From: Barnesiella intestinihominis YIT 11860
Lineage (GTDB): Bacteria > Bacteroidota > Bacteroidia > Bacteroidales > Barnesiellaceae
Direction of reading: 5' to 3'
NCBI RefSeq assembly: GCF_000296465.1
Contig: NZ_JH815204.1
Span: 186,001-250,000 of the forward strand
DNA: 64,000 nucleotides
Positions 1-64,000 of the stretch are shown here, in pieces. How positions within the stretch are numbered: position 1 is the stretch's first letter; the number at the start of each line of letters is the position of its first letter. Below the pieces are notes generated by a model. That model was not told the DNA's origin. It made no database searches and worked only from the letters and a program-made list of their open reading frames with translations. Position numbers and translations under genes: made by a program.

Positions 1-2
1 AC

Positions 3-179
3 GATGACGACAAGAAGGAAATTAACCGCTATGAACTCGACCCGGCGGAGGGTACTTATGGGGTAAACATACCCCGGGGACAATGGCATACAATTGAGGT
101 GTTATGTGCTGGTACTGTTATTTTTGAGGTGAAAGATGGTCCGTATATACCTATTGCTCCTAATGATATGTTAGAATAG
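3..179 (+). CDS. WbuC-like cupin protein, C-terminal fragment (cut by window start)
   Basis: The only open frame at the window start gives the last 58 residues of a protein, ending at a TAG stop (177-179). It contains the stretch IPRGQWHTIEVL followed by GTVIFEVKDGPY, which is the second half of a small cupin barrel as in the WbuC family of cupin metalloproteins, often found near O-antigen or surface polysaccharide genes. The His of QWHT is a plausible metal ligand. The N-terminal half lies outside the window, so function and start cannot be judged. A strong terminator follows directly, so this gene ends a transcription unit unrelated to the sigma factor downstream. Confidence 0.6.
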   Translation, partial: DDDKKEINRYELDPAEGTYGVNIPRGQWHTIEVLCAGTVIFEVKDGPYIPIAPNDMLE

Positions 180-202
180 ACGGTCTAATTTTTAGAAAGG
201 AA

Positions 203-238
203 AACAAAAAGCCAACTTCAAAAGTTGGCTTTTTGTTT
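203..238 (+). terminator. Rho-independent terminator after the cupin gene
   Basis: A perfect stem AAAAAGCCAACTT / AAGTTGGCTTTTT with a 3-nt loop is followed by a T-rich tail. It separates the partial cupin gene from the sigma factor gene at 534. Confidence 0.9.
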
Positions 239-533
239 AATAAAGTATTTTGATTTTTAGTTTATAAAATATTGTGTATTAAATAGTTATTTTGTATTTC
301 TGCTAATGATTCAATGTGAGCGTAAAATTTTTAGAGTTTGATATTAGAAAAATTTTAACAGTTGGGTACATATTTATCTTTATGAAAATAACTATCTTCG
401 CTGAATAAGACCAATGATATTTATAAATAGAGATTGTACAATTATAGTGTTGTGATTCGAAAGGATAGTTTTTATAGAGCAGCATGAAGGATTGAAAATA
501 CAGATTAAGAGGAGGCTGTAATTTGGTTATACT
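239..533. other. AT-rich intergenic leader before the ECF sigma gene
   Basis: I see no credible gene in this stretch; the one reverse open frame is low-complexity and lacks any recognisable motif. No clear TAnnTTTG promoter element was found in front of the sigma factor. Autoregulation by the ECF sigma itself would leave a different promoter that I cannot recognise. Confidence 0.5.
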
Positions 534-1103
534 ATGAATGAGGAGGAACTTGTATATCAATTAAAACAGGAATCTCAAGACGCATTTAATAGAATATATA
601 ATATGTATTCGGCTCGGTTATATGCATATTGTATGCAGTATGTTAAGTCGAGAGAAGATACCGAAGAAATTGTACAAGATGTATTTATTAAATTATGGAT
701 AAATAGACATAGTATTATACATGGCGAGCACCTCAGCGCTTTTATTTTTAAAATAGCAAAGAATCAGATTATCAATAGGTATAAATCACGAATTAATTCA
801 TATGTTTTTGAAGAATATGTGAATTATTATAATGAAGAACAATGTTCTGTGAGCGATACTTCAGCTATTGTGGAATATGACGATTTCTGTAAATCTCTGA
901 AAAAGGCTATGAAAAATTTGTCTAGTACTCAGAGGGAAGTGATTGAGTGTGTCAAATTAAACCAGATGTCTGTTAAAGAGACGGCTGTAAAACTTAGACT
1001 TAAAGAACAAACCGTAAAGAATGCTCTTTCAGCCGGATTGAAGGTTTTAAAGGAAATATTGAAGAAAAGTCTTGTTTTAATTCTTTCCTTTGTGTTAAAA
1101 TAA
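534..1103 (+). CDS. ECF-type RNA polymerase sigma-70 factor (SusCD-associated)
   Basis: A 189-residue protein with sigma region 2 in the N-terminal half (roughly residues 10-75, including DTEEIVQDVFIKLW, typical of regions 2.1-2.2) and region 4 near the C-terminus (about 125-175: LSSTQREVIECVKLNQMSVKETA, split by a turn, giving the helix-turn-helix). There is no region 1 or 3, as expected for the ECF class. It is followed 58 bp downstream by a FecR-type anti-sigma gene and then by susC with an STN domain, the standard trans-envelope signalling arrangement of Bacteroidales glycan loci. Inference: ligand transport through the SusC protein releases this sigma factor to activate the locus. Confidence 0.93.
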   Translation: MNEEELVYQLKQESQDAFNRIYNMYSARLYAYCMQYVKSREDTEEIVQDVFIKLWINRHSIIHGEHLSAFIFKIAKNQIINRYKSRINSYVFEEYVNYYNEEQCSVSDTSAIVEYDDFCKSLKKAMKNLSSTQREVIECVKLNQMSVKETAVKLRLKEQTVKNALSAGLKVLKEILKKSLVLILSFVLK

Positions 1104-1161
1104 TTGAAATATTGATATAAAAAGACGTTTTTGTTGTCTTTATATAAACAGAGCGAGTTAT

Positions 1162-2127
1162 ATGGATTATTTAGAAGAAAAGTATAAAAGAAATTGTCTG
1201 ACTCCGAAAGAATTGGAGGAACTTCAAAGGAAGGTAAGAGAAATGTCGGACGGGCAACTCGAAGATCGGTTATTTAAAGGCTGGCAAGAGGATATACTAG
1301 ATGATAGTTCCGTTTCTGCTGAACGTTTAGCTATACTAAAACGCAAAGTAGATAAAAGCATTTTTCCAAAATATCGTACTAAAATGTTGATATCGTGGGG
1401 ACGAATAGCAGCTGCAATCCTACTTCCAATCTTTGTTTTTGCTACATTTTATTTTTATCAAGAAACGCGTTCTTTGTCAAGTGGGGAAGTTTTATTTTCT
1501 ACATTTGCGGAAGAACATGCTAACTTGACTTTGCCAGACGGGACTAAGGTGACGATGAATTCGAATAGTTCCTTGACATATTCTCCCAAAGATTTTAATC
1601 GAGATGAGCGATGTGTGGATTTTAATGGAGAAGCCTATTTTAATGTAGCTAAAAATAAATCGGTTCCATTTGTTATTACTACAAAGGATTTAACCGTAAG
1701 AGTATTGGGGACTAAATTCAATTTACATGCATATGCTGGAAATGAAACTATGGAGGTTACATTGGAAGAGGGAGAGATATTAGTATCATCTCGAAAGGAA
1801 GAGAAGAAGTTGTTACCTAACCAAAAGGCTGTATTGAATTGTCAAGACGGTAGTATATTAGTATTAGAAGAGAAGAGGCCGGAGGATGCATCTGTATGGA
1901 AAAATAACGAACTAGTTTTTATTGACGAACAGTTGGAGAATGTAATAGTAGCTCTTGAAGAAAATTATAATATTAGTATTCATATAAAGGGGTTAAATAT
2001 AGACAGTGATTTGTTTACTGGAAAAGTGCCTTCTAACGATTTGCTTAATGCATTGGAAATATTGAAATATTCTTATCACATGGATTATTGTGTCGATGCG
2101 AAAGATATTTATTTTTCCAAGAAATAA
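1162..2127 (+). CDS. FecR-family anti-sigma factor with DUF4974 C-terminus
   Basis: A 321-residue inner-membrane anti-sigma regulator. The cytoplasmic N-terminal part (about 1-75) is charged and should bind the sigma factor encoded just upstream. One hydrophobic helix follows (about 78-98, IAAAILLPIFVFATFYF). The periplasmic FecR domain spans roughly 115-220, with LPDGTKVTMNSNSSLTY and the FNGEAYFNVAKN motif, and a DUF4974-like STN-related domain occupies about 255-320. The order sigma, anti-sigma, SusC, SusD supports a role in sensing transport by the neighbouring SusC. A strong terminator follows, so susC is probably transcribed separately from an ECF-dependent promoter. Confidence 0.93.
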   Translation: MDYLEEKYKRNCLTPKELEELQRKVREMSDGQLEDRLFKGWQEDILDDSSVSAERLAILKRKVDKSIFPKYRTKMLISWGRIAAAILLPIFVFATFYFYQETRSLSSGEVLFSTFAEEHANLTLPDGTKVTMNSNSSLTYSPKDFNRDERCVDFNGEAYFNVAKNKSVPFVITTKDLTVRVLGTKFNLHAYAGNETMEVTLEEGEILVSSRKEEKKLLPNQKAVLNCQDGSILVLEEKRPEDASVWKNNELVFIDEQLENVIVALEENYNISIHIKGLNIDSDLFTGKVPSNDLLNALEILKYSYHMDYCVDAKDIYFSKK

Positions 2128-2210
2128 TTCTTGGAAAGTTTCGATTCGTTCGGATATTGTTACTTATGCTCCTCTGTTTTGATAGTTCCTTTTTAGGAAC
2201 TACGAAATGA

Positions 2211-2254
2211 AGAGAATACCCGATTCAAAAATTTGAATCGGGTATTCTCTTTTT
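2211..2254 (+). terminator. Strong terminator after the sigma/anti-sigma pair
   Basis: A 19-bp near-perfect stem (AGAGAATACCCGATTCAAA and its complement) with a 2-nt central spacer is followed by TTTT. It isolates the regulatory pair from susC. Confidence 0.9.
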
Positions 2255-2255
2255 A

Positions 2256-2497
2256 GTATAAACTCGAAATATTAGTAAATATTTATATGTAAAAATAATA
2301 CCATTAATGAGATAGGAGTCTCGACCAATACTAGAACTTGATTACAACGCAAGAATAAAGTATAATATTTGTTTTGGATATTTTTTTCTTCTGGTAAAAC
2401 ATGTTTTTAAACATGCTTTTTTAAAAGTACTTTTTTATTAGCGTGTTGTCTTTCTATATAAATATTAAGAAAAACCATAAAAAACAATTCAAGGTTT
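2256..2497 (+). promoter_or_regulatory. susC leader region with a small hairpin
   Basis: This AT-rich 240-bp stretch must carry the susC promoter. No canonical TAnnTTTG box stands out, which fits control by the dedicated ECF sigma. A palindrome at 2400-2415 (CATGTTT, 2-nt spacer, AAACATG) is followed by six T residues, so it could act as a weak attenuator in the leader. The promoter placement is inference. Confidence 0.35.
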
Positions 2498-5400
2498 ATG
2501 AAAAAAATCATAAAACATCGATTAAGACAGTTTATCTTATTATTCTTTTTTATAGGTAATGTAGGTATGCTGGCTGCTCAGAGTCAAAGAGTGACTATTG
2601 AGCTGAAAAATGCAACTCTAAAAGAGTTATTTTCTATTGTTGAAAAACAAACTTCGTACAGGTTTGCTTATAGAAATGTAGTGCTTGACGAGAGTAATGA
2701 TGTTTCTATCTCTGTCAAGAATAAGAGTGTCCCAGAAGTTTTAGACGAAGTTTTTAAAAACAAGGGTTTGGATTATAATATAGTATCGGATAAATCGATT
2801 GTTGTTTTCGATAAGCGTCCGAACTTAGGTAAAAGCAGTCGTGAGCAGGTGACTGTCAAGGGGATTGTTTATGACGAAACAGAAGTTCCTGTAATTGGAG
2901 CTAATATCGTTGTGAAAGGTGCTAATGTGGGTACTGTTTCGAATATCGATGGAAAATTTTCTATCAATGCTCCAGCCGATGGTGTCTTGGAGGTTTCATA
3001 TGTGGGGTATAATAAAGAGGAGGTGGAAATCAACGGTCGTACGTCGTTGCGCATAGATATTCGTCCCGTTGTGCTGGACGAGGTCGTTGTAGTGGCTTAT
3101 GGTACACAGAAAAAGTCCAGTGTGACAGGTGCGATTGATGTTATTTCTTCGAAAACGATTGAGCAAGTCCCGGTTTCTAATATAGCTTATTCTCTTCAAG
3201 GAACGGTTCCCGGATTGATTATCACGGATAATGGGGGTAAACCTGGATCTACTCCTTCGCTGAATATTCGTGCAATAGGAACTATGAGTTCTACCGAACC
3301 ATTGGTTATTATAGATGGTGTTCCGGCTGGACTAGGGGACTTTTATGCATTGAGCTCCACGGATGTGGAATCCGTTTCTGTTTTGAAAGATGCTTCTTCT
3401 GCAGCTATTTATGGATCGAGAGCATCCAATGGCGTTTTATTGGTAACGACAAAGAAGGGTAATAAGGATAAAAATCCGACGGTAGATATTTCATATACAG
3501 CCTCAATGCAGACTCCGACAAAAGTCCCTGAGTTAAATAATTCGTGGGATTATGCTATATTGGTTAATGAGTCTTACGTTCAGGCTGGTGAAAATCCTTT
3601 ATATACCGATGAAGAAATACAAATGATGCGAGATGGCAGTAACCCGGATTATTATGCTAATACGAATTGGTGGAAATCGGCAGTAAAGTCCAATGACAGT
3701 ATGCATCAAGCTAATGTGCGGGTAAGTGGTGGAACTGCAAAATCTGCTTATATGATTTCTGGCGGTTATACTTCGCAACAAGGGTTGGTTCAGTTTACCG
3801 ATTTTTCCAAATATAATGCCAGAGCCAATGTAAGTACTCAGATTGTGGATAATTTTGACGTTATGGCCGGTGTATCCTATTACAGAAGCAATAGTAAAGA
3901 GCCTGATCATTATAGCGATTTTTTTGAAGCTGTTTTAAATATGCCTCCTTATTTACCGGTTAAGCGGGCGAATGGAGATTGGGGACATTTAAACAATGAA
4001 GATACGAACCCGGTTGCTTGGATTACAGAGGGAGGACATACCAAAAGTTATGATAATAATCTTCTTATGAATGGTATGGCGAATTGGGAGATTATTCCCG
4101 GACTTCGTGCGAAGGCTCAGTTTTCGTGGAATTTATGGGAGGTAGGTAGTTCTAGTATTTACAAAACTATTACATTTGTTAATGAAGATGGTAGCCATAA
4201 ATATAGTAACGATCCGAATAGTGTGAGTCGTTCAATGACAGAAAGAAGCCAGACTACTTTACAGACCACACTTGAATATGAGAAAAAAATACAAAATCAT
4301 TTTTTTAAAGTACTAGCGGGTTTTACAGATGAACATTATAAAAGCCATTGGGTAGGAGCTAATAGGAAGAATATTCCTGATAATAATTTGGAGGAAATAG
4401 ATGGTGCGACCGGTACTGGCGATTTGAAAGATAATTGGGGAAATTCTGACGAGTGGAGAATGTATTCCTATTTTGGTCGGGCCAACTATGATTTTGATAG
4501 TCGTTATTTTTTAGAATTTAATCTTCGGTACGATGGCTCGTCACGTTTGGCGCCAGGACATCAATATACACTTTTCCCTTCGGGGTCAATAGGTTGGAGA
4601 ATATCGGAAGAAAAATTTATGGAGCCGATAAGAACTGTGGTAGATAATTTGAAACTTAGGGCATCTTACGGACAATTGGGAAATCAAACCATAAGCCTTT
4701 ATCAGTATGCAAATGTAATGGCTAATAATCCGAAAGAATATATGTTCGGACATCAATGGGTCCCGGGTTCTTATTTAAATATTTTACCGAATTACGATTT
4801 GGGGTGGGAGACTTCTACTATGCTCGATATAGGGGTAGATTTTAATTTGTTCAATAATAGGCTGATCGGTGCTTATGACTGGTATCGAAAGAAGACCGAT
4901 GGCATATTGTTGGATTTGCCTGTGTCTGGTGTTATCGGTATTCCGGTTTCTGTCCAAAATGCCGGTGTTATGGCAAGTTGGGGGCATGAGTTACAGTTAA
5001 CGTGGAGGGATAAAGTTAATGAGTTTAATTATGGGGTCACTCTATCTTTTTCGGATCAAATGAATGAGGTTTTGGATTTGAAAGGAACCGGACCTCATAT
5101 ATATGATCGTACGGTAATAGCGGAGGGCAAACCTTTGAATACTCTGTATGGATATAAATGCTTAGGTTTTTTCACCTCGGAAGAAGAGATACAAAACAGT
5201 CCGAAGCCCGAGGGGTACGCCTCTCAAATAAAAGTTGGCGATTTGAAGTATGCCGATTTGTCTGGGCCTAATGGAGTTCCTGATGGAAAAATTGATAGTT
5301 ATGATAAAACCGATATAGGTTGGAGTGCTCCGAGATATATGTTTGGACTGGATTTCTCAGGAGAGTACAAGGGATTTGATTTCAGAGTATTTTTTCAAGG

Positions 5401-5809
5401 GGTAGGTAAACGAGATGAGTTTATTTATGGGGGTATTGTATTAAATCCTACTTCAAAGAGCTTATTGGAGGATCGCTGGAACCCAGAGCGATCGGTACAA
5501 GAAAATTTGGCTCATGCAAAATTACCTCGATATGTAAACGGGCAACAAAATAATTACGAGATATCTGATTTCTATGTAAAAAGCGCAGCTTATTTACGAT
5601 TGAAAAATTTACAGTTGGGATACACCCTTCCTAAAAATTGGACGAGAAAAATATGTTTTGAGAAGGTTCGGTTTAGTATATCTGCCAATAACTTGTTCAC
5701 TTTGACTTCTTATCCGTATGTGGATCCGGAGGGTCCTTCGGGAGGAGCATATTATCCACAGTTGAGATCATTCACCTTTGGAGTGGAGCTTACTATAGGT
5801 AAAAATTGA
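2498..5809 (+). CDS. SusC/RagA TonB-dependent outer-membrane transporter with STN domain
   Basis: A 1103-residue protein with a signal peptide (1 to about 27, ending MLAAQ). An STN domain (about 31-108) receives or transmits signals to the FecR protein. A carboxypeptidase-regulatory-like beta-sandwich follows (about 118-195, with GANIVVKGANVGTVSNIDGK split around the turn), then the SusC signature LDEVVVVAYGTQKK. The TonB plug (about 205-320) and a 22-strand-type barrel run to the C-terminus (GVELTIGKN). It should import oligosaccharides across the outer membrane together with the SusD lipoprotein encoded 31 bp downstream. The STN domain matches the upstream ECF sigma/FecR pair. Length is normal for sigma-coupled SusC proteins. 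Confidence 0.96.
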   Translation: MKKIIKHRLRQFILLFFFIGNVGMLAAQSQRVTIELKNATLKELFSIVEKQTSYRFAYRNVVLDESNDVSISVKNKSVPEVLDEVFKNKGLDYNIVSDKSIVVFDKRPNLGKSSREQVTVKGIVYDETEVPVIGANIVVKGANVGTVSNIDGKFSINAPADGVLEVSYVGYNKEEVEINGRTSLRIDIRPVVLDEVVVVAYGTQKKSSVTGAIDVISSKTIEQVPVSNIAYSLQGTVPGLIITDNGGKPGSTPSLNIRAIGTMSSTEPLVIIDGVPAGLGDFYALSSTDVESVSVLKDASSAAIYGSRASNGVLLVTTKKGNKDKNPTVDISYTASMQTPTKVPELNNSWDYAILVNESYVQAGENPLYTDEEIQMMRDGSNPDYYANTNWWKSAVKSNDSMHQANVRVSGGTAKSAYMISGGYTSQQGLVQFTDFSKYNARANVSTQIVDNFDVMAGVSYYRSNSKEPDHYSDFFEAVLNMPPYLPVKRANGDWGHLNNEDTNPVAWITEGGHTKSYDNNLLMNGMANWEIIPGLRAKAQFSWNLWEVGSSSIYKTITFVNEDGSHKYSNDPNSVSRSMTERSQTTLQTTLEYEKKIQNHFFKVLAGFTDEHYKSHWVGANRKNIPDNNLEEIDGATGTGDLKDNWGNSDEWRMYSYFGRANYDFDSRYFLEFNLRYDGSSRLAPGHQYTLFPSGSIGWRISEEKFMEPIRTVVDNLKLRASYGQLGNQTISLYQYANVMANNPKEYMFGHQWVPGSYLNILPNYDLGWETSTMLDIGVDFNLFNNRLIGAYDWYRKKTDGILLDLPVSGVIGIPVSVQNAGVMASWGHELQLTWRDKVNEFNYGVTLSFSDQMNEVLDLKGTGPHIYDRTVIAEGKPLNTLYGYKCLGFFTSEEEIQNSPKPEGYASQIKVGDLKYADLSGPNGVPDGKIDSYDKTDIGWSAPRYMFGLDFSGEYKGFDFRVFFQGVGKRDEFIYGGIVLNPTSKSLLEDRWNPERSVQENLAHAKLPRYVNGQQNNYEISDFYVKSAAYLRLKNLQLGYTLPKNWTRKICFEKVRFSISANNLFTLTSYPYVDPEGPSGGAYYPQLRSFTFGVELTIGKN

Positions 5810-5840
5810 TTGTTCTATAATACATTAGATACATTTAGTT

Positions 5841-7559
5841 ATGAAACGCTATATATATTATTTTATGATCATCGGTTTGCTTCCTGTTTTTAGTTGTACC
5901 GATGGATTGGATTTATATCCGAATGATAAAGTTACAGTAGATAATTATTGGAATACGGCAGAAGATGCTCTTCGTGCAGTGAATGCTACTTATAGTAATA
6001 CCTTCCCTCAGAGCGATACGTATGGTTGCGATTTACTTTTCTTGGATGCGGCAAGCGATAATACCTATCCTCAACACAGCAATCAGTTTGGTAATTTTCA
6101 ACAAATTGCATTGAATGCGTTCGAAGCGAACCATGCCGCGTTACAGGAATTATGGAATAGAAGATATGTTACGATAAGACGTTGTGCCGATTTTCTCGTG
6201 AATATCGGGAATGTAAATATGGATCCGATTTTAAAAAATCGCTATACGGCAGAGGTCTTGTTTCAACGTGCGTATGCTTATTATTACTTGATAGCTCAAT
6301 TTGGAGATGTTCCATGGGTCGATCATCCATTGACGATACAGGAGGCATCTTCTATTCGGAGAACAGATAAATATGCGATTGCCAAACAGATAATAAGTGA
6401 TTTGGATTACGCTACGGCAAATCTTCCGTCTTCTTATACAAATGAGGAAGACGATGGACGGGTAACGCGTTGGGCTGCATTTGCGTTGAAAAGCCGGATT
6501 TGCATGTTTATGGCTGGAGATTATCGCAAATCTTCCCCCGACCAGAAATGGTATTGGGAACAGGCTCGGGATGCAACGGATTCTGTTATTACAAAATCTG
6601 GAAAATCTCTTTATACTCCTAATAATCAATTGACCGGTGAAAGTTATAGAAAACTTTTTTATGACGACGCTGCGAGTGTAGGTAGTGGAGAAATAATTTA
6701 CGATTCTCAGTTCACAAGTGCAGAGCGCGCTCTTTATGGCTGTACGGTGAAGATTGCTTGTATTAGTGATGGAGGTTGGAATTCGTGGGTTCCTACCCAA
6801 TCTATGGTCGATGCATATGAAGTTAAGGTAAGTAATAGCGAAGCTTATCCGATTGACGATCCTCGTTCGAATTATAATCTTGACGATCCGTATGTGAATA
6901 GAGATCCTCGTTTGGCCGCTTCTATTTATTATACTGGTACAGGAGGAACGACCTTAGCTGGTAGTGAGTATAATAGTCAGCCCGGGAGTACGAGTGGAGA
7001 TAAGATGGACCAACACAATGGCTCTCCGACGGGATATGGGTGGAAGAAATATGTAGATCCTAGTTTGATAGGAGTGTGGGATACTGGACATGATTTCCCT
7101 TTAATCCGTTTAGCAGAGGTTTATTTGGATGCAGCGGAAGCTCGGAATGAATTGGCAAATTCTCCGTCGGAAGATGCTAAAATAAGAAATTATTCGGGTA
7201 TGACGAGATGGCGTGTAGGAATGCCCGATTTCCCTAATAATTTGACAAAAGATGAGATGAGAGAGCGAATAAGGAATGAGCGCCGGGTGGAATTGGCTTT
7301 TGAAGGTGCTCGCTTTTTTGACATTCGTCGCTGGGGAATTGCTGAAAATGTATTGAATGCCGAAGACGGTTGGATTATTGGTATGAAATTGGATAATGCC
7401 GGTGGATACCAGGTTGTAGAAAGTGGTAAATGGAAAGGCCATGTGAAAGTGAGACAACGCACGTTATTTACTTCCGATCAGTATGTTTGGCCTATTCCAA
7501 GCAGAGAAATCGAGTTAAATCCTAATTTAGAGGCGGAGCCGTTAATGGAAATCGAATAA
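5841..7559 (+). CDS. SusD/RagB surface glycan-binding lipoprotein
   Basis: A 572-residue lipoprotein with a short hydrophobic signal and a lipobox ending at Cys19 (PVFSC). The N-terminal TPR-like SusD region includes WNRRYVTIRRCADFL and FQRAYAYYYLIAQFGDVPWV. The C-terminal SusD domain contains the family-typical RNERRVELAFEGARFFDIRR motif and ends with the WPIPSREIELNPNL block. It caps the SusC transporter and binds the glycan on the cell surface. It lies 31 bp after susC, 13 bp before the GH92 gene, and is clearly co-transcribed with both. Confidence 0.96.
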   Translation: MKRYIYYFMIIGLLPVFSCTDGLDLYPNDKVTVDNYWNTAEDALRAVNATYSNTFPQSDTYGCDLLFLDAASDNTYPQHSNQFGNFQQIALNAFEANHAALQELWNRRYVTIRRCADFLVNIGNVNMDPILKNRYTAEVLFQRAYAYYYLIAQFGDVPWVDHPLTIQEASSIRRTDKYAIAKQIISDLDYATANLPSSYTNEEDDGRVTRWAAFALKSRICMFMAGDYRKSSPDQKWYWEQARDATDSVITKSGKSLYTPNNQLTGESYRKLFYDDAASVGSGEIIYDSQFTSAERALYGCTVKIACISDGGWNSWVPTQSMVDAYEVKVSNSEAYPIDDPRSNYNLDDPYVNRDPRLAASIYYTGTGGTTLAGSEYNSQPGSTSGDKMDQHNGSPTGYGWKKYVDPSLIGVWDTGHDFPLIRLAEVYLDAAEARNELANSPSEDAKIRNYSGMTRWRVGMPDFPNNLTKDEMRERIRNERRVELAFEGARFFDIRRWGIAENVLNAEDGWIIGMKLDNAGGYQVVESGKWKGHVKVRQRTLFTSDQYVWPIPSREIELNPNLEAEPLMEIE

Positions 7560-7572
7560 ATTCAAAATTTTT

Positions 7573-9798
7573 ATGAACAAATATTTTAATATAGCAATTG
7601 TAACAGCATTGTCTGTTGCTATTACATCGTTCAAGGGAAATGCGATGTCTGATCTTTCGCAGTATGTCGATCCGTTTATCGGGGTCGATGGCGGCGGAAA
7701 TGTATTTCCGGGGCCTTGTGTACCTTTTGGTATGGTAAAGGTGGGTCCTGACTGTGGTGGAAAAGATTGGAATGCGGGTTGGGATCGCGATGGGAATATA
7801 CATGGGTTCAGTAATGTCCATGTGAGCGGGACCGGAGGAGGTTGTAAGTATGGAAATGTACTGTTTGCCCCGATTACCGGGAATCTTGATATGCAAGATT
7901 ATTCATCTCCTCGAAATAATGAACATGTGGCGTTGGGGCTGTATGAGGTGGATTTGAAAAGATATGGCACATCGGCTAGATTGACGGCTTTGCAGCGTAG
8001 TGCAATGCATGAGTATACTTTTCCAGCGAGTGATGATTCAAAAATAATTATTGATTTGGGGAGTTTCTTGTCTTCTCATGAAAGACAATATTTAGTAGGC
8101 TCAGAAGTAAGGATTATTTCGGACAAAGAGATCGAGGGATATACTCGGGTTAGAGGAGGTTGGAATATAGGTGAGCCGTACACGGTTTATTTCTACGCTG
8201 TGTTTGATACTCCGTCCGATGATTGTGGTACATGGAAGAGCCATCGAGTTGAACCTGGGAAAAGAGAACAATATGATACCAGTGAACCGACAGGTGCTTA
8301 TTTTTCCTATCGCACTTCTGATAAGCAGAAAGTTACGGTCAAAGTGGGCATCTCTTATTTAAGTACTGGGAAAGCGCGAATGAATTTGTCAGAAATGAAT
8401 TCGTGGAATTTCGACGAGGTGAGAGCCGCCTGTGTGAGTCGTTGGAACGAGATATTGAACAAAATAGAGGTTAAAGGTAGTGACGAGCAGAAAAAGATTT
8501 TCTATACAGCTTTGTATCATAGCTATTTGCAGCCAGTAGACAAGACCGGAGAAAATTCGAAATGGATATCGGACGAACCGTATTACGATGATTACTATTG
8601 TATTTGGGATACATTTAGAGCGACACACCCTTTATTCACATTGTTGACGCCTTCTAAACAGGTAGATATGTTGCGTTCTTTGCTGGATATATATCGGTAC
8701 GAAGGATATGCTCCCGATGCACGGAGTGGAGACGACAATGGCCGGGTGCAAGGTGGATCGAATGTCGATATACTTTTTACCGATGCTTATGTCAAAGGAT
8801 TGAAAGGTATCGATTACGAATTGGCATTGGAGGCGATGATAAAGAACGCCGAAGTGTCTCCCGGTGATGACGAGCGAAAGGAAGGACGCGGCGGTATCAG
8901 TGATTATAATGAGAAGGGTTTTGTATCGACAAAATTCGAGCGCGCGGGGACTCGTACCATGGAGTATGCCAATTGTGACTATGCCATTGCTACATTGGCT
9001 CGTGGACTGAAAGAAAAAGAGATTGCCCAAAAGTATATGGAACGTTCCCGAAATTGGCAAAATTTGTGGAATCCCGATGTGGAAAGTTTGGGCTTTAAGG
9101 GCTTTGTGTGGCCTCGTTATAGCGACGGCTCTTGGTGGAGCGAAAATGATTATTCGGTTTTTCAAGGTGGAACATGGCCCGATTTCGTGTACGAGACGTT
9201 CTCGTGGGAGCTGTCTTTTTATGTTCCGCATGATGTGAATGCTCTCATCGAGAAATGTGGAGGGAAAGAGCAGTTCACCCGGAGGTTGGATACTTATTTT
9301 TCTCATGAGAAATGGGATCAACGGTGGTATATGGGGCTGTTCCAAATCTCGAACGAACCGGGATTTTTGACGCCTACCCTATATAATTACGTGGGTCGAC
9401 CCGATAAAACGGCCGAGGTCGTGCGAAAGACGTTGAAGGAGCGTTACAATACGACGAAAGAAGGAATCCCCGGTAATGACGATTCGGGCTCAATGTCGTC
9501 GTGGTATGTCTTTCATGCTCTTGGTTTCTATCCCAATACCGGGCAGGATTTGTATTTGATATCCAGTCCCACGTTCGAGGAGGCTGTTATTCATTTGGAA
9601 AATGGGAGAGATTTATCGATCAAGGCGAAGAAAGCCAGCGATAAAAATATCTATGTTCAGTCGGTTAAACTGAACGGGGAGCCGTTGGACGCATGCTCGT
9701 TCAAACATACCGATATTGCCAATGGCGGGACATTGGAGTTTGTGATGGGCTCGAAACCGTCTAAGTGGGGAACCGTCGGAGTGGAAAATCAATTATAA
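7573..9798 (+). CDS. GH92 family alpha-mannosidase
   Basis: A 741-residue secreted or periplasmic glycosidase with a signal peptide (1 to about 24). The N-terminal beta-sandwich begins YVDPFIGVDGGGNVFPG, a typical GH92 opening. The catalytic (alpha/alpha)6 domain carries CIWDTFRATHPLFTLL and GGSNVDILFTDAYVKG. The hallmark GNDDSGSMSSWYVFHALGFY motif near residue 635 includes the aspartates proposed as catalytic base in this calcium-dependent inverting family. Family members remove alpha-1,2/1,3/1,4/1,6-linked mannose, often from host or yeast N-glycans; the linkage here cannot be read from sequence. It lies between susD and the GH97 gene with very short gaps. Confidence 0.95.
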   Translation: MNKYFNIAIVTALSVAITSFKGNAMSDLSQYVDPFIGVDGGGNVFPGPCVPFGMVKVGPDCGGKDWNAGWDRDGNIHGFSNVHVSGTGGGCKYGNVLFAPITGNLDMQDYSSPRNNEHVALGLYEVDLKRYGTSARLTALQRSAMHEYTFPASDDSKIIIDLGSFLSSHERQYLVGSEVRIISDKEIEGYTRVRGGWNIGEPYTVYFYAVFDTPSDDCGTWKSHRVEPGKREQYDTSEPTGAYFSYRTSDKQKVTVKVGISYLSTGKARMNLSEMNSWNFDEVRAACVSRWNEILNKIEVKGSDEQKKIFYTALYHSYLQPVDKTGENSKWISDEPYYDDYYCIWDTFRATHPLFTLLTPSKQVDMLRSLLDIYRYEGYAPDARSGDDNGRVQGGSNVDILFTDAYVKGLKGIDYELALEAMIKNAEVSPGDDERKEGRGGISDYNEKGFVSTKFERAGTRTMEYANCDYAIATLARGLKEKEIAQKYMERSRNWQNLWNPDVESLGFKGFVWPRYSDGSWWSENDYSVFQGGTWPDFVYETFSWELSFYVPHDVNALIEKCGGKEQFTRRLDTYFSHEKWDQRWYMGLFQISNEPGFLTPTLYNYVGRPDKTAEVVRKTLKERYNTTKEGIPGNDDSGSMSSWYVFHALGFYPNTGQDLYLISSPTFEEAVIHLENGRDLSIKAKKASDKNIYVQSVKLNGEPLDACSFKHTDIANGGTLEFVMGSKPSKWGTVGVENQL

Positions 9799-9807
9799 GG
9801 AATAATT

Positions 9808-11787
9808 ATGAAAAAAGTATTATCGATAGGACTTGCCATGCTGGCATTTTTCCCCATGTGCGTGGGGGCGAAAGAGTTGTTTGTGGATTCGCCGAATGGT
9901 AAAATATCGGTTACGGTGAGCATCGACTCCGTGATTGCGTGGAGTGCCTGTTTTGCCGATACCGAAATTATAGCTCCGTCTGAAATTTCGATGACCTTTC
10001 GGAATGGAGAGGCGATAGGCCGTAATCCTAGATTGAAAAAGTTTTCTGTCGAAAAGGTCGATGAGATTATCGATGCTGTTATTTATAAAAAGAGAGAGGT
10101 GATAGACCGATATAATGAATTGAAAATGCAATTTCGAAATTATAATTTGTACTTCCGAGCATATGACGATGGTGTGGCCTATCGTTGGGAGACAAATTTT
10201 AAATCGAAAGAGCCGGTAGCTGTGCAGTCTGAAAAAGCCGAGTTTTGTTTTGCCGGTGAAGACCACGATGTGACGGTAGGGTATGTGAGAGCCAATGAGA
10301 AAGATGTTTATTCTCAGTCTTTTGAAAATGAGTATCGAACGATTAATTTGAAAGGTATGTCTGATTTTTGGCCGGCTTTCGCTCCCATTCTCGTGGGGAT
10401 GCCTAACGGAATAAAGGTGGCGATTACCGATGCTGATTTGATCGACTACCCGGGAATGTTTTTGAAGAAGACGGGAGATACTCGATTGACGGGCGATTTT
10501 GCTCCTTTTGTAAAGAAAGAGGTTCAAGGAGGTCATAATAACCTGCAAGCTCTTGTCGAGGAAAGAGCCGATTATCTGGCGGAAACGACCGGAAAAAGGT
10601 TCTATCCGTGGAGAGCCGTGATTATAGCCGAGGAAGATAAAGACCTTTTGAACAGCGATATGGTGTATAAACTGGCGACACCTTGTCAAGTGGACGATGT
10701 TTCTTGGATAAAACCGGGCAAACTGGCATGGGATTATTGGTGCGCATGGAACATATATGGCGTAGATTTTAGAGCGGGAGTAAACACTGAAACTTATAAA
10801 TATTTTATTGACTTCGCTTCTGAAAATAAAATAGAATATGTGTTATTAGATGAAGGGTGGGCAATGAGTACCGATATTATGACTCCCGTAGAGGATATCG
10901 ATCTTCCCGAAATCATTGAATATGCGAAGCGGAAAAATGTCTCTATTTTGTTGTGGGCAGGGTGGTTGCCTTTGGACCAAAAGATGGACGAAGTGTTGAA
11001 ACACTATTCCGACCTTGGAGTGAAAGGTTTCAAGGTGGATTTCATGGATAGGGACGACCAACGTGTAGTGAATTTTTGCACACGGTTGGCGAAGAAAGCA
11101 GCTGAATATCATTTGCTTATTGATTTGCATGGGTGTTATAAGCCTACGGGATTACAGAGGACTTACCCGAATGTTATCAATTTTGAGGGCGTTTATGGTC
11201 TGGAATATTTGAAAGGGGATTATCCTGATATGCCTCGAAATGATGTGACCATACCTTATTTGAGGATGCTGGCTGGGCCGGTCGATTATACGCCGGGGGC
11301 GATGGTCAATGCTAACAGGGAAAGCTATAAAGGCATTTGGGGAACACCTATGAGTCAAGGTACACGTGCGCATCAAGTTGCTTTGTATGTAGTGTTTGAA
11401 GCTCCGTTGGTTATGATGGCCGATAGCCCTAACAATTATAGAAAAGAACAGGAGACAACCGATTATATAGCACAACTTCCTACGGTATTTGATGAAACCG
11501 TTTCCCTTGCAGGGAAAGTCGGTGAATATGCGGCGGTTGCGAGAAGGAAAGGCGATAAGTGGTATGTTGGAGCTATCACGAATTGGGATAAACGGGAAAT
11601 ATCTTTGGATTTCTCTTTTTTAAGCCAGGGATTGTGGAAAGCTGAAATTTTCAAGGACGGGATAAATGCCGACAGGAACGGGAACGATTACAAAATAGAG
11701 GAACAAAATATCGTGTCTGGGAAAAAATTGAAAGTAACGATGGCTCCGGGTGGAGGTTGGTCTGCCATAATTTCCCGAATCAATTGA
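9808..11787 (+). CDS. GH97 family glycosidase, probably retaining alpha-galactosidase type
   Basis: A 659-residue protein with a signal peptide (1 to about 21). The N-terminal beta-super-sandwich covers about 25-275, the TIM-barrel about 290-560, and a C-terminal beta domain follows. The barrel contains LAWDYWCAWNIYGVDF, YVLLDEGWA, and VKGFKVDFMDRDDQ, placing an Asp (411) where retaining GH97 enzymes have their nucleophile; inverting SusB-type enzymes lack an acidic residue there. INFEGVYGLE (460-466) supplies the candidate acid/base glutamates. Retaining members are alpha-galactosidases, so alpha-galactose cleavage is the best prediction, not proven. Ten base pairs separate it from the GH92 gene. 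Confidence 0.9.
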   Translation: MKKVLSIGLAMLAFFPMCVGAKELFVDSPNGKISVTVSIDSVIAWSACFADTEIIAPSEISMTFRNGEAIGRNPRLKKFSVEKVDEIIDAVIYKKREVIDRYNELKMQFRNYNLYFRAYDDGVAYRWETNFKSKEPVAVQSEKAEFCFAGEDHDVTVGYVRANEKDVYSQSFENEYRTINLKGMSDFWPAFAPILVGMPNGIKVAITDADLIDYPGMFLKKTGDTRLTGDFAPFVKKEVQGGHNNLQALVEERADYLAETTGKRFYPWRAVIIAEEDKDLLNSDMVYKLATPCQVDDVSWIKPGKLAWDYWCAWNIYGVDFRAGVNTETYKYFIDFASENKIEYVLLDEGWAMSTDIMTPVEDIDLPEIIEYAKRKNVSILLWAGWLPLDQKMDEVLKHYSDLGVKGFKVDFMDRDDQRVVNFCTRLAKKAAEYHLLIDLHGCYKPTGLQRTYPNVINFEGVYGLEYLKGDYPDMPRNDVTIPYLRMLAGPVDYTPGAMVNANRESYKGIWGTPMSQGTRAHQVALYVVFEAPLVMMADSPNNYRKEQETTDYIAQLPTVFDETVSLAGKVGEYAAVARRKGDKWYVGAITNWDKREISLDFSFLSQGLWKAEIFKDGINADRNGNDYKIEEQNIVSGKKLKVTMAPGGGWSAIISRIN

Positions 11788-11832
11788 ATGATTTTAATTA
11801 TTTAATATTAATCCTTAAAAATAAGATTTATC

Positions 11833-13938
11833 ATGAAAAAGGTAAAATTACTGATTTCGTCATTGAGTCTTGTTGCAATGAATGTATTTGCGACAGACGT
11901 GTATGTTACGGTTTCCGGAGCAGGAAATGGTAGTGGTAGTGATTGGGCTAATGCAAAAAACGACTTGGGAGAAGTTCTCTATAATGCTTCTGCCGGGACG
12001 ACGGTTCATGTCGGAGCCGGAGTTTATAAACCGACAGTAGATTACAAGGGTAATTCTACCGCACCCAATATAGAGAAGCGGTTTAAGTTGTCAGGCGGTG
12101 TTACGGTTTTAGGTGGTTATCCATCTACCGGTGGAGCGGAACGGAATGTACAAGAAAATGAGACTATATTAGATGGTGCTATTAATGATACCGATACGGT
12201 CTATACGATTGCTTATGGTTTATTGGGTGAGCAGGATATCGTAGTTGATGGCTTTATTTTCCGTCACGCTACGGGGCGGATGTCGGGACCTGATAACGAT
12301 TATATGGGCGATTTTTCTGGCGGTGCCGGGGCGATAGTTGTTTTGGGTGGTACTCCGATTCCCGATGCAACTTCTCCTGCTGGAAGTGGATTAACACTTA
12401 TAAATTGTGTATTTGATGGATTCAAAGCAAAATGGGGTGGTGCTATTAAGTTGCAGAAACCCGATCAGTCAGCAAATCCCAAATTAACTTTGACTAGTTG
12501 CTCGTTCTTTAATAATATAAGTGGCCAGAACGGGGGAGGAGTCCTCACCTATAATTGGGACGTAGATGTAGAAAACAGTACTTTCGAGGGAAATTTTGGA
12601 GGTAGTGGAGGTGCGATAGCATGTTTTGGAAGTATGATAGTCAATGCAACAGAAAGTACATTTAAAGGAAATTCATGTAGTAGTAATGGGGCTGGTATAT
12701 TATGTTATGCAGAAGAACAAGATGCCGGAAGTGAAATGACTGTTAGGAATTGTGATTTTATAGAGAACGATGGTTGGGACGGAGTCGGCGTTTATTCGAA
12801 TAAATCATCGAACTGTGTAGTAGAAGGTTGTACATTCGATAAAAATACAGGAGGTGGAGCTGGAGCCGTTCGTTTAGATGGTACGTTTACAATTACCGAC
12901 TGTGTTTTTAACGGCAATGAAATTAACGCTCATCCCGGAGGTTGGTTCGATGGAAGCGTAGGGGCTATAAGTAATTGTATATATACGAATAATAAAAGTG
13001 CAGCCGGGCAGAATGGAGTTATTTTTAAAGTTCAAATGGGTGAAGAAATAAATGTAACCAATTGCTATGCTACGGGAAATTCTGGAAAATCTATCGCCGG
13101 TATAGGTTGGGGATCGAGCGGTTTAATGAAAAATGTTTCCATTGTAAATAATACAGGCACAGCGATTGCTTTTCAGGGAGCAGCTTATACGTGTCAAAAT
13201 ATGACGATTAGTGGTAATTCCTCTCCGACGAATGGCGGTATTATTGATGGTAGTTGGGAAGGGGCTTCATCTATCAGTATCTATGACTGTACGATTGTAG
13301 GTAATTCTTCGGCTGATGGACAGAATGCCATGTATATATCGGGAGGAACTGCGACAATAGATTTTGATAATTGTATTTACGTGGAAAATGGAGATAAAGA
13401 TGCTGATTATGGTACTGTTTTTGGTTCTTTTGTGCGTAACTATTGTATTTGGGACGATACTCGATATGGTGAAGGCCGGTTCTATCCGTTGGATAGTCCA
13501 TTCACAGTTGGTACTTATTTAGCTCCTATTGCAGAAGTGGATGGGCAGTATGTTCATTTATTAACGGGTGAAAATAATCCTGCCGTAGGAAACGGATCTC
13601 CGAATTCTTCCAATACAGAAGACCAAACAGGAAGAATGCGCCCAGCATCCCCATCAATAGGAGCTGTTGAATATAGAGACGGGTCGGGTATCGATGCTGT
13701 GGAACAAACTCAGTTGAATGTGTATCCATCGGTGACTACTGGACAGTTGGTCGTAACGAATCCTTTTGCCGGAACAAGTACGCTTTGTGTTTATTCTATT
13801 GATGGATCATTGGTAAAAAGGATAAATTTAGGTATCGGAGATAATTTGTTGAACTTCTCTGATTTGGGAAATGGAACTTATCTTGTATCACTTCATAATG
13901 GGGCGACTGTGGTAACATCGCGTATAGTTAAGAGATAA
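11833..13938 (+). CDS. Parallel beta-helix surface protein with type IX secretion tail
   Basis: A 701-residue secreted protein with a signal peptide (1 to about 20). The central 550 residues are low-identity turns rich in Gly, Asn and Ser, with repeated GGAI/FxGN-type motifs (for example WGGAIKL, GQNGGGVL, FEGNFGGSGGAIACF, SNGAGILCY), resembling a right-handed beta-helix and Pmp-like repeats. The last ~75 residues (from VYPSVTTGQLVV to SRIVKR) form a type A sorting domain of the type IX secretion system, so the protein is probably exported to the surface. No catalytic motif is recognisable. It could be a polysaccharide lyase-like or adhesin/binding protein. Its position inside the glycan locus favours a carbohydrate-related role. 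Confidence 0.8.
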   Translation: MKKVKLLISSLSLVAMNVFATDVYVTVSGAGNGSGSDWANAKNDLGEVLYNASAGTTVHVGAGVYKPTVDYKGNSTAPNIEKRFKLSGGVTVLGGYPSTGGAERNVQENETILDGAINDTDTVYTIAYGLLGEQDIVVDGFIFRHATGRMSGPDNDYMGDFSGGAGAIVVLGGTPIPDATSPAGSGLTLINCVFDGFKAKWGGAIKLQKPDQSANPKLTLTSCSFFNNISGQNGGGVLTYNWDVDVENSTFEGNFGGSGGAIACFGSMIVNATESTFKGNSCSSNGAGILCYAEEQDAGSEMTVRNCDFIENDGWDGVGVYSNKSSNCVVEGCTFDKNTGGGAGAVRLDGTFTITDCVFNGNEINAHPGGWFDGSVGAISNCIYTNNKSAAGQNGVIFKVQMGEEINVTNCYATGNSGKSIAGIGWGSSGLMKNVSIVNNTGTAIAFQGAAYTCQNMTISGNSSPTNGGIIDGSWEGASSISIYDCTIVGNSSADGQNAMYISGGTATIDFDNCIYVENGDKDADYGTVFGSFVRNYCIWDDTRYGEGRFYPLDSPFTVGTYLAPIAEVDGQYVHLLTGENNPAVGNGSPNSSNTEDQTGRMRPASPSIGAVEYRDGSGIDAVEQTQLNVYPSVTTGQLVVTNPFAGTSTLCVYSIDGSLVKRINLGIGDNLLNFSDLGNGTYLVSLHNGATVVTSRIVKR

Positions 13939-13950
13939 GTTCGTTTTTGT

Positions 13951-13995
13951 AACCTGTGTCATTGAGTGAAAGTGTCTCTGTGACACAGGTTTTGT
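13951..13995 (+). terminator. Hairpin between the beta-helix and GH101-like genes
   Basis: An 11-bp perfect stem (AACCTGTGTCA / TGACACAGGTT) with a 19-nt loop is followed by TTGTATTTT. It probably reduces read-through from the upstream PUL genes into the GH101-like pair rather than isolating them fully. Confidence 0.65.
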
Positions 13996-14016
13996 ATTTT
14001 ATGTAATTGTTTAATT

Positions 14017-16275
14017 ATGAATAAATTGAAATTTATTGTAGTCGGCTTTTTTGTCGGGCTTTCGTTGTTTTTATCACAAGTTAATTCGGCTGGGCTAACA
14101 TACAATTATCCGTTATATCCTTATTCGAAAGATTTGTCTCAGACATTGACTTTTAAAGTCATGTTACGTTGTGCTCTTCCTGATCAAATATCCAATTTGG
14201 ATATGTCTTTGGTTGCTAATTATTTAAGGCAAATAGATTGTATTACAAGAGGAATTCCCAAGATCGTCGTGTTAGGAGGTTTCCAGCAGAATGGACATGA
14301 TCATACTTATCCGTGGTGGGCTCCGGTAGATGATAGTTTTACAGCTCCGGGTCGTAGGAAAGGGAAAGAAGCTTTGATATGGTTGATGGAAGAGGCTAAA
14401 AAATATAATACGACTTGTACTTTCCATGTGAACCCGTTTGATGCATATATGGATTCAGAAAAATGGAATTTTTATGAAGAAAATGACTTGTTGTGCAGAA
14501 ATACAGACGGTTCTTTGGTAAAGGGTGATATTTGGTGGGATCGCCAAAGCTATTTTGTCAATATGGTAAATGAATGGAATGCTGGGGTGACAAAGAAACG
14601 TATAGATGCATTTTTAAATGAATTACCTTTGGTTAAAGAAACCGGAGTTTTATATTTCGATAATTTGACTCAATATCCGGCCAGTCCTAAACATCGGGTG
14701 ACTCGTGCCGACCAGATAACTGCAATAAAAAAAGCTGCTGAATATTTAAAGGAACAGTATAATATACAGTTGATAGGAGAGTACGCAGATGTGAATTTGT
14801 ATGGGTTTGATTGTTTAGGTGTAACGTGGGATTGGAATGCCTCTTTAAATATCGATCAGATGGAGGTTCCAGCATATGTAGCTTGTGGAGGACGTAATAT
14901 ATGTCACGATGATTTATTAGGTGCTACTAATGATATCAGTAAACGGAGATTACAAGTTTTTGGTTCGAGTATCCAGTTAGAGGATATTCAATTTCAACAA
15001 GATGTTTCGAAAGTGGTAAGGGAGTTTACACATCATACTTTGCCCTATTTTTATATGAATCGTTTATTGAGACAAAATTTAAGCACAAATGGATATGAAA
15101 TGACTCTTTCTCTCTCGGATAGTGTGGATAGCAGATGGGAAGGTGATAATGTTCATAGACTATATCGGGATAGAAAACTCATGAAAGAAAATTATGATGT
15201 GTTTATTCCGGTATATTGGGTAAATCATCTTGAAATTATGGCGTATTCATATCAAGGAAGACGGGGTAAGTGGAGTTTGCCGAGAGAATGGAAAGGTATA
15301 GAGTCTGTTGATATATATGAGTTTAATTCTTCTTATTATGACCTTGAATTAAAAGATTCGAATATTGCAATTACAGATAATCAAATCGATTTGAATCTTG
15401 AAGCTGGAGTGGCCCAAATATTGGTCCCTGCTGGAACCGATGTTCATGACGGAACGATTTATGATAATCCGGCTTCTGGAGAGATCGATTTTTTAGGGGA
15501 AGATTATGAGACACAGGGGGATTGGAAAGACAAGTATGGCAGCCTTGGTTATGATGTATTCGGAGCGTCGAAAGTGTTGTCAGATGGTATTCAATTGGGA
15601 TATATAGGTGATAATCTCGATGTGTATAATACAAATAGTTCTCGTCGGATAGCATTACAGACTCCTGAGGAAGATGGGAAAAGAATAGAGGCGGTACGGA
15701 CATCGAAGTTACATCAGATAATCGATGTGCAAACGGCTGAAAAAAGAATGCTTTCGTTGTATATTGCCGATTATAAAGACAGAAATTGCCAAATGGTAGT
15801 TGATGTTATCGATGCCGTGACAAAGCGAATATTGCATTCAAAATTAATCAATTCGTTTCAGTCGGGAATATATCTGAGATATAATGTAAAGGGACATTTA
15901 CAGTTCCGGTTTACTCGTTTCTTTTATGATGGATACGGAAATCCCGATTATCCGGTATGTAGTGCAGTATTTATAGATGAAGAAGGGGTATCAGGTAAAG
16001 AGAATATTCGTTGGAAGGAGGATAATCTGAGGTGTTATCCTTCTGTATTTCGAGATGATTTGACAATCGAGGCTGATGTTTTTACTTCTCCAAAAGTACA
16101 TATCCAGATACATTCGATAGCAGGGAATTTATTATATGATAAGGTATTTGACGTTTCTGATAACCGAGTGCGGGTTTGTTTGGATAAAGGCGAATTGGGA
16201 AGTCAAAATGGAGTTTGCATTGTATCTCTTGTAACAGATAGGTCGGTTTTAAGGAAAAAGGTCGTATGTAGATAA
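14017..16275 (+). CDS. Divergent GH101-like (endo-alpha-GalNAcase-type) glycosidase with C-terminal sorting domain
   Basis: A 752-residue secreted protein (signal about 1-24). I do not recognise it as a close member of a named family. However, the segment order LGGFQQNGHDHTYP, ALIWLMEEAKKYNTTCTFHVNPFDAYMD (in two parts) and WWDRQSYFVNM closely parallels the GH101 catalytic barrel, where the equivalents are a GHDS..P motif, a K.YNT.FGVHVN motif and WxDQSYY. On that alignment Asp215 in VLYFDN would be the nucleophile and Glu255 in LIGEYAD the acid/base; the spacing of 40 residues compares with about 32 in GH101. Residues from about 665 resemble a type IX sorting tail (CYPSVFRDDLTIEA to KKVVCR). 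Substrate is inferred only: O-glycan core or a related alpha-linked sugar. The next gene is a paralogue. Confidence 0.6.
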   Translation: MNKLKFIVVGFFVGLSLFLSQVNSAGLTYNYPLYPYSKDLSQTLTFKVMLRCALPDQISNLDMSLVANYLRQIDCITRGIPKIVVLGGFQQNGHDHTYPWWAPVDDSFTAPGRRKGKEALIWLMEEAKKYNTTCTFHVNPFDAYMDSEKWNFYEENDLLCRNTDGSLVKGDIWWDRQSYFVNMVNEWNAGVTKKRIDAFLNELPLVKETGVLYFDNLTQYPASPKHRVTRADQITAIKKAAEYLKEQYNIQLIGEYADVNLYGFDCLGVTWDWNASLNIDQMEVPAYVACGGRNICHDDLLGATNDISKRRLQVFGSSIQLEDIQFQQDVSKVVREFTHHTLPYFYMNRLLRQNLSTNGYEMTLSLSDSVDSRWEGDNVHRLYRDRKLMKENYDVFIPVYWVNHLEIMAYSYQGRRGKWSLPREWKGIESVDIYEFNSSYYDLELKDSNIAITDNQIDLNLEAGVAQILVPAGTDVHDGTIYDNPASGEIDFLGEDYETQGDWKDKYGSLGYDVFGASKVLSDGIQLGYIGDNLDVYNTNSSRRIALQTPEEDGKRIEAVRTSKLHQIIDVQTAEKRMLSLYIADYKDRNCQMVVDVIDAVTKRILHSKLINSFQSGIYLRYNVKGHLQFRFTRFFYDGYGNPDYPVCSAVFIDEEGVSGKENIRWKEDNLRCYPSVFRDDLTIEADVFTSPKVHIQIHSIAGNLLYDKVFDVSDNRVRVCLDKGELGSQNGVCIVSLVTDRSVLRKKVVCR

Positions 16276-16349
16276 TCCTGTTTTTGGGGAATGAATTAGA
16301 TGTAGAATTATGCCAATTTTATAAATGATTAATTATTAAAATAAAAAAG

Positions 16350-18314
16350 ATGAAATCTGTAAAAATATTATTGTTGTCTTTACTGTTGTTATCACCCTTA
16401 TCGATGTACCCGATTGGGCTAGATTACCAGTATCCGCTTTATCCATATAAGAGAGATTTATCTCAAACTTTGACGTTTAAAATCATGTTACGATGTGCTT
16501 TGGAAAATGATCATCATAATTTGGATTTGGGGGCGGTCGCTAAATATTTGCAACAGATAGACTGCATTTCTCGTGGTCTACCCAAAGTTGTGATATTGGG
16601 TGGTTTTCAACAGGGAGGCCATGATCATACTTATCCATGGTGGATGCCAATTGATTCTACTTTGTACGCGCCTGGCGGATTAAAGGGGAAGGATGCTTTA
16701 TTATGGCTGATGAATGAAGCGAAGAAATATAATACAAATTGTACTTTCCATGTAAATCCATTTGACGCTTATATGGATTCGCCTATGTGGGATATGTATG
16801 TGAAGAAAGATTTGTTATGTCGAAATGCCGATGGATCTTTGGTGAAAGGCGATGTTTGGTGGAATCGTCAGAGCTATTTCGTCAATATGGTAAATGAATG
16901 GAATGCTGGGGTGACTAAGCAACGGATCGATGCTTTTATAGAACAAGTTCCTTTGGTTAAAGAAACCGGAGTACTATATTTCGATAATGAGACACAGTAT
17001 CCACCTAGTTTATATCATTATGTGACAAAAGAAGATCAGATATCGGCTATAAAGAAGGCTGCGGAGTATTTGAAAACCGAATATGGTATTCAGTTAATCG
17101 GTGAATATGCCGATACCAATCTTTATGGAGTGTGTTCGTTGGGTGTTACATGGGATTGGTGGGCTTCGTTGAATATTAATCAAATGGAAGTCGCTCCTTA
17201 TATTGCATGTGGTGGTAGAGACGGTACTCATGACGAGTTGTATGGGGGACAGATAGATTTAACAAAACGAAGATTTCAAGTTTTTGGGGCGAGTGTGCAA
17301 CTAGAAGATACTCAATTTCAGCGTGATCCATTCAAGGTTGCGAGAGAACTTTCACATCACACATATGTTTATTTTTATCTGAATCGATTGTTGAGATTAA
17401 AGTATGAGACTAGGGACACATTAGGGATAACATTGACTTTATCCGATAATGTTGTTAGTAAATGGGATAATGACAATGTTCATCGTTTATATAGAGATGG
17501 ATATTTGATGAAAGAAGGGCATGATGTATTTGTTCCTGTATTTTGGGTAAATCATCTCGAAATAATGGCTTATTCGGTAAAAGGAAGAACGGGGATATGG
17601 CATTTCCCGAGAGAATGGACCGGAATAGAAAAGGTCGATATTTATACGTTCAATGAGGATTTTACGGGGCTAAGATTATTGGAACAAGATAGAAAGATAA
17701 ATAAAAATCAAATTTACCTGTCGCAAGAACCAGATAGAGCTCAGATCATAGTTCCTGCTGGAACTGATATGACAGATAGATCGACTATTTATTCTAATCC
17801 GCCGTCGGGAACAGCGACGTTTATTTGTAAAGATGTTGAAACTCATGGCAATTGGAAGAGGAAGTATGGGAAAAAGGGATATGATATATTCGGCCATTCT
17901 TCAAAATTACCTAAAACTTGTATGCTGTCCTATATAGGTGATTCTCTTAAAGTGTTGGATAACAATAGTACTCGACCTGTCTCTTTGCAGAAAGTAGAAG
18001 GAAAAGGACGGATTGAAGCAGTTAGGACCTCGGTTCTTCATCAATTGATCGATGTTACTGTGGAGGAAAATACAAAAGTGTCGTTATATTTTGCAGATTA
18101 TAAGGAAAAAAATTGCCAGGAAGTGGTTGATGTGATAGATGTCAATACAAAAAGAATATTAGCATCTTATCTTCTTAATAATTTTGAAGAGGGAGTTTAT
18201 CTATCATTTGGTGTGTCGGGAAATGTTCAATTCCGGATTACTCGTTTCTTTTATGACCATTATGGAAATCCTGATTATCCAGTGTGCAGTGCTATCTTTT
18301 TCGATAAAGAATGA
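16350..18314 (+). CDS. Paralogue of the upstream GH101-like protein, lacking the sorting tail
   Basis: A 654-residue secreted protein (signal about 1-22) that aligns end to end with the first ~660 residues of the gene before it. It shares the GGFQQGGHDHTYPWW, CTFHVNPFDAYMDS, RQSYFVNMVNEWNAGVTK and GVTWDW blocks. Predicted catalytic residues are Asp212 (VLYFDN) and Glu252 (LIGEYAD), both retained. It ends at FFDKE, exactly where the paralogue begins its extra C-terminal domain, so it has no type IX sorting tail and would stay periplasmic or use another export route. Tandem duplication followed by loss or gain of the tail is inferred. Its stop codon overlaps the start of the decayed GH28 gene. 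Confidence 0.6.
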   Translation: MKSVKILLLSLLLLSPLSMYPIGLDYQYPLYPYKRDLSQTLTFKIMLRCALENDHHNLDLGAVAKYLQQIDCISRGLPKVVILGGFQQGGHDHTYPWWMPIDSTLYAPGGLKGKDALLWLMNEAKKYNTNCTFHVNPFDAYMDSPMWDMYVKKDLLCRNADGSLVKGDVWWNRQSYFVNMVNEWNAGVTKQRIDAFIEQVPLVKETGVLYFDNETQYPPSLYHYVTKEDQISAIKKAAEYLKTEYGIQLIGEYADTNLYGVCSLGVTWDWWASLNINQMEVAPYIACGGRDGTHDELYGGQIDLTKRRFQVFGASVQLEDTQFQRDPFKVARELSHHTYVYFYLNRLLRLKYETRDTLGITLTLSDNVVSKWDNDNVHRLYRDGYLMKEGHDVFVPVFWVNHLEIMAYSVKGRTGIWHFPREWTGIEKVDIYTFNEDFTGLRLLEQDRKINKNQIYLSQEPDRAQIIVPAGTDMTDRSTIYSNPPSGTATFICKDVETHGNWKRKYGKKGYDIFGHSSKLPKTCMLSYIGDSLKVLDNNSTRPVSLQKVEGKGRIEAVRTSVLHQLIDVTVEENTKVSLYFADYKEKNCQEVVDVIDVNTKRILASYLLNNFEEGVYLSFGVSGNVQFRITRFFYDHYGNPDYPVCSAIFFDKE

Positions 18315-18755
18315 ATGTTATGAAATCGGTTTGTGTTTATTTGTTTCCCTTGTTGGTTTTAACTTGTTATTCGCAAGAGAGAAGTAATGTTGGAGAATAT
18401 AATATATTGGATTATGGAGCAAAGAAGGATTCTTCGTTTCTTAGTAGTGAAGCTATTAATCAGGCAATAACAGATTGCTCTGCTAATGGAGGTGGACGTG
18501 TAGTGATTCCTGCTGGGAAATATAAATCGGGCACTATTTTAATGAAAGATTATGTTGAGTTGTATTTTGAACCGGGCTCTTATTTGTATGCCAGTATAGA
18601 TCCGAAAGATATTTGTCGTCAGCCTCAACCGGAGTATCGTTCAGAAAAAGAATAAGGTGGGTGTATGTTTCGATTTTGATACAGATAAAAAAGATGTATT
18701 GATGAAAGATGTTAAACAATATAGTATTGATAAAAATATAGATATAGAAGAATGA
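18311..18755 (+). pseudogene. Remnant of a GH28 (polygalacturonase-like) gene
   Basis: The frame starting at 18311 (or better at the Met at 18320) has a signal peptide and then YNILDYGAKKDSS, INQAITDCSANGGGRVVIP and YVELYFEPGSYLYAS. These are the N-terminal coils of a GH28 right-handed beta-helix. It stops at 18655 after only ~114 residues, whereas GH28 enzymes run to about 450 or more; the catalytic aspartate motifs are missing. From 18642 the +1 frame is open for 37 codons to a TGA at 18753-18755 (VGVCFDFDTDKKDVLMKD and on), compatible with a C-terminal remnant joined by an internal deletion. The first codon overlaps the stop of the GH101-like gene. No enzymatic activity is expected. Confidence 0.7.
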
Positions 18756-18802
18756 TATGTAGTTTATGTATTAAATTGTAATAAGACGATTAGATTTTGA
18801 AA

Positions 18803-19507
18803 ATGATGAAGAAGATATTGCTTTTTGGGGTAAGTATTCTATTCTGTATGGTAGAATTTTATTCATTCTCACAAGATAACGCTCAAAATTGGGCTAATTT
18901 TAAGCATTATGCAGAGCAAAATAAGCTTTTGAAAGCAACTGTTATTGTTCCTAAACGAGTGGTATTTATAGGAAATTCTATAACGGAAGGCTGGGTGAAT
19001 CAACATCCTGACTTTTTTAAACAGAATGGATATGTGGGTCGAGGCATAGGAGGACAAACATCTTATCAAATGTTGTTACGTTTCCGTGAAGATGTAATAA
19101 ATCTTTTACCGGAAGTTGTCGTTATTAATGCTGCAACTAATGATATTGCCGAGAATGCAGGGGCTTACAACGAAGACTATTCTTTTGGAAATATTATTTC
19201 TATGGTAGAATTGGCTCGAGCTAATGGGATAAAAGTAATTCTTACTACGACTTTACCTAGTTCGAGTTTTAGCTGGAATCCGTCTATCAAAGATGCCACT
19301 CAAAAAATAACAGCGTTAAATAAGCGCTTGGCTACATATGCGAAAGATAGGCAGATACCTTTTGTAGATTATTATTCTAATATGGTTTGTATTTCCAATG
19401 GAGATCAGTTATCTAAATACACGAATGATGGAGTGCATCCTAATTCACAAGGATATGATGTGATGGAATCTTTAATAAAACCAGTCATAGATAAAGTTTT
19501 AAATTAA
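18803..19507 (+). CDS. SGNH/GDSL-family hydrolase (probable carbohydrate esterase)
   Basis: A 234-residue secreted protein (signal about 1-24, hydrophobic core ILLFGVSILFCMVEFY). SGNH blocks are clear: block I VFIGNSITEGW with the nucleophile Ser, block II GQTSYQ with Gly, block III INAATNDIAEN with Asn, and block V NDGVHPNSQGY with catalytic Asp and His. Related Bacteroidales enzymes remove acetyl groups or other acyl decorations from glycans; the exact ester cannot be read. I start at the ATG at 18803 rather than the upstream TTG. It is the last gene of the glycan locus, so it probably strips acyl groups to let the glycosidases act. Confidence 0.88.
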   Translation: MMKKILLFGVSILFCMVEFYSFSQDNAQNWANFKHYAEQNKLLKATVIVPKRVVFIGNSITEGWVNQHPDFFKQNGYVGRGIGGQTSYQMLLRFREDVINLLPEVVVINAATNDIAENAGAYNEDYSFGNIISMVELARANGIKVILTTTLPSSSFSWNPSIKDATQKITALNKRLATYAKDRQIPFVDYYSNMVCISNGDQLSKYTNDGVHPNSQGYDVMESLIKPVIDKVLN

Positions 19508-19611
19508 ATCCTGATTTGATAAGAATAACGCAAGATTAGTAAATGAGGGTTACCATTTATATATTAGGCCTCAAAGACCGTATGTTATAACATAAGTGCT
19601 TGATTAATAGA

Positions 19612-19644
19612 TATAAAAATAGGGGCTAGCATTTTGCTAACCCC
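19612..19644 (-). terminator. Terminator of the tRNA-Gln transcript
   Basis: On the minus strand GGGGTTAGC and GCTAGCCCC pair (one G-U) around a 5-nt loop, followed by TATTTTTAT, just 10 nt beyond the tRNA 3' end. Confidence 0.8.
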
Positions 19645-19654
19645 TTACTTTTTG

Positions 19655-19725
19655 TTGTCCGGGAAGGATTCGAACCCTCACAGGCGGAACCAGAATCCGA
19701 AGTGCTACCATTACACCACCGGACA
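19655..19725 (-). tRNA. tRNA-Gln (anticodon CTG)
   Basis: The minus strand folds as a 71-nt cloverleaf. The acceptor is TGTCCGG/CCGGACA with an A discriminator, the D stem is GTGT/GCAC and the anticodon loop is TTCTGGT, giving CTG. The T arm is GAGGG-TTCGAAT-CCTTC. The first base pair of the anticodon stem (27-43) is a U-C mismatch. CCA is not encoded. It reads against the glycan locus and is followed by its own terminator. Confidence 0.95.
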
Positions 19726-19818
19726 AATTTGTTTTGCGAGTGCAAAATTGCGAATTTATTTTGGGACGGCCATTGCGAACCTTGAATTTTTTATTTGGTT
19801 TAATCTTTTTTTACATAT

Positions 19819-20547
19819 CTATCCTTTCAATGGCAATGCCGATTCTATGACAGCGTATGATTTTTTCATGAGGTCTTCTATATCATGCCCTTTATTTTCT
19901 TGGGGATAGATGGGGGGGTGGATCGTTAAAATGATTTTTCCGGGTTTAAAATTGTAGGTTGTACGGGGCATAACGGCAAATGCTCCATCAATAGTGAGCG
20001 GTGCGACCGGTAAGGAAAATTCAACGGCGAGTTGATATGCTCCTCGTTTGAATGGTCTCATGGCTCCTGTCCAAGTGCGTGCTCCTTCGGGGAATACGAC
20101 AAGCGACATACCGTTTTGTAATGTCGTTTCGGCTTTTTGCAGGGTTTCTTTTAGTCGGCCCGGAGTACTGTTATCGACGAATATGTGGCCGGCAGCAGCA
20201 CAAGCGCTGCCTACAAAGGGTATATTGCGCAGGCTTTTTTTCATCATCCATTTGAAATTGTGGTTTAAGTATCCGTAGATGAGAAATATGTCATAGGCTC
20301 CTTGATGGTTTGATACGAATACATAAGATGTGTTTTTATCGATGTTTTCTCGGCCTCTAACTTCTATTTTGACAAGAGAGAGAATGCAGAATAGTCGGGA
20401 CCAAATGTGTGCTGGGTAATATCCCCAAAAGTTTCCATTGCCCAACCGGCATCCGATAAGGGTCGTCAATGCTGTGAGAATGGTGAGTATCAGCAATATG
20501 GGCATGGCTATGAGCCATTGATATAGGAATGTGATAATGCGTATCAT
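19819..20547 (-). CDS. plsC: 1-acyl-sn-glycerol-3-phosphate acyltransferase
   Basis: A 242-residue inner-membrane enzyme that acylates lysophosphatidic acid to phosphatidic acid in phospholipid synthesis. An N-terminal hydrophobic helix (about 8-32) is followed by the NHQGAYDIF motif (the HX4D catalytic pair), GHIFVDNSTPGR, the VVFPEGAR motif and PVAPLTIDGA. The length is typical. A candidate -7 box TACCTTTG lies on the minus strand at 20578-20585, but I cannot find a matching -33 element. It is transcribed alone, downstream of the rprXY terminator. Confidence 0.93.
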   Translation of the reverse strand: MIRIITFLYQWLIAMPILLILTILTALTTLIGCRLGNGNFWGYYPAHIWSRLFCILSLVKIEVRGRENIDKNTSYVFVSNHQGAYDIFLIYGYLNHNFKWMMKKSLRNIPFVGSACAAAGHIFVDNSTPGRLKETLQKAETTLQNGMSLVVFPEGARTWTGAMRPFKRGAYQLAVEFSLPVAPLTIDGAFAVMPRTTYNFKPGKIILTIHPPIYPQENKGHDIEDLMKKSYAVIESALPLKG

Positions 20548-20630
20548 TGTTCGATGCTATTTTCGTCGTTTACGGGACAAAGGTAATGAATTTGCAGTAA
20601 ATCGCATTATTTGCAGGCGCTTTTGATGTG

Positions 20631-20675
20631 GGAATATAGAAAAGGCGACTCAATAAGCCGCCTTTTCTATATTCC
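20631..20675 (-). terminator. Terminator after rprXY
   Basis: A perfect 17-bp stem (GGAATATAGAAAAGGCG and complement) with an 11-nt loop sits 14 nt beyond the rprY stop and before the plsC promoter region. The T-rich arm of the stem supplies the U tract. Confidence 0.85.
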
Positions 20676-20688
20676 TAAACGTTGTAGT

Positions 20689-21405
20689 TTATTTGGTTTT
20701 TGCTTCGACATCTGGGGCAATGAGCTTGTACCCTTTTCCGTGAATATTGATAATTTCAATTGATGGATCGTCTTTGAGATGTTTACGAAGTTTGGTAATG
20801 TAAACGTCCATGCTACGAGCGTTAAAGTAATTATCGTCTATCCAAATAGTTTTGAGGGCGAAGTTTCGCTCCAAAATTTCATTGACGTGAGCACAGAGCA
20901 GACTGAGCAATTCGGACTCTTTGGTGGTGAGTTTAGTACTCTTATCGTCGATTGCCAATACTTGTTTCTGGGTATCGAATGTAAACCGTCCGATCTTGTA
21001 CATCGTAACTTCTTTTCCTTTTTTACCTTTTACACGACGTAAAATGGCTTCGATACGGAATACCAATTCTTCCATACTGAATGGTTTGGTAATGTAGTCG
21101 TCTGCTCCGATTTTGAATCCTTCGAGAATATCTTCTTTCAAAGATTTCGCTGTCAAGAATATGATGGGAACTTCTCCGTTTACCGTACGGATTTCTTGTG
21201 CAAGCGTGAATCCGTCTTTTTTAGGCATCATCACGTCGAGTACGCACAAATCGTATTTACCTTTCAGGAATGCTTTGTATCCGCTTTCTCCATCGGAGAA
21301 GAGATCGGCCGCATAACCTTTGGCTTGCAAATACTCTCTTAATAACATGCCAAGATTTTCATCATCTTCGCATAATAGAATACGCAATCTTTCTTCCATA
21401 ATCAT
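20689..21405 (-). CDS. rprY: OmpR/PhoB-type response regulator RprY
   Basis: A 238-residue response regulator with a receiver domain (about 8-120) and an OmpR-type winged helix (about 140-232). The acidic pair EDD sits near residue 14, the phosphoacceptor Asp is in DLCVLDVMMPKKDG (Asp57 counting from the first Met) and the conserved Lys is in DYITKPFS. The DNA-binding part contains LTTKESELLSLLC and ARSMDVYITKLRKHL. Overall sequence matches what I know of Bacteroides RprY, linked to stress and tetracycline phenotypes and to global physiology. It overlaps the kinase stop by an ATGA junction. The Met two codons downstream is an equally good start. Confidence 0.92.
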   Translation of the reverse strand: MIMEERLRILLCEDDENLGMLLREYLQAKGYAADLFSDGESGYKAFLKGKYDLCVLDVMMPKKDGFTLAQEIRTVNGEVPIIFLTAKSLKEDILEGFKIGADDYITKPFSMEELVFRIEAILRRVKGKKGKEVTMYKIGRFTFDTQKQVLAIDDKSTKLTTKESELLSLLCAHVNEILERNFALKTIWIDDNYFNARSMDVYITKLRKHLKDDPSIEIINIHGKGYKLIAPDVEAKTK

Positions 21406-22946
21406 TTGTTTTTTATTAGTGGTAGTGTTATTATAAATGTCGACCCTTGATTTATTTCGCTTTCTACTCGAATATCGCCTTTGAGGTCGGTAATGATTTT
21501 ATGGACGTAAGCGAGGCCCAGTCCGAATCCTTTTACGTCATGGCGATTTCCCGTAGATACGCGATAAAATTTGTCGAATATTTTTTTCAAATCTTCCCGT
21601 TTGATACCGATTCCGTTATCTCGAATCGATATTTCTACCTTATCTCCAACGGTTCTTGTACGTATGAAAAGAGATAAAGGTTCTTCTTCCCGTCGATATT
21701 TTACGGCATTGTCAAGGAGGTTGAAGATAACATTCGTAAAATGCATTTCATCGACCGAGACAATAGCATCTTCTGCTTCGAGGTCGGCATCGATTACACC
21801 GCCGTATTTTTCGACTTTGAGTTTGAATGTGCTCATGACTCCTGCAACGAGGTCGTTGACATCGACGTTGTGTAGTTTCATCAACGTCTTTTGTCTGTCG
21901 AACATCGACATTTGCAGGACTTTTTCTACCTGAAATCTCAATCGCTTGGTTTCGTCATTAATGACACCCGATATGTGCTGGAACATAGCCGGACTTTTGG
22001 CAACAGAGGGGTCATTAAGCATTTGGGCTGCTAATGATATGGTAGATATGGGTGTTTTGAATTCGTGTGTCATGTTGTTGATAAAATCGTTTTTCATCTC
22101 GGTGAGTTTCTTTTGCCGAAATGCCGTGATGATGGTAAACAAGAAGGTTACCAACAGAATGAACGTGAAGGCAAACGAGGGTATCATGAATTTTACCGAA
22201 CTCGATATATAATCTCTTTTGGTCGGGAAATAGACTTTCAAGTAGTTTATTTTTGCCGGTGGATCATTGGGAAATATTGCTTGTGTGAATAAATTCCCTT
22301 CGATTTTGGGATCATATTGATTGGAGCTATATATGATTTTTTCGTTTTTATTGTAAATGGCAAATTGGAACGGAAGGTTCAATCCGTTATTTTCAAATTC
22401 TGATTTCAGATAGCTTTCCAATTTTTTGATGTCGATACGTTCCATGACAGGACGGTTACTTGCCTTACTCAGCATATTGAGTATGACTTCGTTCAACAAG
22501 CCTTTTTGGTAAAGGTATTGTCCTTTACGGGCTTCCTGCATATTTCGATATGTGCTGATGAGCGTATTATGTTCCTTTTGTCGTGGAGCAGCAGGGGTGA
22601 TAATCGTACTGGTTTGTTCGCGAAAGGAAAAACTTGCAACCGTTCCATCGGGAGATACGATAGAAAATTGGTGGTGAGTGGAAGCTATGTCTTGTTTGTC
22701 TTGCTTTTGCTCATAAGAGGAGAGCATTTTCTTTTCTTCCTCTTCCAGATATTCGTCTAAATAGCGTTGAGTCTCGTCTAGTTCGAGGCTTGTCGATACA
22801 GCGTATAGGCTCCTTTTCACGGCTTCGGTAAATTGCTCGTTTCTCATTTTTATCATATTCTCCATGTACATGATTTGTACATAAAGCAATCCGATAAACG
22901 TGAGTGCCATAATTACAGCCAGTAGCCAAATTGTCGACTTTTTCAT
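21402..22946 (-). CDS. rprX: Sensor histidine kinase RprX
   Basis: A 514-residue membrane kinase, partner of the RprY regulator whose start codon overlaps its stop. Transmembrane helices lie at about 5-27 and 252-276, enclosing a ~225-residue periplasmic sensor region without a recognised domain. The dimerisation domain carries the phospho-His in NNMTHEFKTPIS. The ATPase domain has NVIFNLLDNAVKY (N box), SIRDNGIGIKREDL (G1) and VKGFGLGLAYVHKI (G2). The operon order rprX-rprY with 4-nt overlap argues for tight co-translation. Confidence 0.92.
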   Translation of the reverse strand: MKKSTIWLLAVIMALTFIGLLYVQIMYMENMIKMRNEQFTEAVKRSLYAVSTSLELDETQRYLDEYLEEEEKKMLSSYEQKQDKQDIASTHHQFSIVSPDGTVASFSFREQTSTIITPAAPRQKEHNTLISTYRNMQEARKGQYLYQKGLLNEVILNMLSKASNRPVMERIDIKKLESYLKSEFENNGLNLPFQFAIYNKNEKIIYSSNQYDPKIEGNLFTQAIFPNDPPAKINYLKVYFPTKRDYISSSVKFMIPSFAFTFILLVTFLFTIITAFRQKKLTEMKNDFINNMTHEFKTPISTISLAAQMLNDPSVAKSPAMFQHISGVINDETKRLRFQVEKVLQMSMFDRQKTLMKLHNVDVNDLVAGVMSTFKLKVEKYGGVIDADLEAEDAIVSVDEMHFTNVIFNLLDNAVKYRREEEPLSLFIRTRTVGDKVEISIRDNGIGIKREDLKKIFDKFYRVSTGNRHDVKGFGLGLAYVHKIITDLKGDIRVESEINQGSTFIITLPLIKNK

Positions 22947-23013
22947 TTTGTTTGCCTCTTTATTTTTTTTCTGTTTAACTTGTCGTGGTGTTTAAATGAT
23001 TTGTTTTTACATC

Positions 23014-23025
23014 ATTTGTACAAAT
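23014..23025. repeat. Perfect 12-bp palindrome upstream of rprX
   Basis: ATTTGTACAAAT is a complete dyad 68-79 bp upstream of the rprX start. It also overlaps a minus-strand TAAATTTG box (23021-23028). It could be an operator, or chance in AT-rich DNA. Confidence 0.3.
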
Positions 23026-23134
23026 TTATTATATAAACACCGATTCCACTATTTTTGTTTTATTTTATGAAAACCTATTTAGAAGGTTGGGTTTAACACT
23101 TACCGGCAAATTTAACAAATAAATGTTTATTTGC

Positions 23135-23167
23135 AAAAAAAGCCATTGGTTTTTCCAATGGCTTTTT
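23135..23167 (-). terminator. Terminator after the EF-G2-like gene
   Basis: A stem AAAAAGCCATTGG / CCAATGGCTTTTT with a 5-nt loop starts 22 nt beyond the stop of the EF-G2 gene and is followed on the minus strand by further T residues. Confidence 0.9.
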
Positions 23168-23188
23168 AATTATTTAACAAAATCGCGG

Positions 23189-25348
23189 TCACTCGTCTGT
23201 CTGTTCGGCCTCGTAAGCTTTAAGTAGTTTTTCTTGAACGTCAGATGGAACGAGCTCATAAGATGCAAATTTCATAGAGAAAGATGAGCGCCCTCCGGTA
23301 ATCGAACTGAGAGCTGTTGAATAGGAAGACATTTCCTTTAAAGGTACTTTTGCCGTGATTTTTTCAAATCCTTTTTCACTGGACATGCCCATAATAATGG
23401 CGCGTCGTCCTTGCAGATCGCTCATGACATCGCCCATGACATCGGCTGGGGTAAGAACTTCGACATCATATATAGGTTCGAGAATTTTCGGTCCTGCGTT
23501 TTTAAATGCCTCGCTGAATGCATTACGTCCAGCTAATCGGAAAGATATTTCATTAGAGTCTACCGGGTGCATTTTCCCGTCATAGATACAAACTCTGACA
23601 TCGCGGGCGTAAGAACCAGTGAGCGGCCCTTGTTCCATACGATCCATCAATCCTTTGACAATAGCAGGAATAAACCGAGCGTCGATAGCACCTCCAACAA
23701 TACAGTTACAAACCACCAATTTTCCTCCCCATTCAAGATCTATCGTTTGGGTATCGCGTACATTCATACGGAATTCTTGGTTGTTGAATTTGTAAGTGTC
23801 GGGTGCTGGCATTCCGTCATAATAGGGCTCTACGATGAGATGTACTTCTCCAAATTGTCCGGCTCCACCCGATTGTTTTTTGTGACGATAATCCGCCCGA
23901 GACGCTTTAGTAATTGTTTCCCGATAGGGTATGCGAGGCTCTATGAATTCAACGGCAAGTTTATCGTTATTCTCAATACGCCATTTTAAAGTGCGTAAGT
24001 GAAATTCTCCTTGTCCCGAAACAATCGTTTGTTTCAATTCTTTGGATTGTTCTATTTGCCACGTAGGGTCTTCTTCATGCATACGAGTGAGAATCTCACT
24101 TAATTTTTCGGCATCGGATTCATTGACCGGTTTTATTGCTCGTTGATATTTGGGAGCTGGGTATTTGATAAAATCGAAATGATAATCGCACCCTTTTGCG
24201 TTGAGTGTATTACCAGTGCGCACATCTTTTAGTTTTACCGATGCTCCTATGTCTCCTGCTACAAGTTCTTCTACCGGAGTACGAATTTGTCCGCAAACAC
24301 AGAATAATTGAGCCAAACGTTCACGTCCGTCACCTCGGTTCACATTAATCAAATCGTCTCCTTGATGTACGGTTCCAGACATTACTTTGAAATAAGATAC
24401 TTCTCCGATATGGGGTTCGACCGTGGTTTTAAAGCAGTATATACTTGTAGGACCATTGGCATCGGGAGCGATTTTTTCTCCGGCTGTATTTTCGGGTTTG
24501 GGCATTTCGGAGACAAAGGGGACTACGTTGCCGAGGAATTCCATCATACGTCGTACTCCCATATCGCGTAATGCGCTTACACAGAATACAGGGTATATGC
24601 TGCGTGTGATGAGACCTTTGCGGATGCCTTCCCGCATTTCATCTTCGGTGAGAGAACCTTGCTCGAAGAATTTTTCCATAAGGGTCTCATCGTTTTCAGC
24701 AGCGGCTTCAACTAATTTTTGGTTTAATTCCCGGGCTTTTTCCATTTCGCTTTCGGGAATTTCGGATATGGTGGGTGTACCGCCTTCGGGCGACCAGCTA
24801 TACATTTTCATGAGTAGGACGTCGATCATGGCATTGAACGACGGACCGCAACTAAGCGGATATTGCACTTGTACAATTCGGTTACCGAATGTTTCGTGCA
24901 TTTGGTTGATTACATTGTCGTAATCTGCCTTTTCACCATCAAGTTGGTTCATGGCAAAAAGAATAGGTTTATTCAGATTTTCAGCAGTACGGAAGATGTT
25001 TTGAGTTCCTACTTCGACTCCATATTGAGAGTCGATGACAATTACTCCCGTGTCTGTTACGTTAAGGGCTGTTATAGCGCTTCCTACAAAGTCGTCTGCT
25101 CCCGGACAGTCTATAACATTGAGCTTTTTACCTAAAAATTCGGCATAAAAAACTGTGGAAAAGACGGAATATCCATACTCTTTTTCCACAGGAAAATAGT
25201 CCGAGACGGTGTTTTTCCCTTCGACGGTTCCGCGACGTTTTATTACACCACACTCGTAGAGCATAGCTTCTGCGAGGGTGGTCTTGCCTGAACCTTTGCT
25301 GCCCAATAGAGCAATGTTTTTGATTTCGTGAGATTGATAGACTTTCAT
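23189..25348 (-). CDS. fusA2: EF-G paralogue of the GTPase-deficient EF-G2 type
   Basis: A 719-residue translation factor with the EF-G domain order: G domain (1 to about 275), domain II, and domains III-V ending in the EF-G C-terminal ferredoxin-like fold. The P loop is GSKGSGKT. The G3 motif reads DCPGADD instead of DTPGHVD, so the histidine that activates the hydrolytic water is absent. The NKxD motif reads NQLD. A Bacteroides thetaiotaomicron EF-G2 has been reported to translocate without GTPase activity and to be needed for gut colonisation and carbon starvation; this gene looks like its orthologue. It is monocistronic, with its own terminator. Confidence 0.88.
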   Translation of the reverse strand: MKVYQSHEIKNIALLGSKGSGKTTLAEAMLYECGVIKRRGTVEGKNTVSDYFPVEKEYGYSVFSTVFYAEFLGKKLNVIDCPGADDFVGSAITALNVTDTGVIVIDSQYGVEVGTQNIFRTAENLNKPILFAMNQLDGEKADYDNVINQMHETFGNRIVQVQYPLSCGPSFNAMIDVLLMKMYSWSPEGGTPTISEIPESEMEKARELNQKLVEAAAENDETLMEKFFEQGSLTEDEMREGIRKGLITRSIYPVFCVSALRDMGVRRMMEFLGNVVPFVSEMPKPENTAGEKIAPDANGPTSIYCFKTTVEPHIGEVSYFKVMSGTVHQGDDLINVNRGDGRERLAQLFCVCGQIRTPVEELVAGDIGASVKLKDVRTGNTLNAKGCDYHFDFIKYPAPKYQRAIKPVNESDAEKLSEILTRMHEEDPTWQIEQSKELKQTIVSGQGEFHLRTLKWRIENNDKLAVEFIEPRIPYRETITKASRADYRHKKQSGGAGQFGEVHLIVEPYYDGMPAPDTYKFNNQEFRMNVRDTQTIDLEWGGKLVVCNCIVGGAIDARFIPAIVKGLMDRMEQGPLTGSYARDVRVCIYDGKMHPVDSNEISFRLAGRNAFSEAFKNAGPKILEPIYDVEVLTPADVMGDVMSDLQGRRAIIMGMSSEKGFEKITAKVPLKEMSSYSTALSSITGGRSSFSMKFASYELVPSDVQEKLLKAYEAEQTDE

Positions 25349-25458
25349 GATATTAAAGTTTTAATAAAACAAAAACACTTGGTTACGTTTTAACAAAGCG
25401 TTCGCAAATTATGAATTATATTTTTAAAAAGCAATGGTAAGAACTATGTTACAAAACA

Positions 25459-25488
25459 TTGTTTGTGAATCGAAGTTTTGTATTTTTG
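25459..25488 (+). promoter_or_regulatory. Bacteroidales promoter for hemW
   Basis: TTG (25459-25461), a 19-nt spacer and TATTTTTG (25481-25488) match the -33/-7 pattern. Only seven nucleotides separate the -7 box from the hemW ATG, so the transcript should start at or next to the start codon. Confidence 0.65.
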
Positions 25489-25495
25489 TCGAGTA

Positions 25496-26626
25496 ATGGC
25501 TGGGCTTTATATTCATATACCGTTTTGTGCAAGCCGCTGTGTTTATTGCGACTTCTTTTCCTCGACCGATTTTTCGTTCAAGCGTGGCTATATAGATGCC
25601 GTTTGTCGGGAACTTGAATTGAGAATACATGAGCTAAGGGACGAACCTGTTTTTACGGTGTATCTTGGAGGGGGGACTCCGTCCAGTTTATCGCCGTCGG
25701 AACGAGGTCGTTTGTTTCGAACTCTTTCCACAGTTGTCGATTGGTCGGTTTGTAAGGAGGTTACTCTTGAAGTGAATCCCGATGATGTGACACCTCTTTT
25801 TATAAGTCAATTAAAGGATACTCCGGTTAACCGGCTAAGTATGGGAATACAGAGTTTCGACGATTCGGATCTTGTTTTTCTACGTCGGCGTCATACGGCT
25901 CATGCGGCGATGGAGGCAGTCGATAATTGCCTTTGTGCCGGATATGAAAATATCAGTATAGACCTCATATATGGTTTGCCGGGACAGACCGTAGAACGTT
26001 GGACGAACAATTTGAGACAAGCCGTAACCTTGAATGTTCCGCATATTTCAGCATATAATTTAATTTATGAGGAAGGTACGGCGTTGTGGAGAATGAGGGA
26101 AAAAGGACTGGTGAAAGAGTGTGAGGAAGAAGAATCCTTACAGATGTTCGAGACACTTATCGATGTGTTGGGTTTTTCTGGATATGAGCATTACGAGATT
26201 TCCAATTTCGCCCGCTCTGGGCGTTATGCACTTCATAATACATCTTATTGGAAAGGTGTACCGTATCTGGGTTTAGGTGCGGCGGCTCATAGCTACGATG
26301 GGAAGAGCAGGCGTATTAATCCTTCCTCATTGTCGGAATATATGGAGGCTTTGCAAACGGGACATGTTGCATATATGGAAGAGAAAGAGACGGTCGATAG
26401 TTTATATAATGAATACATACTTACATCGCTTCGCACCTGTTGGGGATTGGATCTGAAAAAACTCGAAGACGACTTTGGGGCTGAGCGCATGCGATATTGC
26501 TTGGAACAAGCTCTGGCTCATATCCGTGCAGGGCGACTCGTAGTGACCGACAATATTATGCGCATAACTCGTAAGGGCCTTTTTACTTCCGATGATGTTA
26601 TGAGCGATTTATTTTGGGTGGATTGA
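25496..26626 (+). CDS. hemW: HemW-type radical SAM protein (oxygen-independent coproporphyrinogen oxidase-like)
   Basis: A 376-residue radical SAM protein opening MAGLYIHIPFCASRCVYC, with the CxxxCxxC cluster binding an Fe-S centre, then GGGTPSSL and the GMQSF-like MGIQSFDD block. The HNTSYWKGVPYLGLGAAAHS stretch is the HNxxYW signature that separates HemW from HemN. HemW proteins are heme chaperones or of uncertain function rather than proven coproporphyrinogen dehydrogenases. I chose the ATG at 25496: the preceding in-frame codons fall within the promoter -7 box. It is transcribed divergently from the EF-G2 gene. Confidence 0.9.
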   Translation: MAGLYIHIPFCASRCVYCDFFSSTDFSFKRGYIDAVCRELELRIHELRDEPVFTVYLGGGTPSSLSPSERGRLFRTLSTVVDWSVCKEVTLEVNPDDVTPLFISQLKDTPVNRLSMGIQSFDDSDLVFLRRRHTAHAAMEAVDNCLCAGYENISIDLIYGLPGQTVERWTNNLRQAVTLNVPHISAYNLIYEEGTALWRMREKGLVKECEEEESLQMFETLIDVLGFSGYEHYEISNFARSGRYALHNTSYWKGVPYLGLGAAAHSYDGKSRRINPSSLSEYMEALQTGHVAYMEEKETVDSLYNEYILTSLRTCWGLDLKKLEDDFGAERMRYCLEQALAHIRAGRLVVTDNIMRITRKGLFTSDDVMSDLFWVD

Positions 26627-26721
26627 ATCTCGAAGATTTTTTAATCTTTCCATTTATCCTTGAATTTGTGGACTCGTTTTTCTGTCCCCCCCAAAGTGTA
26701 TCGCAAGATGGAATAGGGGGA

Positions 26722-27393
26722 TTATAGTTTCAATTTATAACCTAAGGAGATAAACGTATTGAGCTGTTGGGGTGTCTTACTCATGAGATGTTCTTCTCGA
26801 ACTTTGCATTCGATGGAATTTTTTTTGTCTATTCGATATTCTACCCCTGCATCATACCATATTCTATCCAATTCTCCTGACTGTTTACCATTCAGAAAAA
26901 GAAATATATCGGTATGGATAAACGGAGTCCATCGGGTGTCGGGTATGGTGTAACTGAGAAGTATTTTGTTTCGCCATTTGTTCGATGGTTTGGCCGTCCC
27001 TATGGTATAGGTGGACTCAAATCGGGAATTCAGCGATAGGGAGAATCGGTGTACAGGATAGGAAAAAGTGGCTCCCAGTTGATAACGATGACGATTCTTA
27101 TAAATATTCGGAGCTGTCTGTTGATTCATATAGTAGTACAGCGCATTTAATTTGAGGTATTTCGGGACGGCAGTATAGGAGACGACCGCAATGGGCATGT
27201 ATCGTTCGTAATATTTACCAAGTGTCCATACGTTTTGCTGTATTTGCAGATTTATCCGATTTATTTGTTTGGATACCGTAAAATTCCACAACGTGCCTAT
27301 TTCACTGCTGTATTCTTTTGCGTTTGTCGGGAAAGTAAAGAGAGAAAGTGAGATAATGAAGACGGATAGAATTTTGTAATGAAAACAATTCAT
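26722..27393 (-). CDS. DUF2490-like outer-membrane protein
   Basis: A 223-residue protein with a signal peptide (1 to about 25) and alternating aromatic beta strands to the end (SLGYKLKL), consistent with a small outer-membrane barrel. It resembles the DUF2490 family (EIGTLWNFTVSKQINRINL opening and WYDAGVEYRIDKKNSIE near the C-terminus). The function of the family is unknown. It begins 2 bp after the rlmH stop and is therefore very likely co-transcribed with it. No terminator is obvious downstream. Confidence 0.75.
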   Translation of the reverse strand: MNCFHYKILSVFIISLSLFTFPTNAKEYSSEIGTLWNFTVSKQINRINLQIQQNVWTLGKYYERYMPIAVVSYTAVPKYLKLNALYYYMNQQTAPNIYKNRHRYQLGATFSYPVHRFSLSLNSRFESTYTIGTAKPSNKWRNKILLSYTIPDTRWTPFIHTDIFLFLNGKQSGELDRIWYDAGVEYRIDKKNSIECKVREEHLMSKTPQQLNTFISLGYKLKL

Positions 27394-27395
27394 AT

Positions 27396-27869
27396 TTATT
27401 CGTGGTGATAGGGTTCGTTATTGAGAATAGTCATAGCCCGATAGAGTTGTTCGGTGAAGATGAGGCGAATCATCTGGTGAGAAAAGGTCATCTTTGAAAG
27501 AGAAATTTTTTCTTGTGCTGCATTGTATATGCGTTGGGAAAAACCATAAGGGCCGCCAATGACAAATATCAAGCGTTTGGCAACGTTTGACATTTTCTTT
27601 TCCAAATAGGTGGCGAACTGCGTGGAGGTAAACTCCTTTCCATGTTCATCGAGCAGGACAATGTAATCGCCGGGCAGGAAACTTTTCAAGATGAAATCGG
27701 CTTCTCGCTCTTTTTGTTGGTCGGTACTCAGGCTTTTGGTGTTGCGGAGTTCGGGAATGACTGCAATTTCGAACGGCACATAGTGAGCCAATCGTTTGCT
27801 GTATTCTTCGATTCCTTGTATAAAATGAGATTCGACTGTTTTCCCGACAACCAATAGCACTATTTTCAT
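27396..27869 (-). CDS. rlmH: 23S rRNA pseudouridine1915 N3-methyltransferase RlmH
   Basis: A 157-residue SPOUT methyltransferase that methylates pseudouridine 1915 in helix 69 of 23S rRNA. It opens MKIVLLVVGKT, has YIVLLDEHGKEFTS, the SAM-binding knot FVIGGPYGFSQ, and ends with EQLYRAMTILNNEPYHHE, all diagnostic. Length is typical. It is the first gene of a two-gene unit with the DUF2490 protein. Its promoter lies directly against the start codon. Confidence 0.97.
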   Translation of the reverse strand: MKIVLLVVGKTVESHFIQGIEEYSKRLAHYVPFEIAVIPELRNTKSLSTDQQKEREADFILKSFLPGDYIVLLDEHGKEFTSTQFATYLEKKMSNVAKRLIFVIGGPYGFSQRIYNAAQEKISLSKMTFSHQMIRLIFTEQLYRAMTILNNEPYHHE

Positions 27870-27874
27870 AAGGA

Positions 27875-27904
27875 CAAAGTTACGGCTTTTTTGTATTTAT
27901 CAAA
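27875..27904 (-). promoter_or_regulatory. Promoter for rlmH
   Basis: On the minus strand TTTG (27901-27904), an 18-nt spacer and TAACTTTG (27875-27882) are followed by only five nucleotides before the rlmH ATG, so the mRNA may be leaderless. Confidence 0.65.
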
Positions 27905-27936
27905 GTTGGATTAGTAGTCTCTTTTACTTCGGCATA

Positions 27937-28031
27937 GAAATAATAAAGGGATTCAATACGCGTTTGAATCCCTTACATCCTTTTTAGAGTGCAGATATAG
28001 TGACTTAAATAGCCTATATGGGCACTTTCAG
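27937..28031 (-). ncRNA. Candidate ~90-nt structured RNA downstream of the Abi_2 gene
   Basis: On the minus strand a good promoter ends at 28037, and the predicted transcript starts near 28031. Hairpin 1 pairs AGTGC with GCACT (28022-28026 with 27988-27992) and, after a 2x2 internal loop, ATATAG with CTATAT (28014-28019 with 27995-28000), closing a 13-nt loop. Hairpin 2 (27945-27974) is a 10-bp stem, AAGGGATTCA and its complement, followed by a TTATTATTT tail, a plausible terminator. No open frame of useful length exists. The unit lies between the Abi_2 stop (28071) and the rlmH promoter (27904). The RNA is predicted, not observed; it could be an RNA partner of the Abi protein or an unrelated sRNA. 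Confidence 0.55.
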
Positions 28032-28036
28032 GGGAA

Positions 28037-28068
28037 CAAAGATAAATCAAAGAATCTCGAATTCCAAA
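28037..28068 (-). promoter_or_regulatory. Promoter for the candidate RNA after the Abi_2 gene
   Basis: On the minus strand TTTG (28065-28068), a 20-nt spacer and TATCTTTG (28037-28044) match the Bacteroidales consensus exactly. It begins 2 bp after the Abi_2 stop codon and no coding frame follows it. Confidence 0.65.
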
Positions 28069-28070
28069 TT

Positions 28071-28940
28071 TTATATGATTATTTTTGTGCAATCGGCTAC
28101 AATCTTTTTTGTTTCTTGAGATTGTATATTTTTAAAAGTGCTGATAATTTCGTTATTCAGATCTTCTTTCCGGTTCTTTGATATTGTTCCCAAAATATAT
28201 TTTATCACGGCGATAACGCCATTTATATTGTGGCGACTATCTCTGTCTATATTTGCAGGAATAGCTTTTATGCCTATCGGTATAGATATGTTATAAATAC
28301 AACTACCATGAGCGCACCGATTCCGAATTACTCGTATGGTATCTAAATAGTTAATGAATACGCCGGTTGAGCATCCATAATGCTGGGCGATTATATATTT
28401 TAATCGCTCGCTTTTTATCGATTTATAGAGCGATACGATATTACCTAATGTCATAAATTCAATAGTTTTCCAAGCGGGAGGGTATTTGTCGTCTGGGTAT
28501 CTTTGGTGATGCCGTTTAATAATGGGATTGTCTTGCATTGCTTTATATACCATGATATCGAAGTTACTAATGAAATCGGATTTCATAATATCGGGATTGG
28601 CGAACCATGTTGGAGAGTCTGTATAATAGTTTGATACGGTATATATGATTTGAGTGCGTATATTTACCTCTATTCTATCAAGGGCATTTAGCAATATTCT
28701 TCGGAGTTTAGTGTCAAATTCATATAAATCGTATACACTTTTGAATGTCGTCCCTTTTTTTAGCTTGTGGTCTCGATTGTTTATTCGAGGGAATGTTGTT
28801 TCAAAAGGAAATGAATAGAACCCCAAGCGGTAGTAACCTATGTCAAGTAGAATTTCTTTTGCTTTTTCTTCATTGTCAAATTCCATTCCATGAGATTTAA
28901 GTTTGGCTATTTGTTGGTCTATATTCAGAGCTTTTTTCAT
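28071..28940 (-). CDS. Abi_2 (AbiD/AbiF-like) abortive-infection protein
   Basis: A 289-residue soluble protein of the Abi_2 family. The N-terminus has the family's QIAKLKSHGM and IGYYRLGFYSFPFE blocks, then YDLYEFDTKLRRILLNALDRIEV and TFGNIVSLY-like MTLGNIVSLY. The C-terminal helical part holds IRNRCAHGS, an Rx4H motif as in HEPN ribonucleases. Family members cause growth arrest or cell death on phage infection, with RNA cleavage by HEPN residues proposed. I start at the ATG at 28940 rather than the upstream TTG. It stands alone among housekeeping genes and is AT-richer than they are, suggesting acquisition. No protein antitoxin is adjacent; a candidate structured RNA follows. Confidence 0.88.
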   Translation of the reverse strand: MKKALNIDQQIAKLKSHGMEFDNEEKAKEILLDIGYYRLGFYSFPFETTFPRINNRDHKLKKGTTFKSVYDLYEFDTKLRRILLNALDRIEVNIRTQIIYTVSNYYTDSPTWFANPDIMKSDFISNFDIMVYKAMQDNPIIKRHHQRYPDDKYPPAWKTIEFMTLGNIVSLYKSIKSERLKYIIAQHYGCSTGVFINYLDTIRVIRNRCAHGSCIYNISIPIGIKAIPANIDRDSRHNINGVIAVIKYILGTISKNRKEDLNNEIISTFKNIQSQETKKIVADCTKIII

Positions 28941-29064
28941 GGTACTCAAATTTTTTTGTAAATGTAATATTTTGTAAAGAATTAGTGGGCGGTTTAAAGG
29001 TTATATTTTTGATTTTACAATAGAGTCGGGATTAATTTGTAACTTTGCAATCAATTGATAATTG

Positions 29065-29072
29065 TATTTTTG
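29065..29072 (+). promoter_or_regulatory. Candidate -7 box for nadC
   Basis: TATTTTTG lies 25 bp before the nadC ATG, with TTTG at 29044-29047 (17-nt spacer, slightly short). A second TAACTTTG (29040-29047) overlaps the latter, so two start sites are possible. Confidence 0.45.
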
Positions 29073-29097
29073 AGAATAAATGAAAACGTATTGAAAG

Positions 29098-29946
29098 ATG
29101 AAAACGAAAGAGCAGTTGATAGATGAATTGATAGATTTGGCTTTTGCCGAAGATATAGGAGATGGTGACCACACTACTTTGTGTTGTATCCCGGATACGG
29201 CGATGGGGAAGTCGAGGTTGTTGATCAAGGAGCCGGGTATCTTGGCCGGAGTAGAGATTGCCCGAAAAATATTCCACCGTTTCGATCCCGATTTGAAAAT
29301 GACGGTTTATATCGAGGACGGGACTGCGGTAAAACCCGGCGATGTGGCTTTTGTGGTCGAAGGACGCGTACAATCATTATTGCAAACCGAGCGTCTTATG
29401 CTCAATGTGATGCAGCGCATGAGCGGTATCGCTACGATGACTCACCGGTATGTGAAAAAACTCGAAGGATTGCATACTCGCATTCTCGATACCCGCAAGA
29501 CAACTCCGGGCATGCGTATGCTCGAAAAAGAGGCTGTGAAGATAGGTGGTGGCGTGAATCATCGTATCGGATTGTTCGACATGATTTTGCTGAAAGATAA
29601 TCATGTGGATTTTGCCGGTGGTATAGAGAACGCTATCTCTCGTTGTCATGATTATTTAAAGGCCAAAGGCAAGGATTTGAAAATTGAGATAGAGGTGCGT
29701 AATTTGGACGAATTGAAAGAGGTTATGCGAGTGGGCGGTGTGGACCGTATTATGCTCGATAATTTCTCGCCTGAATTGACAAGAGAGGCTGTGAAAATTG
29801 TGGGTGGGAAATATGAAATAGAGTCTTCGGGAGGTATTACTTTCGATACGATTCGAGATTACGCTGAGAGTGGTGTCGATTTTGTCTCGGTGGGAGCTCT
29901 CACTCATTCGGTAAAAGGTCTCGATATGAGCTTTAAGGCTTGTTGA
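29098..29946 (+). CDS. nadC: Nicotinate-nucleotide pyrophosphorylase (carboxylating)
   Basis: A 282-residue quinolinate phosphoribosyltransferase, making nicotinate mononucleotide from quinolinate and PRPP in de novo NAD synthesis. Diagnostic blocks are EDIGDGDHTT at the start, LNVMQRMSGIATMTHRYV, LDTRKTTPGMRMLEKEAV, GGGVNHRIGLFDMILLKDNH (split), IEIEVRNLDEL, IMLDNFSP, and ESSGGITFDTI near the end. The family's arginine and lysine substrate ligands are present. nadA and nadB are not nearby in the window. Confidence 0.97.
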   Translation: MKTKEQLIDELIDLAFAEDIGDGDHTTLCCIPDTAMGKSRLLIKEPGILAGVEIARKIFHRFDPDLKMTVYIEDGTAVKPGDVAFVVEGRVQSLLQTERLMLNVMQRMSGIATMTHRYVKKLEGLHTRILDTRKTTPGMRMLEKEAVKIGGGVNHRIGLFDMILLKDNHVDFAGGIENAISRCHDYLKAKGKDLKIEIEVRNLDELKEVMRVGGVDRIMLDNFSPELTREAVKIVGGKYEIESSGGITFDTIRDYAESGVDFVSVGALTHSVKGLDMSFKAC

Positions 29947-29966
29947 ATCATTAGTTTGCTACATAA

Positions 29967-30014
29967 AATAAACGAGGCCATTTCTTTATTAAAGATGGCC
30001 TCGTTTATTTTTAT
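29967..30014. terminator. Bidirectional terminator between nadC and the collagen-like lipoprotein
   Basis: A stem AATAAACGAGGCCAT and its complement is closed by an 11-nt loop and flanked by A-rich and T-rich tails, so it can serve both convergent genes. Confidence 0.85.
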
Positions 30015-30038
30015 TTCGAAGAATCGAAAAGACGGTTA

Positions 30039-30500
30039 TTAATTATTAAGGACTAAACGAAATACCATATCTCCGGGCTGTTGCTCGATAAAATCGCTGT
30101 ATTGCACATAAAAAGCTACGCTTCCCGGCATGTAATCGTAGGTGTAAGTTTCGGTCCAAAGCAGCGCATTATCCCCGTCTGCCTCGCCTTTATGTATCGT
30201 ATAAGGTAGAGGGGTGATGACTTCGTTGTCTGCCCCCGGAGATTGTACCAAGTACCCCAAGACATATCCGTCGATATACAAATCGTCTGTAATATCTTTA
30301 TTTTGGAACTCATACATGTAATACGTATTTAATCCGTCGGGCGATGTCACAAGTTGCCAGTCTTGCGATTTTACTGTGTAGGTGTAGTACTTCCAAAACA
30401 TTCCTTCGCCCGGAACTCCCTGAGGACCTTGTGGTCCCATAGGACCCTCGCAGGAAAATAAAGTCAAACTCAATATAACCAAGAATAAAAACTTTTTCAT
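30039..30500 (-). CDS. Small lipoprotein with a short collagen-like stretch
   Basis: A 153-residue lipoprotein: signal MKKFLFLVILSLTLFSC with the lipobox Cys at 17, immediately followed by five Gly-X-Y triplets (GPMGPQGPQGVPGEG, residues 19-33). A beta-rich globular domain then carries WKYYTYTVKSQDWQL and ends FRLVLNN. Bacteroidales genomes carry many such proteins and their function is unknown; surface display is plausible. A clear own promoter lies upstream. No neighbour suggests a pathway. Confidence 0.8.
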   Translation of the reverse strand: MKKFLFLVILSLTLFSCEGPMGPQGPQGVPGEGMFWKYYTYTVKSQDWQLVTSPDGLNTYYMYEFQNKDITDDLYIDGYVLGYLVQSPGADNEVITPLPYTIHKGEADGDNALLWTETYTYDYMPGSVAFYVQYSDFIEQQPGDMVFRLVLNN

Positions 30501-30527
30501 AATTCTATTTAATTAATGGTTTCATGA

Positions 30528-30559
30528 CAAACATAGCGAAAGGTGAGTGCAGGGGCAAA
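30528..30559 (-). promoter_or_regulatory. Promoter for the collagen-like lipoprotein
   Basis: On the minus strand TTTG (30556-30559), a 20-nt spacer and TATGTTTG (30528-30535) precede the start codon by 27 bp. Confidence 0.65.
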
Positions 30560-30799
30560 CGGAAATCATATTTCCGAATTGGCTCTGCTGAACCGTATCC
30601 TATATTCTACAAATATAGATAAAGTATTTCAAATATAACAAGAAGTCTCAAAAAACGGTTCTGATTTCAGATATTTTTATTTTTTATGATAGTTGAATGG
30701 ACCAATAATATTTTATGTGAAAAATATAGGGCGTAGCTATTTGAAGTATCTTTATGTTATAAAATGCTTATGCTCCTGTTTTAGCTCCTGAATAATTCG

Positions 30800-30807
30800 T
30801 ACCTTTG
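30800..30807 (+). promoter_or_regulatory. -7 box for the MATE transporter, in a gene-free stretch
   Basis: TACCTTTG lies 25 bp before the ATG at 30833; no matching -33 element is evident. The rest of the gap between 30560 and 30800 is AT-rich and I see no gene or structure in it. Confidence 0.5.
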
Positions 30808-30832
30808 TATCGTAATTGTGAAATTAGAGATT

Positions 30833-32197
30833 ATGGCAGAGCGTAATTCGCCGTTGATACTTGGAACCGAGCCGATTGGCAAGTTGTTGATTCAGTATTC
30901 TGTACCGGCTATTATAGCGATGACTGTTACATCGCTATATAATATTATAGATAGTATATTTATAGGTCATGGGGTGGGTGCATTGGCTATCGCAGGTTTG
31001 GCAATTACTTTCCCGTTGATGAATTTGGTAGTCGCTTTTTGTACATTGGTCGGTATAGGCGGTGCTACTATCAGTTCTATTTTTTTAGGCCAGAAAGATA
31101 AAGTGCGAGCAACGGAGGTCGTACATAATGTTTTGATTATGTGTATAATCAATGCTGTTTGCTTTGGCGGTTTGACTTTTTTATTTCTTGATTCCATATT
31201 ATTGTTTTTCGGGGCAAGCCACGATACATTGCCTTATGCTCGTGATTTCATGCAAGTAATTTTACTGGGGACTCCTATAACTTATGTGTTTATAGGGCTG
31301 AATAACGTAATGAGGGCTACGGGGTATCCTCGTAAGGCAATGTTTTCGTCATTGTTGACTGTGGGGTGTAATATTATTTTGGCTCCGATATTTATATTTT
31401 CATTCGATTGGGGAATACGGGGTGCAGCGTTGGCAACAGTCGTGTCTCAGACTGTCGCTATGGTGTGGGTGCTCGTTCATTTTGCGAACAAAAAAAACTT
31501 TATTCATTTTGACCGTCGGTACTCCCGGTTGAAAGTGCGGGTAGTCGCTAAAATATTTTCCATAGGCATGTCTCCTTTTTTGATGAATGTTTGTGCCTGT
31601 GTGGTGGTGATTTTTATTAATAATGCGTTGCAACATACTGGTGGAGATTTGGCTATCGGTGCTTATGGTATTGTGAACCGTACTTTGATGTTGTTCGTTA
31701 TGATCGTTATGGGAATCACACAGGGAATGCAGCCTATCGTGGGGTATAACTATGGAGCCAAGCAATATGACCGTGTTCGCAAAACATTGCGATATGGGAT
31801 TACGGCGGGTGTGGTCGTTACTACGGTGGGCTTTGTATTGAGCGAATTATTTCCCCATGCTATTGTAGCGATGTTTACAACCAGCGAGGAGTTGGTCGAT
31901 TTGTCTGTGACCGGTCTTCGTATCAGTTGCGCCATGTTCCCGTTTGTCGGTTGCCAGATTGTAATTTCCAATTTCTTTCAGTCGATAGGTAGGGCTCCGG
32001 TATCTATATTTTTATCCTTATCGAGACAATTATTGTTTTTATTGCCGTTGTTGTTGATTTTACCGACTTACTGGTCTACGAACGGAGTTTGGTTGAGTAT
32101 GCCTATCTCTGATTTTATCGCATTCGTGATAGCTGTTATGGCCTTGTGGATACATCAACGGAAAATCAGACAAAAATTTCAAACTGTTCAATCTTAA
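30833..32197 (+). CDS. MATE family multidrug/sodium efflux transporter
   Basis: A 454-residue inner-membrane exporter with about 12 hydrophobic helices in two homologous halves. The N-terminus LILGTEPIGKLLIQYSVPAI, the IFIGHGVGALAIAGLAI segment and NNVMRATGYPRKAM are typical of the DinF/MepA branch found in Bacteroidales. The second half has GITQGMQPIVGYNYGAKQY. It exports cationic or other toxic compounds in exchange for Na+ or H+; the substrate is unknown. I prefer ATG 30833, because the GTG at 30818 would sit within a few nucleotides of the predicted transcript start. mgsA follows 12 bp after it. Confidence 0.93.
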   Translation: MAERNSPLILGTEPIGKLLIQYSVPAIIAMTVTSLYNIIDSIFIGHGVGALAIAGLAITFPLMNLVVAFCTLVGIGGATISSIFLGQKDKVRATEVVHNVLIMCIINAVCFGGLTFLFLDSILLFFGASHDTLPYARDFMQVILLGTPITYVFIGLNNVMRATGYPRKAMFSSLLTVGCNIILAPIFIFSFDWGIRGAALATVVSQTVAMVWVLVHFANKKNFIHFDRRYSRLKVRVVAKIFSIGMSPFLMNVCACVVVIFINNALQHTGGDLAIGAYGIVNRTLMLFVMIVMGITQGMQPIVGYNYGAKQYDRVRKTLRYGITAGVVVTTVGFVLSELFPHAIVAMFTTSEELVDLSVTGLRISCAMFPFVGCQIVISNFFQSIGRAPVSIFLSLSRQLLFLLPLLLILPTYWSTNGVWLSMPISDFIAFVIAVMALWIHQRKIRQKFQTVQS

Positions 32198-32209
32198 AAA
32201 AATAAAGCT

Positions 32210-32653
32210 ATGAAAAAAAGATTAACTATCGCGCTAGTGGCGCATGATAATCGTAAGGCCGATATGGTAGAGTGGGTGAAACATAATGCCGAGTTGTTGT
32301 CTCATCACCATTTGGTTTGTACAGGTACTACCGGCCGATTGATTAAGGAGGCATTCGACGAATTGAATATTCCGGCCGATGTGACTTGTATGAATTCGGG
32401 TCCGTTGGGGGGAGATGCCGAAATTGCCGCATTGGTGGTTCGTCATCAAGTCGATTTGGCTATCTTTTTGATCGATGATTTGAATCCTCAACCACACGAG
32501 GCCGATATACAGATGTTGCTTCGTCAGTGTAGAGTACACAATGTGCCTATCGCTTGCAACCGATACAGTGCCGATTTGATGATTACCAGTACTTTGTGGG
32601 ACGATGATTCTTATAAACCCACAGAACCGAAATACGCTTATTTTCAAAGGTGA
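32210..32653 (+). CDS. mgsA: Methylglyoxal synthase
   Basis: A 147-residue cytosolic enzyme converting dihydroxyacetone phosphate to methylglyoxal and phosphate. Motifs: IALVAHDNRKADMVEW, CTGTTGRLI, NSGPLGGDAEIAALV holding the catalytic Asp, and LIDDLNPQPHEADIQMLLR. The length is normal. It follows a MATE exporter by 12 bp and shares its transcript; a link between the toxic product and the exporter is conceivable but unproven. A strong terminator follows. Confidence 0.97.
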   Translation: MKKRLTIALVAHDNRKADMVEWVKHNAELLSHHHLVCTGTTGRLIKEAFDELNIPADVTCMNSGPLGGDAEIAALVVRHQVDLAIFLIDDLNPQPHEADIQMLLRQCRVHNVPIACNRYSADLMITSTLWDDDSYKPTEPKYAYFQR

Positions 32654-32674
32654 GGTTTGAGCATGTGATATAAC

Positions 32675-32707
32675 AAAAGGCGATAGAGATACGGTCTATC
32701 GCCTTTT
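32675..32707. terminator. Terminator after mgsA
   Basis: A stem AAAAGGCGATAGA / TCTATCGCCTTTT with a 7-nt loop lies between convergent mgsA and the ABC-F gene and can serve both strands. Confidence 0.88.
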
Positions 32708-32715
32708 GTATATAA

Positions 32716-34605
32716 CTACCCTTCGATTTCACTTAGTTCGAGCCAGCGTAATGTCTTTTCATCGAGGTTTTCGTTGATTCCCGGCAATCTTTTGGATTGC
32801 AGCGTGAGTTCCTCTATGCTTAAGGTTCCGCTGCAAAGGTTCGTTTCGATTGTTTTTTTCTCTTCTTCCAGCGCAGCGATTTCCATTTCTAATTGTTCCA
32901 GCTCTTTTTTCTCTTTAAAAGAAAGGCGTCGTCGGGTATTGTCAGATGTATTTCTTTTTTCGGCAGTAGTCTTTTTATTGTCTTGCTTTGCTTTTTCTGC
33001 CTGTTCGCTTTTAGCCTTTTGTTCCTGTGTTTCTTTCCATTCACGATAATCGGTATAGTTACCGGGAAAGTCTTTTAGTTCTCCGTTTCCTTTGAACACA
33101 AGTAGGTGATCTACTACTTTATCCATGAAATATCGGTCGTGGGAGATGACAATGAGACACCCTTTGAAATTACGGAGATAATCTTCAAGGACGTTAAGAG
33201 TAACGATATCCAAGTCGTTGGTCGGTTCGTCCAGTACCAAAAAATTGGGATTACTGATGAGTATCGTACATAAATATAGGCGTCGGCGTTCTCCTCCACT
33301 TAATTTATATATATAGCTGTGTTGTGTCTCGGGGGTAAAGAGAAAATGCTGCAAGAATTGAGATGCGGACAGCTTACGTCCGTCGCCAAGTGAAATTTCT
33401 TCTGCTATATCTCTTACGGCATCGATGACCTTCATCTGTTCATTAAAATGTAACCCATCTTGGCTATAATAGCCGAACTTTACCGTTTCTCCTATATCGA
33501 ATCGTCCTCGATCGGGTTGAATTTCACCGACGAGCATTTTGATGAAGGTCGATTTTCCGGTTCCGTTGTTACCTACGATACCCATTTTTTCATAGCGGGC
33601 AAAAGTATAATCGAAGTTTTCGATTATTTTCAGGTCTCCGAATTTTTTACAGATACCTTTTGCCTCGAATATCTTTGAACCGATGTATGACGATTTTACT
33701 TCGAGCCGTACTTGCCCGTCTGATTTTTCTTGACGGGCTTTCGCTTGTAATTCATAAAAAGCATCCACACGGTATTTTGCTTTTGTGCCCCGGGCTTGTG
33801 GCTGTCGCCTTATCCAGTCCAACTCGGTACGCATTAAATTGCGGGCCCGGTCGATTTCGGCATTATGTATTTCTATGCGCTCTTCCCGTTTTTCAAGATA
33901 GTAGCTGTAATTACCGTTATAATTGTATAGTGTATGATTGTCGATTTCGACAATTTGATTGCATACTCGATCGAGAAAATAGCGATCGTGCGTGACCATC
34001 AATAGGGTTATGTTGGTGCGGCGTAAAAATTCTTCCAACCATTCGGTCATATCGATGTCCAGATGATTCGTCGGTTCATCGAGAATGAGCAAGTCGGGTT
34101 CGGTAATTAAGACATTGGCTAACGCCAGTCGTTTCAGTTGTCCGCCGGACAATTCTTTTACAGGCTGATCGAAGTTATTGATTTTGAGCTGCGAAAGAAT
34201 TTGTTTGGCTCTTTGCTCGTAATCCCATGCCTTGTAGTGGTCCATGCGGTCGAGTAGTTCTTGCAGGCCGATAGGATCGTCGGTTTGTAGAGCCTGTTCG
34301 TATTCGGCTATTAAACGAACAGTGTCGTTGTCGGACTGGAAACAGGCTTGTATAACTGTGAGTTCTGGCGGATAGGAGGGGGATTGTTCCAAGTATCCTA
34401 CCCGTAAATTATTCCGGAATACAATGTTTCCACTGTCATAATTTTCTTTCCCCGCCAGAATATTCAGTAAAGTCGTTTTCCCCGCTCCATTTTTGGCAAT
34501 TAATCCTATTCGGTCTCCTTCACCGATACCTAACGATATATTTTCGAAGAGAATCCGGTCTCCGAACGACTTTGTGAGATTTTCTATTTGTAAGTAGCTG
34601 ATCAT
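32716..34605 (-). CDS. ABC-F family ATPase (Uup-like)
   Basis: A 629-residue cytosolic protein with two ABC domains and no membrane segments. Domain 1 has GLIAKNGAGKTTLLNIL (Walker A), ELSGGQLKRLALANVL (signature) and DLLILDEPTNHLDI (Walker B). Domain 2 has VGNNGTGKSTFIKML, LSGGERRRLYLCTILI and LVLDEPTNDLDI. The linker carries the RTELDWIRRQPQARGTKAK block of the Uup branch, and a coiled-coil C-terminal domain (about 525-629) follows, typical of Uup. Such proteins act on the ribosome or DNA and some give antibiotic resistance; the Uup-type tail favours housekeeping. Confidence 0.93.
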   Translation of the reverse strand: MISYLQIENLTKSFGDRILFENISLGIGEGDRIGLIAKNGAGKTTLLNILAGKENYDSGNIVFRNNLRVGYLEQSPSYPPELTVIQACFQSDNDTVRLIAEYEQALQTDDPIGLQELLDRMDHYKAWDYEQRAKQILSQLKINNFDQPVKELSGGQLKRLALANVLITEPDLLILDEPTNHLDIDMTEWLEEFLRRTNITLLMVTHDRYFLDRVCNQIVEIDNHTLYNYNGNYSYYLEKREERIEIHNAEIDRARNLMRTELDWIRRQPQARGTKAKYRVDAFYELQAKARQEKSDGQVRLEVKSSYIGSKIFEAKGICKKFGDLKIIENFDYTFARYEKMGIVGNNGTGKSTFIKMLVGEIQPDRGRFDIGETVKFGYYSQDGLHFNEQMKVIDAVRDIAEEISLGDGRKLSASQFLQHFLFTPETQHSYIYKLSGGERRRLYLCTILISNPNFLVLDEPTNDLDIVTLNVLEDYLRNFKGCLIVISHDRYFMDKVVDHLLVFKGNGELKDFPGNYTDYREWKETQEQKAKSEQAEKAKQDNKKTTAEKRNTSDNTRRRLSFKEKKELEQLEMEIAALEEEKKTIETNLCSGTLSIEELTLQSKRLPGINENLDEKTLRWLELSEIEG

Positions 34606-34626
34606 TACTTTGTATTAAATACCAGT

Positions 34627-34658
34627 CAAATTTACGATAAATGTTGTGATTGGACAAA
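34627..34658 (-). promoter_or_regulatory. Promoter for the ABC-F gene
   Basis: On the minus strand TTTG (34655-34658), a 20-nt spacer and TAAATTTG (34627-34634) end 21 bp before the ATG. Confidence 0.65.
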
Positions 34659-34811
34659 TGGGAAAGAGCAGTCTTCATGAAAGTTTTAACGATTTAGGGC
34701 GTAATAGAAAAATTGCGCGAGTGTTTTGCATTGTTAATTTATTCTTTTTTCGAATTCTATGGCTTGTATCGGGTTAAAAATCTTTTTTGTCAAAAAAATA
34801 ACCCTAAAAAG

Positions 34812-34841
34812 TTTGAGTTTAAGAATAAAGTTTTACCTTTG
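34812..34841 (+). promoter_or_regulatory. Orphan promoter upstream of a non-coding stretch
   Basis: TTTG (34812-34815), an 18-nt spacer and TACCTTTG (34834-34841) form a good match to the consensus, but no convincing coding frame follows for 340 bp. Confidence 0.6.
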
Positions 34842-34847
34842 CAAAGT

Positions 34848-35012
34848 TTGATTGTGCTCAATGATACAAAAGTCTTGAGTTTTACCAATCTTGTTATCCT
34901 ATCTATCTACCTGAAACACAACACACAAACGCCGACATTATCCGTTATTGCAAGACTGTTAAGCATTTGGTCGGAAGTGCAGAGTCTTGCGGGAAAAATC
35001 CATTTTTTAGAT
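34848..35012 (+). ncRNA. Candidate small RNA or long structured leader
   Basis: Downstream of the orphan promoter, CTCAA/TTGAG (34857-34881 region) and GCAAGACT/AGTCTTGC (about 34950-34991, with an inner GCA/TGC pairing) can form two hairpins. A short GGA/TCC hairpin with a following run of six T near 35005-35012 could end the transcript. The overlapping 104-codon open frame (34713-35027) begins upstream of the promoter, has no motif, and I reject it. The downstream membrane-protein gene has its own better promoter at 35109, supporting an independent RNA. Class unknown; it does not match SRP, 6S or tmRNA features that I can recognise. Confidence 0.4.
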
Positions 35013-35108
35013 AATAGGTTTGAATGAAGATTCCCACGCCATGTTGGAAGTGTTCAGAGGCTTCATAGCTTTTCTGTAAGATTTTTTGTAAAAAAAAAGT
35101 CGCTTATA

Positions 35109-35140
35109 TTTGTCTATATGTAAAATATACTTTACATTTG
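35109..35140 (+). promoter_or_regulatory. Promoter for the membrane protein/XRE pair
   Basis: TTTG (35109-35112), a 20-nt spacer and TACATTTG (35133-35140) lie 45 bp before the ATG at 35186. Confidence 0.7.
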
Positions 35141-35185
35141 TGCCATAGCTATTTCTTTTATCGATTACTTAAAATAATTGTTATT

Positions 35186-35653
35186 ATGGAAAAAATCTTT
35201 TTGTTGCCTAATGGCTTTAAGAAAGTCGGCTGGATTATTCTGGTTCCAACATTTGTGCTGGGAGTACTGATGACGATAGACGGTTATAATGGTTTTCCAT
35301 CTTTCTTGCTACCCGAATGGATTCCTTTGGCTATGAAAAGAGTCCTGACTTTGGATTGGGTTGGAAAAATATTGAATAATGTCGCCATTATAGGCATTTG
35401 CTTGGGTTGTTTATTTGTGGCATGTTCACGTGAGAGAGTCGAAGATGAATTAATCGGGCGGATAAGATTGAACTCGTTGTTGATAGCCTTGTATATCAAT
35501 TCGTCTGTTTTGATTATTTTATCTCTTTTTTGTTACGAGCTTCTGTTTTTGAATGTCTTGGTCTTTAATATGTTTACGAATATTATTATTTTCTTGATTG
35601 TCTTTGAAATGAAATTGTGGAAACTTAAAAAGTCGTTGAGAGATGAAGAATAG
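35186..35653 (+). CDS. Small four-helix membrane protein of unknown function
   Basis: A 155-residue protein with about four hydrophobic helices (near residues 12-32, 62-85, 100-122 and 124-145 counted from the ATG at 35186). No catalytic motif is visible and I do not recognise the family. The last codons overlap the start of a 66-residue XRE regulator by 11 bp. Pairs of a small integral membrane protein with a compact Cro/CI-like regulator are common in Firmicutes and Bacteroidota and often autoregulated. I chose ATG 35186 because the alternative TTG at 35138 lies within the -7 box. Confidence 0.75.
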   Translation: MEKIFLLPNGFKKVGWIILVPTFVLGVLMTIDGYNGFPSFLLPEWIPLAMKRVLTLDWVGKILNNVAIIGICLGCLFVACSRERVEDELIGRIRLNSLLIALYINSSVLIILSLFCYELLFLNVLVFNMFTNIIIFLIVFEMKLWKLKKSLRDEE

Positions 35654-35843
35654 AATACGAGTGGAGCGTGCCGAACTTCGTATAACCCAGCAGCATTTGG
35701 CCGATGTAGTAGAGGTGAGCCGACAAACCATCAATGCAATCGAGACTGGTAAATTTGTGCCTTCTACGGTGTTAGCGTTGAAAATAGCCCAAGTATTCAA
35801 TAAATCGGTAGAGCAAGTTTTTCAACTGGAACCAAGTGACTGA
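35643..35843 (+). CDS. Minimal XRE-family transcriptional regulator
   Basis: A 66-residue protein that is almost entirely one helix-turn-helix: MKNRIRVERAELRITQQHLA, then DVVEVSRQTINAIETGKFVP, and LALKIAQVFNKSVEQVFQL. This matches the YozG/YgzD-like compact Cro/C1 group. It has no ligand-binding domain, so activity may be governed by the membrane protein that overlaps its start by 11 bp, or by abundance. The intimate overlap implies co-translation. Confidence 0.9.
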   Translation: MKNRIRVERAELRITQQHLADVVEVSRQTINAIETGKFVPSTVLALKIAQVFNKSVEQVFQLEPSD

Positions 35844-35885
35844 AATGGAATGTTCTGTGAAGAACAGGGAATTTGGATAAACGAG

Positions 35886-35916
35886 AAAAGCCTGTCGCAT
35901 GCGACAGGCTTTTTAT
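35886..35916. terminator. Bidirectional terminator between the XRE gene and bioB
   Basis: A perfect stem AAAAGCCTGTCG / CGACAGGCTTTT around a 4-nt loop sits between convergent genes, with T runs on both strands. Confidence 0.88.
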
Positions 35917-35920
35917 TATA

Positions 35921-36880
35921 TTATAGAGGATCGTATCCCGCTTCTCGGGCTAATGATTTGTCTTCGTTTACTCCCGATCCCAGCGTTGTGAGCATGTCGC
36001 CCATCAATAGTCCGTTTACTCCGGCCGATAGTGCTTGCTTTTGTGTTTCTCTGGATAACCTCGCCCGCCCTCCGGCAAATCGAATGAACGTCCGTGGCAG
36101 TATGAATCTGAAAATTGCGATTGTAACTAAAATCTCCTCGTCGCTGATGGGGGGCATATGTTCCAGAGGTGTTCCCGGTATGGGATTCAATATATTCATG
36201 GGAACAGAACAGACCCCTAATTCTTTTAGTTCAAAAGCCAATTCGATACGTTGTTTCATATTTTCTCCCATACCGATGATTCCACCGGAACAGATTTCCA
36301 TTCCTAACTTTTGGGCTGTCCGAATCGTTTCTTTTTTTTGTTCAATGGTATGTGTGGTACATAGCTCGGAAAAATAGGACGAGGCTGTTTCTAAGTTGCA
36401 GTGATAACGTTTTACTCCGGCGGCTTTCAGTTTCTCTAATTCTTCTCGTTTCAATAGTCCCATAGAGGCGCAAAGGTGTAAGTGGGTTTCTTCTCCCATT
36501 TTTCGATAAATATCGCAGAAATAGTCTATTTCCGAGGCTTTTATCCTTCTCCCACTGGTGACCAAAGACAATCTTTTTATTCCTTGTTGTTCGTTTAAAC
36601 GGGCAATGGATATAGCTTCATGTATGGGTATAGCGTCGTATGTTTCTATTTGGGTGTGATGATGGGCCGATTGGGCGCACCATTTGCAGTTTTCGGGACA
36701 ATGACCAGAACGGGCATTGATGATCGAGCAAGTATCGAGCGTTTTATTACAGAATTTTTTACGGATTTCGTCGGCAGCAGCATATAGGTCCGAACGAATG
36801 GCTTTTTGTGCTAATTCTAATGCTTCGTCGGGGGTAATTTCTCCTCCGGCAAGTATACGCTCTTTAATTTTTTGCAACAT
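35921..36880 (-). CDS. bioB: Biotin synthase
   Basis: A 319-residue radical SAM enzyme that inserts sulfur into dethiobiotin. The cluster motif is GHCPENCKWCAQS (CxxxCxxC). NLETASSYFSELCTTH with the conserved Asn, Cys and Thr, GGIIGMGE, and PMNILNPIPGTPLE follow, and FAGGRARLSRETQ carries the Arg that binds the [2Fe-2S] cluster. Size is normal. A TACATTTG box on the minus strand (36919-36926) is a candidate -7 element. No other bio genes are adjacent. Confidence 0.96.
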   Translation of the reverse strand: MLQKIKERILAGGEITPDEALELAQKAIRSDLYAAADEIRKKFCNKTLDTCSIINARSGHCPENCKWCAQSAHHHTQIETYDAIPIHEAISIARLNEQQGIKRLSLVTSGRRIKASEIDYFCDIYRKMGEETHLHLCASMGLLKREELEKLKAAGVKRYHCNLETASSYFSELCTTHTIEQKKETIRTAQKLGMEICSGGIIGMGENMKQRIELAFELKELGVCSVPMNILNPIPGTPLEHMPPISDEEILVTIAIFRFILPRTFIRFAGGRARLSRETQKQALSAGVNGLLMGDMLTTLGSGVNEDKSLAREAGYDPL

Positions 36881-37060
36881 GATTCCTTTTTTGTGAATGG
36901 GCTATTATTTATAGGATACAAATGTAAATTTTTTTAGGAACAATACAGGCCGAGACTTCTATAAAATTATGGAGAAAAAATTTATTGTGAAATATGTTTT
37001 TTTTAATTCTTTCGTTTTTAAGTAGATAGAAAATTTTGTGCATTTTTTTGTGGAATGCTA

Positions 37061-37090
37061 TTGTTATCTAAGAAAAAATATCTACTTTTG
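37061..37090 (+). promoter_or_regulatory. Promoter for SRP RNA
   Basis: TTG (37061-37063), a 19-nt spacer and TACTTTTG (37083-37090) precede the first paired base of the SRP RNA by 6 nt. Confidence 0.6.
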
Positions 37091-37095
37091 TGCCC

Positions 37096-37193
37096 GGGTA
37101 AGTCCTATACGGCCAGCTCCCTGTGAATCCCCCAGGGTTTGACCGCAGCAAGGGTAGCCGGTTGTAGCGGCGCGATGTAGATAGCTTACCCAC
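37096..37193 (+). ncRNA. ffs: Signal recognition particle RNA, small bacterial type
   Basis: The ends pair (GGGTAAG at 37096-37102 with CTTACCC at 37185-37191). The interior has the SRP landmark GTGAATCCCCCAGG, then the apical loop and GCAGCAAGGGTA, which form the asymmetric loop recognised by Ffh. The apical loop reads GTTTGACC rather than the usual GGAA tetraloop context. The RNA scaffolds Ffh for co-translational membrane targeting. It is transcribed from its own promoter and ends 2 nt before tRNA-Thr, so both are probably processed from one precursor. Confidence 0.8.
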
Positions 37194-37195
37194 CT

Positions 37196-37269
37196 GCCGA
37201 TATAGCTCAGTTGGCCAGAGCACGTGATTTGTAATCTCGGGGTCGTGGGTTCGAATCCCTCTATCGGCT
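37196..37269 (+). tRNA. tRNA-Thr (anticodon TGT)
   Basis: A 74-nt cloverleaf with acceptor GCCGATA/TATCGGC and a T discriminator, D arm GCTC/GAGC, anticodon loop TTTGTAA giving TGT (reads ACA), and T arm GTGGG-TTCGAAT-CCCTC. Two U-U mismatches are present: 29-41 in the anticodon stem and 50-64 in the T stem. CCA is not encoded. It directly follows SRP RNA. Confidence 0.95.
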
Positions 37270-37270
37270 C

Positions 37271-37305
37271 AAAGGACACTCTTTTTAGAGTGTCCTTTTA
37301 TTTTT
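37271..37305 (+). terminator. Terminator of the SRP RNA/tRNA-Thr transcript
   Basis: A stem AAAGGACACTC / GAGTGTCCTTT with a 6-nt loop followed by TATTTTT starts 1 nt after the tRNA. Confidence 0.9.
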
Positions 37306-37396
37306 AGATTTTAGGCATTCTTCTTTTGGAATATCCAAGAACTTTAATTATTTATATGTGTTTAAATTACAACTATTGTTGTTAAATGTCTTGGTT

Positions 37397-37855
37397 ATGA
37401 AAAGATTCGCATTTTATCTCCTTCCTATACTATTATGTTTTGCAGTGGGATTGTCGGCCAGTTATTTTCAGTCTGATTCTATTTCTGAGTGGTATCCATT
37501 GCTGAATAAACCGGCTCTTACTCCGCCTAATGGAGCTTTTCCTATTGCATGGAGTATCATTTATATTTGTATGGGACTTTCATTGGGGCGCTTGATAGAA
37601 AGGGGTGCGAATAAAACCTTGTCGGTGTTATGGGGGATACAGTTAGTCGTTAATTTCTTATGGAGCTTATTATTTTTCGCATTTAGAAATCCGTTTTTGG
37701 GATTGATAGATATTTTATTACTCGATATTTTAGTGTGGATTTATATATCAAGGGCATATCGAAAAGAGAAAGCGGCGGCACTGTTATTTGTGCCATATTT
37801 CTTGTGGCTTCTTTTGGCTACATATCTTAACGGATATGTATATTTGTACAATTAA
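37397..37855 (+). CDS. tspO: TspO/MBR family membrane protein
   Basis: A 152-residue five-helix membrane protein of the TspO (translocator/peripheral benzodiazepine receptor) family, which binds tetrapyrroles and is linked to stress adaptation. WYPLLNKPALTPPNGAFPIAW is the family's loop 1 motif (quoted in its core NKPALTPPN), with WSLLFFAFRNPFLGLIDI and the C-terminal ATYLNGYVYLYN. I start at ATG 37397, because the upstream Met at 37358 would add 13 residues absent from family members. It is probably co-transcribed with the GNAT gene 12 bp downstream. Confidence 0.92.
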   Translation: MKRFAFYLLPILLCFAVGLSASYFQSDSISEWYPLLNKPALTPPNGAFPIAWSIIYICMGLSLGRLIERGANKTLSVLWGIQLVVNFLWSLLFFAFRNPFLGLIDILLLDILVWIYISRAYRKEKAAALLFVPYFLWLLLATYLNGYVYLYN

Positions 37856-37867
37856 AAAATTCTTCTT

Positions 37868-38146
37868 ATGGAAATAATACATGATTTGTCGAGAAAACAG
37901 TTTCAGACTGTCGCTGACGGGAAAACAGCATACGTGTCGTATGATCTTGTCGATGGTTGCTTGAATATAGAACATACGATTGTCCCCCGGGAAATCGAAG
38001 GGCGGGGTATCGCTGCCGCTTTGGAGAAGGCGGCTTATGACTATGCGCTTGATCATGACTTACTTCCGGCTGCGACATGCCGGTATGCGACAGTCTGGTT
38101 GGATCGGAATCCTCAATACAAAAATAAGGTTTCGTCTATGAAATAG
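37868..38146 (+). CDS. YjdJ-type small GNAT acetyltransferase
   Basis: A 92-residue minimal acetyl-CoA-binding protein: IEHTIVPREIEGRGIAAALE contains the R/Q-x-x-G-x-G/A acetyl-CoA motif, followed by ALDHDLLPAATCRYATVWL and a basic end. It belongs to the short Gcn5-related group (YjdJ, PF14542), whose acceptor substrates are mostly unknown. It follows tspO by 12 bp. It converges with the AAA ATPase gene, with only 13 bp between stops. Confidence 0.9.
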   Translation: MEIIHDLSRKQFQTVADGKTAYVSYDLVDGCLNIEHTIVPREIEGRGIAAALEKAAYDYALDHDLLPAATCRYATVWLDRNPQYKNKVSSMK

Positions 38147-38159
38147 TTTAGAGGTCTTT

Positions 38160-40970
38160 TCAGTAAAAGCCGATTCTATTTCTAAGAGTCTGTCTCTCAT
38201 CTATTTCAAAGCAAGCTACATCGGCATGTGTGATTCTGTTTCGTGAAAATTTTATGCCCGCCTCACCGAGTCGGAGATAGGCGTTTTGCATAATGGTTCG
38301 CGATATGATTTTCATGGTTCGGGCGTTTGCATAACAAGAATATTGGTCGGAGCAAAGGTATTCAATATAATGCTGCATGATACTTTCTGCTTTTTGTTCA
38401 AAAGAGAAATCTTTGTCCGATAGCATTTGTTTCAGGATTTCGAATAACTCTTCCGAGGTATAGTCGTCGAAAATTAAAGTGTGGTCGACTTCGTGAGCGC
38501 CGTTGCCAATTAACTGTTCTACCAAATCTTGCCGGGGAGCCCGGTTCTCGGCAATGATGAGAGCATGAGCTCCGGGCAGGGCAGAGGTGTATCCTGCCAA
38601 CTTGATTCGTAGTTGTTCGCTATCGAATGTGTTGTATGCATTTTTGAATTTCGGAGAGTCGCCATCGATGAATAAAAGTCCCTGTCGTGACTTTTTCATG
38701 GCATCTTGTAGAACTTCGTCCACTTTATAGTCGGGGACATTGTAGAGCTGTTCTCCTTTTATTTCTATAAATTGTCCGTTGCCGAGTATGTTCATGGCTT
38801 TCAGTAAGTCGGACATAATTTCAGCGACTGTGCTTTTCCCGGTTCCTGTATTTCCTGCGAAGCTCCATTTCAAAGGGATTTCCCCAAAGAAATTTTTTTC
38901 GTTCTCGTGTAATAACCGGGCGATCTTTACAAAGTTATGGATTGCGGCTTTTACATTGGATAATCCGATCATTCTGTCGAGTCGGGCTAAGCATTCATCT
39001 ATGGTTCGTTCATCGAATTCCTCCGAAGATATGATTATTTTTTCATCGGTGTTATCGGGTATATCTTCTTGTTCGATGGTGACGAGCGACCGTTTGTCGG
39101 GATTCCCCGAATCGTATATTCCGCTTTGAGCCAAACGAGTGGCCATGGCCGGAAGTATTTTCGAAGAGATAAGTCTGTTGACATAGCGGGCGTTCCCGAA
39201 ATGGCGGTCTCTGTTTCGATGGTCTTTTTTTATCAGTTCTAATAGCGTTTGACGAGCAGAGTCGGTTATTTCGTACCCTTCGCGTTGTATGGTGAGGTCG
39301 GCTATCTCCAATAATTCTTCGGGTGAATAATCTTCGAAGTGAAATGTAAAAGGAAATCGGGATTGCAAGCCGGAGTTCGATTCCAAAAGCAGTTTCATTT
39401 CTGCTGGATATCCGGCGAGAATAACGATTGTCCCGAAGTTGTCGTCCGACAGTTTCGGTAATAATGTTTCTATGACTCTGTTTCCGAAGTCGCGTTTGTC
39501 TCCATCTTTGTCATTGGTAAACAGACTGTAAGCCTCGTCTATGAAAAGGACCCCTCCTTTGGCGGCTTCGATGGCAGCTTCGGTTTTTTGTTCGGTCTCT
39601 CCCAACCATTTGCCCACCAATTTGCTACGGTCGGTACGTATGACGTGACCTTTTTCGAGTAACCCCATTTTGTGGAAAATCTCACCGATGAAATCGGCAA
39701 CGGTTGTTTTCCCTGTTCCCGGGTTTCCGGTAAAGACCATGTGAAGGGGCGGTATCGAGGCTTTTAATCCGGCTCTTTTGCGTGCGGCCAATAGTTTTAC
39801 ATAGTTGAGATGTTCGGCAATGCTCCGTTTCAGATTGTTTAGCCCGATCATCTCTTGTAAAGAGTCCATGGCGTCTTTTTCTTTTGTCGGGTCTATCTCT
39901 TTTTTTTCTCCGATCGGGGGACGTGTCTGTATGTTGAATAGATTATATTCTCCTTCTTCTTCGTTCCCAATGCGAAACGGGGCATTCAATACTTTTTCTC
40001 CTAAGAAATAGATCTCGACGGCATATTCTCCGTTTTCATAATCCGAGAAGTCGACGGGTTCTTGGAATGTCCATAGCCGGTTTCTTTCTTCGTCGTCTTG
40101 TGAAATGAAAGTTCCGACTGTTTCGTATTTGGTTAATCCGGTTTGTGCACGGATTTTTATTTCATATTCATACGATTTGTCCGTGTCTTTTAGTTTGCTT
40201 ATCCCGCAGAATCCGATATAATAGTTGCTATGTATACTCGGGTTTATACTTGTGTAGGAGATGATAGGACGGTCTGGGTCGGGAGCGATGCTTTCGTTTT
40301 TGAACAATAGATAGTTGTTTACTTCGAAACATTCGTCGTATTTCTGGGGCAAAGATATAAAAGTCGCGCTTTTGGTTGTATATTCTTCTTTGTCGGAGAG
40401 TCGGGATAGGCAGTAAATCCATGAGCCTTCTCTGTTTTCTCTTTCAGGAAGAGCGAAATATGCCGATGGACTGGCGTAGTTTTCGGTGTCGATCGGCATG
40501 GAAATTTGAGTTTCTATGTAGGAGCTTCCATCGGGGGCAATTAGTTCTGTTAAAAAAGTTTCGTCCCAAGCATCTATTGTAGCAGATTCGTTTTGTCCTA
40601 TGCATTCTGTCGAAATGAATAGATATTCTCCTTCATCAACACTGAATTGTGTGCGTAGTGAATCTCTGGGTATTTGTTCTTTTGTGTCGCATATGGAGAA
40701 AAAAGTATTTTTAAAGATGATATGATGGCTGGTATTAGACGGGGAATTATCGCTTTCTTCTTCATCTTCCGTCTCCTCTTCTGATAATTGACTTTGAATA
40801 AACTCGTCGAGTAAACGATCAAATTCGTCGTCCGGTAAATCATTGTCGTTTTCGGCTTGCAATTCACTATTGGATAATGAATCCAATACAGATTCGGTTT
40901 CGTCGATATTATCTTTGATAGATTGTAGCAGCTCTTCGAGTCGTGCTATTTTTTTGTCCTTTTCGTCCAT
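38160..40970 (-). CDS. Large protein with two CbbX/SpoVK-like AAA+ ATPase domains
   Basis: A 936-residue cytosolic protein. Residues 1-60 are an acidic coiled coil and 60-360 a beta-rich unknown region. AAA domain 1 (about 370-640) has FTGNPGTGKTTVADFIG (Walker A), GGVLFIDEAYSLF (Walker B) and RNRDRHFGNARYVNRL. AAA domain 2 (about 660-930) has FAGNTGTGKSTVAEIM, but its Walker B reads GLLFIDGDSPKF with the catalytic Glu replaced by Gly, so it may bind but not hydrolyse ATP. CbbX-like motors remodel protein complexes, and related domains occur in type VII secretion and sporulation proteins. The client here is unknown and no neighbour points to one. Confidence 0.85.
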   Translation of the reverse strand: MDEKDKKIARLEELLQSIKDNIDETESVLDSLSNSELQAENDNDLPDDEFDRLLDEFIQSQLSEEETEDEEESDNSPSNTSHHIIFKNTFFSICDTKEQIPRDSLRTQFSVDEGEYLFISTECIGQNESATIDAWDETFLTELIAPDGSSYIETQISMPIDTENYASPSAYFALPERENREGSWIYCLSRLSDKEEYTTKSATFISLPQKYDECFEVNNYLLFKNESIAPDPDRPIISYTSINPSIHSNYYIGFCGISKLKDTDKSYEYEIKIRAQTGLTKYETVGTFISQDDEERNRLWTFQEPVDFSDYENGEYAVEIYFLGEKVLNAPFRIGNEEEGEYNLFNIQTRPPIGEKKEIDPTKEKDAMDSLQEMIGLNNLKRSIAEHLNYVKLLAARKRAGLKASIPPLHMVFTGNPGTGKTTVADFIGEIFHKMGLLEKGHVIRTDRSKLVGKWLGETEQKTEAAIEAAKGGVLFIDEAYSLFTNDKDGDKRDFGNRVIETLLPKLSDDNFGTIVILAGYPAEMKLLLESNSGLQSRFPFTFHFEDYSPEELLEIADLTIQREGYEITDSARQTLLELIKKDHRNRDRHFGNARYVNRLISSKILPAMATRLAQSGIYDSGNPDKRSLVTIEQEDIPDNTDEKIIISSEEFDERTIDECLARLDRMIGLSNVKAAIHNFVKIARLLHENEKNFFGEIPLKWSFAGNTGTGKSTVAEIMSDLLKAMNILGNGQFIEIKGEQLYNVPDYKVDEVLQDAMKKSRQGLLFIDGDSPKFKNAYNTFDSEQLRIKLAGYTSALPGAHALIIAENRAPRQDLVEQLIGNGAHEVDHTLIFDDYTSEELFEILKQMLSDKDFSFEQKAESIMQHYIEYLCSDQYSCYANARTMKIISRTIMQNAYLRLGEAGIKFSRNRITHADVACFEIDERQTLRNRIGFY

Positions 40971-41086
40971 AGATCGGGTGTTTTCCGGTATGAGTTTGTG
41001 GGGCGAAGATAGTTATTTGTCATTAAAGAAGCAAATCGGCAGTTATCGAATGAATTCTATCAGTTTGTATTTTGCATCCCATGTAA

Positions 41087-41128
41087 TTAAAAACGGGATA
41101 AATTTTCAAATTTTATCCCGTTTTTAAT
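41087..41128 (-). terminator. Terminator after the lipoprotein/endonuclease unit
   Basis: A stem TTAAAAACGGGATAAAA and its complement with a short AT loop is followed by T-rich sequence, 25 bp beyond the lipoprotein stop. Confidence 0.88.
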
Positions 41129-41152
41129 GTGCGTGCTTGGCTATGAAAATTT

Positions 41153-41851
41153 TTAGAAAATTTCTGTAACAATACGAATGTCGCTTCGGTCGGTAAATTG
41201 TAAAGTGAACCAGATCTTCCCGGCATCGTTTACTTTTTCTATGGAAACCGTGCAAGCCTCGTATTGTATGGGTGTATTGTCATTGTCACGGGTAGCCATG
41301 ATTCCGTTGTTCAAAATCCCTTTTTGGGAAAAATCGCCTTGTGCAGAAAATCGTAAAAGTTTCCCTGTTTCGACATAAGTAAATCCATAGGAGCGTGTCG
41401 ATTTGTCGGTCGGAGAGCCGGTTATATCCATGCCGGACTCGCAGCTCACTTGGAGTCCTGCCGTTTCTTCCGTTTTGACGGTCGAGCCGGATATCCATGA
41501 TTCTATTCGGGGCGTGGAGTCGATAGTAAAACCCATTTGATAAGAGTTTGCCGAAATGGTAAACGAGTAGTTGTGGCTTTCTCCTGAGTCGAGGATAACG
41601 GTTAGAGTCACTTTCCCTTCTTTAATAGCTGTCACTGTGAGTATTTTTCCCGACAATTCATAAGAAATTGCGGAGTTATTGGTCGTTATGGTATAACTTG
41701 TCGAGTTGGGTAGCTTGATAGATACCGACTCGTTTACCCGTAAAATAAAGTCGGTTGGTTGACTCTCGTTCTTATCGTCTTTACAGGCCGAAAAGAAAAG
41801 GAGGGCTGTTGCGATTGTTAGGATATAACGGATATATTTAGCTGCATTCAT
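41153..41851 (-). CDS. Uncharacterised lipoprotein with a BACON/Ig-like N-terminal region
   Basis: A 232-residue lipoprotein (signal 1 to about 22, lipobox LFFSAC). The N-terminal 25-105 stretch is a beta-sandwich with ITTNNSAISYELSGKILTVT and KEGKVTLTVILDSG, resembling Ig-like Big_2 domains. The rest is beta-rich with no motif I recognise (FTLQFTDRSDIRIVTEIF end). The gene lies 15 bp after the secreted endonuclease I gene on the same strand, so it is probably co-expressed with it and may assist it at the outer membrane. Confidence 0.75.
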   Translation of the reverse strand: MNAAKYIRYILTIATALLFFSACKDDKNESQPTDFILRVNESVSIKLPNSTSYTITTNNSAISYELSGKILTVTAIKEGKVTLTVILDSGESHNYSFTISANSYQMGFTIDSTPRIESWISGSTVKTEETAGLQVSCESGMDITGSPTDKSTRSYGFTYVETGKLLRFSAQGDFSQKGILNNGIMATRDNDNTPIQYEACTVSIEKVNDAGKIWFTLQFTDRSDIRIVTEIF

Positions 41852-41866
41852 GATTGATAGTAATTT

Positions 41867-43273
41867 TTATTCTATGATTTGTACACGCATTTTCCCTGTT
41901 CCGTAAATAGTCGTGAATTGTATTGTGTGAAGCCCTGCGGACAATTCGGAAGGAGTGAGATGTGTAGCCGGTTTTCCGTCCACAGTCCATTGTGTATCCA
42001 AGTTCATGTTTAGCATCAGGCGCACTGGTTCGTCGCTTTTCTTGTAGGTCGATTTTATGTCGATGATTCTCAAATAGGAGGCATCGGACAAGAGTACAGT
42101 TCCAGAAATGGTTATGTCTACGGGGGCAGATAATTCGTCGCTCGATAATCGGAGTGTCACATTGCGAGTCCCGATCGACCGGGGAGAAAAGGTTATGGCG
42201 AGATTGATTCCGGTCGTGTTTAATTCATGAGCCGGCAGATTGGACATTCCCAAAGAAAAATCTCCCGAATCGTTATTCAATAGTTTTGCTGTAATATCTG
42301 TTGTCAGATTTTTCCCTTTGATGTATATCTCTTTATCTTTCGATGTTTCGGTTCCGATGTATCCGAATTCGATTTTGTCGTTTGATATACTGATACTTGG
42401 GGCGGAGGTGGATTGTCCCGAAAAACTGAATTCATAATTTGTCGAGTCGCCCCAGATATACTCTACCATATTGGGATAGTCTATGAAAGGATTTCTGTTT
42501 CCTTGAAAACTGTATACGGCGTTGTTGCGGTCTATTTCTTTTTGACTGACAGGGTCTTGTCGATGCCATTTCAGTAATAGGGACTGTCCATAGGCATTCA
42601 GTGTGGGGTAACTGTTTTGAGCGAACATGGATAGGGCAGAAGACTTCCATGAATAGTCTTGATAGCAGGTCACGAAGTATAAATACATGCGGGCGAAGTC
42701 GCCTTTGTATTCGTCTGCGGGCTCGAACAGGTTGGTCGCTCTACCGTTGGCTTGTCCGGTTCCCACTTTGGTAACACCATTGTCGAACAAAGGAGAATCG
42801 ACCTCTCCCAATGGATAATTGCTTTTAGCCGTGTTGGCAGCGGCATCGGAAGGCGTTAGGTGGTGTAAATCGTAGGAACCGTCGTATTTAAATCGGGTAA
42901 GAGGAGTGGCTGTTTCATCGTAAGCATCTCCCCACCAACTTTTGGGTACGCTGTGCTCGATGTTCATGCCTTTCGTTGCTCCTGCTCCGTTCGAAAAGTT
43001 ATAAGAGTTGTTGGAATACATATCCCATACTTTTTTGTTGGGACGGACATCGCTTTTTTTAAAGACTGTCCATGTACATGCTATTTGGTTGTAATCGCGA
43101 GACCCATAGGGAAGCCGGGTATGGTTTTTCAGAAGATTATGTAGCTCTGTTTTTAGTTCAGCGCCGTTTTTCCCTTCCAGAGAGTTGGGATAATAGTCTC
43201 GGGGCATATCGGCCAGCAAAGAGAAAATAGAACCGCATATAGCGGTGAAAATCATTACATATCGTTTATTCAT
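41867..43273 (-). CDS. Secreted endonuclease I family nuclease
   Basis: A 468-residue secreted protein (signal 1 to about 21). The endonuclease I domain (about 40-260) contains TKGMNIEHSVPKSWWGD, where the His in IEHSVPKS is the catalytic base, DLHHLTPSDAAANTAKSNYP as metal site, and VEYIWGDST. A ~90-residue DUF1573-like or Ig domain (about 290-385) and a short C-terminal beta domain follow. The enzyme cleaves single- and double-stranded DNA outside the cytoplasm, for nutrient uptake or against extracellular DNA. It starts from a good promoter and is transcribed with the lipoprotein after it. Confidence 0.92.
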   Translation of the reverse strand: MNKRYVMIFTAICGSIFSLLADMPRDYYPNSLEGKNGAELKTELHNLLKNHTRLPYGSRDYNQIACTWTVFKKSDVRPNKKVWDMYSNNSYNFSNGAGATKGMNIEHSVPKSWWGDAYDETATPLTRFKYDGSYDLHHLTPSDAAANTAKSNYPLGEVDSPLFDNGVTKVGTGQANGRATNLFEPADEYKGDFARMYLYFVTCYQDYSWKSSALSMFAQNSYPTLNAYGQSLLLKWHRQDPVSQKEIDRNNAVYSFQGNRNPFIDYPNMVEYIWGDSTNYEFSFSGQSTSAPSISISNDKIEFGYIGTETSKDKEIYIKGKNLTTDITAKLLNNDSGDFSLGMSNLPAHELNTTGINLAITFSPRSIGTRNVTLRLSSDELSAPVDITISGTVLLSDASYLRIIDIKSTYKKSDEPVRLMLNMNLDTQWTVDGKPATHLTPSELSAGLHTIQFTTIYGTGKMRVQIIE

Positions 43274-43295
43274 GCTGCTTTAATAAAAAGGGGTT

Positions 43296-43326
43296 CAAAG
43301 GTAATCAGAAACAATGGAACAGCCAA
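43296..43326 (-). promoter_or_regulatory. Promoter for the endonuclease I gene
   Basis: On the minus strand TTG (43324-43326), a 20-nt spacer and TACCTTTG (43296-43303) lie 22 bp before the ATG. Confidence 0.65.
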
Positions 43327-43482
43327 GTCTTTTATTTGTTTTAGGTTTTCTTATTGTTTGGCACTCTTTCTTTTCGATATATATTGTCGATATTATCTCT
43401 ATTTTTGGCTTTTTCCCACATAAATATTGCCGCAAAAGTGATACCTTTGTAGCCTATATGTACATTGGAAAACGATATTTTG

Positions 43483-44031
43483 ATGGAGAAGAATAATACA
43501 CAAAAGGGAATCGTTCAATTCGCTATGGAGGCGGGAGCCTATATGGGGCTCTATTTCGTGGTGAAATTTATATTTGCTGTGTTGAGTTTGAATTATCCTT
43601 TTTGTAATGTCGTTTCTACTATAATGTTGCTATTCGTCCCGTTGGTAGTTTTCTTCATGATGCGTAGGTTCAGTAATCAAAATGAAGGAGGCAGCTACTT
43701 CTCTCAATTGTGGATGATGGGTATTTTGCTTTTCTTTTTTGCCTCGCTTATCAGTGGTTTGGCACAGTATATTTATTATGTTTATATCAATCCAGAATAT
43801 ATAAAATCTCAGCTTTCGGCTGCTGTAACTTTGTTGGAATCATTAAATATGACAAGTGACCCTTCATTGTTGGAGGCTGTAAAAACCGGTTTGGAACAGG
43901 GGAATATTCCGTCTCCTATGGCAGTCGTTATTCAACAAATGTGGGTGAATGTATTTTTCGGTTCTTTATTGTCGGCAGTAATGGCATGGCTCGTTTCTGT
44001 TTGGTTTAAGTCAAGTAAAACAAAGAAATAG
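43483..44031 (+). CDS. DUF4199 membrane protein
   Basis: A 182-residue integral membrane protein with four hydrophobic helices and the DUF4199 look (GAYMGLYFVVKFIF start; MAWLVSVWFKSSKTKK end). Function is unknown. It is encoded 4 bp upstream of a GT2 glycosyltransferase in several Bacteroidales, suggesting a role in lipid-linked sugar transfer. I chose ATG 43483; a TACCTTTG box at 43442-43449 precedes it without a clear -33. It is the first gene of a six-gene unit. Confidence 0.85.
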   Translation: MEKNNTQKGIVQFAMEAGAYMGLYFVVKFIFAVLSLNYPFCNVVSTIMLLFVPLVVFFMMRRFSNQNEGGSYFSQLWMMGILLFFFASLISGLAQYIYYVYINPEYIKSQLSAAVTLLESLNMTSDPSLLEAVKTGLEQGNIPSPMAVVIQQMWVNVFFGSLLSAVMAWLVSVWFKSSKTKK

Positions 44032-44035
44032 GAAT

Positions 44036-44989
44036 ATGGATATTTCGGTAATAGTCCCTTTATATAATGAGGCGGAGTCACTTCCTGAATTGACTGCGTG
44101 GATCGAGCGGGTAATGGAGGAAAACAAGTTCTCGTATGAAATTTGGTTTATTAACGATGGGAGTACCGATGACTCTTGGCAAGTGATTGAGTCGTTGCGA
44201 GAAAAAAATTCTCGTGTTAAGGGGGTGAAATTCCGGCGGAACTATGGCAAATCTCCGGCGCTTTATACCGGATTTCAAAGAGCCGAAGGCGATGTCGTTA
44301 TTACTATGGATGCCGATTTGCAAGACAGCCCCGATGAAATCCCCGAATTGTATCGTATGATTGCGGTCGAAGGGTATGACCTCGTTTCGGGCTGGAAGAA
44401 AAAGCGTTACGATCCGTTATCCAAGACTATACCCACTAAATTATTCAATGCGACAGCTCGTAAAGTGTCTGGCATAAAAAATCTGCACGATTTTAATTGC
44501 GGGCTGAAAGCGTATAAAAAAGAGGTGATAAAAAATATAGAGGTTTATGGCGATATGCATCGTTATATTCCTTACTTGGCTAAGAATGCCGGATATAATA
44601 AGATTGGGGAGAAGGCTGTCCATCATCAGGCTCGTAAATACGGTAAGACAAAATTCGGATTGGATCGTTTTGTAAACGGGTATCTCGATTTAATTACGCT
44701 ATGGTTTTTTTCTCGTTTCGGGGTAAAACCTATGCATTTTTTCGGGCTGTTGGGTAGTTTGATGTTCTTTTTAGGACTTATTTCTGTCATTGTTGTGGGG
44801 GCGAATAAGTTATATTGTTTATATAATGGTTTACCGTATCGGCTGGTAACCGATTCTCCTTATTTCTATTTGGCGTTGACAGCTATGATTTTGGGTACTC
44901 AATTGTTTCTTGCCGGTTTTTTGGGAGAACTTATTTCTCGAAATTCGAGTGAAAGAAATAATTATCAGATAGAAACCGAATTTAAGTAA
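44036..44989 (+). CDS. GT2 glycosyltransferase (polyprenyl-phosphate sugar transferase type)
   Basis: A 317-residue enzyme with a cytosolic GT-A domain (about 1-230) and two C-terminal hydrophobic helices (about 235-258 and 270-300). Motifs: ISVIVPLYNEAESLPEL, INDGSTDDSW, MDADLQDSPDEIPEL (the DXD), and FNCGLKAYKKEV. This matches the DPM1/GtrB/ArnC-like branch that moves a sugar from a nucleotide to undecaprenyl phosphate. The sugar is unknown. It is in the operon with the DUF4199 membrane protein. Confidence 0.92.
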   Translation: MDISVIVPLYNEAESLPELTAWIERVMEENKFSYEIWFINDGSTDDSWQVIESLREKNSRVKGVKFRRNYGKSPALYTGFQRAEGDVVITMDADLQDSPDEIPELYRMIAVEGYDLVSGWKKKRYDPLSKTIPTKLFNATARKVSGIKNLHDFNCGLKAYKKEVIKNIEVYGDMHRYIPYLAKNAGYNKIGEKAVHHQARKYGKTKFGLDRFVNGYLDLITLWFFSRFGVKPMHFFGLLGSLMFFLGLISVIVVGANKLYCLYNGLPYRLVTDSPYFYLALTAMILGTQLFLAGFLGELISRNSSERNNYQIETEFK

Positions 44990-45009
44990 TTAACGTAAGT
45001 CTTGAATTT

Positions 45010-45552
45010 ATGAGCGGTTTGAAAGGAAACGAATGTTCCGATTTGCTTACACTGGCGAAGGCTAGGGGTTCGGTGCGATCTTTTAAGTCTTTGAAGGTCG
45101 AGCGGGCTAAACTCGAATATATTTTGGAGGTGGCGAGACTGGCTCCGTCGGCTGTGAATTTTCAACCGTGGGCTTTTGTCGTGGTTCGTGACCCGGAAAA
45201 GCTAAAAGCTTTGTACGATTGTTATCCACGTGAATGGTTCGCATCGGCTCCGATGTGTATAGTTGTTTGCGGAGACCATAGTACGTCGTGGAAGCGTTTG
45301 TCCGATAATAAGGATTTTTGTGATGTCGATATAGCGATAGCAACCGAACATTTAGTTTTGGCTGCTGCCGAACAAGGGTTAGGTTCTTGTTGGGTCTGTA
45401 ATTTTGACGTGCAGCGATGTAAAAAGATTTTGAATTTGCCCGATTTATGGGAACCTATGGTTCTTTTGCCGTTGGGCTATCCTGCCGAGGGTGTGGAGAC
45501 GGAGAGAAAAAGAAAACCATTTAATGATGTGGTGAGATGGGAAGACTTTTGA
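45010..45552 (+). CDS. Nitroreductase family flavoprotein
   Basis: A 180-residue FMN-binding oxidoreductase: RGSVRSFKSLKVERAKLEYI, APSAVNFQPWAFVVV, AIATEHLVLAAAEQGLGSCW and LPLGYPAEG are the family's FMN-site blocks. Substrates of this broad family include nitroaromatics, quinones and others, and cannot be inferred. Its stop overlaps the next gene's start by 16 bp. Confidence 0.93.
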   Translation: MSGLKGNECSDLLTLAKARGSVRSFKSLKVERAKLEYILEVARLAPSAVNFQPWAFVVVRDPEKLKALYDCYPREWFASAPMCIVVCGDHSTSWKRLSDNKDFCDVDIAIATEHLVLAAAEQGLGSCWVCNFDVQRCKKILNLPDLWEPMVLLPLGYPAEGVETERKRKPFNDVVRWEDF

Positions 45553-46064
45553 GTTTTATCGAAGGAGTTCTATTTTTATGTGTATGTTGCTTAGTTTTAA
45601 GTAACTGTGGCAGTAACGGTTGTGTGGATAATCGTAGTAGTATTCCTTTGGCTCAATTTTATTCTTATGATGCACAAGAGACGGCTTTGTCTGTCGATTC
45701 CATTTCAATTTTCGGTATAGGACAGCCAACCGATTCTATGTTACTCGATTCGGCGGTTGCCGTAACACAAGTTTATCTTCCGTTGCGGTTTACACAAGAC
45801 TCGACGCAATATGTCATTCATTACGAACAGCAAGGTCTTTCGTCTCCTCGTTATAACGATACGCTCACATTTGTTTATCGGTCGTATCCCTATTTCGTGT
45901 CGATTGATTGCGGGGCGATGTATAATTTTGTTATCGATACGTGTCGGTATACACGTAATATACTTGACTCTGTTTCTGTGACAGTCCCGGAGATCACGAA
46001 TAAAAATGTGGAGAGTATACGGATTTTTTATACAGTTCAAACCCAGACCCCAGATGAGGAGTAA
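45537..46064 (+). CDS. DUF6452-like lipoprotein
   Basis: A 175-residue lipoprotein with hydrophobic signal (about 6-20) and lipobox ending LSNC at residue 24, then GSNGCVDNRSSIPLAQFYS. It resembles a Bacteroidota family of small lipoproteins encoded before a barrel gene (DUF6452/DUF6048 pair). Beta-rich remainder, no catalytic motif. It overlaps both neighbours by a few bases, which points to co-translation and a partner role with the next protein. Confidence 0.65.
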   Translation: MGRLLSFIEGVLFLCVCCLVLSNCGSNGCVDNRSSIPLAQFYSYDAQETALSVDSISIFGIGQPTDSMLLDSAVAVTQVYLPLRFTQDSTQYVIHYEQQGLSSPRYNDTLTFVYRSYPYFVSIDCGAMYNFVIDTCRYTRNILDSVSVTVPEITNKNVESIRIFYTVQTQTPDEE

Positions 46065-46836
46065 AATTTTCATATTGTTTTTAGGGGTAATCTTTGCGTC
46101 GGTTGCGCAACGACGGGTAACGCCTGTCGATCCAACAGCGAAAAAAGAAATTGTACCGGTGCAAACGGATAGTGTTGTTGCGGAGCCGGAAGAGCCAGAA
46201 ATAAAGGGGTATCTTTATCCCTTGTTTAATGGTCTCTCCGTAAATGTCAACATTCTTGATGGGATCGCAAATCTATTCGGACAAAGTTATGGCAATTATG
46301 AAATAGCGGCAGAATTGGATTTGCATAATCGTTTTTTTCCAGTATGGGAAATCGGGATTGGACATGCCGATAATACTCCCGAGGGATTGAACTTTACATA
46401 CAGGAATAAAGCTTCTCTTTATAACCGTGTAGGAATGAACTACAATTTCGGATATAATAAAACTGCAATGAGTTTTTTCTATATCGGTATTCGGTATGGC
46501 TTTTCTTTTTTTACGTATGATATAGATAATATTTTAGTAGAGTCACCTTATTGGGGAGAATCTGAAAAACTACAAATTACCGGACAGAAATCATGGGCTC
46601 ATTGGGGTGAGTTGTTGGGAGGGCTTCGGGTGCAAGTGTATAAAAATTTTTATATGGGGTGGACTGTTCGTTATCGATTGATGTTCAGCCATAAAAAGAA
46701 TACTTATTCTCAACCGTGGTATATACCGGGATTTGGAACGGATAGTTCCCCGTTTGGATTTACTTATACGGTAGGTTATCGATTTTCTTTCGGGAAAAAA
46801 GAAAAGAAAATAGAGTCTCAACCAGTTGCAGAATGA
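46054..46836 (+). CDS. DUF6048-like outer-membrane barrel protein
   Basis: A 260-residue protein with signal peptide (1 to about 18), a Pro/Glu-rich spacer (PVQTDSVVAEPEEPE), then alternating beta strands ending FTYTVGYRFSFGKKEKK. The C-terminal strands fit a small outer-membrane barrel. I chose ATG 46054, which overlaps the previous gene's stop by 11 bp. The family name is from memory and is a moderate-confidence call; the pairing with the preceding lipoprotein is typical of the family. Confidence 0.65.
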   Translation: MRSKIFILFLGVIFASVAQRRVTPVDPTAKKEIVPVQTDSVVAEPEEPEIKGYLYPLFNGLSVNVNILDGIANLFGQSYGNYEIAAELDLHNRFFPVWEIGIGHADNTPEGLNFTYRNKASLYNRVGMNYNFGYNKTAMSFFYIGIRYGFSFFTYDIDNILVESPYWGESEKLQITGQKSWAHWGELLGGLRVQVYKNFYMGWTVRYRLMFSHKKNTYSQPWYIPGFGTDSSPFGFTYTVGYRFSFGKKEKKIESQPVAE

Positions 46837-46840
46837 CGAT

Positions 46841-48100
46841 ATGGGTATGTTGGAATCAATAGAGAAGATATTGCACGATGTTGCCGATCTATTTTCTGCC
46901 AATACGGAAGCATGGCATAATGTGGTTTATGTAATCTTGATCGTTTTGATAGCCATTTTGTGCGATGTGCTTTGTAAGTTGCTAATAAATAGATTGCTAC
47001 TTCCAATCATTCGCCGTACAAAATTTGAATGGGACGATCATTTATATGACAAGAAGGTGGTGTCGAGGCTGGCTGCGTTGGCTCCAGCTTTTATTCTATA
47101 TGCATTTTTGCCTTCGGCGTTTGATATAGAGAGTAGTTGGTATATACTTATCGATCGTATATGCAAGGTTTATATCATAGCTCTTATTCTTCGATTCTTG
47201 AATGGTGTGCTGAATGCATTTCTCGATATTTTTAATGGAAAGGAAAGTTTACGCCATTATCCCATAAAAGGTGGTGTGCAGACCATACAGGTTATCTTAT
47301 TTTCAATTGGTTTTATCAGTATAATAGGAACAATTATAGATCAGTCTCCTGCTCGTTTGTTTGCCGGATTGGGTGCATCTGCTGCGATTCTCATGCTGAT
47401 TTTTAGGGATACGATATTGGGGTTTGTAGCCGGAATACAGCTTTCGGCAAATAATATGTTACATAAAGGAGATTGGATAACGGCTCCGGCATATAATGCT
47501 AACGGTATCGTACAAGATGTGACTCTCAATACAGTAAAAGTTTTGAATTTTGATAATACGACGACCACTATTCCGCCATACGCTTTGGTGACAGGCTCTT
47601 TTACCAATTGGCGAAGTATGTTTGAAGGAGGGGGGCGTCGTATCTCCCGGCAGATACTTTTGGATATAAATAGTATTTCTTTTCTCCGTGAAGAGGATTT
47701 ACTTCGATTTAAGGATCATTTTTTGATCGGTGAGTTCGTTGTTCAGCGGTTACACTCTATTCAACAGGCTTGTAACTCTGGAAATTCTTTTTTGGCAGAG
47801 GAACTTAGGGTTACGAATAGTATGTTGTTCAGAGTTTATTTGGAAAACTATATACGTCAAATGGGAAAATCCAATCCCGATATGCTTTATATGGTACGTT
47901 ATCTGCCTATGGCGGAGCGAGGACTTCCGGTAGAACTTTACTTGTTCTCTGCGGAGAAAACATGGAAGATGTATGAGGCCGTTGTAGCAGATTTGATCGA
48001 CCATACCATAGCCGTGACAGCAGAGTTTGGGTTGCGTTTGTATCAATCACCGGGAAGTTATGATATACAATGCCTTCGGGAAAGAGTAAATCAAATATAG
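46841..48100 (+). CDS. MscS family mechanosensitive channel (YbdG-like)
   Basis: A 419-residue inner-membrane channel that relieves osmotic downshock. Helices lie at about 25-48, 65-85, 100-122 and 145-168. The pore-lining segment GLGASAAILMLIFRDTILGF is unmistakable, followed by the beta domain NNMLHKGDWITAP and VLNFDNTTTTIPPYALV. The long C-terminal region (about 270-419) matches the YbdG/YjeP-type branch. It is the last gene of the unit beginning with DUF4199. Confidence 0.93.
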   Translation: MGMLESIEKILHDVADLFSANTEAWHNVVYVILIVLIAILCDVLCKLLINRLLLPIIRRTKFEWDDHLYDKKVVSRLAALAPAFILYAFLPSAFDIESSWYILIDRICKVYIIALILRFLNGVLNAFLDIFNGKESLRHYPIKGGVQTIQVILFSIGFISIIGTIIDQSPARLFAGLGASAAILMLIFRDTILGFVAGIQLSANNMLHKGDWITAPAYNANGIVQDVTLNTVKVLNFDNTTTTIPPYALVTGSFTNWRSMFEGGGRRISRQILLDINSISFLREEDLLRFKDHFLIGEFVVQRLHSIQQACNSGNSFLAEELRVTNSMLFRVYLENYIRQMGKSNPDMLYMVRYLPMAERGLPVELYLFSAEKTWKMYEAVVADLIDHTIAVTAEFGLRLYQSPGSYDIQCLRERVNQI

Positions 48101-48313
48101 GAAAAATGAGAAATTCTAATCGACATGTTTTTATAATTACTTGTAATGTAGAAAGTTATTTTTATTCACAGTTTGTAGGTTAATATTTATAAACGATTGT
48201 TTGTGCATATTAATTCATAGAAAAAAATTAAATGATAATTAGGGTGTATTCTTATTCCTGCTTATATTTATTCCGTAGATTAAAAGAGCTTTGGTAGATA
48301 TTTTTATAGTGCT

Positions 48314-48676
48314 ATGATTTCTAAATATATAATAAGGGCTTTGTATAAGAAATATTCAAAACCTCCGCGAAATTTTTCCGAGTTGAATATCGATGAATTT
48401 GTATCTATTTGCGGCGATTCATACGGTATTACCGTCGACGATGTGTCTATGACATTCGGCCAGATGAGTGAAGATAATCCGTTTCGTACCATTTTGTTGC
48501 GTAATATATATGGTATAGAGAAATTCGAATATCACATGGCGTTGGTTTCTTCATCATACATTCTGTTTTTTAGTCGAGAAAGTTGTGATGTAACTGTTCA
48601 TTTTAAGCCGGAATCAACCTCCTGGCTGAAACGTTTTTGCTGGTGGGTTAAATTCCGGCTTTTGCATCTAAATTAA
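48314..48676 (+). CDS. Hypothetical 120-residue protein
   Basis: An intact frame of 120 codons encodes a mixed protein with basic ends (MISKYIIRALYKKYSK; WVKFRLLHLN) and a central NIDEFVSICGDSYGITVDDV segment. There is no signal peptide and no family I recognise. Codon use looks like its neighbours. Its stop abuts the stop of aspD on the other strand with no gap. The 213 bp between it and the MscS gene are AT-rich and show no structure. Confidence 0.6.
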   Translation: MISKYIIRALYKKYSKPPRNFSELNIDEFVSICGDSYGITVDDVSMTFGQMSEDNPFRTILLRNIYGIEKFEYHMALVSSSYILFFSRESCDVTVHFKPESTSWLKRFCWWVKFRLLHLN

Positions 48677-50353
48677 TTAGTAAATAACGGGTTCTTTTTT
48701 GGCCGTTTCATTTTTCCATTTCTGGGCATATTCTTCCAATGTATGCCCGATAATTGTCCCGATTTTTCGGTAATTCATTTCATCGAGATTTGCTAACGAT
48801 ACTCGTATAGACCATCGAGGTCCATCGAATCCATCACCGTTCAGAACGACTACACCGGCTTCTTTGGCTAATCTAATGACAAAGTCGAGTGGTTCGTAAT
48901 TTTTTTCGAGATACTCGGCAAAGTCTTTTCCATATAATTGGGTTGCCCATACCATAATATCGATTTCGGAATAGTACCCGGCCCGCAAGCTATCGGGAAG
49001 TAATTTGAACCCGGTCTTTTCCCACATGGCTGTCAGTCTATTGGTTATCATCTTTTGCAATTTGTTTTTGTATATGTCTTGCATATCGCAAAGAGAGAAG
49101 AGAGCGAAGAGTGACATTTGTATTTGTTGAGGAGTGGATAACCCTGCCGTGTGGTTAAGTGCTACCAACCTACTGTCGGCGACCAATCGATCGATAAATA
49201 AAATCTTGTCGGGATTGAGGTTGATACTATCGTATCTGTCGTGTAGTTCTTTTCGTTGTTTTTCGGGAAGAAGCGCTATTTGAGCATCGAATACGTTATG
49301 TCGGGCAATAGCGATAGTCGCTAATCTCCAACCGGTGGCCCCGAAATATTTTGAGAAAGAATATACACAAGCTGTGTTATAGGGTAGTTCATACATAAGA
49401 GAACGGAAATGGGGCACGAATGTACCATATACATCGTCGGTTATAATCATGAGGTTGGGATTGTTTTCCCGTACGATTTTTATTATTCTCTTGTGGGTCG
49501 CTTCATCTAAACTGTATGAGGGAGGATTGCTCGGGTTGACCAAACAGAGCAGTTTTATAGAAGGGTCTTTTAGTTTATTTAATTCATTTTCGGGATATTG
49601 CCAAGTATGAAAGCCTTCTTTTGTCAGTTGCGAGGCTTGTATATTGACTACGTCGAAATTAAATTCTTTTAGTTGGGGAATTTCGATATAAGGCGTAAAG
49701 ATAGGAGTCATGAGAGCTATTCGGTCACCTTGTGATAACAGTTTATTTGCTTTCAGCGAATTGAAAAGATAGCACATAGCAGCGGTTCCACCTTCTGTCG
49801 CGAAAAGATCGTAGTGGTCGGGAGGTGTTTGTCGGTCGCACATTTCTTGTATTAAATACTTTTCAACGATCAATTCGGTATATTTGAGTATACGGTCCGG
49901 GTCGGGATATTGGTCGCCTATGATGCTATCGACCCATTCATGAATCAAATCATCGGCATTTATGCCTTCTTTCGTGAGAAACTGAACACTTTCGTTCAAC
50001 AAATGTGCAGCCGGTGTTTTTTCGTGATGTTTGAGAAAATTTTCAAACCGTTTGGCTATTTCTTCTTTTTGAGGCATTCCGGCGATACCTTCTTCGGGAA
50101 GTTCAAATGTGAGTTTTGATTCTTCGATAGCAAAAGTACCTAAGAGGAAAAAAGCCTCCCTAGCGACTGTGTTTATCCAATTAGGATTTCCCCGACCTGC
50201 ATTTAAGAATTGGCAGACGGCTTTCTGGTCGCACTCTTTGGCATAGGAAATTAGATCGTTTTTTATTTCGAAGGGACTCATCTGTTCCAGTCCTTGTTCG
50301 AATCTTTTGCCGTAATCGGCCATGGCACGAGGCAGTTTTTCTTGACTTTTCAT
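48677..50353 (-). CDS. aspD: Bifunctional aspartate transaminase/aspartate 4-decarboxylase
   Basis: A 558-residue PLP enzyme of the AspD type, which releases the beta-carboxyl of L-aspartate as CO2 and yields alanine. It has the extended N-terminus (MADYGKRFEQGLEQMSPFEI), GGTAAMCYLFNSL near the PLP phosphate site, CLVNPSNPPSYS, and YSFSKYFGATGWRLA with the PLP lysine; the C-terminal RWSIRVSLANLDE holds the carboxylate-binding Arg. Located 38 bp after the aspT antiporter gene on the same transcript, it completes an aspartate-alanine exchange cycle that consumes a proton in the cytoplasm and generates proton-motive force. Confidence 0.95.
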   Translation of the reverse strand: MKSQEKLPRAMADYGKRFEQGLEQMSPFEIKNDLISYAKECDQKAVCQFLNAGRGNPNWINTVAREAFFLLGTFAIEESKLTFELPEEGIAGMPQKEEIAKRFENFLKHHEKTPAAHLLNESVQFLTKEGINADDLIHEWVDSIIGDQYPDPDRILKYTELIVEKYLIQEMCDRQTPPDHYDLFATEGGTAAMCYLFNSLKANKLLSQGDRIALMTPIFTPYIEIPQLKEFNFDVVNIQASQLTKEGFHTWQYPENELNKLKDPSIKLLCLVNPSNPPSYSLDEATHKRIIKIVRENNPNLMIITDDVYGTFVPHFRSLMYELPYNTACVYSFSKYFGATGWRLATIAIARHNVFDAQIALLPEKQRKELHDRYDSINLNPDKILFIDRLVADSRLVALNHTAGLSTPQQIQMSLFALFSLCDMQDIYKNKLQKMITNRLTAMWEKTGFKLLPDSLRAGYYSEIDIMVWATQLYGKDFAEYLEKNYEPLDFVIRLAKEAGVVVLNGDGFDGPRWSIRVSLANLDEMNYRKIGTIIGHTLEEYAQKWKNETAKKEPVIY

Positions 50354-50391
50354 AATTGTTACGAGTATTTGTTTATATATATGTCTTTTGT

Positions 50392-52092
50392 TTATGCAGA
50401 GAGAAGGACTAAGACGACGCCCCCTAAAATGAGCAGAGTATTACCGATAGCATAAGTTACCGTGTATCCCATAGCCGGTAACGTGCTTCCAAGACTTTCT
50501 TGGATAGCTCCCAACGCCGCAGTTGTGGTACGGGCTCCCGCGCAGCAGCCTAAATTTATAGCTGGTCGGAATTTGAATACTTTCGCACCGATAAGCAATC
50601 CTAATAATAACGGTATTGTAGTGGCTAAAACTCCGGCAATGAATAGCATGAAACCAGCTTCACGGATTCCGGACAGGAACGTGGGACCTGCGGTTATTCC
50701 TATAACAGCGATGAACATATTCAAACCTAAGTTATTGAATATCCAAACTGCTGGTTCGGGAACTCGTCCGAAGGTCGGGTGTTTGGTGCGTAACCAACCG
50801 AAGAATAATCCAGAGAGTAGAGCTCCGCCACTTGTACTCAAACTGATAGGAACACCACCTAAATGAATGGTTAGAGCTCCGATGATACCGCCGATGAGGA
50901 TACCGAGACCTACGAATATCATATCGGTTTTATTGGTAGGCCGGTCGACATATCCTAAGGTGGGGGCTGTTTCGCTTATTTCTCGTTTTAGTCCTACGAT
51001 TTCCAGTGTGTCGCCTTTATACAATACAGTTTTCGGATAGACCGGTATTTCTACGCCCGAACGCTTTATCTGTTTGATAATGATTCCGTGCATACAGGGT
51101 AACGAACGGAGATGACGAACTGTTTTTTTATGAAGTTCTTTGTTGGTAAGTAGTACGAAAATATCTTCCACGGGGAAATCCAATAGTTCTGGATCGAAAA
51201 TTTCTGGCCCTATCCAGCTTTCGTCTTCTATGATGGTTTCCCGTCTTCCGCTTAAAACCACTTCATCACCTTGTTTAAGAACTGTTTTTGGGGTTATGTC
51301 GAGGACTTCTCCATCGATTCGGACACGTTCGACGAAGACTCTTCTTCCCATCTCCTTAATATGTTTTTCTATTTCTTTTACCGTTTGTGGAGTTTTGAAC
51401 CAGTCCGATTCTATTTTGTAGGCCCTGAATACAACCGGCCGGTTGGCATTCATGAGTGCCGGATCGTTTTCTTCGTTGTCTTGTTTCAGTTCTTTTTCAA
51501 GTGCCCGGGTATCGTTTTTTACTTTTTCGAGTCCACCGAGTAACCGAGGACCGAGTGTACCTAAGATGTAAGCCGAGCCTATGGTTCCGAAAATGTAAGT
51601 GACGGCATAGCAAACCGGTATGATATTCAACCATTCTTGTTGTTTTTCTGCTGAAATTCCAAGAGTACCGATGGTGTCTGTTCCAACTCCGATGGCTGCC
51701 GATATGGTTTGTGCTCCGGCAAACAGACCTATGGTCATACCTGCATTATAACCCATGATTTTGGCAATTAAGTAGGTAGAGCCTATACAGACAATGCCAA
51801 ATATACAAGCGAATATAACTTGATGGATTCCGTCGCTGCGTAAGGATTGGAAAAATTGAGGACCTACGCTATATCCGATAGCAAATAGGAATAGCAGGAA
51901 AAATACCGATTTGAGTGGCCCGGGAATATCGATGTTCATTTGTCCTACCAATACACCTACTAATAAAACCGAAGTGACGGTTCCCAAAGAGAAGTTTTTG
52001 TATTTGAGACTTCCTATCCAGAAACCGATACCCAGAGTGAGAAAAATCGCCATCTCGGGATAGCTGCGGAAAAAATGAATGATTATATCCAT
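50392..52092 (-). CDS. aspT: Aspartate-alanine antiporter
   Basis: A 566-residue membrane protein of the AAEx/YidE-AspT family. Two five-helix halves (about 10-190 and 395-566) flank a cytosolic part with two TrkA-C (RCK-C) like domains (about 210-385). The repeated motif [14 protein letters not shown] in the first half and [16 protein letters not shown] in the second half are diagnostic. It imports aspartate in exchange for alanine made by AspD, giving net charge movement. Gene order aspT-aspD with a 38-bp gap is as in known aspartate-fermenting systems. Confidence 0.94.
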
Positions 52093-52332
52093 ATAGTTTT
52101 AAAATTAAATTAGGCTTTGTTATGTGGGGTATTTTTATTTATATGGATATAACAAGTTTCAGTGTGGATTGTTTTATTGCCGGAATATGATTATATGGTT
52201 CAGTAGAAAATCTGTGAGGGAGTCCTGAATTTCAACGATGAATTTTTTGTCTATAACCACGTTTCAGTCACTTCGATGAGAAGTCGGGAATGCTGTCATA
52301 GGATTTTGTAGAGTTTAATCTATTCGTCATAA

Positions 52333-52405
52333 GTGTTTAACCCCTCCGTCCTACGGACACCTCCCCTATATTTTGTTTGACAACAAAACACAGAGGAGGA
52401 GGTTT
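52333..52405 (+). repeat. Intergenic repeat, copy 1, between aspT and yjbQ
   Basis: The unit runs from GTTTAACCCCTCCG to the AGGAGGAGG run. Its last 37 bp (52366-52402) recur exactly as the reverse complement at 53869-53905. Inside it TTTTGTT and AACAAAA pair around TGAC, flanked by CCTCT-like and AGAGG arms, so each copy can fold as a ~33-nt imperfect hairpin. The rest of the 52093-52493 gap shows no gene. It may be a mobile MITE-like relic. Confidence 0.8.
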
Positions 52406-52493
52406 AAAATATATCTTCGATAGTGGCTTATAAATTCCCTGCTGATTTTCCACGGAGTCGATTATATTTGTAGAATAATTAAATTATGAAGCG

Positions 52494-52904
52494 ATGGTTA
52501 AGATAATGGAGATAAGATTACCGCATTATGGGAGAGGTTATCATTTGATAACCCAAGAGCTTTTGTCTCGTCTCCCTCAGTTGCCGGAAAACGGCTTGCT
52601 GAACCTTTTTATCAAGCATACTTCGGCTGCATTGACAATCAATGAGAATGCCGATCCCGACGTCCGTTTGGACTTTGAAGCCTTCTTCGACCGAATCGTG
52701 CCCGATGGAGCTCCTTATTTTAAACATATATACGAAGGAGACGACGATATGTCGGCACATATCAAAGCATCTTTACTGGGAGCTTCTTTGACTATTCCGA
52801 TAAGAGGCCGAGCCCTTGATTTGGGTACGTGGCAGGGTATCTATTTGTGTGAGTTCCGTAACGGCGGAGGAGCTCGTCGTGTCACCGTTACGATTGTAGA
52901 ATAA
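52494..52904 (+). CDS. YjbQ family protein
   Basis: A 136-residue protein of the UPF0047/YjbQ family, with LFIKHTSAALTINENADPDVR, HIYEGDDDMSAHIKASLLG and GTWQGIYLCEFRNGG. Members show weak thiamine-phosphate synthase activity, so the true role is uncertain. The conserved His in HTSAAL and the HIYEGDDDMSAH site are present. A TATATTTG box lies at 52463-52470. It is enclosed with the next gene by inverted intergenic repeats. Confidence 0.92.
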   Translation: MVKIMEIRLPHYGRGYHLITQELLSRLPQLPENGLLNLFIKHTSAALTINENADPDVRLDFEAFFDRIVPDGAPYFKHIYEGDDDMSAHIKASLLGASLTIPIRGRALDLGTWQGIYLCEFRNGGGARRVTVTIVE

Positions 52905-52945
52905 AAAACGAGGAGAATACGGTATTCGTATTCTCCTCGTTTTTA
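52904..52945. terminator. Terminator between yjbQ and the pRiA4b-like gene
   Basis: A stem AAAAACGAGGAGAATAC / GTATTCTCCTCGTTTTT with a 7-nt loop separates convergent genes and has T runs on both strands. Confidence 0.9.
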
Positions 52946-52963
52946 TTGAATTGTCGTTTTTTG

Positions 52964-53518
52964 TTACATATTGTTGTATTCGTCGTCCATATTCAGATCG
53001 GCAAATCCTTCTTCGTCGAGTTCCGAGGGATCGAAGGTTTCATCTCCGTAAAAGGTTTCATCGAAGTCGGAAGAATTATTCGCGACATTCTTTTTTTCTA
53101 GTTCTTCGAAATCCATCGTTTGTTGGGGAGGATTGCCTTCCTTACGTGTGCAGACCGGGGTCTCTAAATCTTTTCCCGGTTCGATCTCTTTCAATTCCAT
53201 AAAAAACATGCGGTCGGTCATGTAATCGAATACAAAAACTAATCGTTGGCCTTCGTCTTCGATGAGGTCGCTTAGTTTTGTAGACGCCATGATCCACGTA
53301 TCTTCGTCAGAATCTTTCCCCATGTCCATCAGGGTAATTTCTGTTTTTTTCTCCCAATCGTCGTCACAAATGAAGAATGAGGTCATTTGATCCTTAGAAA
53401 AGCCGACAGAATCGAGTATGGCATCGTGCAGTTCGAGAAAAGAAGCATCGGAATCGATGCATATTTCCCGTTTGAAATTGTCGACTTCGTCTGAAACAAT
53501 TCTGAATTTATATATCAT
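52964..53518 (-). CDS. pRiA4b ORF-3-like (IS1096 TnpR-type) protein
   Basis: A 184-residue acidic protein. The first ~130 residues resemble the plasmid pRiA4b ORF-3 fold (MIYKFRIVSDEVDNFKREI opening, DASFLELHDAILDSVGF, DDWEKKTEITLMDMG, GQRLVFVFDYMTDRMFFMEL), a domain of unknown function that also occurs next to transposases. The last ~50 residues are strongly acidic and low complexity (DETFYGDETFDPSELDEEGF). No transposase is adjacent. It is conserved as a single gene in many Bacteroidota, so a housekeeping role is more likely than mobility. Confidence 0.8.
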   Translation of the reverse strand: MIYKFRIVSDEVDNFKREICIDSDASFLELHDAILDSVGFSKDQMTSFFICDDDWEKKTEITLMDMGKDSDEDTWIMASTKLSDLIEDEGQRLVFVFDYMTDRMFFMELKEIEPGKDLETPVCTRKEGNPPQQTMDFEELEKKNVANNSSDFDETFYGDETFDPSELDEEGFADLNMDDEYNNM

Positions 53519-53756
53519 AATTTTTTTGTAATTAGGTTCTTTTTTTCGGTATGTAAAAGTACTAAAAATCTTTCTCCTGCCAAATAAAGGCTATAAAATT
53601 TCATGATTATAATCGATATTCAGGGAATAACTTGCGGATAAGTATAAAAGGTCGTTGTTATTTGAGGTTTGCATTTAGTCCTCAAAAAAAGGACGAGGCA
53701 TATCAGAAAGATATGCCTCGTGTATGATGGGAAATCAGAGGGGGGTCTTTTTATAT

Positions 53757-53856
53757 TTCTAACCCCTCTCCTCAGAAACTATCGTTTCTTCGGTGTCTCC
53801 CCTATACCATTCGCAGCACCCCGTAATGCTACGGGACACGGCAGAGGAGAAGGGGG
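53757..53856 (+). repeat. Diverged relative of the intergenic repeat
   Basis: AACCCCTCTCCTC at the start and GAGGAGAAGGGGGG at the end form an imperfect inverted repeat. An internal TCTCCCCTATA matches the ACACCTCCCCTATA part of copy 1, and GAAAC-TATC-GTTTC gives a small inner hairpin. It directly precedes copy 2, in the orientation of copy 1. Confidence 0.6.
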
Positions 53857-53867
53857 GATACATCTCA

Positions 53868-53937
53868 CCCTCCTCCTCTGTGTTTTGTTGTCAAACAAAA
53901 TATAGAGGAGGTGGCACGTAGTAACGGAGGGGTTAAC
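53868..53937 (-). repeat. Intergenic repeat, copy 2, inverted
   Basis: The reverse complement aligns with copy 1 over ~70 bp, with a 37-bp identical core (53869-53905). Copies 1 and 2 enclose yjbQ and the pRiA4b-like gene in opposite orientations. No other gene occupies 53519-53949. Confidence 0.8.
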
Positions 53938-53949
53938 TCATTTCGTATA

Positions 53950-54639
53950 TTAGAAATTCCAGCCGACGCGTAACGACGGAGTCGCATGGAATCCGAATCT
54001 GCTTTGTAAATTAGAAGTAGTACCGTCTGTTTTGGTGGTCGTCGACCCTGAGACAGTTGTGGTAGTTCCTCTTTTGTAGTTCATAGAGTCGTAACCCAAT
54101 CCGAGTTCGAATCCTAAATACAGGCCTTTGCACAGATAAACATCTACACCGGTAAATACATTTACGCCAAATCCCAGACCGGGACGTTTGGTCTCTGTTT
54201 TATCGTCGTTTTCGGTGTTGTCGGTTTTTGTTTTAGCGGTAGAAGTCAATAGGCCAATTTCACCGCCAACATATGGAGAGATTCTTTCGTATTTGGTGAA
54301 GTGATACTCAAAACCGGGCATAATCGAAAATGTAGTGATAGATTCTTTGCTGTTTCTTTCGTACTCTTTTTGGTCTGTCGGGCTTTCGTAATAGGTGACA
54401 TCTTTATCGGTAGATGTGTTTAATCCCAGTTTCAAGCGAACAGCCATTTTTTCGTTTAAATGCAAACGAACTTTGGCGCCGTAGTCGGGTAATGAAAATT
54501 GTCCGTCAGTAGTAGCTCCGCCGGGCGAATAGTTCAATTCTGTCGAGAAACTCATGTTTTCGGGTTTGTACTTGTTTTGTGCGTTTACACTAGTCAGTAC
54601 TACGGCTGCCATAGCTGCCACTAAGAAAATTTTCTTCAT
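53950..54639 (-). CDS. Outer-membrane beta-barrel protein (OMP_b-brl type)
   Basis: A 229-residue protein with signal peptide (1 to about 20, ending SVNAQ) and eight-strand barrel character: MAVRLKLGLN, TFSIMPGFEYHFTKYERISP, YVGGEIGLLTSTAKT and PSLRVGWNF as the last strand. Loops are Thr/Lys/Asp rich and low in complexity. Such small barrels are structural or of unknown role in the outer membrane. A TATATTTG box on the minus strand (54707-54714) is a candidate promoter element. Confidence 0.88.
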   Translation of the reverse strand: MKKIFLVAAMAAVVLTSVNAQNKYKPENMSFSTELNYSPGGATTDGQFSLPDYGAKVRLHLNEKMAVRLKLGLNTSTDKDVTYYESPTDQKEYERNSKESITTFSIMPGFEYHFTKYERISPYVGGEIGLLTSTAKTKTDNTENDDKTETKRPGLGFGVNVFTGVDVYLCKGLYLGFELGLGYDSMNYKRGTTTTVSGSTTTKTDGTTSNLQSRFGFHATPSLRVGWNF

Positions 54640-54932
54640 AACATTGCTTGTTTTGTTTTTCCTACTCTTTTGATGGTTTTCGGAAATTCCATTAATAATA
54701 TAATTGCAAATATATTTAATAGATTCTAATTCTAAAATATTTTATTTAAAATAATGCAATAAAACTATATATTATAGTGTGTATGAGTTTGGGGACTTTT
54801 TTAACAAATCGCAAACATAACTTGCATTTGTCTCTGGTTTGCACTACATTTGCGGTGTCGAATGTGAGCTGTGGCTTTGTTCGATAACCTTTTTTTGATA
54901 AAAGCGTTTTTGCTTATCCTTTCATGGAAAAT

Positions 54933-55065
54933 CGCCAATTTTCAATTCACGAAGGATAGAGCAGTCACAAAACGCTCATGCTTGCCTATACCACCCCAGC
55001 AAGGGGTGAGGTTATACCGGCAAGGCGTGGGGTGGGCTGTTTATTTCGTGAATGGGTGTTTGGCG
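54933..55065. mobile_element. MITE-like 133-bp element with terminal inverted repeats
   Basis: The ends are CGCCAA-6 nt-ATTCACGAA (54933-54953) and TTCGTGAAT-6 nt-TTGGCG (55045-55065); 15 of 21 positions pair, with ATCGCC/GGCGAT extending the match outward. Inside lie GC-rich inverted segments (CCACCCC with GGGGTGG). No coding frame of its own is evident. The surrounding 54640-55149 gap has nothing else I can support apart from the promoter region of the CsgG-like gene. Confidence 0.5.
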
Positions 55066-55149
55066 ATACCTCCGTGAAAATAAGCAGAATGTTCCCTACG
55101 CTTTTTTATTTTAAATTCGTTCGAAGGGGGACAGGACGATGTAGCAGGT

Positions 55150-56661
55150 ATGAAGATAAAATGTATTATCTGTATCGTATTTCTCGTTTTTTCGATGGCA
55201 GCAGGCGGTACGATACAAGCGCAGAACGAAGCGGCCGGGTATGTAATTTCTGTCGAAGGCGAAAAAGTTTATATCGATTTAGCGGCCGGGAAAGTAAAGC
55301 CGGGAGATAAGGTGGCCGTTTATTCAAAAGAGGGCTATTTCATTCACCCGGTTACTAAGAAACGATTAAAGAGAGAACCGTCGCAAGTTGCTTCGCTCGA
55401 AGTCGTAAAAGTGTATACCGACTATTCTCTGGCAAAGGCCGTTCCAGCACAAAGTCTGTCGAAGGTAGAAGTGGGAATGTCCGTTCAATGTAATGCGATG
55501 TCCCAGTCGAGTCATTCGGAATCGTCGAGCGATGTATATGGGCCCCCGGCTGCTAAGGAGAATCGCCCTTCTGTTTTATCGGTCGATCCAGTCAGGACGA
55601 CAGACGAAAAGGTCTCGGTATTTGTGGCTCCGGCACAGGTGAACGATGTGGTCGGTGTGGGGTATTTCGGAACGTATGTGTCCGATTTGTTGATGGAGCA
55701 ATTGATGTTTTGCGACAAGGTTCGGCTACTCGATCGTACGGTGATGGGAATGCAAATGGACGAGACCGATTTGACCGGGAGTTACATAGATCCCAATACC
55801 GCGATACAGCGGGGGAAAATAGCCGGGGCTCAATATGTAGTTCAGGTGACCATGCAGAAGCCCGATGTGGTCAATGTGAGAACGGGTATTCCTTTGGCGT
55901 CGATTATGGGGGCTTTTCAGGCCGGTTTCGGAAAAAATCTCGGAGCACAATACATGTCGAATGTGGAGGTGGCGACCTTGACAGCTTCGGTAAGTATTAC
56001 CGCCCGGGTTGTCGATTTGCAGACCGGCGAGGTTTTGTTTATGAGTAGCGGGACGGGGAAAGCGAAAGGAAAGTCGCAGTTGTCGATGGAATACGGCGCA
56101 TTGGGCGGCGCGCAGTTGAACGGCGGCGCCGATGGTTTCAAACAGACGGTTACCGGTCAGGCGATACAGAAAGCGTTCATCGGGATAGGTCGTAACCTGA
56201 ACCAATATTTCAATGGAGATGCCAAGAGCCGGGTAATGGGTAGCGCCAGCGGATTCGGAAATTATGGCGATGAGATGAAAGCCAGAGGTTTTAGTTTATA
56301 TATGGGAACGGAGAAGATTTCCAAAGACGATGCCCGTATGTTGTTTGCCGACCACTCTAACTTGTATTTTCGCTATAAATCTGCGAAGTCGATGAGTAAT
56401 TGGGGCTGGGGTTTGATAGTGTTGGGGGCTATTGGTGCTGGTAGTGGAATTTTTGATGAGTATGGTGAATTTTTTTATATAGTGAGTCCGATTGGTGGCG
56501 GTATTATGTTGATAGGCGCAGGTTTGGAGATTGCATCTGCTATAAGCATAAAAAAAATAGCCCGAGACTATAATACTATGAGTAAGCAGAGCGACTATGC
56601 CTGCCGTTTGAGTTTGGTCGCTCCTGCTACCGGAGGCTTGGGTGTGCGATTGACATTTTGA
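55150..56661 (+). CDS. CsgG-like secreted protein with a novel N-terminal domain
   Basis: A 503-residue protein with signal peptide (1 to about 25). Residues 30-114 are a domain with VISVEGEKVYIDLAAGKVKPGDKV, GYFIHPVTKKRL and VASLEVVKVYTDYSLAKAV, reminiscent of SH3-like FlgT/CsgG-associated domains. About 150-355 is a CsgG-like fold: VFVAPAQVND, SDLLMEQLMFCDKVRLLDRT, GKIAGAQYVVQVTMQKP, VSITARVVDLQTGEVLF. About 375-503 is a C-terminal module with two hydrophobic segments and a GGLGVRLTF end. CsgG proteins form outer-membrane secretion pores, but the lipobox Cys is absent. It overlaps the next gene's possible TTG start; the same N- and C-terminal modules recur there. Confidence 0.75.
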   Translation: MKIKCIICIVFLVFSMAAGGTIQAQNEAAGYVISVEGEKVYIDLAAGKVKPGDKVAVYSKEGYFIHPVTKKRLKREPSQVASLEVVKVYTDYSLAKAVPAQSLSKVEVGMSVQCNAMSQSSHSESSSDVYGPPAAKENRPSVLSVDPVRTTDEKVSVFVAPAQVNDVVGVGYFGTYVSDLLMEQLMFCDKVRLLDRTVMGMQMDETDLTGSYIDPNTAIQRGKIAGAQYVVQVTMQKPDVVNVRTGIPLASIMGAFQAGFGKNLGAQYMSNVEVATLTASVSITARVVDLQTGEVLFMSSGTGKAKGKSQLSMEYGALGGAQLNGGADGFKQTVTGQAIQKAFIGIGRNLNQYFNGDAKSRVMGSASGFGNYGDEMKARGFSLYMGTEKISKDDARMLFADHSNLYFRYKSAKSMSNWGWGLIVLGAIGAGSGIFDEYGEFFYIVSPIGGGIMLIGAGLEIASAISIKKIARDYNTMSKQSDYACRLSLVAPATGGLGVRLTF

Positions 56662-56690
56662 AAAATATTTACAGCATAAATAAAACAGAT

Positions 56691-57860
56691 ATGAGAAAGA
56701 GAAATAAGTGTGGATTGTTTTTGTCGTTGTGTATGGCGGTCGCATGGACGACACAAGCACAAACATCGGCAGACGGTTATGTGATTGCGGTAGAGGGAGA
56801 TGACGTATATATCGATTTGGCAGAAGGAAAAATTGCAAAGGGGGATATATTGGAGGTCTGTTCCAAACCCGGTTATTTCGTGCATCCGGTTACCAAGAAA
56901 CGGATAAGGAAAGAGAGTAAACGAATTTCTTCGTTAATAGTGAAAGATGTTTTCGGAGATTATTCGACTGCCAAATCTGTTCCGTCACAGACATTGGAGT
57001 CCATACAGGTGGGCATGCCGTTGAAACGTATCGAAATGGCTGTGGATTCCTCGGCTAACGTGGGTCATATCGTTGCGATAGACGGTACAGATGTGTATAT
57101 CGATTTGACGGAGGAGGAAATATGGCCGAATAGTAAGTTGGAGGTCTATTCCAAAGATAGCTATTTTGTTCACCCGGTGACCGGCAAACATATCCTCAGA
57201 GAAGGGGAGCAGGTTGCATCGCTCGAAGTTGTGGAAGCCGGTAGCGATTATACCCGGACTCGATTGAGTGAACCATCTCTTTCCCCGTTGGAAGCCGGTA
57301 TGGCGGTGAAACAGGGATTGGCAGTCATGTCGGAATCGCCAACAGAGGAACCTGTTCAGATGGCTTTGCCAACGCAAAGTATGGAAGCTGCTACGGCTGG
57401 GAATAATTCCTCCAATTCTTTTTCGGGAACAGATTCGAATATTCTTTCGGGTGAAGAGATACAGGCAAAAGGTTTAAGTCTGTATAGGGGAGCGCAAAAA
57501 CTGACGAAAGAAGAGATAAAAGCCATTCGGATTGTACCTCTATATGATATATATAGCAAAGTAAGAAAACAGAATGCATGGGCATGGGTAGCTATTGGTT
57601 TTGGTTCTGTGGCGGTATGCAGTGGGGTTATTTCTTTGTCTACTGAAAGTGCTTCTGGGGCGATCGCTATCCCAACAATAATAGGAGCCGGAGCTGTTGT
57701 CGGTGGAGCTATATTGGTATCGCATGCCCGAAAGCAAATGAAGAATGCTGCCGCTCTTTATAATAATATGAGAAGCGGGCGTATGCAACAGACCACTTCG
57801 TATGAATTGAGTATGGTTGTTCCCGAAACCGGTGGATTGGGATTGAGGTTGAGTTTTTAA
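56691..57860 (+). CDS. Paralogue with two copies of the novel N-terminal domain and no CsgG domain
   Basis: A 389-residue secreted protein (signal 1 to about 25). Residues 29-113 and 125-207 are two copies of the domain found in the preceding gene (VYIDLAEGKIAKGDILEV and VYIDLTEEEIWPNSKLEV; HPVTKKRIRK and HPVTGKHILR). The C-terminal ~120 residues repeat the GLSLYRGAQKLTKEEI, two hydrophobic helices and PETGGLGLRLSF end of that gene. A CsgG region is absent. I start at ATG 56691 instead of the TTG at 56658, giving a 29-bp gap to the CsgG gene. The two products probably work together in the envelope; the function is unknown. Confidence 0.75.
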   Translation: MRKRNKCGLFLSLCMAVAWTTQAQTSADGYVIAVEGDDVYIDLAEGKIAKGDILEVCSKPGYFVHPVTKKRIRKESKRISSLIVKDVFGDYSTAKSVPSQTLESIQVGMPLKRIEMAVDSSANVGHIVAIDGTDVYIDLTEEEIWPNSKLEVYSKDSYFVHPVTGKHILREGEQVASLEVVEAGSDYTRTRLSEPSLSPLEAGMAVKQGLAVMSESPTEEPVQMALPTQSMEAATAGNNSSNSFSGTDSNILSGEEIQAKGLSLYRGAQKLTKEEIKAIRIVPLYDIYSKVRKQNAWAWVAIGFGSVAVCSGVISLSTESASGAIAIPTIIGAGAVVGGAILVSHARKQMKNAAALYNNMRSGRMQQTTSYELSMVVPETGGLGLRLSF

Positions 57861-57874
57861 CATGGGGAAAATAA

Positions 57875-57906
57875 GAAAGAGCCGGTACATCACGTATCGG
57901 CCCTTT
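57875..57906. terminator. Terminator between the CsgG-like operon and lpxA
   Basis: GAGCCGGTAC (57879-57888) pairs with GTATCGGCCC (57894-57903) with one mismatch and one G-U, followed by TTTC on the plus strand and a TTTCTTATTTT tail on the minus strand. Confidence 0.55.
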
Positions 57907-57934
57907 CATCTCTGATATAAATTGGTAGATATTA

Positions 57935-58711
57935 TTATAGATATCCTTTAATGATACCCCGTTTCGAATTGCGGACGAATAATACGATTTCGTCCCGTTC
58001 TTTGGTTGCGGGCAACTCTGCCTCGATACGTTCTATCGCGTCGCTGTTATTCATGTCGGACAGATATAAGTAACGATAGATTTCTTGGATATTGCAAATG
58101 GTTTCGTTGCTGAAATTGCGCCGACGGAGCCCGATGGAGTTTATTCCGGCGTAGGATATGGGATTGCGGCCGGCTTTGATGTAGGGCGGTATATCTTTGT
58201 TGATGAGAGAACCTCCTTGTACCATCACATGTGCGCCGATGTGGCTGAACTGATGAATGAGGCTCCCGCCGCCAATCACAGCGTAGTTGTCGATAATTAC
58301 TTCTCCGGCCACTTGCGTAGCGTTGGATATAATGACGTTATCTCCGACAATACAGTCGTGGGCGATGTGTGAGTAAGCCATAATCAAACAGTTGCTTCCC
58401 ACTATGGTTTTTCCTTTGGCTGCGGTTCCCCGGTTTACGGTGACACATTCGCGCAGTGTCGTATTGTCGCCTATTTCCACGGTCGTATCTTCTCCTTGAA
58501 ATTTCAAGTCCTGAGGAATCGCCGAGATAACCGCTCCCGGGAATATTTTGCAGTTTTTGCCAATACGCGCACCTTCCAGAATAGTAACGTTGGAACCTAT
58601 TTGTGTCCCTTCGCCGATGATTACATTTTTATCTATGGTTACGAATGGTTCGATTACTACGTTATTCGCAATCTTTGCGTCGGGATGAACGTATGCTAAC
58701 GGTTGTTTCAT
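57935..58711 (-). CDS. lpxA: UDP-N-acetylglucosamine acyltransferase
   Basis: A 258-residue left-handed beta-helix acyltransferase, first step of lipid A synthesis, adding a 3-hydroxyacyl chain to UDP-GlcNAc. Hexapeptide repeats (VVIEPFVTIDKNVIIGEGTQ) run through about residue 185. The catalytic His lies in MAYSHIAHDCIVGDN, and the C-terminal helical domain (GLRRRNFSNETICNIQEIYR) is typical. It is the third gene of lpxD-lpxC/fabZ-lpxA on the minus strand, 17 bp after the previous stop. Confidence 0.97.
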   Translation of the reverse strand: MKQPLAYVHPDAKIANNVVIEPFVTIDKNVIIGEGTQIGSNVTILEGARIGKNCKIFPGAVISAIPQDLKFQGEDTTVEIGDNTTLRECVTVNRGTAAKGKTIVGSNCLIMAYSHIAHDCIVGDNVIISNATQVAGEVIIDNYAVIGGGSLIHQFSHIGAHVMVQGGSLINKDIPPYIKAGRNPISYAGINSIGLRRRNFSNETICNIQEIYRYLYLSDMNNSDAIERIEAELPATKERDEIVLFVRNSKRGIIKGYL

Positions 58712-58728
58712 TTATTTGTTTTTTAGAT

Positions 58729-60111
58729 TTATTTATTCTTGATAATCTGTGCCATGAATTCGGCCTCGGTGACAATGCGCTCGCCGACAAAAGCATATCC
58801 TTTCATGTAGGCGCATCCCCGACGCACTTCGGTCATCAGTGATAAGTGGAATATGACGGTATCTCCCGGTACGACTTTCTGGCGGAATTTGACATTGTCT
58901 ATTTTCATGAAGTAGGTCGAATAGCGTTCCGGTTCGTCGACGGTGCTTAATACCAGCAAACCTCCGGTTTGAGCCATAGCTTCGACCAAAAGAACACCCG
59001 GCATAACGGGTTCGGCAGGGAAATGCCCTTGAAAGAAAGGTTCGTTACCCGAAACGTTCTTTACACCCACGATGTGGCGTGTCCCCATTTCGATAATTTT
59101 ATCGACCAATAGGAAGGGATAGCGGTGGGGGAGCAACTGACGGATACGATTGACGTCCATAAGCGGCTCTTTATTGGGATTGTAGGCGGGGCATTGAATG
59201 TCTTGGCGACGGACTTCTTTGCGAATGAGCCGAGCGAATTGATTGTTGATTTTATGCCCGGGTCGAGTGGCGATGATACGACCTTTTATGGGTTTACCAA
59301 CCAGTGCTATATCCCCTAAAATGTCGAGGAGTTTATGACGGGCCGGTTCGTTCTCGAATTCGAGCGGTTTGTTGTTGATGTACCCCAATTCATCGACGTG
59401 TTTGTGAGGAACGTTTAAAAGGTCGGCAAGCCTGTCGAGTTCGGTTTGTGAGGTTTTTTGATCGTAGATAACGATAGCATTGTCCAAATCTCCTCCTTTG
59501 ATGAGATTATTTTTTACCAGCGGTTCTACTTCTCGTACGAAAACGAATGTGCGAGCCCCGGCAATTTCTTTTTTGAAATCGTGCAAATCGTCGAGACTGG
59601 CGAATTGATTGTTCAAGATAGGAGAGTCGAATGAGATGAGCGTGTTGATACTAAACTCATCGTCTGGTAATACTACGATTGAAGAACCGGTTTCTTCGTC
59701 GTGGATTTCGATTTTTGATTTGATAAGATAATATTCCCGTTCGGCATTTTGTTCTTCGAGTCCACAGCGCTCTATTTCTTCGGCGTAAACAGCGGCACTG
59801 CCATCGAGAATGGGCATTTCGGGTGCATTTACCTGAATGAGACAGTTGTCTATTTCTGCTGCATACAAAGCAGCCATCGCATGCTCGATCGTGCTTATTC
59901 TTACATCTCCGTCGGCTATGACCGTTCCTCTGCTTGTTTCTACTACGTTTTCGGCTAATGCCTCGATGACGGGTTGTCCTTCGAGGTCAACGCGTTGTAT
60001 TTTGTATCCGTGATTCTCGGGGGCCGGTAGGAACGTGGCCGTAATATTCAATCCGGTATGTAATCCTTTACCGCTGACCGAAAAGCTGTTTTTTAGAGTC
60101 TTTTGTTTCAT
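58729..60111 (-). CDS. lpxC-fabZ: Bifunctional LpxC/FabZ fusion protein
   Basis: A 460-residue fusion. The LpxC half (1 to about 305), a zinc deacetylase acting on UDP-3-O-acyl-GlcNAc, has SGKGLHTGLNITATFLPA, STIEHAMAALYAAEIDNC with a Zn ligand His, and AGARTFVF. The FabZ half (about 318-460), a 3-hydroxyacyl-ACP dehydratase, has LLPHRYPFLLVDKI with catalytic His and GHFPAEPVMPGVLLVEAMAQ with catalytic Glu. Such fusions are a known Bacteroidota trait and couple lipid A and fatty acid synthesis. It lies 5 bp after lpxD and 17 bp before lpxA. Confidence 0.97.
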   Translation of the reverse strand: MKQKTLKNSFSVSGKGLHTGLNITATFLPAPENHGYKIQRVDLEGQPVIEALAENVVETSRGTVIADGDVRISTIEHAMAALYAAEIDNCLIQVNAPEMPILDGSAAVYAEEIERCGLEEQNAEREYYLIKSKIEIHDEETGSSIVVLPDDEFSINTLISFDSPILNNQFASLDDLHDFKKEIAGARTFVFVREVEPLVKNNLIKGGDLDNAIVIYDQKTSQTELDRLADLLNVPHKHVDELGYINNKPLEFENEPARHKLLDILGDIALVGKPIKGRIIATRPGHKINNQFARLIRKEVRRQDIQCPAYNPNKEPLMDVNRIRQLLPHRYPFLLVDKIIEMGTRHIVGVKNVSGNEPFFQGHFPAEPVMPGVLLVEAMAQTGGLLVLSTVDEPERYSTYFMKIDNVKFRQKVVPGDTVIFHLSLMTEVRRGCAYMKGYAFVGERIVTEAEFMAQIIKNK

Positions 60112-60116
60112 CGATA

Positions 60117-61169
60117 TTATAGTTTATTATTTTTCAATTGTTCTTTTAATGCTTCTATCTCCTTTTCGAGAGCTTTCACCGTACGGGTAAGTTCGGGAAG
60201 CCGTTTTACGTAAACGACTTGTCTGGCAAATTCTTTGGAAGGAACAGCAGGGTATCCCATGATTACAGCGTCGTTCTCGACATGATTGGGTATACCCGAT
60301 TGGGCTCCGACTTGAATTCGGTCTCCCAGTTTGATATGCCCGGCGACTCCTACTTGACCGCCTATCATAGCGTGGCTGCCGACTTTTGCCGAACCGGCAA
60401 TTCCCGCTTGGGCCGCAATAACCGTGTGTTCTCCTACTTCGACGTTATGTGCGATTTGTATCAGGTTGTCGAGTTTCACACCTTTTTTGATAATCGTAGA
60501 ACCCATTGTAGCTCGGTCTATTGTTGTATTGGCTCCGACCTCGACGTTGTCTTCGAGTACGACGTTTCCTATTTGAGCGATTTTCGCATATTCCCCGTTG
60601 GCTTGGGGAGCGAATCCGAATCCGTCAGCTCCGATAACGGTTCCCGCATGCAGAATACAATTGTTGCCGATGACACAGCTGTGATAGATTTTTACTCCTG
60701 CAAAAATGGTAACGTTATCGCCGATAACTACATCATTCCCGATATAGGTCTGAGGATAGATTTTTACGTTTTTACCTATTTTTACTCGCTCTCCGATATA
60801 GGCGAACGCTCCTAAATAGATATCGTCGGGGAGTGTGACCGACGAGGAGACATAGTTGGGTTGTTCAATACCACGTTTGGCGATAGTCGCTTCATTTACC
60901 AAATTGAGAAGCATAGCTAAACAGGCATATGGGTCATCGACTTTGATAAGAGTGGCTTCGATAGGATGCTCCGGCTCAAAGTCTTTATGTACCAGAACTA
61001 TGCTGGCGTGGGTTTGGTATATATAGTGCGTGTATTTGGGATTGGCAAGGAAAGAGAGAGTACCGGGTGTTCCTTCTTCAATTTTAGACAGGTTATTGAC
61101 TTCTACCGAGGGATTTCCAACCAACTCTCCGTGCAGGAATTCTGCTATTTGTCGTGCTGAGAATTTCAT
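60117..61169 (-). CDS. lpxD: UDP-3-O-acylglucosamine N-acyltransferase
   Basis: A 350-residue trimeric acyltransferase of lipid A synthesis. The N-terminal uridine-binding domain (1 to about 95: [38 protein letters not shown]) is followed by the left-handed helix of hexapeptides ([20 protein letters not shown]-type repeats), the catalytic His in [15 protein letters not shown], and a C-terminal coiled coil ([18 protein letters not shown]). It is the first gene of the lpx operon. Confidence 0.97.
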
Positions 61170-61528
61170 ATTGTTCTCTGTCTTTTGAGTTTACAATCGG
61201 CAAATTTCGCAATTTTTTTCAAATTCTTGGTAATAAGAAGTAGATTTTATTATAAAAGGATTGCTCCTTGCGATTTCATCTCATTTTATAAATCTGATTT
61301 TTAATGGTATAAAAATTTTCTGTTCGCGAAGCTAAGATTTATTCTTAAAAAAGAAGGTGATAAAAAGTTTGCATCTGTAAGAAAAATTCGTTTCCATAGA
61401 TACTTTTTTAAGTGAAAAATGATTTCCTTTCGGATATTTATGTTATCTTTGCAACCTGCATTTTCAAGGTATATCGTGACTAGAAATAGTGCAGATAGTT
61501 TATAACAAATACACATTCAGCATAAACT
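61170..61528 (+). promoter_or_regulatory. Divergent gap with the spt promoter
   Basis: TATCTTTG at 61444-61451 is a good -7 box 78 bp before the spt ATG; its -33 is not clear. The left part (61170-61400) should hold the lpxD promoter but no consensus box is evident. No gene is supported here. Confidence 0.5.
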
Positions 61529-62716
61529 ATGAAATTGATGCAAGAAAAACTGTCGAAGTATGATGCTCCGCAGAAGGCCAAAGCCCTTGGTGTTTATCCT
61601 TATTTTCGTAAAATAGAAAGCGATCAGGACACCGAGGTCTTAATCAACGGCAAAAAAGTTTTAATGTTCGGTTCGAACAGTTATTTAGGTCTTACCAATC
61701 ACCCAAAAATTAAAGAGGCTGCTATTGCCGCTATCCGTAAATATGGTACGGGTTGTGCCGGTTCCCGATTCTTGAATGGAACATTGGACATTCATGAGGA
61801 GTTGGAACATCGGTTGGCTAAGTTCGTAGGGAAAGAAGAAGCCATTATTTATTCAACTGGATTTCAAGTCAATTTGGGGGTAGTCTCTTGTGTTACTGGA
61901 CGCGGAGACTATATTTTATGGGACGAACTCGATCATGCTTCGATAATCGAAGGTCGTCGTTTGTCTTTCTCTACTCCGGTGAAATATCGCCATAACGATA
62001 TGCAATCGTTGGAGGACCAGTTGCGTAATTGCAATCCTGATAAGGTGAAATTGATAGTGACCGATGGCGTGTTTTCTATGGAAGGCGATGTAGCCAATCT
62101 TCCTGAAATCGTACGTCTGGCTAAGCAGTATAATGCAGCAGTGATGGTCGATGAAGCACATGGTATAGGTGTTTTCGGACGAGACGGACGTGGAACATGC
62201 GACCATTTTGGTGTGACCGATGATGTGGATCTCATTATGGGTACGTTCAGTAAATCATTTGCTTCGTTGGGCGGTTTTATCGCTACGGATAAGGTAACGG
62301 CAAATTATTTACGTCATAACTCTCGTTCCTATATTTTCAGTGCAAGTATTACACCGGCTTCGACTGCGGCGGTGGGTGCTGCTTTGGATATTATGGAGAG
62401 TGAACCGGAACGTATAGCCAACTTGTGGGACGTGACGAATTATGCTTTGGAAGGATTCAGACGTATAGGTTGTGAGATAGGGAATACATGTACGCCTATT
62501 ATTCCGTTGTTTATTCGTGATAATGAGAAAACATTCCGGGTAACTCGCGATTTGTTTGATGAGGGTATTTTTGTTAATCCGGTTGTTTCTCCGGCTGTTG
62601 CGCCTAAGGATACGTTGATAAGATTTTCTCTGATGGCTACGCATACACGAGCACAAGTAGATGTGGCTCTTGAAAAAATCGAAAAGTGTTTCAAACACTT
62701 GGATATTATCAAATAA
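61529..62716 (+). CDS. spt: Serine palmitoyltransferase-type alpha-oxoamine synthase
   Basis: A 395-residue PLP enzyme of the alpha-oxoamine synthase family, condensing serine with a long-chain acyl-CoA to begin sphingolipid synthesis. Motifs: FGSNSYLGLTNHPKI, GTGCAGSRFLNGTLDIHEEL, DELDHASIIEGRRLS, VDEAHGIGVFGRDGRG, and GTFSKSFASLGGF with the PLP lysine. The sequence closely recalls the Bacteroides enzyme rather than KBL or AONS, and Bacteroidales are known sphingolipid producers. It could still be another family member; the substrate is inferred. Confidence 0.9.
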   Translation: MKLMQEKLSKYDAPQKAKALGVYPYFRKIESDQDTEVLINGKKVLMFGSNSYLGLTNHPKIKEAAIAAIRKYGTGCAGSRFLNGTLDIHEELEHRLAKFVGKEEAIIYSTGFQVNLGVVSCVTGRGDYILWDELDHASIIEGRRLSFSTPVKYRHNDMQSLEDQLRNCNPDKVKLIVTDGVFSMEGDVANLPEIVRLAKQYNAAVMVDEAHGIGVFGRDGRGTCDHFGVTDDVDLIMGTFSKSFASLGGFIATDKVTANYLRHNSRSYIFSASITPASTAAVGAALDIMESEPERIANLWDVTNYALEGFRRIGCEIGNTCTPIIPLFIRDNEKTFRVTRDLFDEGIFVNPVVSPAVAPKDTLIRFSLMATHTRAQVDVALEKIEKCFKHLDIIK

Positions 62717-62740
62717 GTATATAAGTATAGTTTGTTTTTA

Positions 62741-62777
62741 ATACCGTTGGAGAGGAACTCTCCAACGGTATTTTTTT
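62741..62777 (+). terminator. Terminator after spt
   Basis: A stem TACCGTTGGAGAG / CTCTCCAACGGTA with a 3-nt loop and seven T residues. Confidence 0.93.
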
Positions 62778-62805
62778 AGGCAGTAGAGTTTTATTTGAGT
62801 TATTT

Positions 62806-62848
62806 AAAAAACTTACCCACCTTATTGAAATAAGGTGGGTAAGTTAAA
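62806..62848 (-). terminator. Terminator after the PepSY-like gene
   Basis: On the minus strand, TTAACTTACCCACCTTAT and its complement pair around a 4-nt loop, followed by a run of T residues. Confidence 0.9.
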
Positions 62849-62867
62849 ATCGGTTGAGACTAACGTA

Positions 62868-63317
62868 TTAGTCATCTATGTCGATTAGGTTGAAATTTAA
62901 ATCGAATGTAAGCTCTAATCGATTCGTAAGTTTCACTTCATAATCTCTTTTGTCCCTATCGATTTGTACAATTTGTGTATCTGGATAGTTTTGAGATACA
63001 TAGCTTGCAATTTGTGCAGGAATGATAGCTGTTGGCACTGTCGAATATTTACATTCAACTTCTTTCCATTCACCATCTTTCAAAAATTCGACTTTGGAAC
63101 CATTGGTGAAAACAACTTCATAACGGGTTTCCAGAAAATCCCGTTCGAGTTTTGCCAAAGCGACTTTCTCTTTCGGGAAATGTGTCTTGATGAACAGCTG
63201 TGCTTTTTGAGGTAATTGGGTAACAGCAATGGGTTTGTCGTTATCGGCGCAAGCCGTAGAAATACCAAGAGCCATTAGAATTGTTGTAAGAATCATTAGC
63301 TTTTTCATAACATTCAA
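62868..63317 (-). CDS. PepSY-like periplasmic protein
   Basis: A 149-residue exported protein (signal about 4-24, ending STACA). Two PepSY-like repeats follow: LPQKAQLFIKTHFPKEKVAL with TRYEVVFTNGSKVEFLKDGEW, and PAQIASYVSQNYPDTQIVQI with DYEVKLTNRLELTFDLN. This is the family often called BLIP-like/DUF2874. Its function is unknown, but such genes are commonly placed next to two-component systems in Bacteroidota, as here. The Met at residue 4 (MKKLMIL) may be the true start. Confidence 0.85.
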   Translation of the reverse strand: MNVMKKLMILTTILMALGISTACADNDKPIAVTQLPQKAQLFIKTHFPKEKVALAKLERDFLETRYEVVFTNGSKVEFLKDGEWKEVECKYSTVPTAIIPAQIASYVSQNYPDTQIVQIDRDKRDYEVKLTNRLELTFDLNFNLIDIDD

Positions 63318-63425
63318 AAATTATTAGTTAGACATTGTTTTAATTTGATGATACAAAGATTAGGAGCAATTTTGAAATGAATTTGAAATTCTGGGATATT
63401 ATTTGAAAAAAATCGTTTTTTTAGT

Positions 63426-64000
63426 TTATGGCCAAGTAATGGAGAAATAGTGCTTCGACTCTTTGAACTGATATTCTATATGCAGATTGTAATATCGACA
63501 AACCGCTTTTACCAGGGCCAAGCCTAATCCGGTAGAACCTTCTTTTTTGCTTCCCTGATAAAATCTTTCGAATATGTGTTCGGTGTCCAAAGGCGTTGTT
63601 CCATCATTGGCAATTGTCAGGGTGCGATTGATAAGAGTGATTTCGATATTGCTGTCTTGTGTTGTATGTACATATGCATTTTTAAGTAAATTGGTAATTA
63701 ATGTAGAGGCCAAAGACTCATTCATTAAAACAATGAATGTTTCAGGAATGTTTATTGTATAGGAAATATTTCGTGATGAGTATATTTCGTTGTATAGAGA
63801 GATTTGTTCTTTAATTATAAAAGCTAAATCTACATTTGTGCTCTCGGGGAATTGTCCGTTTTCAATTTTTGTAAGTAGTAGTAACGTTTTATTGAGTCGA
63901 ACTATATGCCCCAATGTTCTTTGCATCTTAAATAGCTCTTCTATTTGTGTTTCATTGAGTTCTGTGTTATCGAGCAGCCATTCGAGACGATTCCCTAAAA
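63426..64000 (-). CDS. Sensor histidine kinase, C-terminal part (cut by window end)
   Basis: The open frame continues from the window edge to the stop at 63426 and gives 191 residues of a histidine kinase. The upstream part LEWLLDNTELNETQIEE and RLNKTLLLLTKIENGQ belongs to the end of the HisKA helix pair. The ATPase domain follows, with STLITNLLKNAYVHT (N box), GTTPLDTEHIFERFYQGS (F box) and GSTGLGLALVKAVCRYY (G2). The G1 DxGxG motif is shortened to IANDGTTP. The phospho-His and sensor lie outside the window. The gene is 108 bp upstream of the PepSY-like gene on the same strand. Confidence 0.88.
   Translation of the reverse strand, partial: LGNRLEWLLDNTELNETQIEELFKMQRTLGHIVRLNKTLLLLTKIENGQFPESTNVDLAFIIKEQISLYNEIYSSRNISYTINIPETFIVLMNESLASTLITNLLKNAYVHTTQDSNIEITLINRTLTIANDGTTPLDTEHIFERFYQGSKKEGSTGLGLALVKAVCRYYNLHIEYQFKESKHYFSITWP

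Follow-up and report, generated by a model that had tools for sequence, protein, structure and literature searches.

The window, a stretch of 64,000 nucleotides from Barnesiella intestinihominis YIT 11860, contains an Abi_2 gene of the AbiD/F type and, beyond its stop codon, the promoter and body of a predicted small RNA (Table 1). In six of eight congeners the same rlmH-nadC gap measures only ~120-220 bp, with a DUF2490-rlmH block followed by nadC and no Abi_2 between them, and a search for an Abi_2 gene in all eight congeners returned none. The cassette of Abi_2 and RNA is an insertion between rlmH and nadC. In two congeners (L112 and L113) a response-regulator gene, not rlmH, precedes nadC. 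The window also matches the Bacteroidales small SRP RNA of Rfam and, at 54659-54693 on the minus strand, the Rfam DUF805b RNA (38.9 bits).

Table 1. Features of the Abi_2-RNA cassette and its flanks in the window; A1 and R1 are the RNA alignment and covariance model described in the text.
Feature	Position	Strand	Basis
SPOUT methyltransferase gene (presumably rlmH), flank	27396..27869	minus	PF02590
rlmH-nadC gap, ~1.2 kb, only Abi_2 and RNA inside	27870..29097		congener comparison
Predicted small RNA, ~94 nt, ends inferred	27940..28033	minus	fold z, R1 match
Second hairpin, terminator-like, 11 bp, 7-nt loop	27946..27974	minus	fold
Conserved A-rich linker	27975..27987	minus	2 invariant and 1 nearly invariant A in A1
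Core hairpin	27988..28026	minus	P1 28022-28026 with 27988-27992 (5 bp); covariation
-7 element TATCTTTG of RNA promoter	28037..28044	minus	sequence
-33 element TTTG of RNA promoter	28065..28068	minus	sequence
Abi_2 (AbiD/F-type HEPN) gene	28071..28940	minus	ATG matching start of relatives (MKKA); ORF
HEPN Rx4H motif RNRCAH	28308..28325	minus	aligned with RNSCCH of 8vz6
nadC (quinolinate phosphoribosyltransferase), flank	29098..29946	plus	PF01729 and PF02749

The Abi_2 protein, for which a TTG at 28949 could also serve as start, scores 158.6 bits (E 2.8e-46) with the Pfam family Abi_2 (PF07751) against a curated cut-off of 25.6 and so belongs to this family; the PADLOC AbiD model gives 197.3 bits. 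An earlier note on this DNA had recognised an Rx4H motif in the protein, and this HEPN signature is intact, with R209, N210, C212 and H214 invariant in an alignment of 32 Abi_2 proteins. Similarity extends to PbAbiF of the PbAbiF-AbiFr pair, reportedly a Prevotellaceae system (PDB 8vz6) and said to come from the work of Zilberzwige-Tal et al. in 2025; PbAbiF scores 102 bits with the window protein and 157 bits with the profile. The product is probably a homodimeric HEPN RNase.

The RNA promoter, TTTG-N20-TATCTTTG (28068-28037, minus strand), begins two bases past the Abi_2 stop codon, where the earlier note had placed it; the end of the gene at 28071 and a hairpin of 5 and 6 bp with a 13-nt loop were likewise located correctly. 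Excerpts of PMC7366714 give TAnnTTTG at -7, together with a TTTG around -33, as the promoter consensus of B. fragilis. The strict TAnnTTTG lies 4-18 nt ahead of P1 in 44 of 46 RNAs, TTTG is found at the -33 spacing in 23 of the 46, and the full -7 element is located around the Abi_2 stop codon in 33 of the 37 members with a 3' RNA. A strict TAnnTTTG also occurs within 130 nt before the Abi_2 start in 23 of these 37 members, with starts chosen by a simple rule, against 2.5 expected from shuffles; upstream of the start of the window Abi_2 itself there is none. These patterns suggest that toxin and RNA have separate promoters in most members of the clade. A sigma-70 scan gave 8 sites against 7.9 ± 2.9 by chance.

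In the core hairpin, P1 is followed by P2, a 6-bp stem (28014-28019 paired with 27995-28000) whose loop measures 13 nt in the window and, in the majority of close relatives, 9 nt. For the 94-nt stretch 28033-27940 the folding energy is -26.7 kcal/mol (z -4.13, none of 200 shuffles as good), while for a longer stretch of 141 nt (28070-27930) z is -3.08 with 3 of 200 shuffles as good. The terminator hairpin, given 10 bp earlier, has 11 pairs. Single folds hinted that leader and linker might pair into a closing stem, but this was rejected, the mean for real pairs being 6.30 against 6.38 ± 0.45 after re-pairing (37 RNAs), with 292 of 500 re-pairings as high as the real pairs. By eye, GTC ends the loop of the second hairpin in 17 of 46 RNAs, the window not being one of them (L030, L031, L033-L035, L037, L038, L040-L043, L045, L051, L068, L070, L076 and L077), as it does the P2 loop, giving the impression of a repeated motif; a script's GTCG test confined to the second-hairpin loop gave 0.

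Conservation of this structure was assessed in alignment A1, which comprises 30 RNAs including that of the window; they were chosen for a pattern of the GTGC...GCAC type close to the stop codon, and near-copies were removed. In A1, 95.1% of the cells are paired, while slid controls reach at most 55.1%; the covariation score is 0.481 against 0.179 ± 0.019 for shuffled alignments (0 of 500 as high), and 55 cells have both sides changed against 11.4 after shuffling. RNAalifold returned the identical 11 pairs unprompted. The invariance of P1 is partly the result of selection, because the rows were picked by the pattern just mentioned; this does not hold for the covariation of P2, where double-sided changes occur at all six pairs. 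The compensatory changes sought 3' of Abi_2 homologues are therefore present, and the hairpins are conserved. A GUC of the loop and A residues of the linker are also nearly invariant. A second alignment, A3, of 17 rows absent from A1, with L017 and L022 closely resembling members of it, is 84.0% paired against at most 50.8% in slid versions. Among 17 close pairs of loci, identity is 97% in the core, 96% in the linker, 88% in the second hairpin and 73% in the 10-nt leader, and it drops to 63% just past the RNA, so conservation ends beyond the second hairpin. RNA and protein distances are correlated (28 pairs of partners; Spearman 0.484, 0 of 999 as high), a result which shared descent alone could give.

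Protein searches detected 40 loci in GTDB contigs and 14 in IMG/VR, as well as Abi_2 in 55 of 393 Bacteroidales genomes. The clade of the window consists of 59 loci, many of them near-copies: 39 from GTDB contigs, 13 from IMG/VR and seven whole genomes including that of the window. Left out of it were L054 and L081 (62 and 76 bits with the profile), the fragmentary L089, close to the end of a contig, and the lower-scoring Abi_2 of Bacteroidales genomes. Two clade loci (L073 and L079) end at most 3 bases from the gene, which leaves 57 testable. The RNA was found at every one of the 57, a count that takes in near-copies and rows used to train the model; these are 41 loci (29 and the window having trained the covariance model R1, so that they match by construction), nine from IMG/VR and seven whole genomes. 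The weaker matches are L071 and L072 at E 0.005, and L080 at E 0.44, recognised by eye. The RNA lies 3' of Abi_2 in 52 of the 57 loci and 5' in five (L048, L071, L072, L080 and L087), so that separate promotion is not universal; these five RNAs have a terminator-like hairpin of their own, and in the tree the 5'-RNA members form one sub-clade within the window clade (99/98, 4 rows).

R1, built from the 30 rows of A1, matches the window at 28033-27977 with 57.5 bits, the window being among its training rows, and has a single match in the window genome. Over the 393 Bacteroidales genomes five matches were obtained at E 0.001, four of them within ~200 bp 3' of Abi_2 (in G033, the second of two RNAs), while in the fifth the match begins at 100 bases from the end of its contig, which leaves no room for the gene. 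Across 395 genomes of the whole phylum, scanned with strict filters, R1 found the window's own RNA only; in the order sample it found four of seven clade genomes, and a Pedobacter locus (L047) came from the protein search. Neither a repeated RNA motif as in type III toxin-antitoxin systems nor a tandem repeat or array was found at the window. Among the neighbours, counted from frames of at least 70 aa with some stretches shorter, no family occurs in more than 4 of 39 loci, which indicates that there is no protein partner and agrees with the lack of a protein antitoxin neighbour remarked on earlier.

Several loci have unusual arrangements. Two different RNAs, each with a promoter and a second hairpin, are located in a row 3' of one Abi_2 in L003 (1331-1277 and 1202-1149, minus strand) and in L086 (2495-2549 and 2625-2678, plus strand). 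L027 has an orphan RNA copy (1757-1808, plus strand) without a clear promoter 1.2 kb upstream of Abi_2 and with no Abi_2 upstream of the copy itself, perhaps a relic. In L019 (3882-4115) 232 bp separate the stop codon from the RNA, where ~50 are usual, and the promoter is still directly ahead of the RNA.

Whether the RNA belongs to the abiF class of Rfam (RF03085), a point raised but left undecided by the earlier note, was examined with covariance models. RF03085 has no match at the window locus even at E 10 (none at E 1 over 1851 bases), and none at gathering level beside the gene in 20 clade loci; with Rfam 15 as a whole, the RNAs of the window and 20 relatives gave chance-level matches, none at gathering level. 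RF03085 does occur at eight places in seven of 24 genomes with clade loci, away from those loci; five are accompanied by an Abi_2 detected by the profile, two are cut by contig ends and one (L058) has none. R1 matched none of these eight places, nor any of the other-group Abi_2 loci examined. By the model searches the clade RNA is a family other than RF03085; with its RNA 3' of the gene, not between promoter and start, the window locus is not of the RF03085-AbiF type. By eye, the RF03085 loop AGCC...GAUGC resembles GGCCCYGAUGC in L049, L050 and the first copy of L003, a likeness that would favour distant homology over an unrelated RNA class.

The proteins divide in the same way. A tree of 71 Abi_2, from which the partial L029, L051 and L053 were omitted, separates 44 members of the window clade from 27 others at 100/100. 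The RF03085 RNA and its look-alike sit 5' of the other Abi_2, the group nearest PbAbiF: 8vz6, which is not a row of the tree, scores 320, 258, 211 and 199 bits with four of its members, and bit scores and tree agree that the window protein does not group with PbAbiF. Seven of the 27 have RF03085 by Rfam and 18 a look-alike by stem search, while L103 and L108 have neither. As a control, a strict -7 element followed after 9-13 nt by a stem with at least six G-C pairs was sought upstream of the genes, and it was seen in 20 of the 27, against 0 of 44 window-clade genes and 0 of 216 shuffles. The W-rich C-terminal tail of 8vz6 is found by pattern in 23 of the 27, with variants in the remaining four, and in none of the 44 window-clade proteins (L079 being cut short). 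When five outside Abi_2 were added, from a Lactococcus prophage and from E. coli, Actibacterium, Fusobacteria and Chryseobacterium plasmids, the window clade remained whole (SH-aLRT 100), while the other group was not one clade (4 changes) and some branches were long. A sub-threshold RF03085-like 5' hairpin, with outer stem, A and CGC/GCG inner stem, precedes most other Bacteroidales Abi_2 (L004, L005, L007-L009 and L090-L107) and was seen by eye also in L123 and L124, from the Actibacterium and Fusobacteria plasmids; the RF03085 model may need widening.

Taken by analogy with its relatives, the cassette is quite probably a two-part system, in which an Abi_2 HEPN RNase is silenced by an RNA antitoxin in the manner of a type III toxin-antitoxin or an abortive-infection module. 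Free Abi_2 would stall the cell through RNA cleavage. The ~94-nt RNA would be transcribed independently, its promoter lying immediately behind the Abi_2 stop codon, and is probably also part of the 3' end of the Abi_2 mRNA; adopting its conserved interrupted hairpin, it would bind and silence Abi_2, as AbiFr and RCd22 do for AbiF. With separate promoters for toxin and RNA, the brake would rest on continued RNA supply and not on a terminator before the toxin, and the RNase may be freed by loss of that supply, for example when a phage takes over transcription, or by disruption of the complex. According to excerpts of PMC12373285, the Abi_2 protein of a relative is toxic and depends on R and H of Rx4H, and the RNA of this relative binds and neutralises the protein; in those of PMC12737573, one AbiFr is bound per PbAbiF monomer. 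At the locus and in its clade, conservation, covariation, linkage, the promoter pattern, the intact invariant motif, the clade structure and the insertion of the cassette are directly supported. Transcription, binding, neutralisation, trigger and anti-phage effect of the cassette are inferred. The retained Rx4H motif together with a cognate RNA makes neutralisation by the RNA the most likely function. Against it count the membership of the RNA outside the proven AbiF-neutralising family, its 3' position and single core hairpin in the window, as well as the five loci with a 5' RNA, the window Abi_2 without a strict promoter, and the orphan RNA copy of L027.

Other explanations were considered. 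The hairpins could be a 3'-UTR element of the Abi_2 mRNA, serving stability, processing or autoregulation by Abi_2 binding, and not a free RNA; the 3' position in 52 of 57 loci and the terminator-like hairpin behind it would suit this, but the near-constant distance of the strict -7 element before P1, the five 5'-placed RNAs with a terminator-like hairpin of their own and the two loci with tandem promoter-RNA-hairpin units make it unlikely. Still less likely is a role of the RNA as positive cofactor or sensor, activating Abi_2 upon a phage product, for example: the conserved loop and linker suit a bound activator and a bound silencer alike, but in the excerpts of PMC12373285 and PMC12737573 the RNA of the relatives studied neutralises. 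A window copy that is a passive relic without present function would explain the absence of the gene in the eight congeners searched and of a strict promoter for the window Abi_2, but the open frame, intact motif, promoter and fold render this highly improbable.

The earlier note had proposed an RNA-regulated or RNA-guided defence module. Its regulatory half is supported by conservation, covariation, promoter and linkage. The guided half, in which, as with Cas13, base pairing of the RNA would steer Abi_2 towards target RNAs, could draw on the HEPN ancestry shared with Cas13 (excerpts of PMC12373285 and PMC12737573) and on the leader as the most variable part of the RNA; but only this leader varies more than the rest, core, linker and second hairpin are conserved, and there is neither a long variable segment nor, at the window, an array, so that guidance is slightly more improbable even than a relic. 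Least credible of all is an antisense RNA acting on the Abi_2 mRNA as in type I systems, for which linkage is the one argument: among 32 cases an RNA pairs better with its own start region than with the mean of others in 16 (means -28.2 against -27.0 kcal/mol), and for the window RNA its own start region comes 23rd of 32. On these energies an antisense action at the toxin start was rejected.

Within the preferred reading, of an RNase silenced by an RNA antitoxin, a broader proposal can be put forward tentatively, with somewhat more chance of being wrong than right: that this Abi_2 clade, mainly of Bacteroidales, has a second class of RNA antitoxin, non-homologous to the abiF RNA, 3' of the toxin gene and self-transcribed. 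If so, one toxin fold would be held by two unrelated RNAs, toxin expression would be untied from RNA termination, and the trigger would be set by RNA turnover in place of read-through. In the literature searched, no RNA 3' of Abi_2 came up; the main AbiF-RNA paper of 2025 has its own covariance models, named in the excerpt of PMC12804078, so the clade RNA may already be covered there.

RNA-held AbiF proteins are thought ancestral to Cas13. A related clade with another RNA, gene order and promoter represents a natural experiment on the protein changes that accompany a change of RNA, and bears on whether a HEPN toxin can be held without cis attenuation. The cassette of ~1 kb seems complete, which makes toxicity, RNA specificity and trigger directly testable, and R1 provides a means to annotate a small-RNA gene missed by Rfam 15.

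Among known systems, PbAbiF-AbiFr likewise combines an Abi_2 HEPN RNase bearing Rx4H with an adjacent small structured RNA, with an interrupted hairpin in both, but differs in its W-rich C-terminal tail and in its RNA, that of the window being of another family and usually 3' in its clade. AbiFCd-RCd22 of a C. difficile prophage, as described in excerpts of PMC12373285, has RNQCAH where the window protein has RNRCAH, and its small RNA also ends in a terminator-like hairpin; unlike the window, it carries two RF03085 motifs in an RNA located 5', where it separates promoter and toxin gene, and the toxin arises by read-through of the RCd22 terminator, whereas the window RNA is 3' with its own promoter. 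RF03085 RNAs resemble the window RNA in their Abi_2 partner, outer and inner stem, one-sided bulge and, in Bacteroidales, TAnnTTTG promoter. However, the models match in neither direction, stem lengths and conserved letters are different, and in RF03085 the T-run ahead of the gene follows on the hairpin itself, while in the window a T-run follows on a separate second hairpin.

ToxIN and other type III systems are similar by analogy, as a protein RNase with an RNA antitoxin, but have a toxin fold reported to be unrelated and, in the excerpts of PMC12373285, a repeat array and terminator before the toxin; an RNA ahead of the gene is confined to 5 of 57 clade loci, and the window lacks the type III order of antitoxin, terminator and toxin. 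Cas13 has a published HEPN ancestry in common with AbiF (excerpts of PMC12373285 and PMC12737573), while the window encodes a single short protein, with neither an array nor a guide segment found. RNA-held Abi_2 toxins are known; the cassette of the window differs in its RNA family and in where this RNA lies and how it is promoted.
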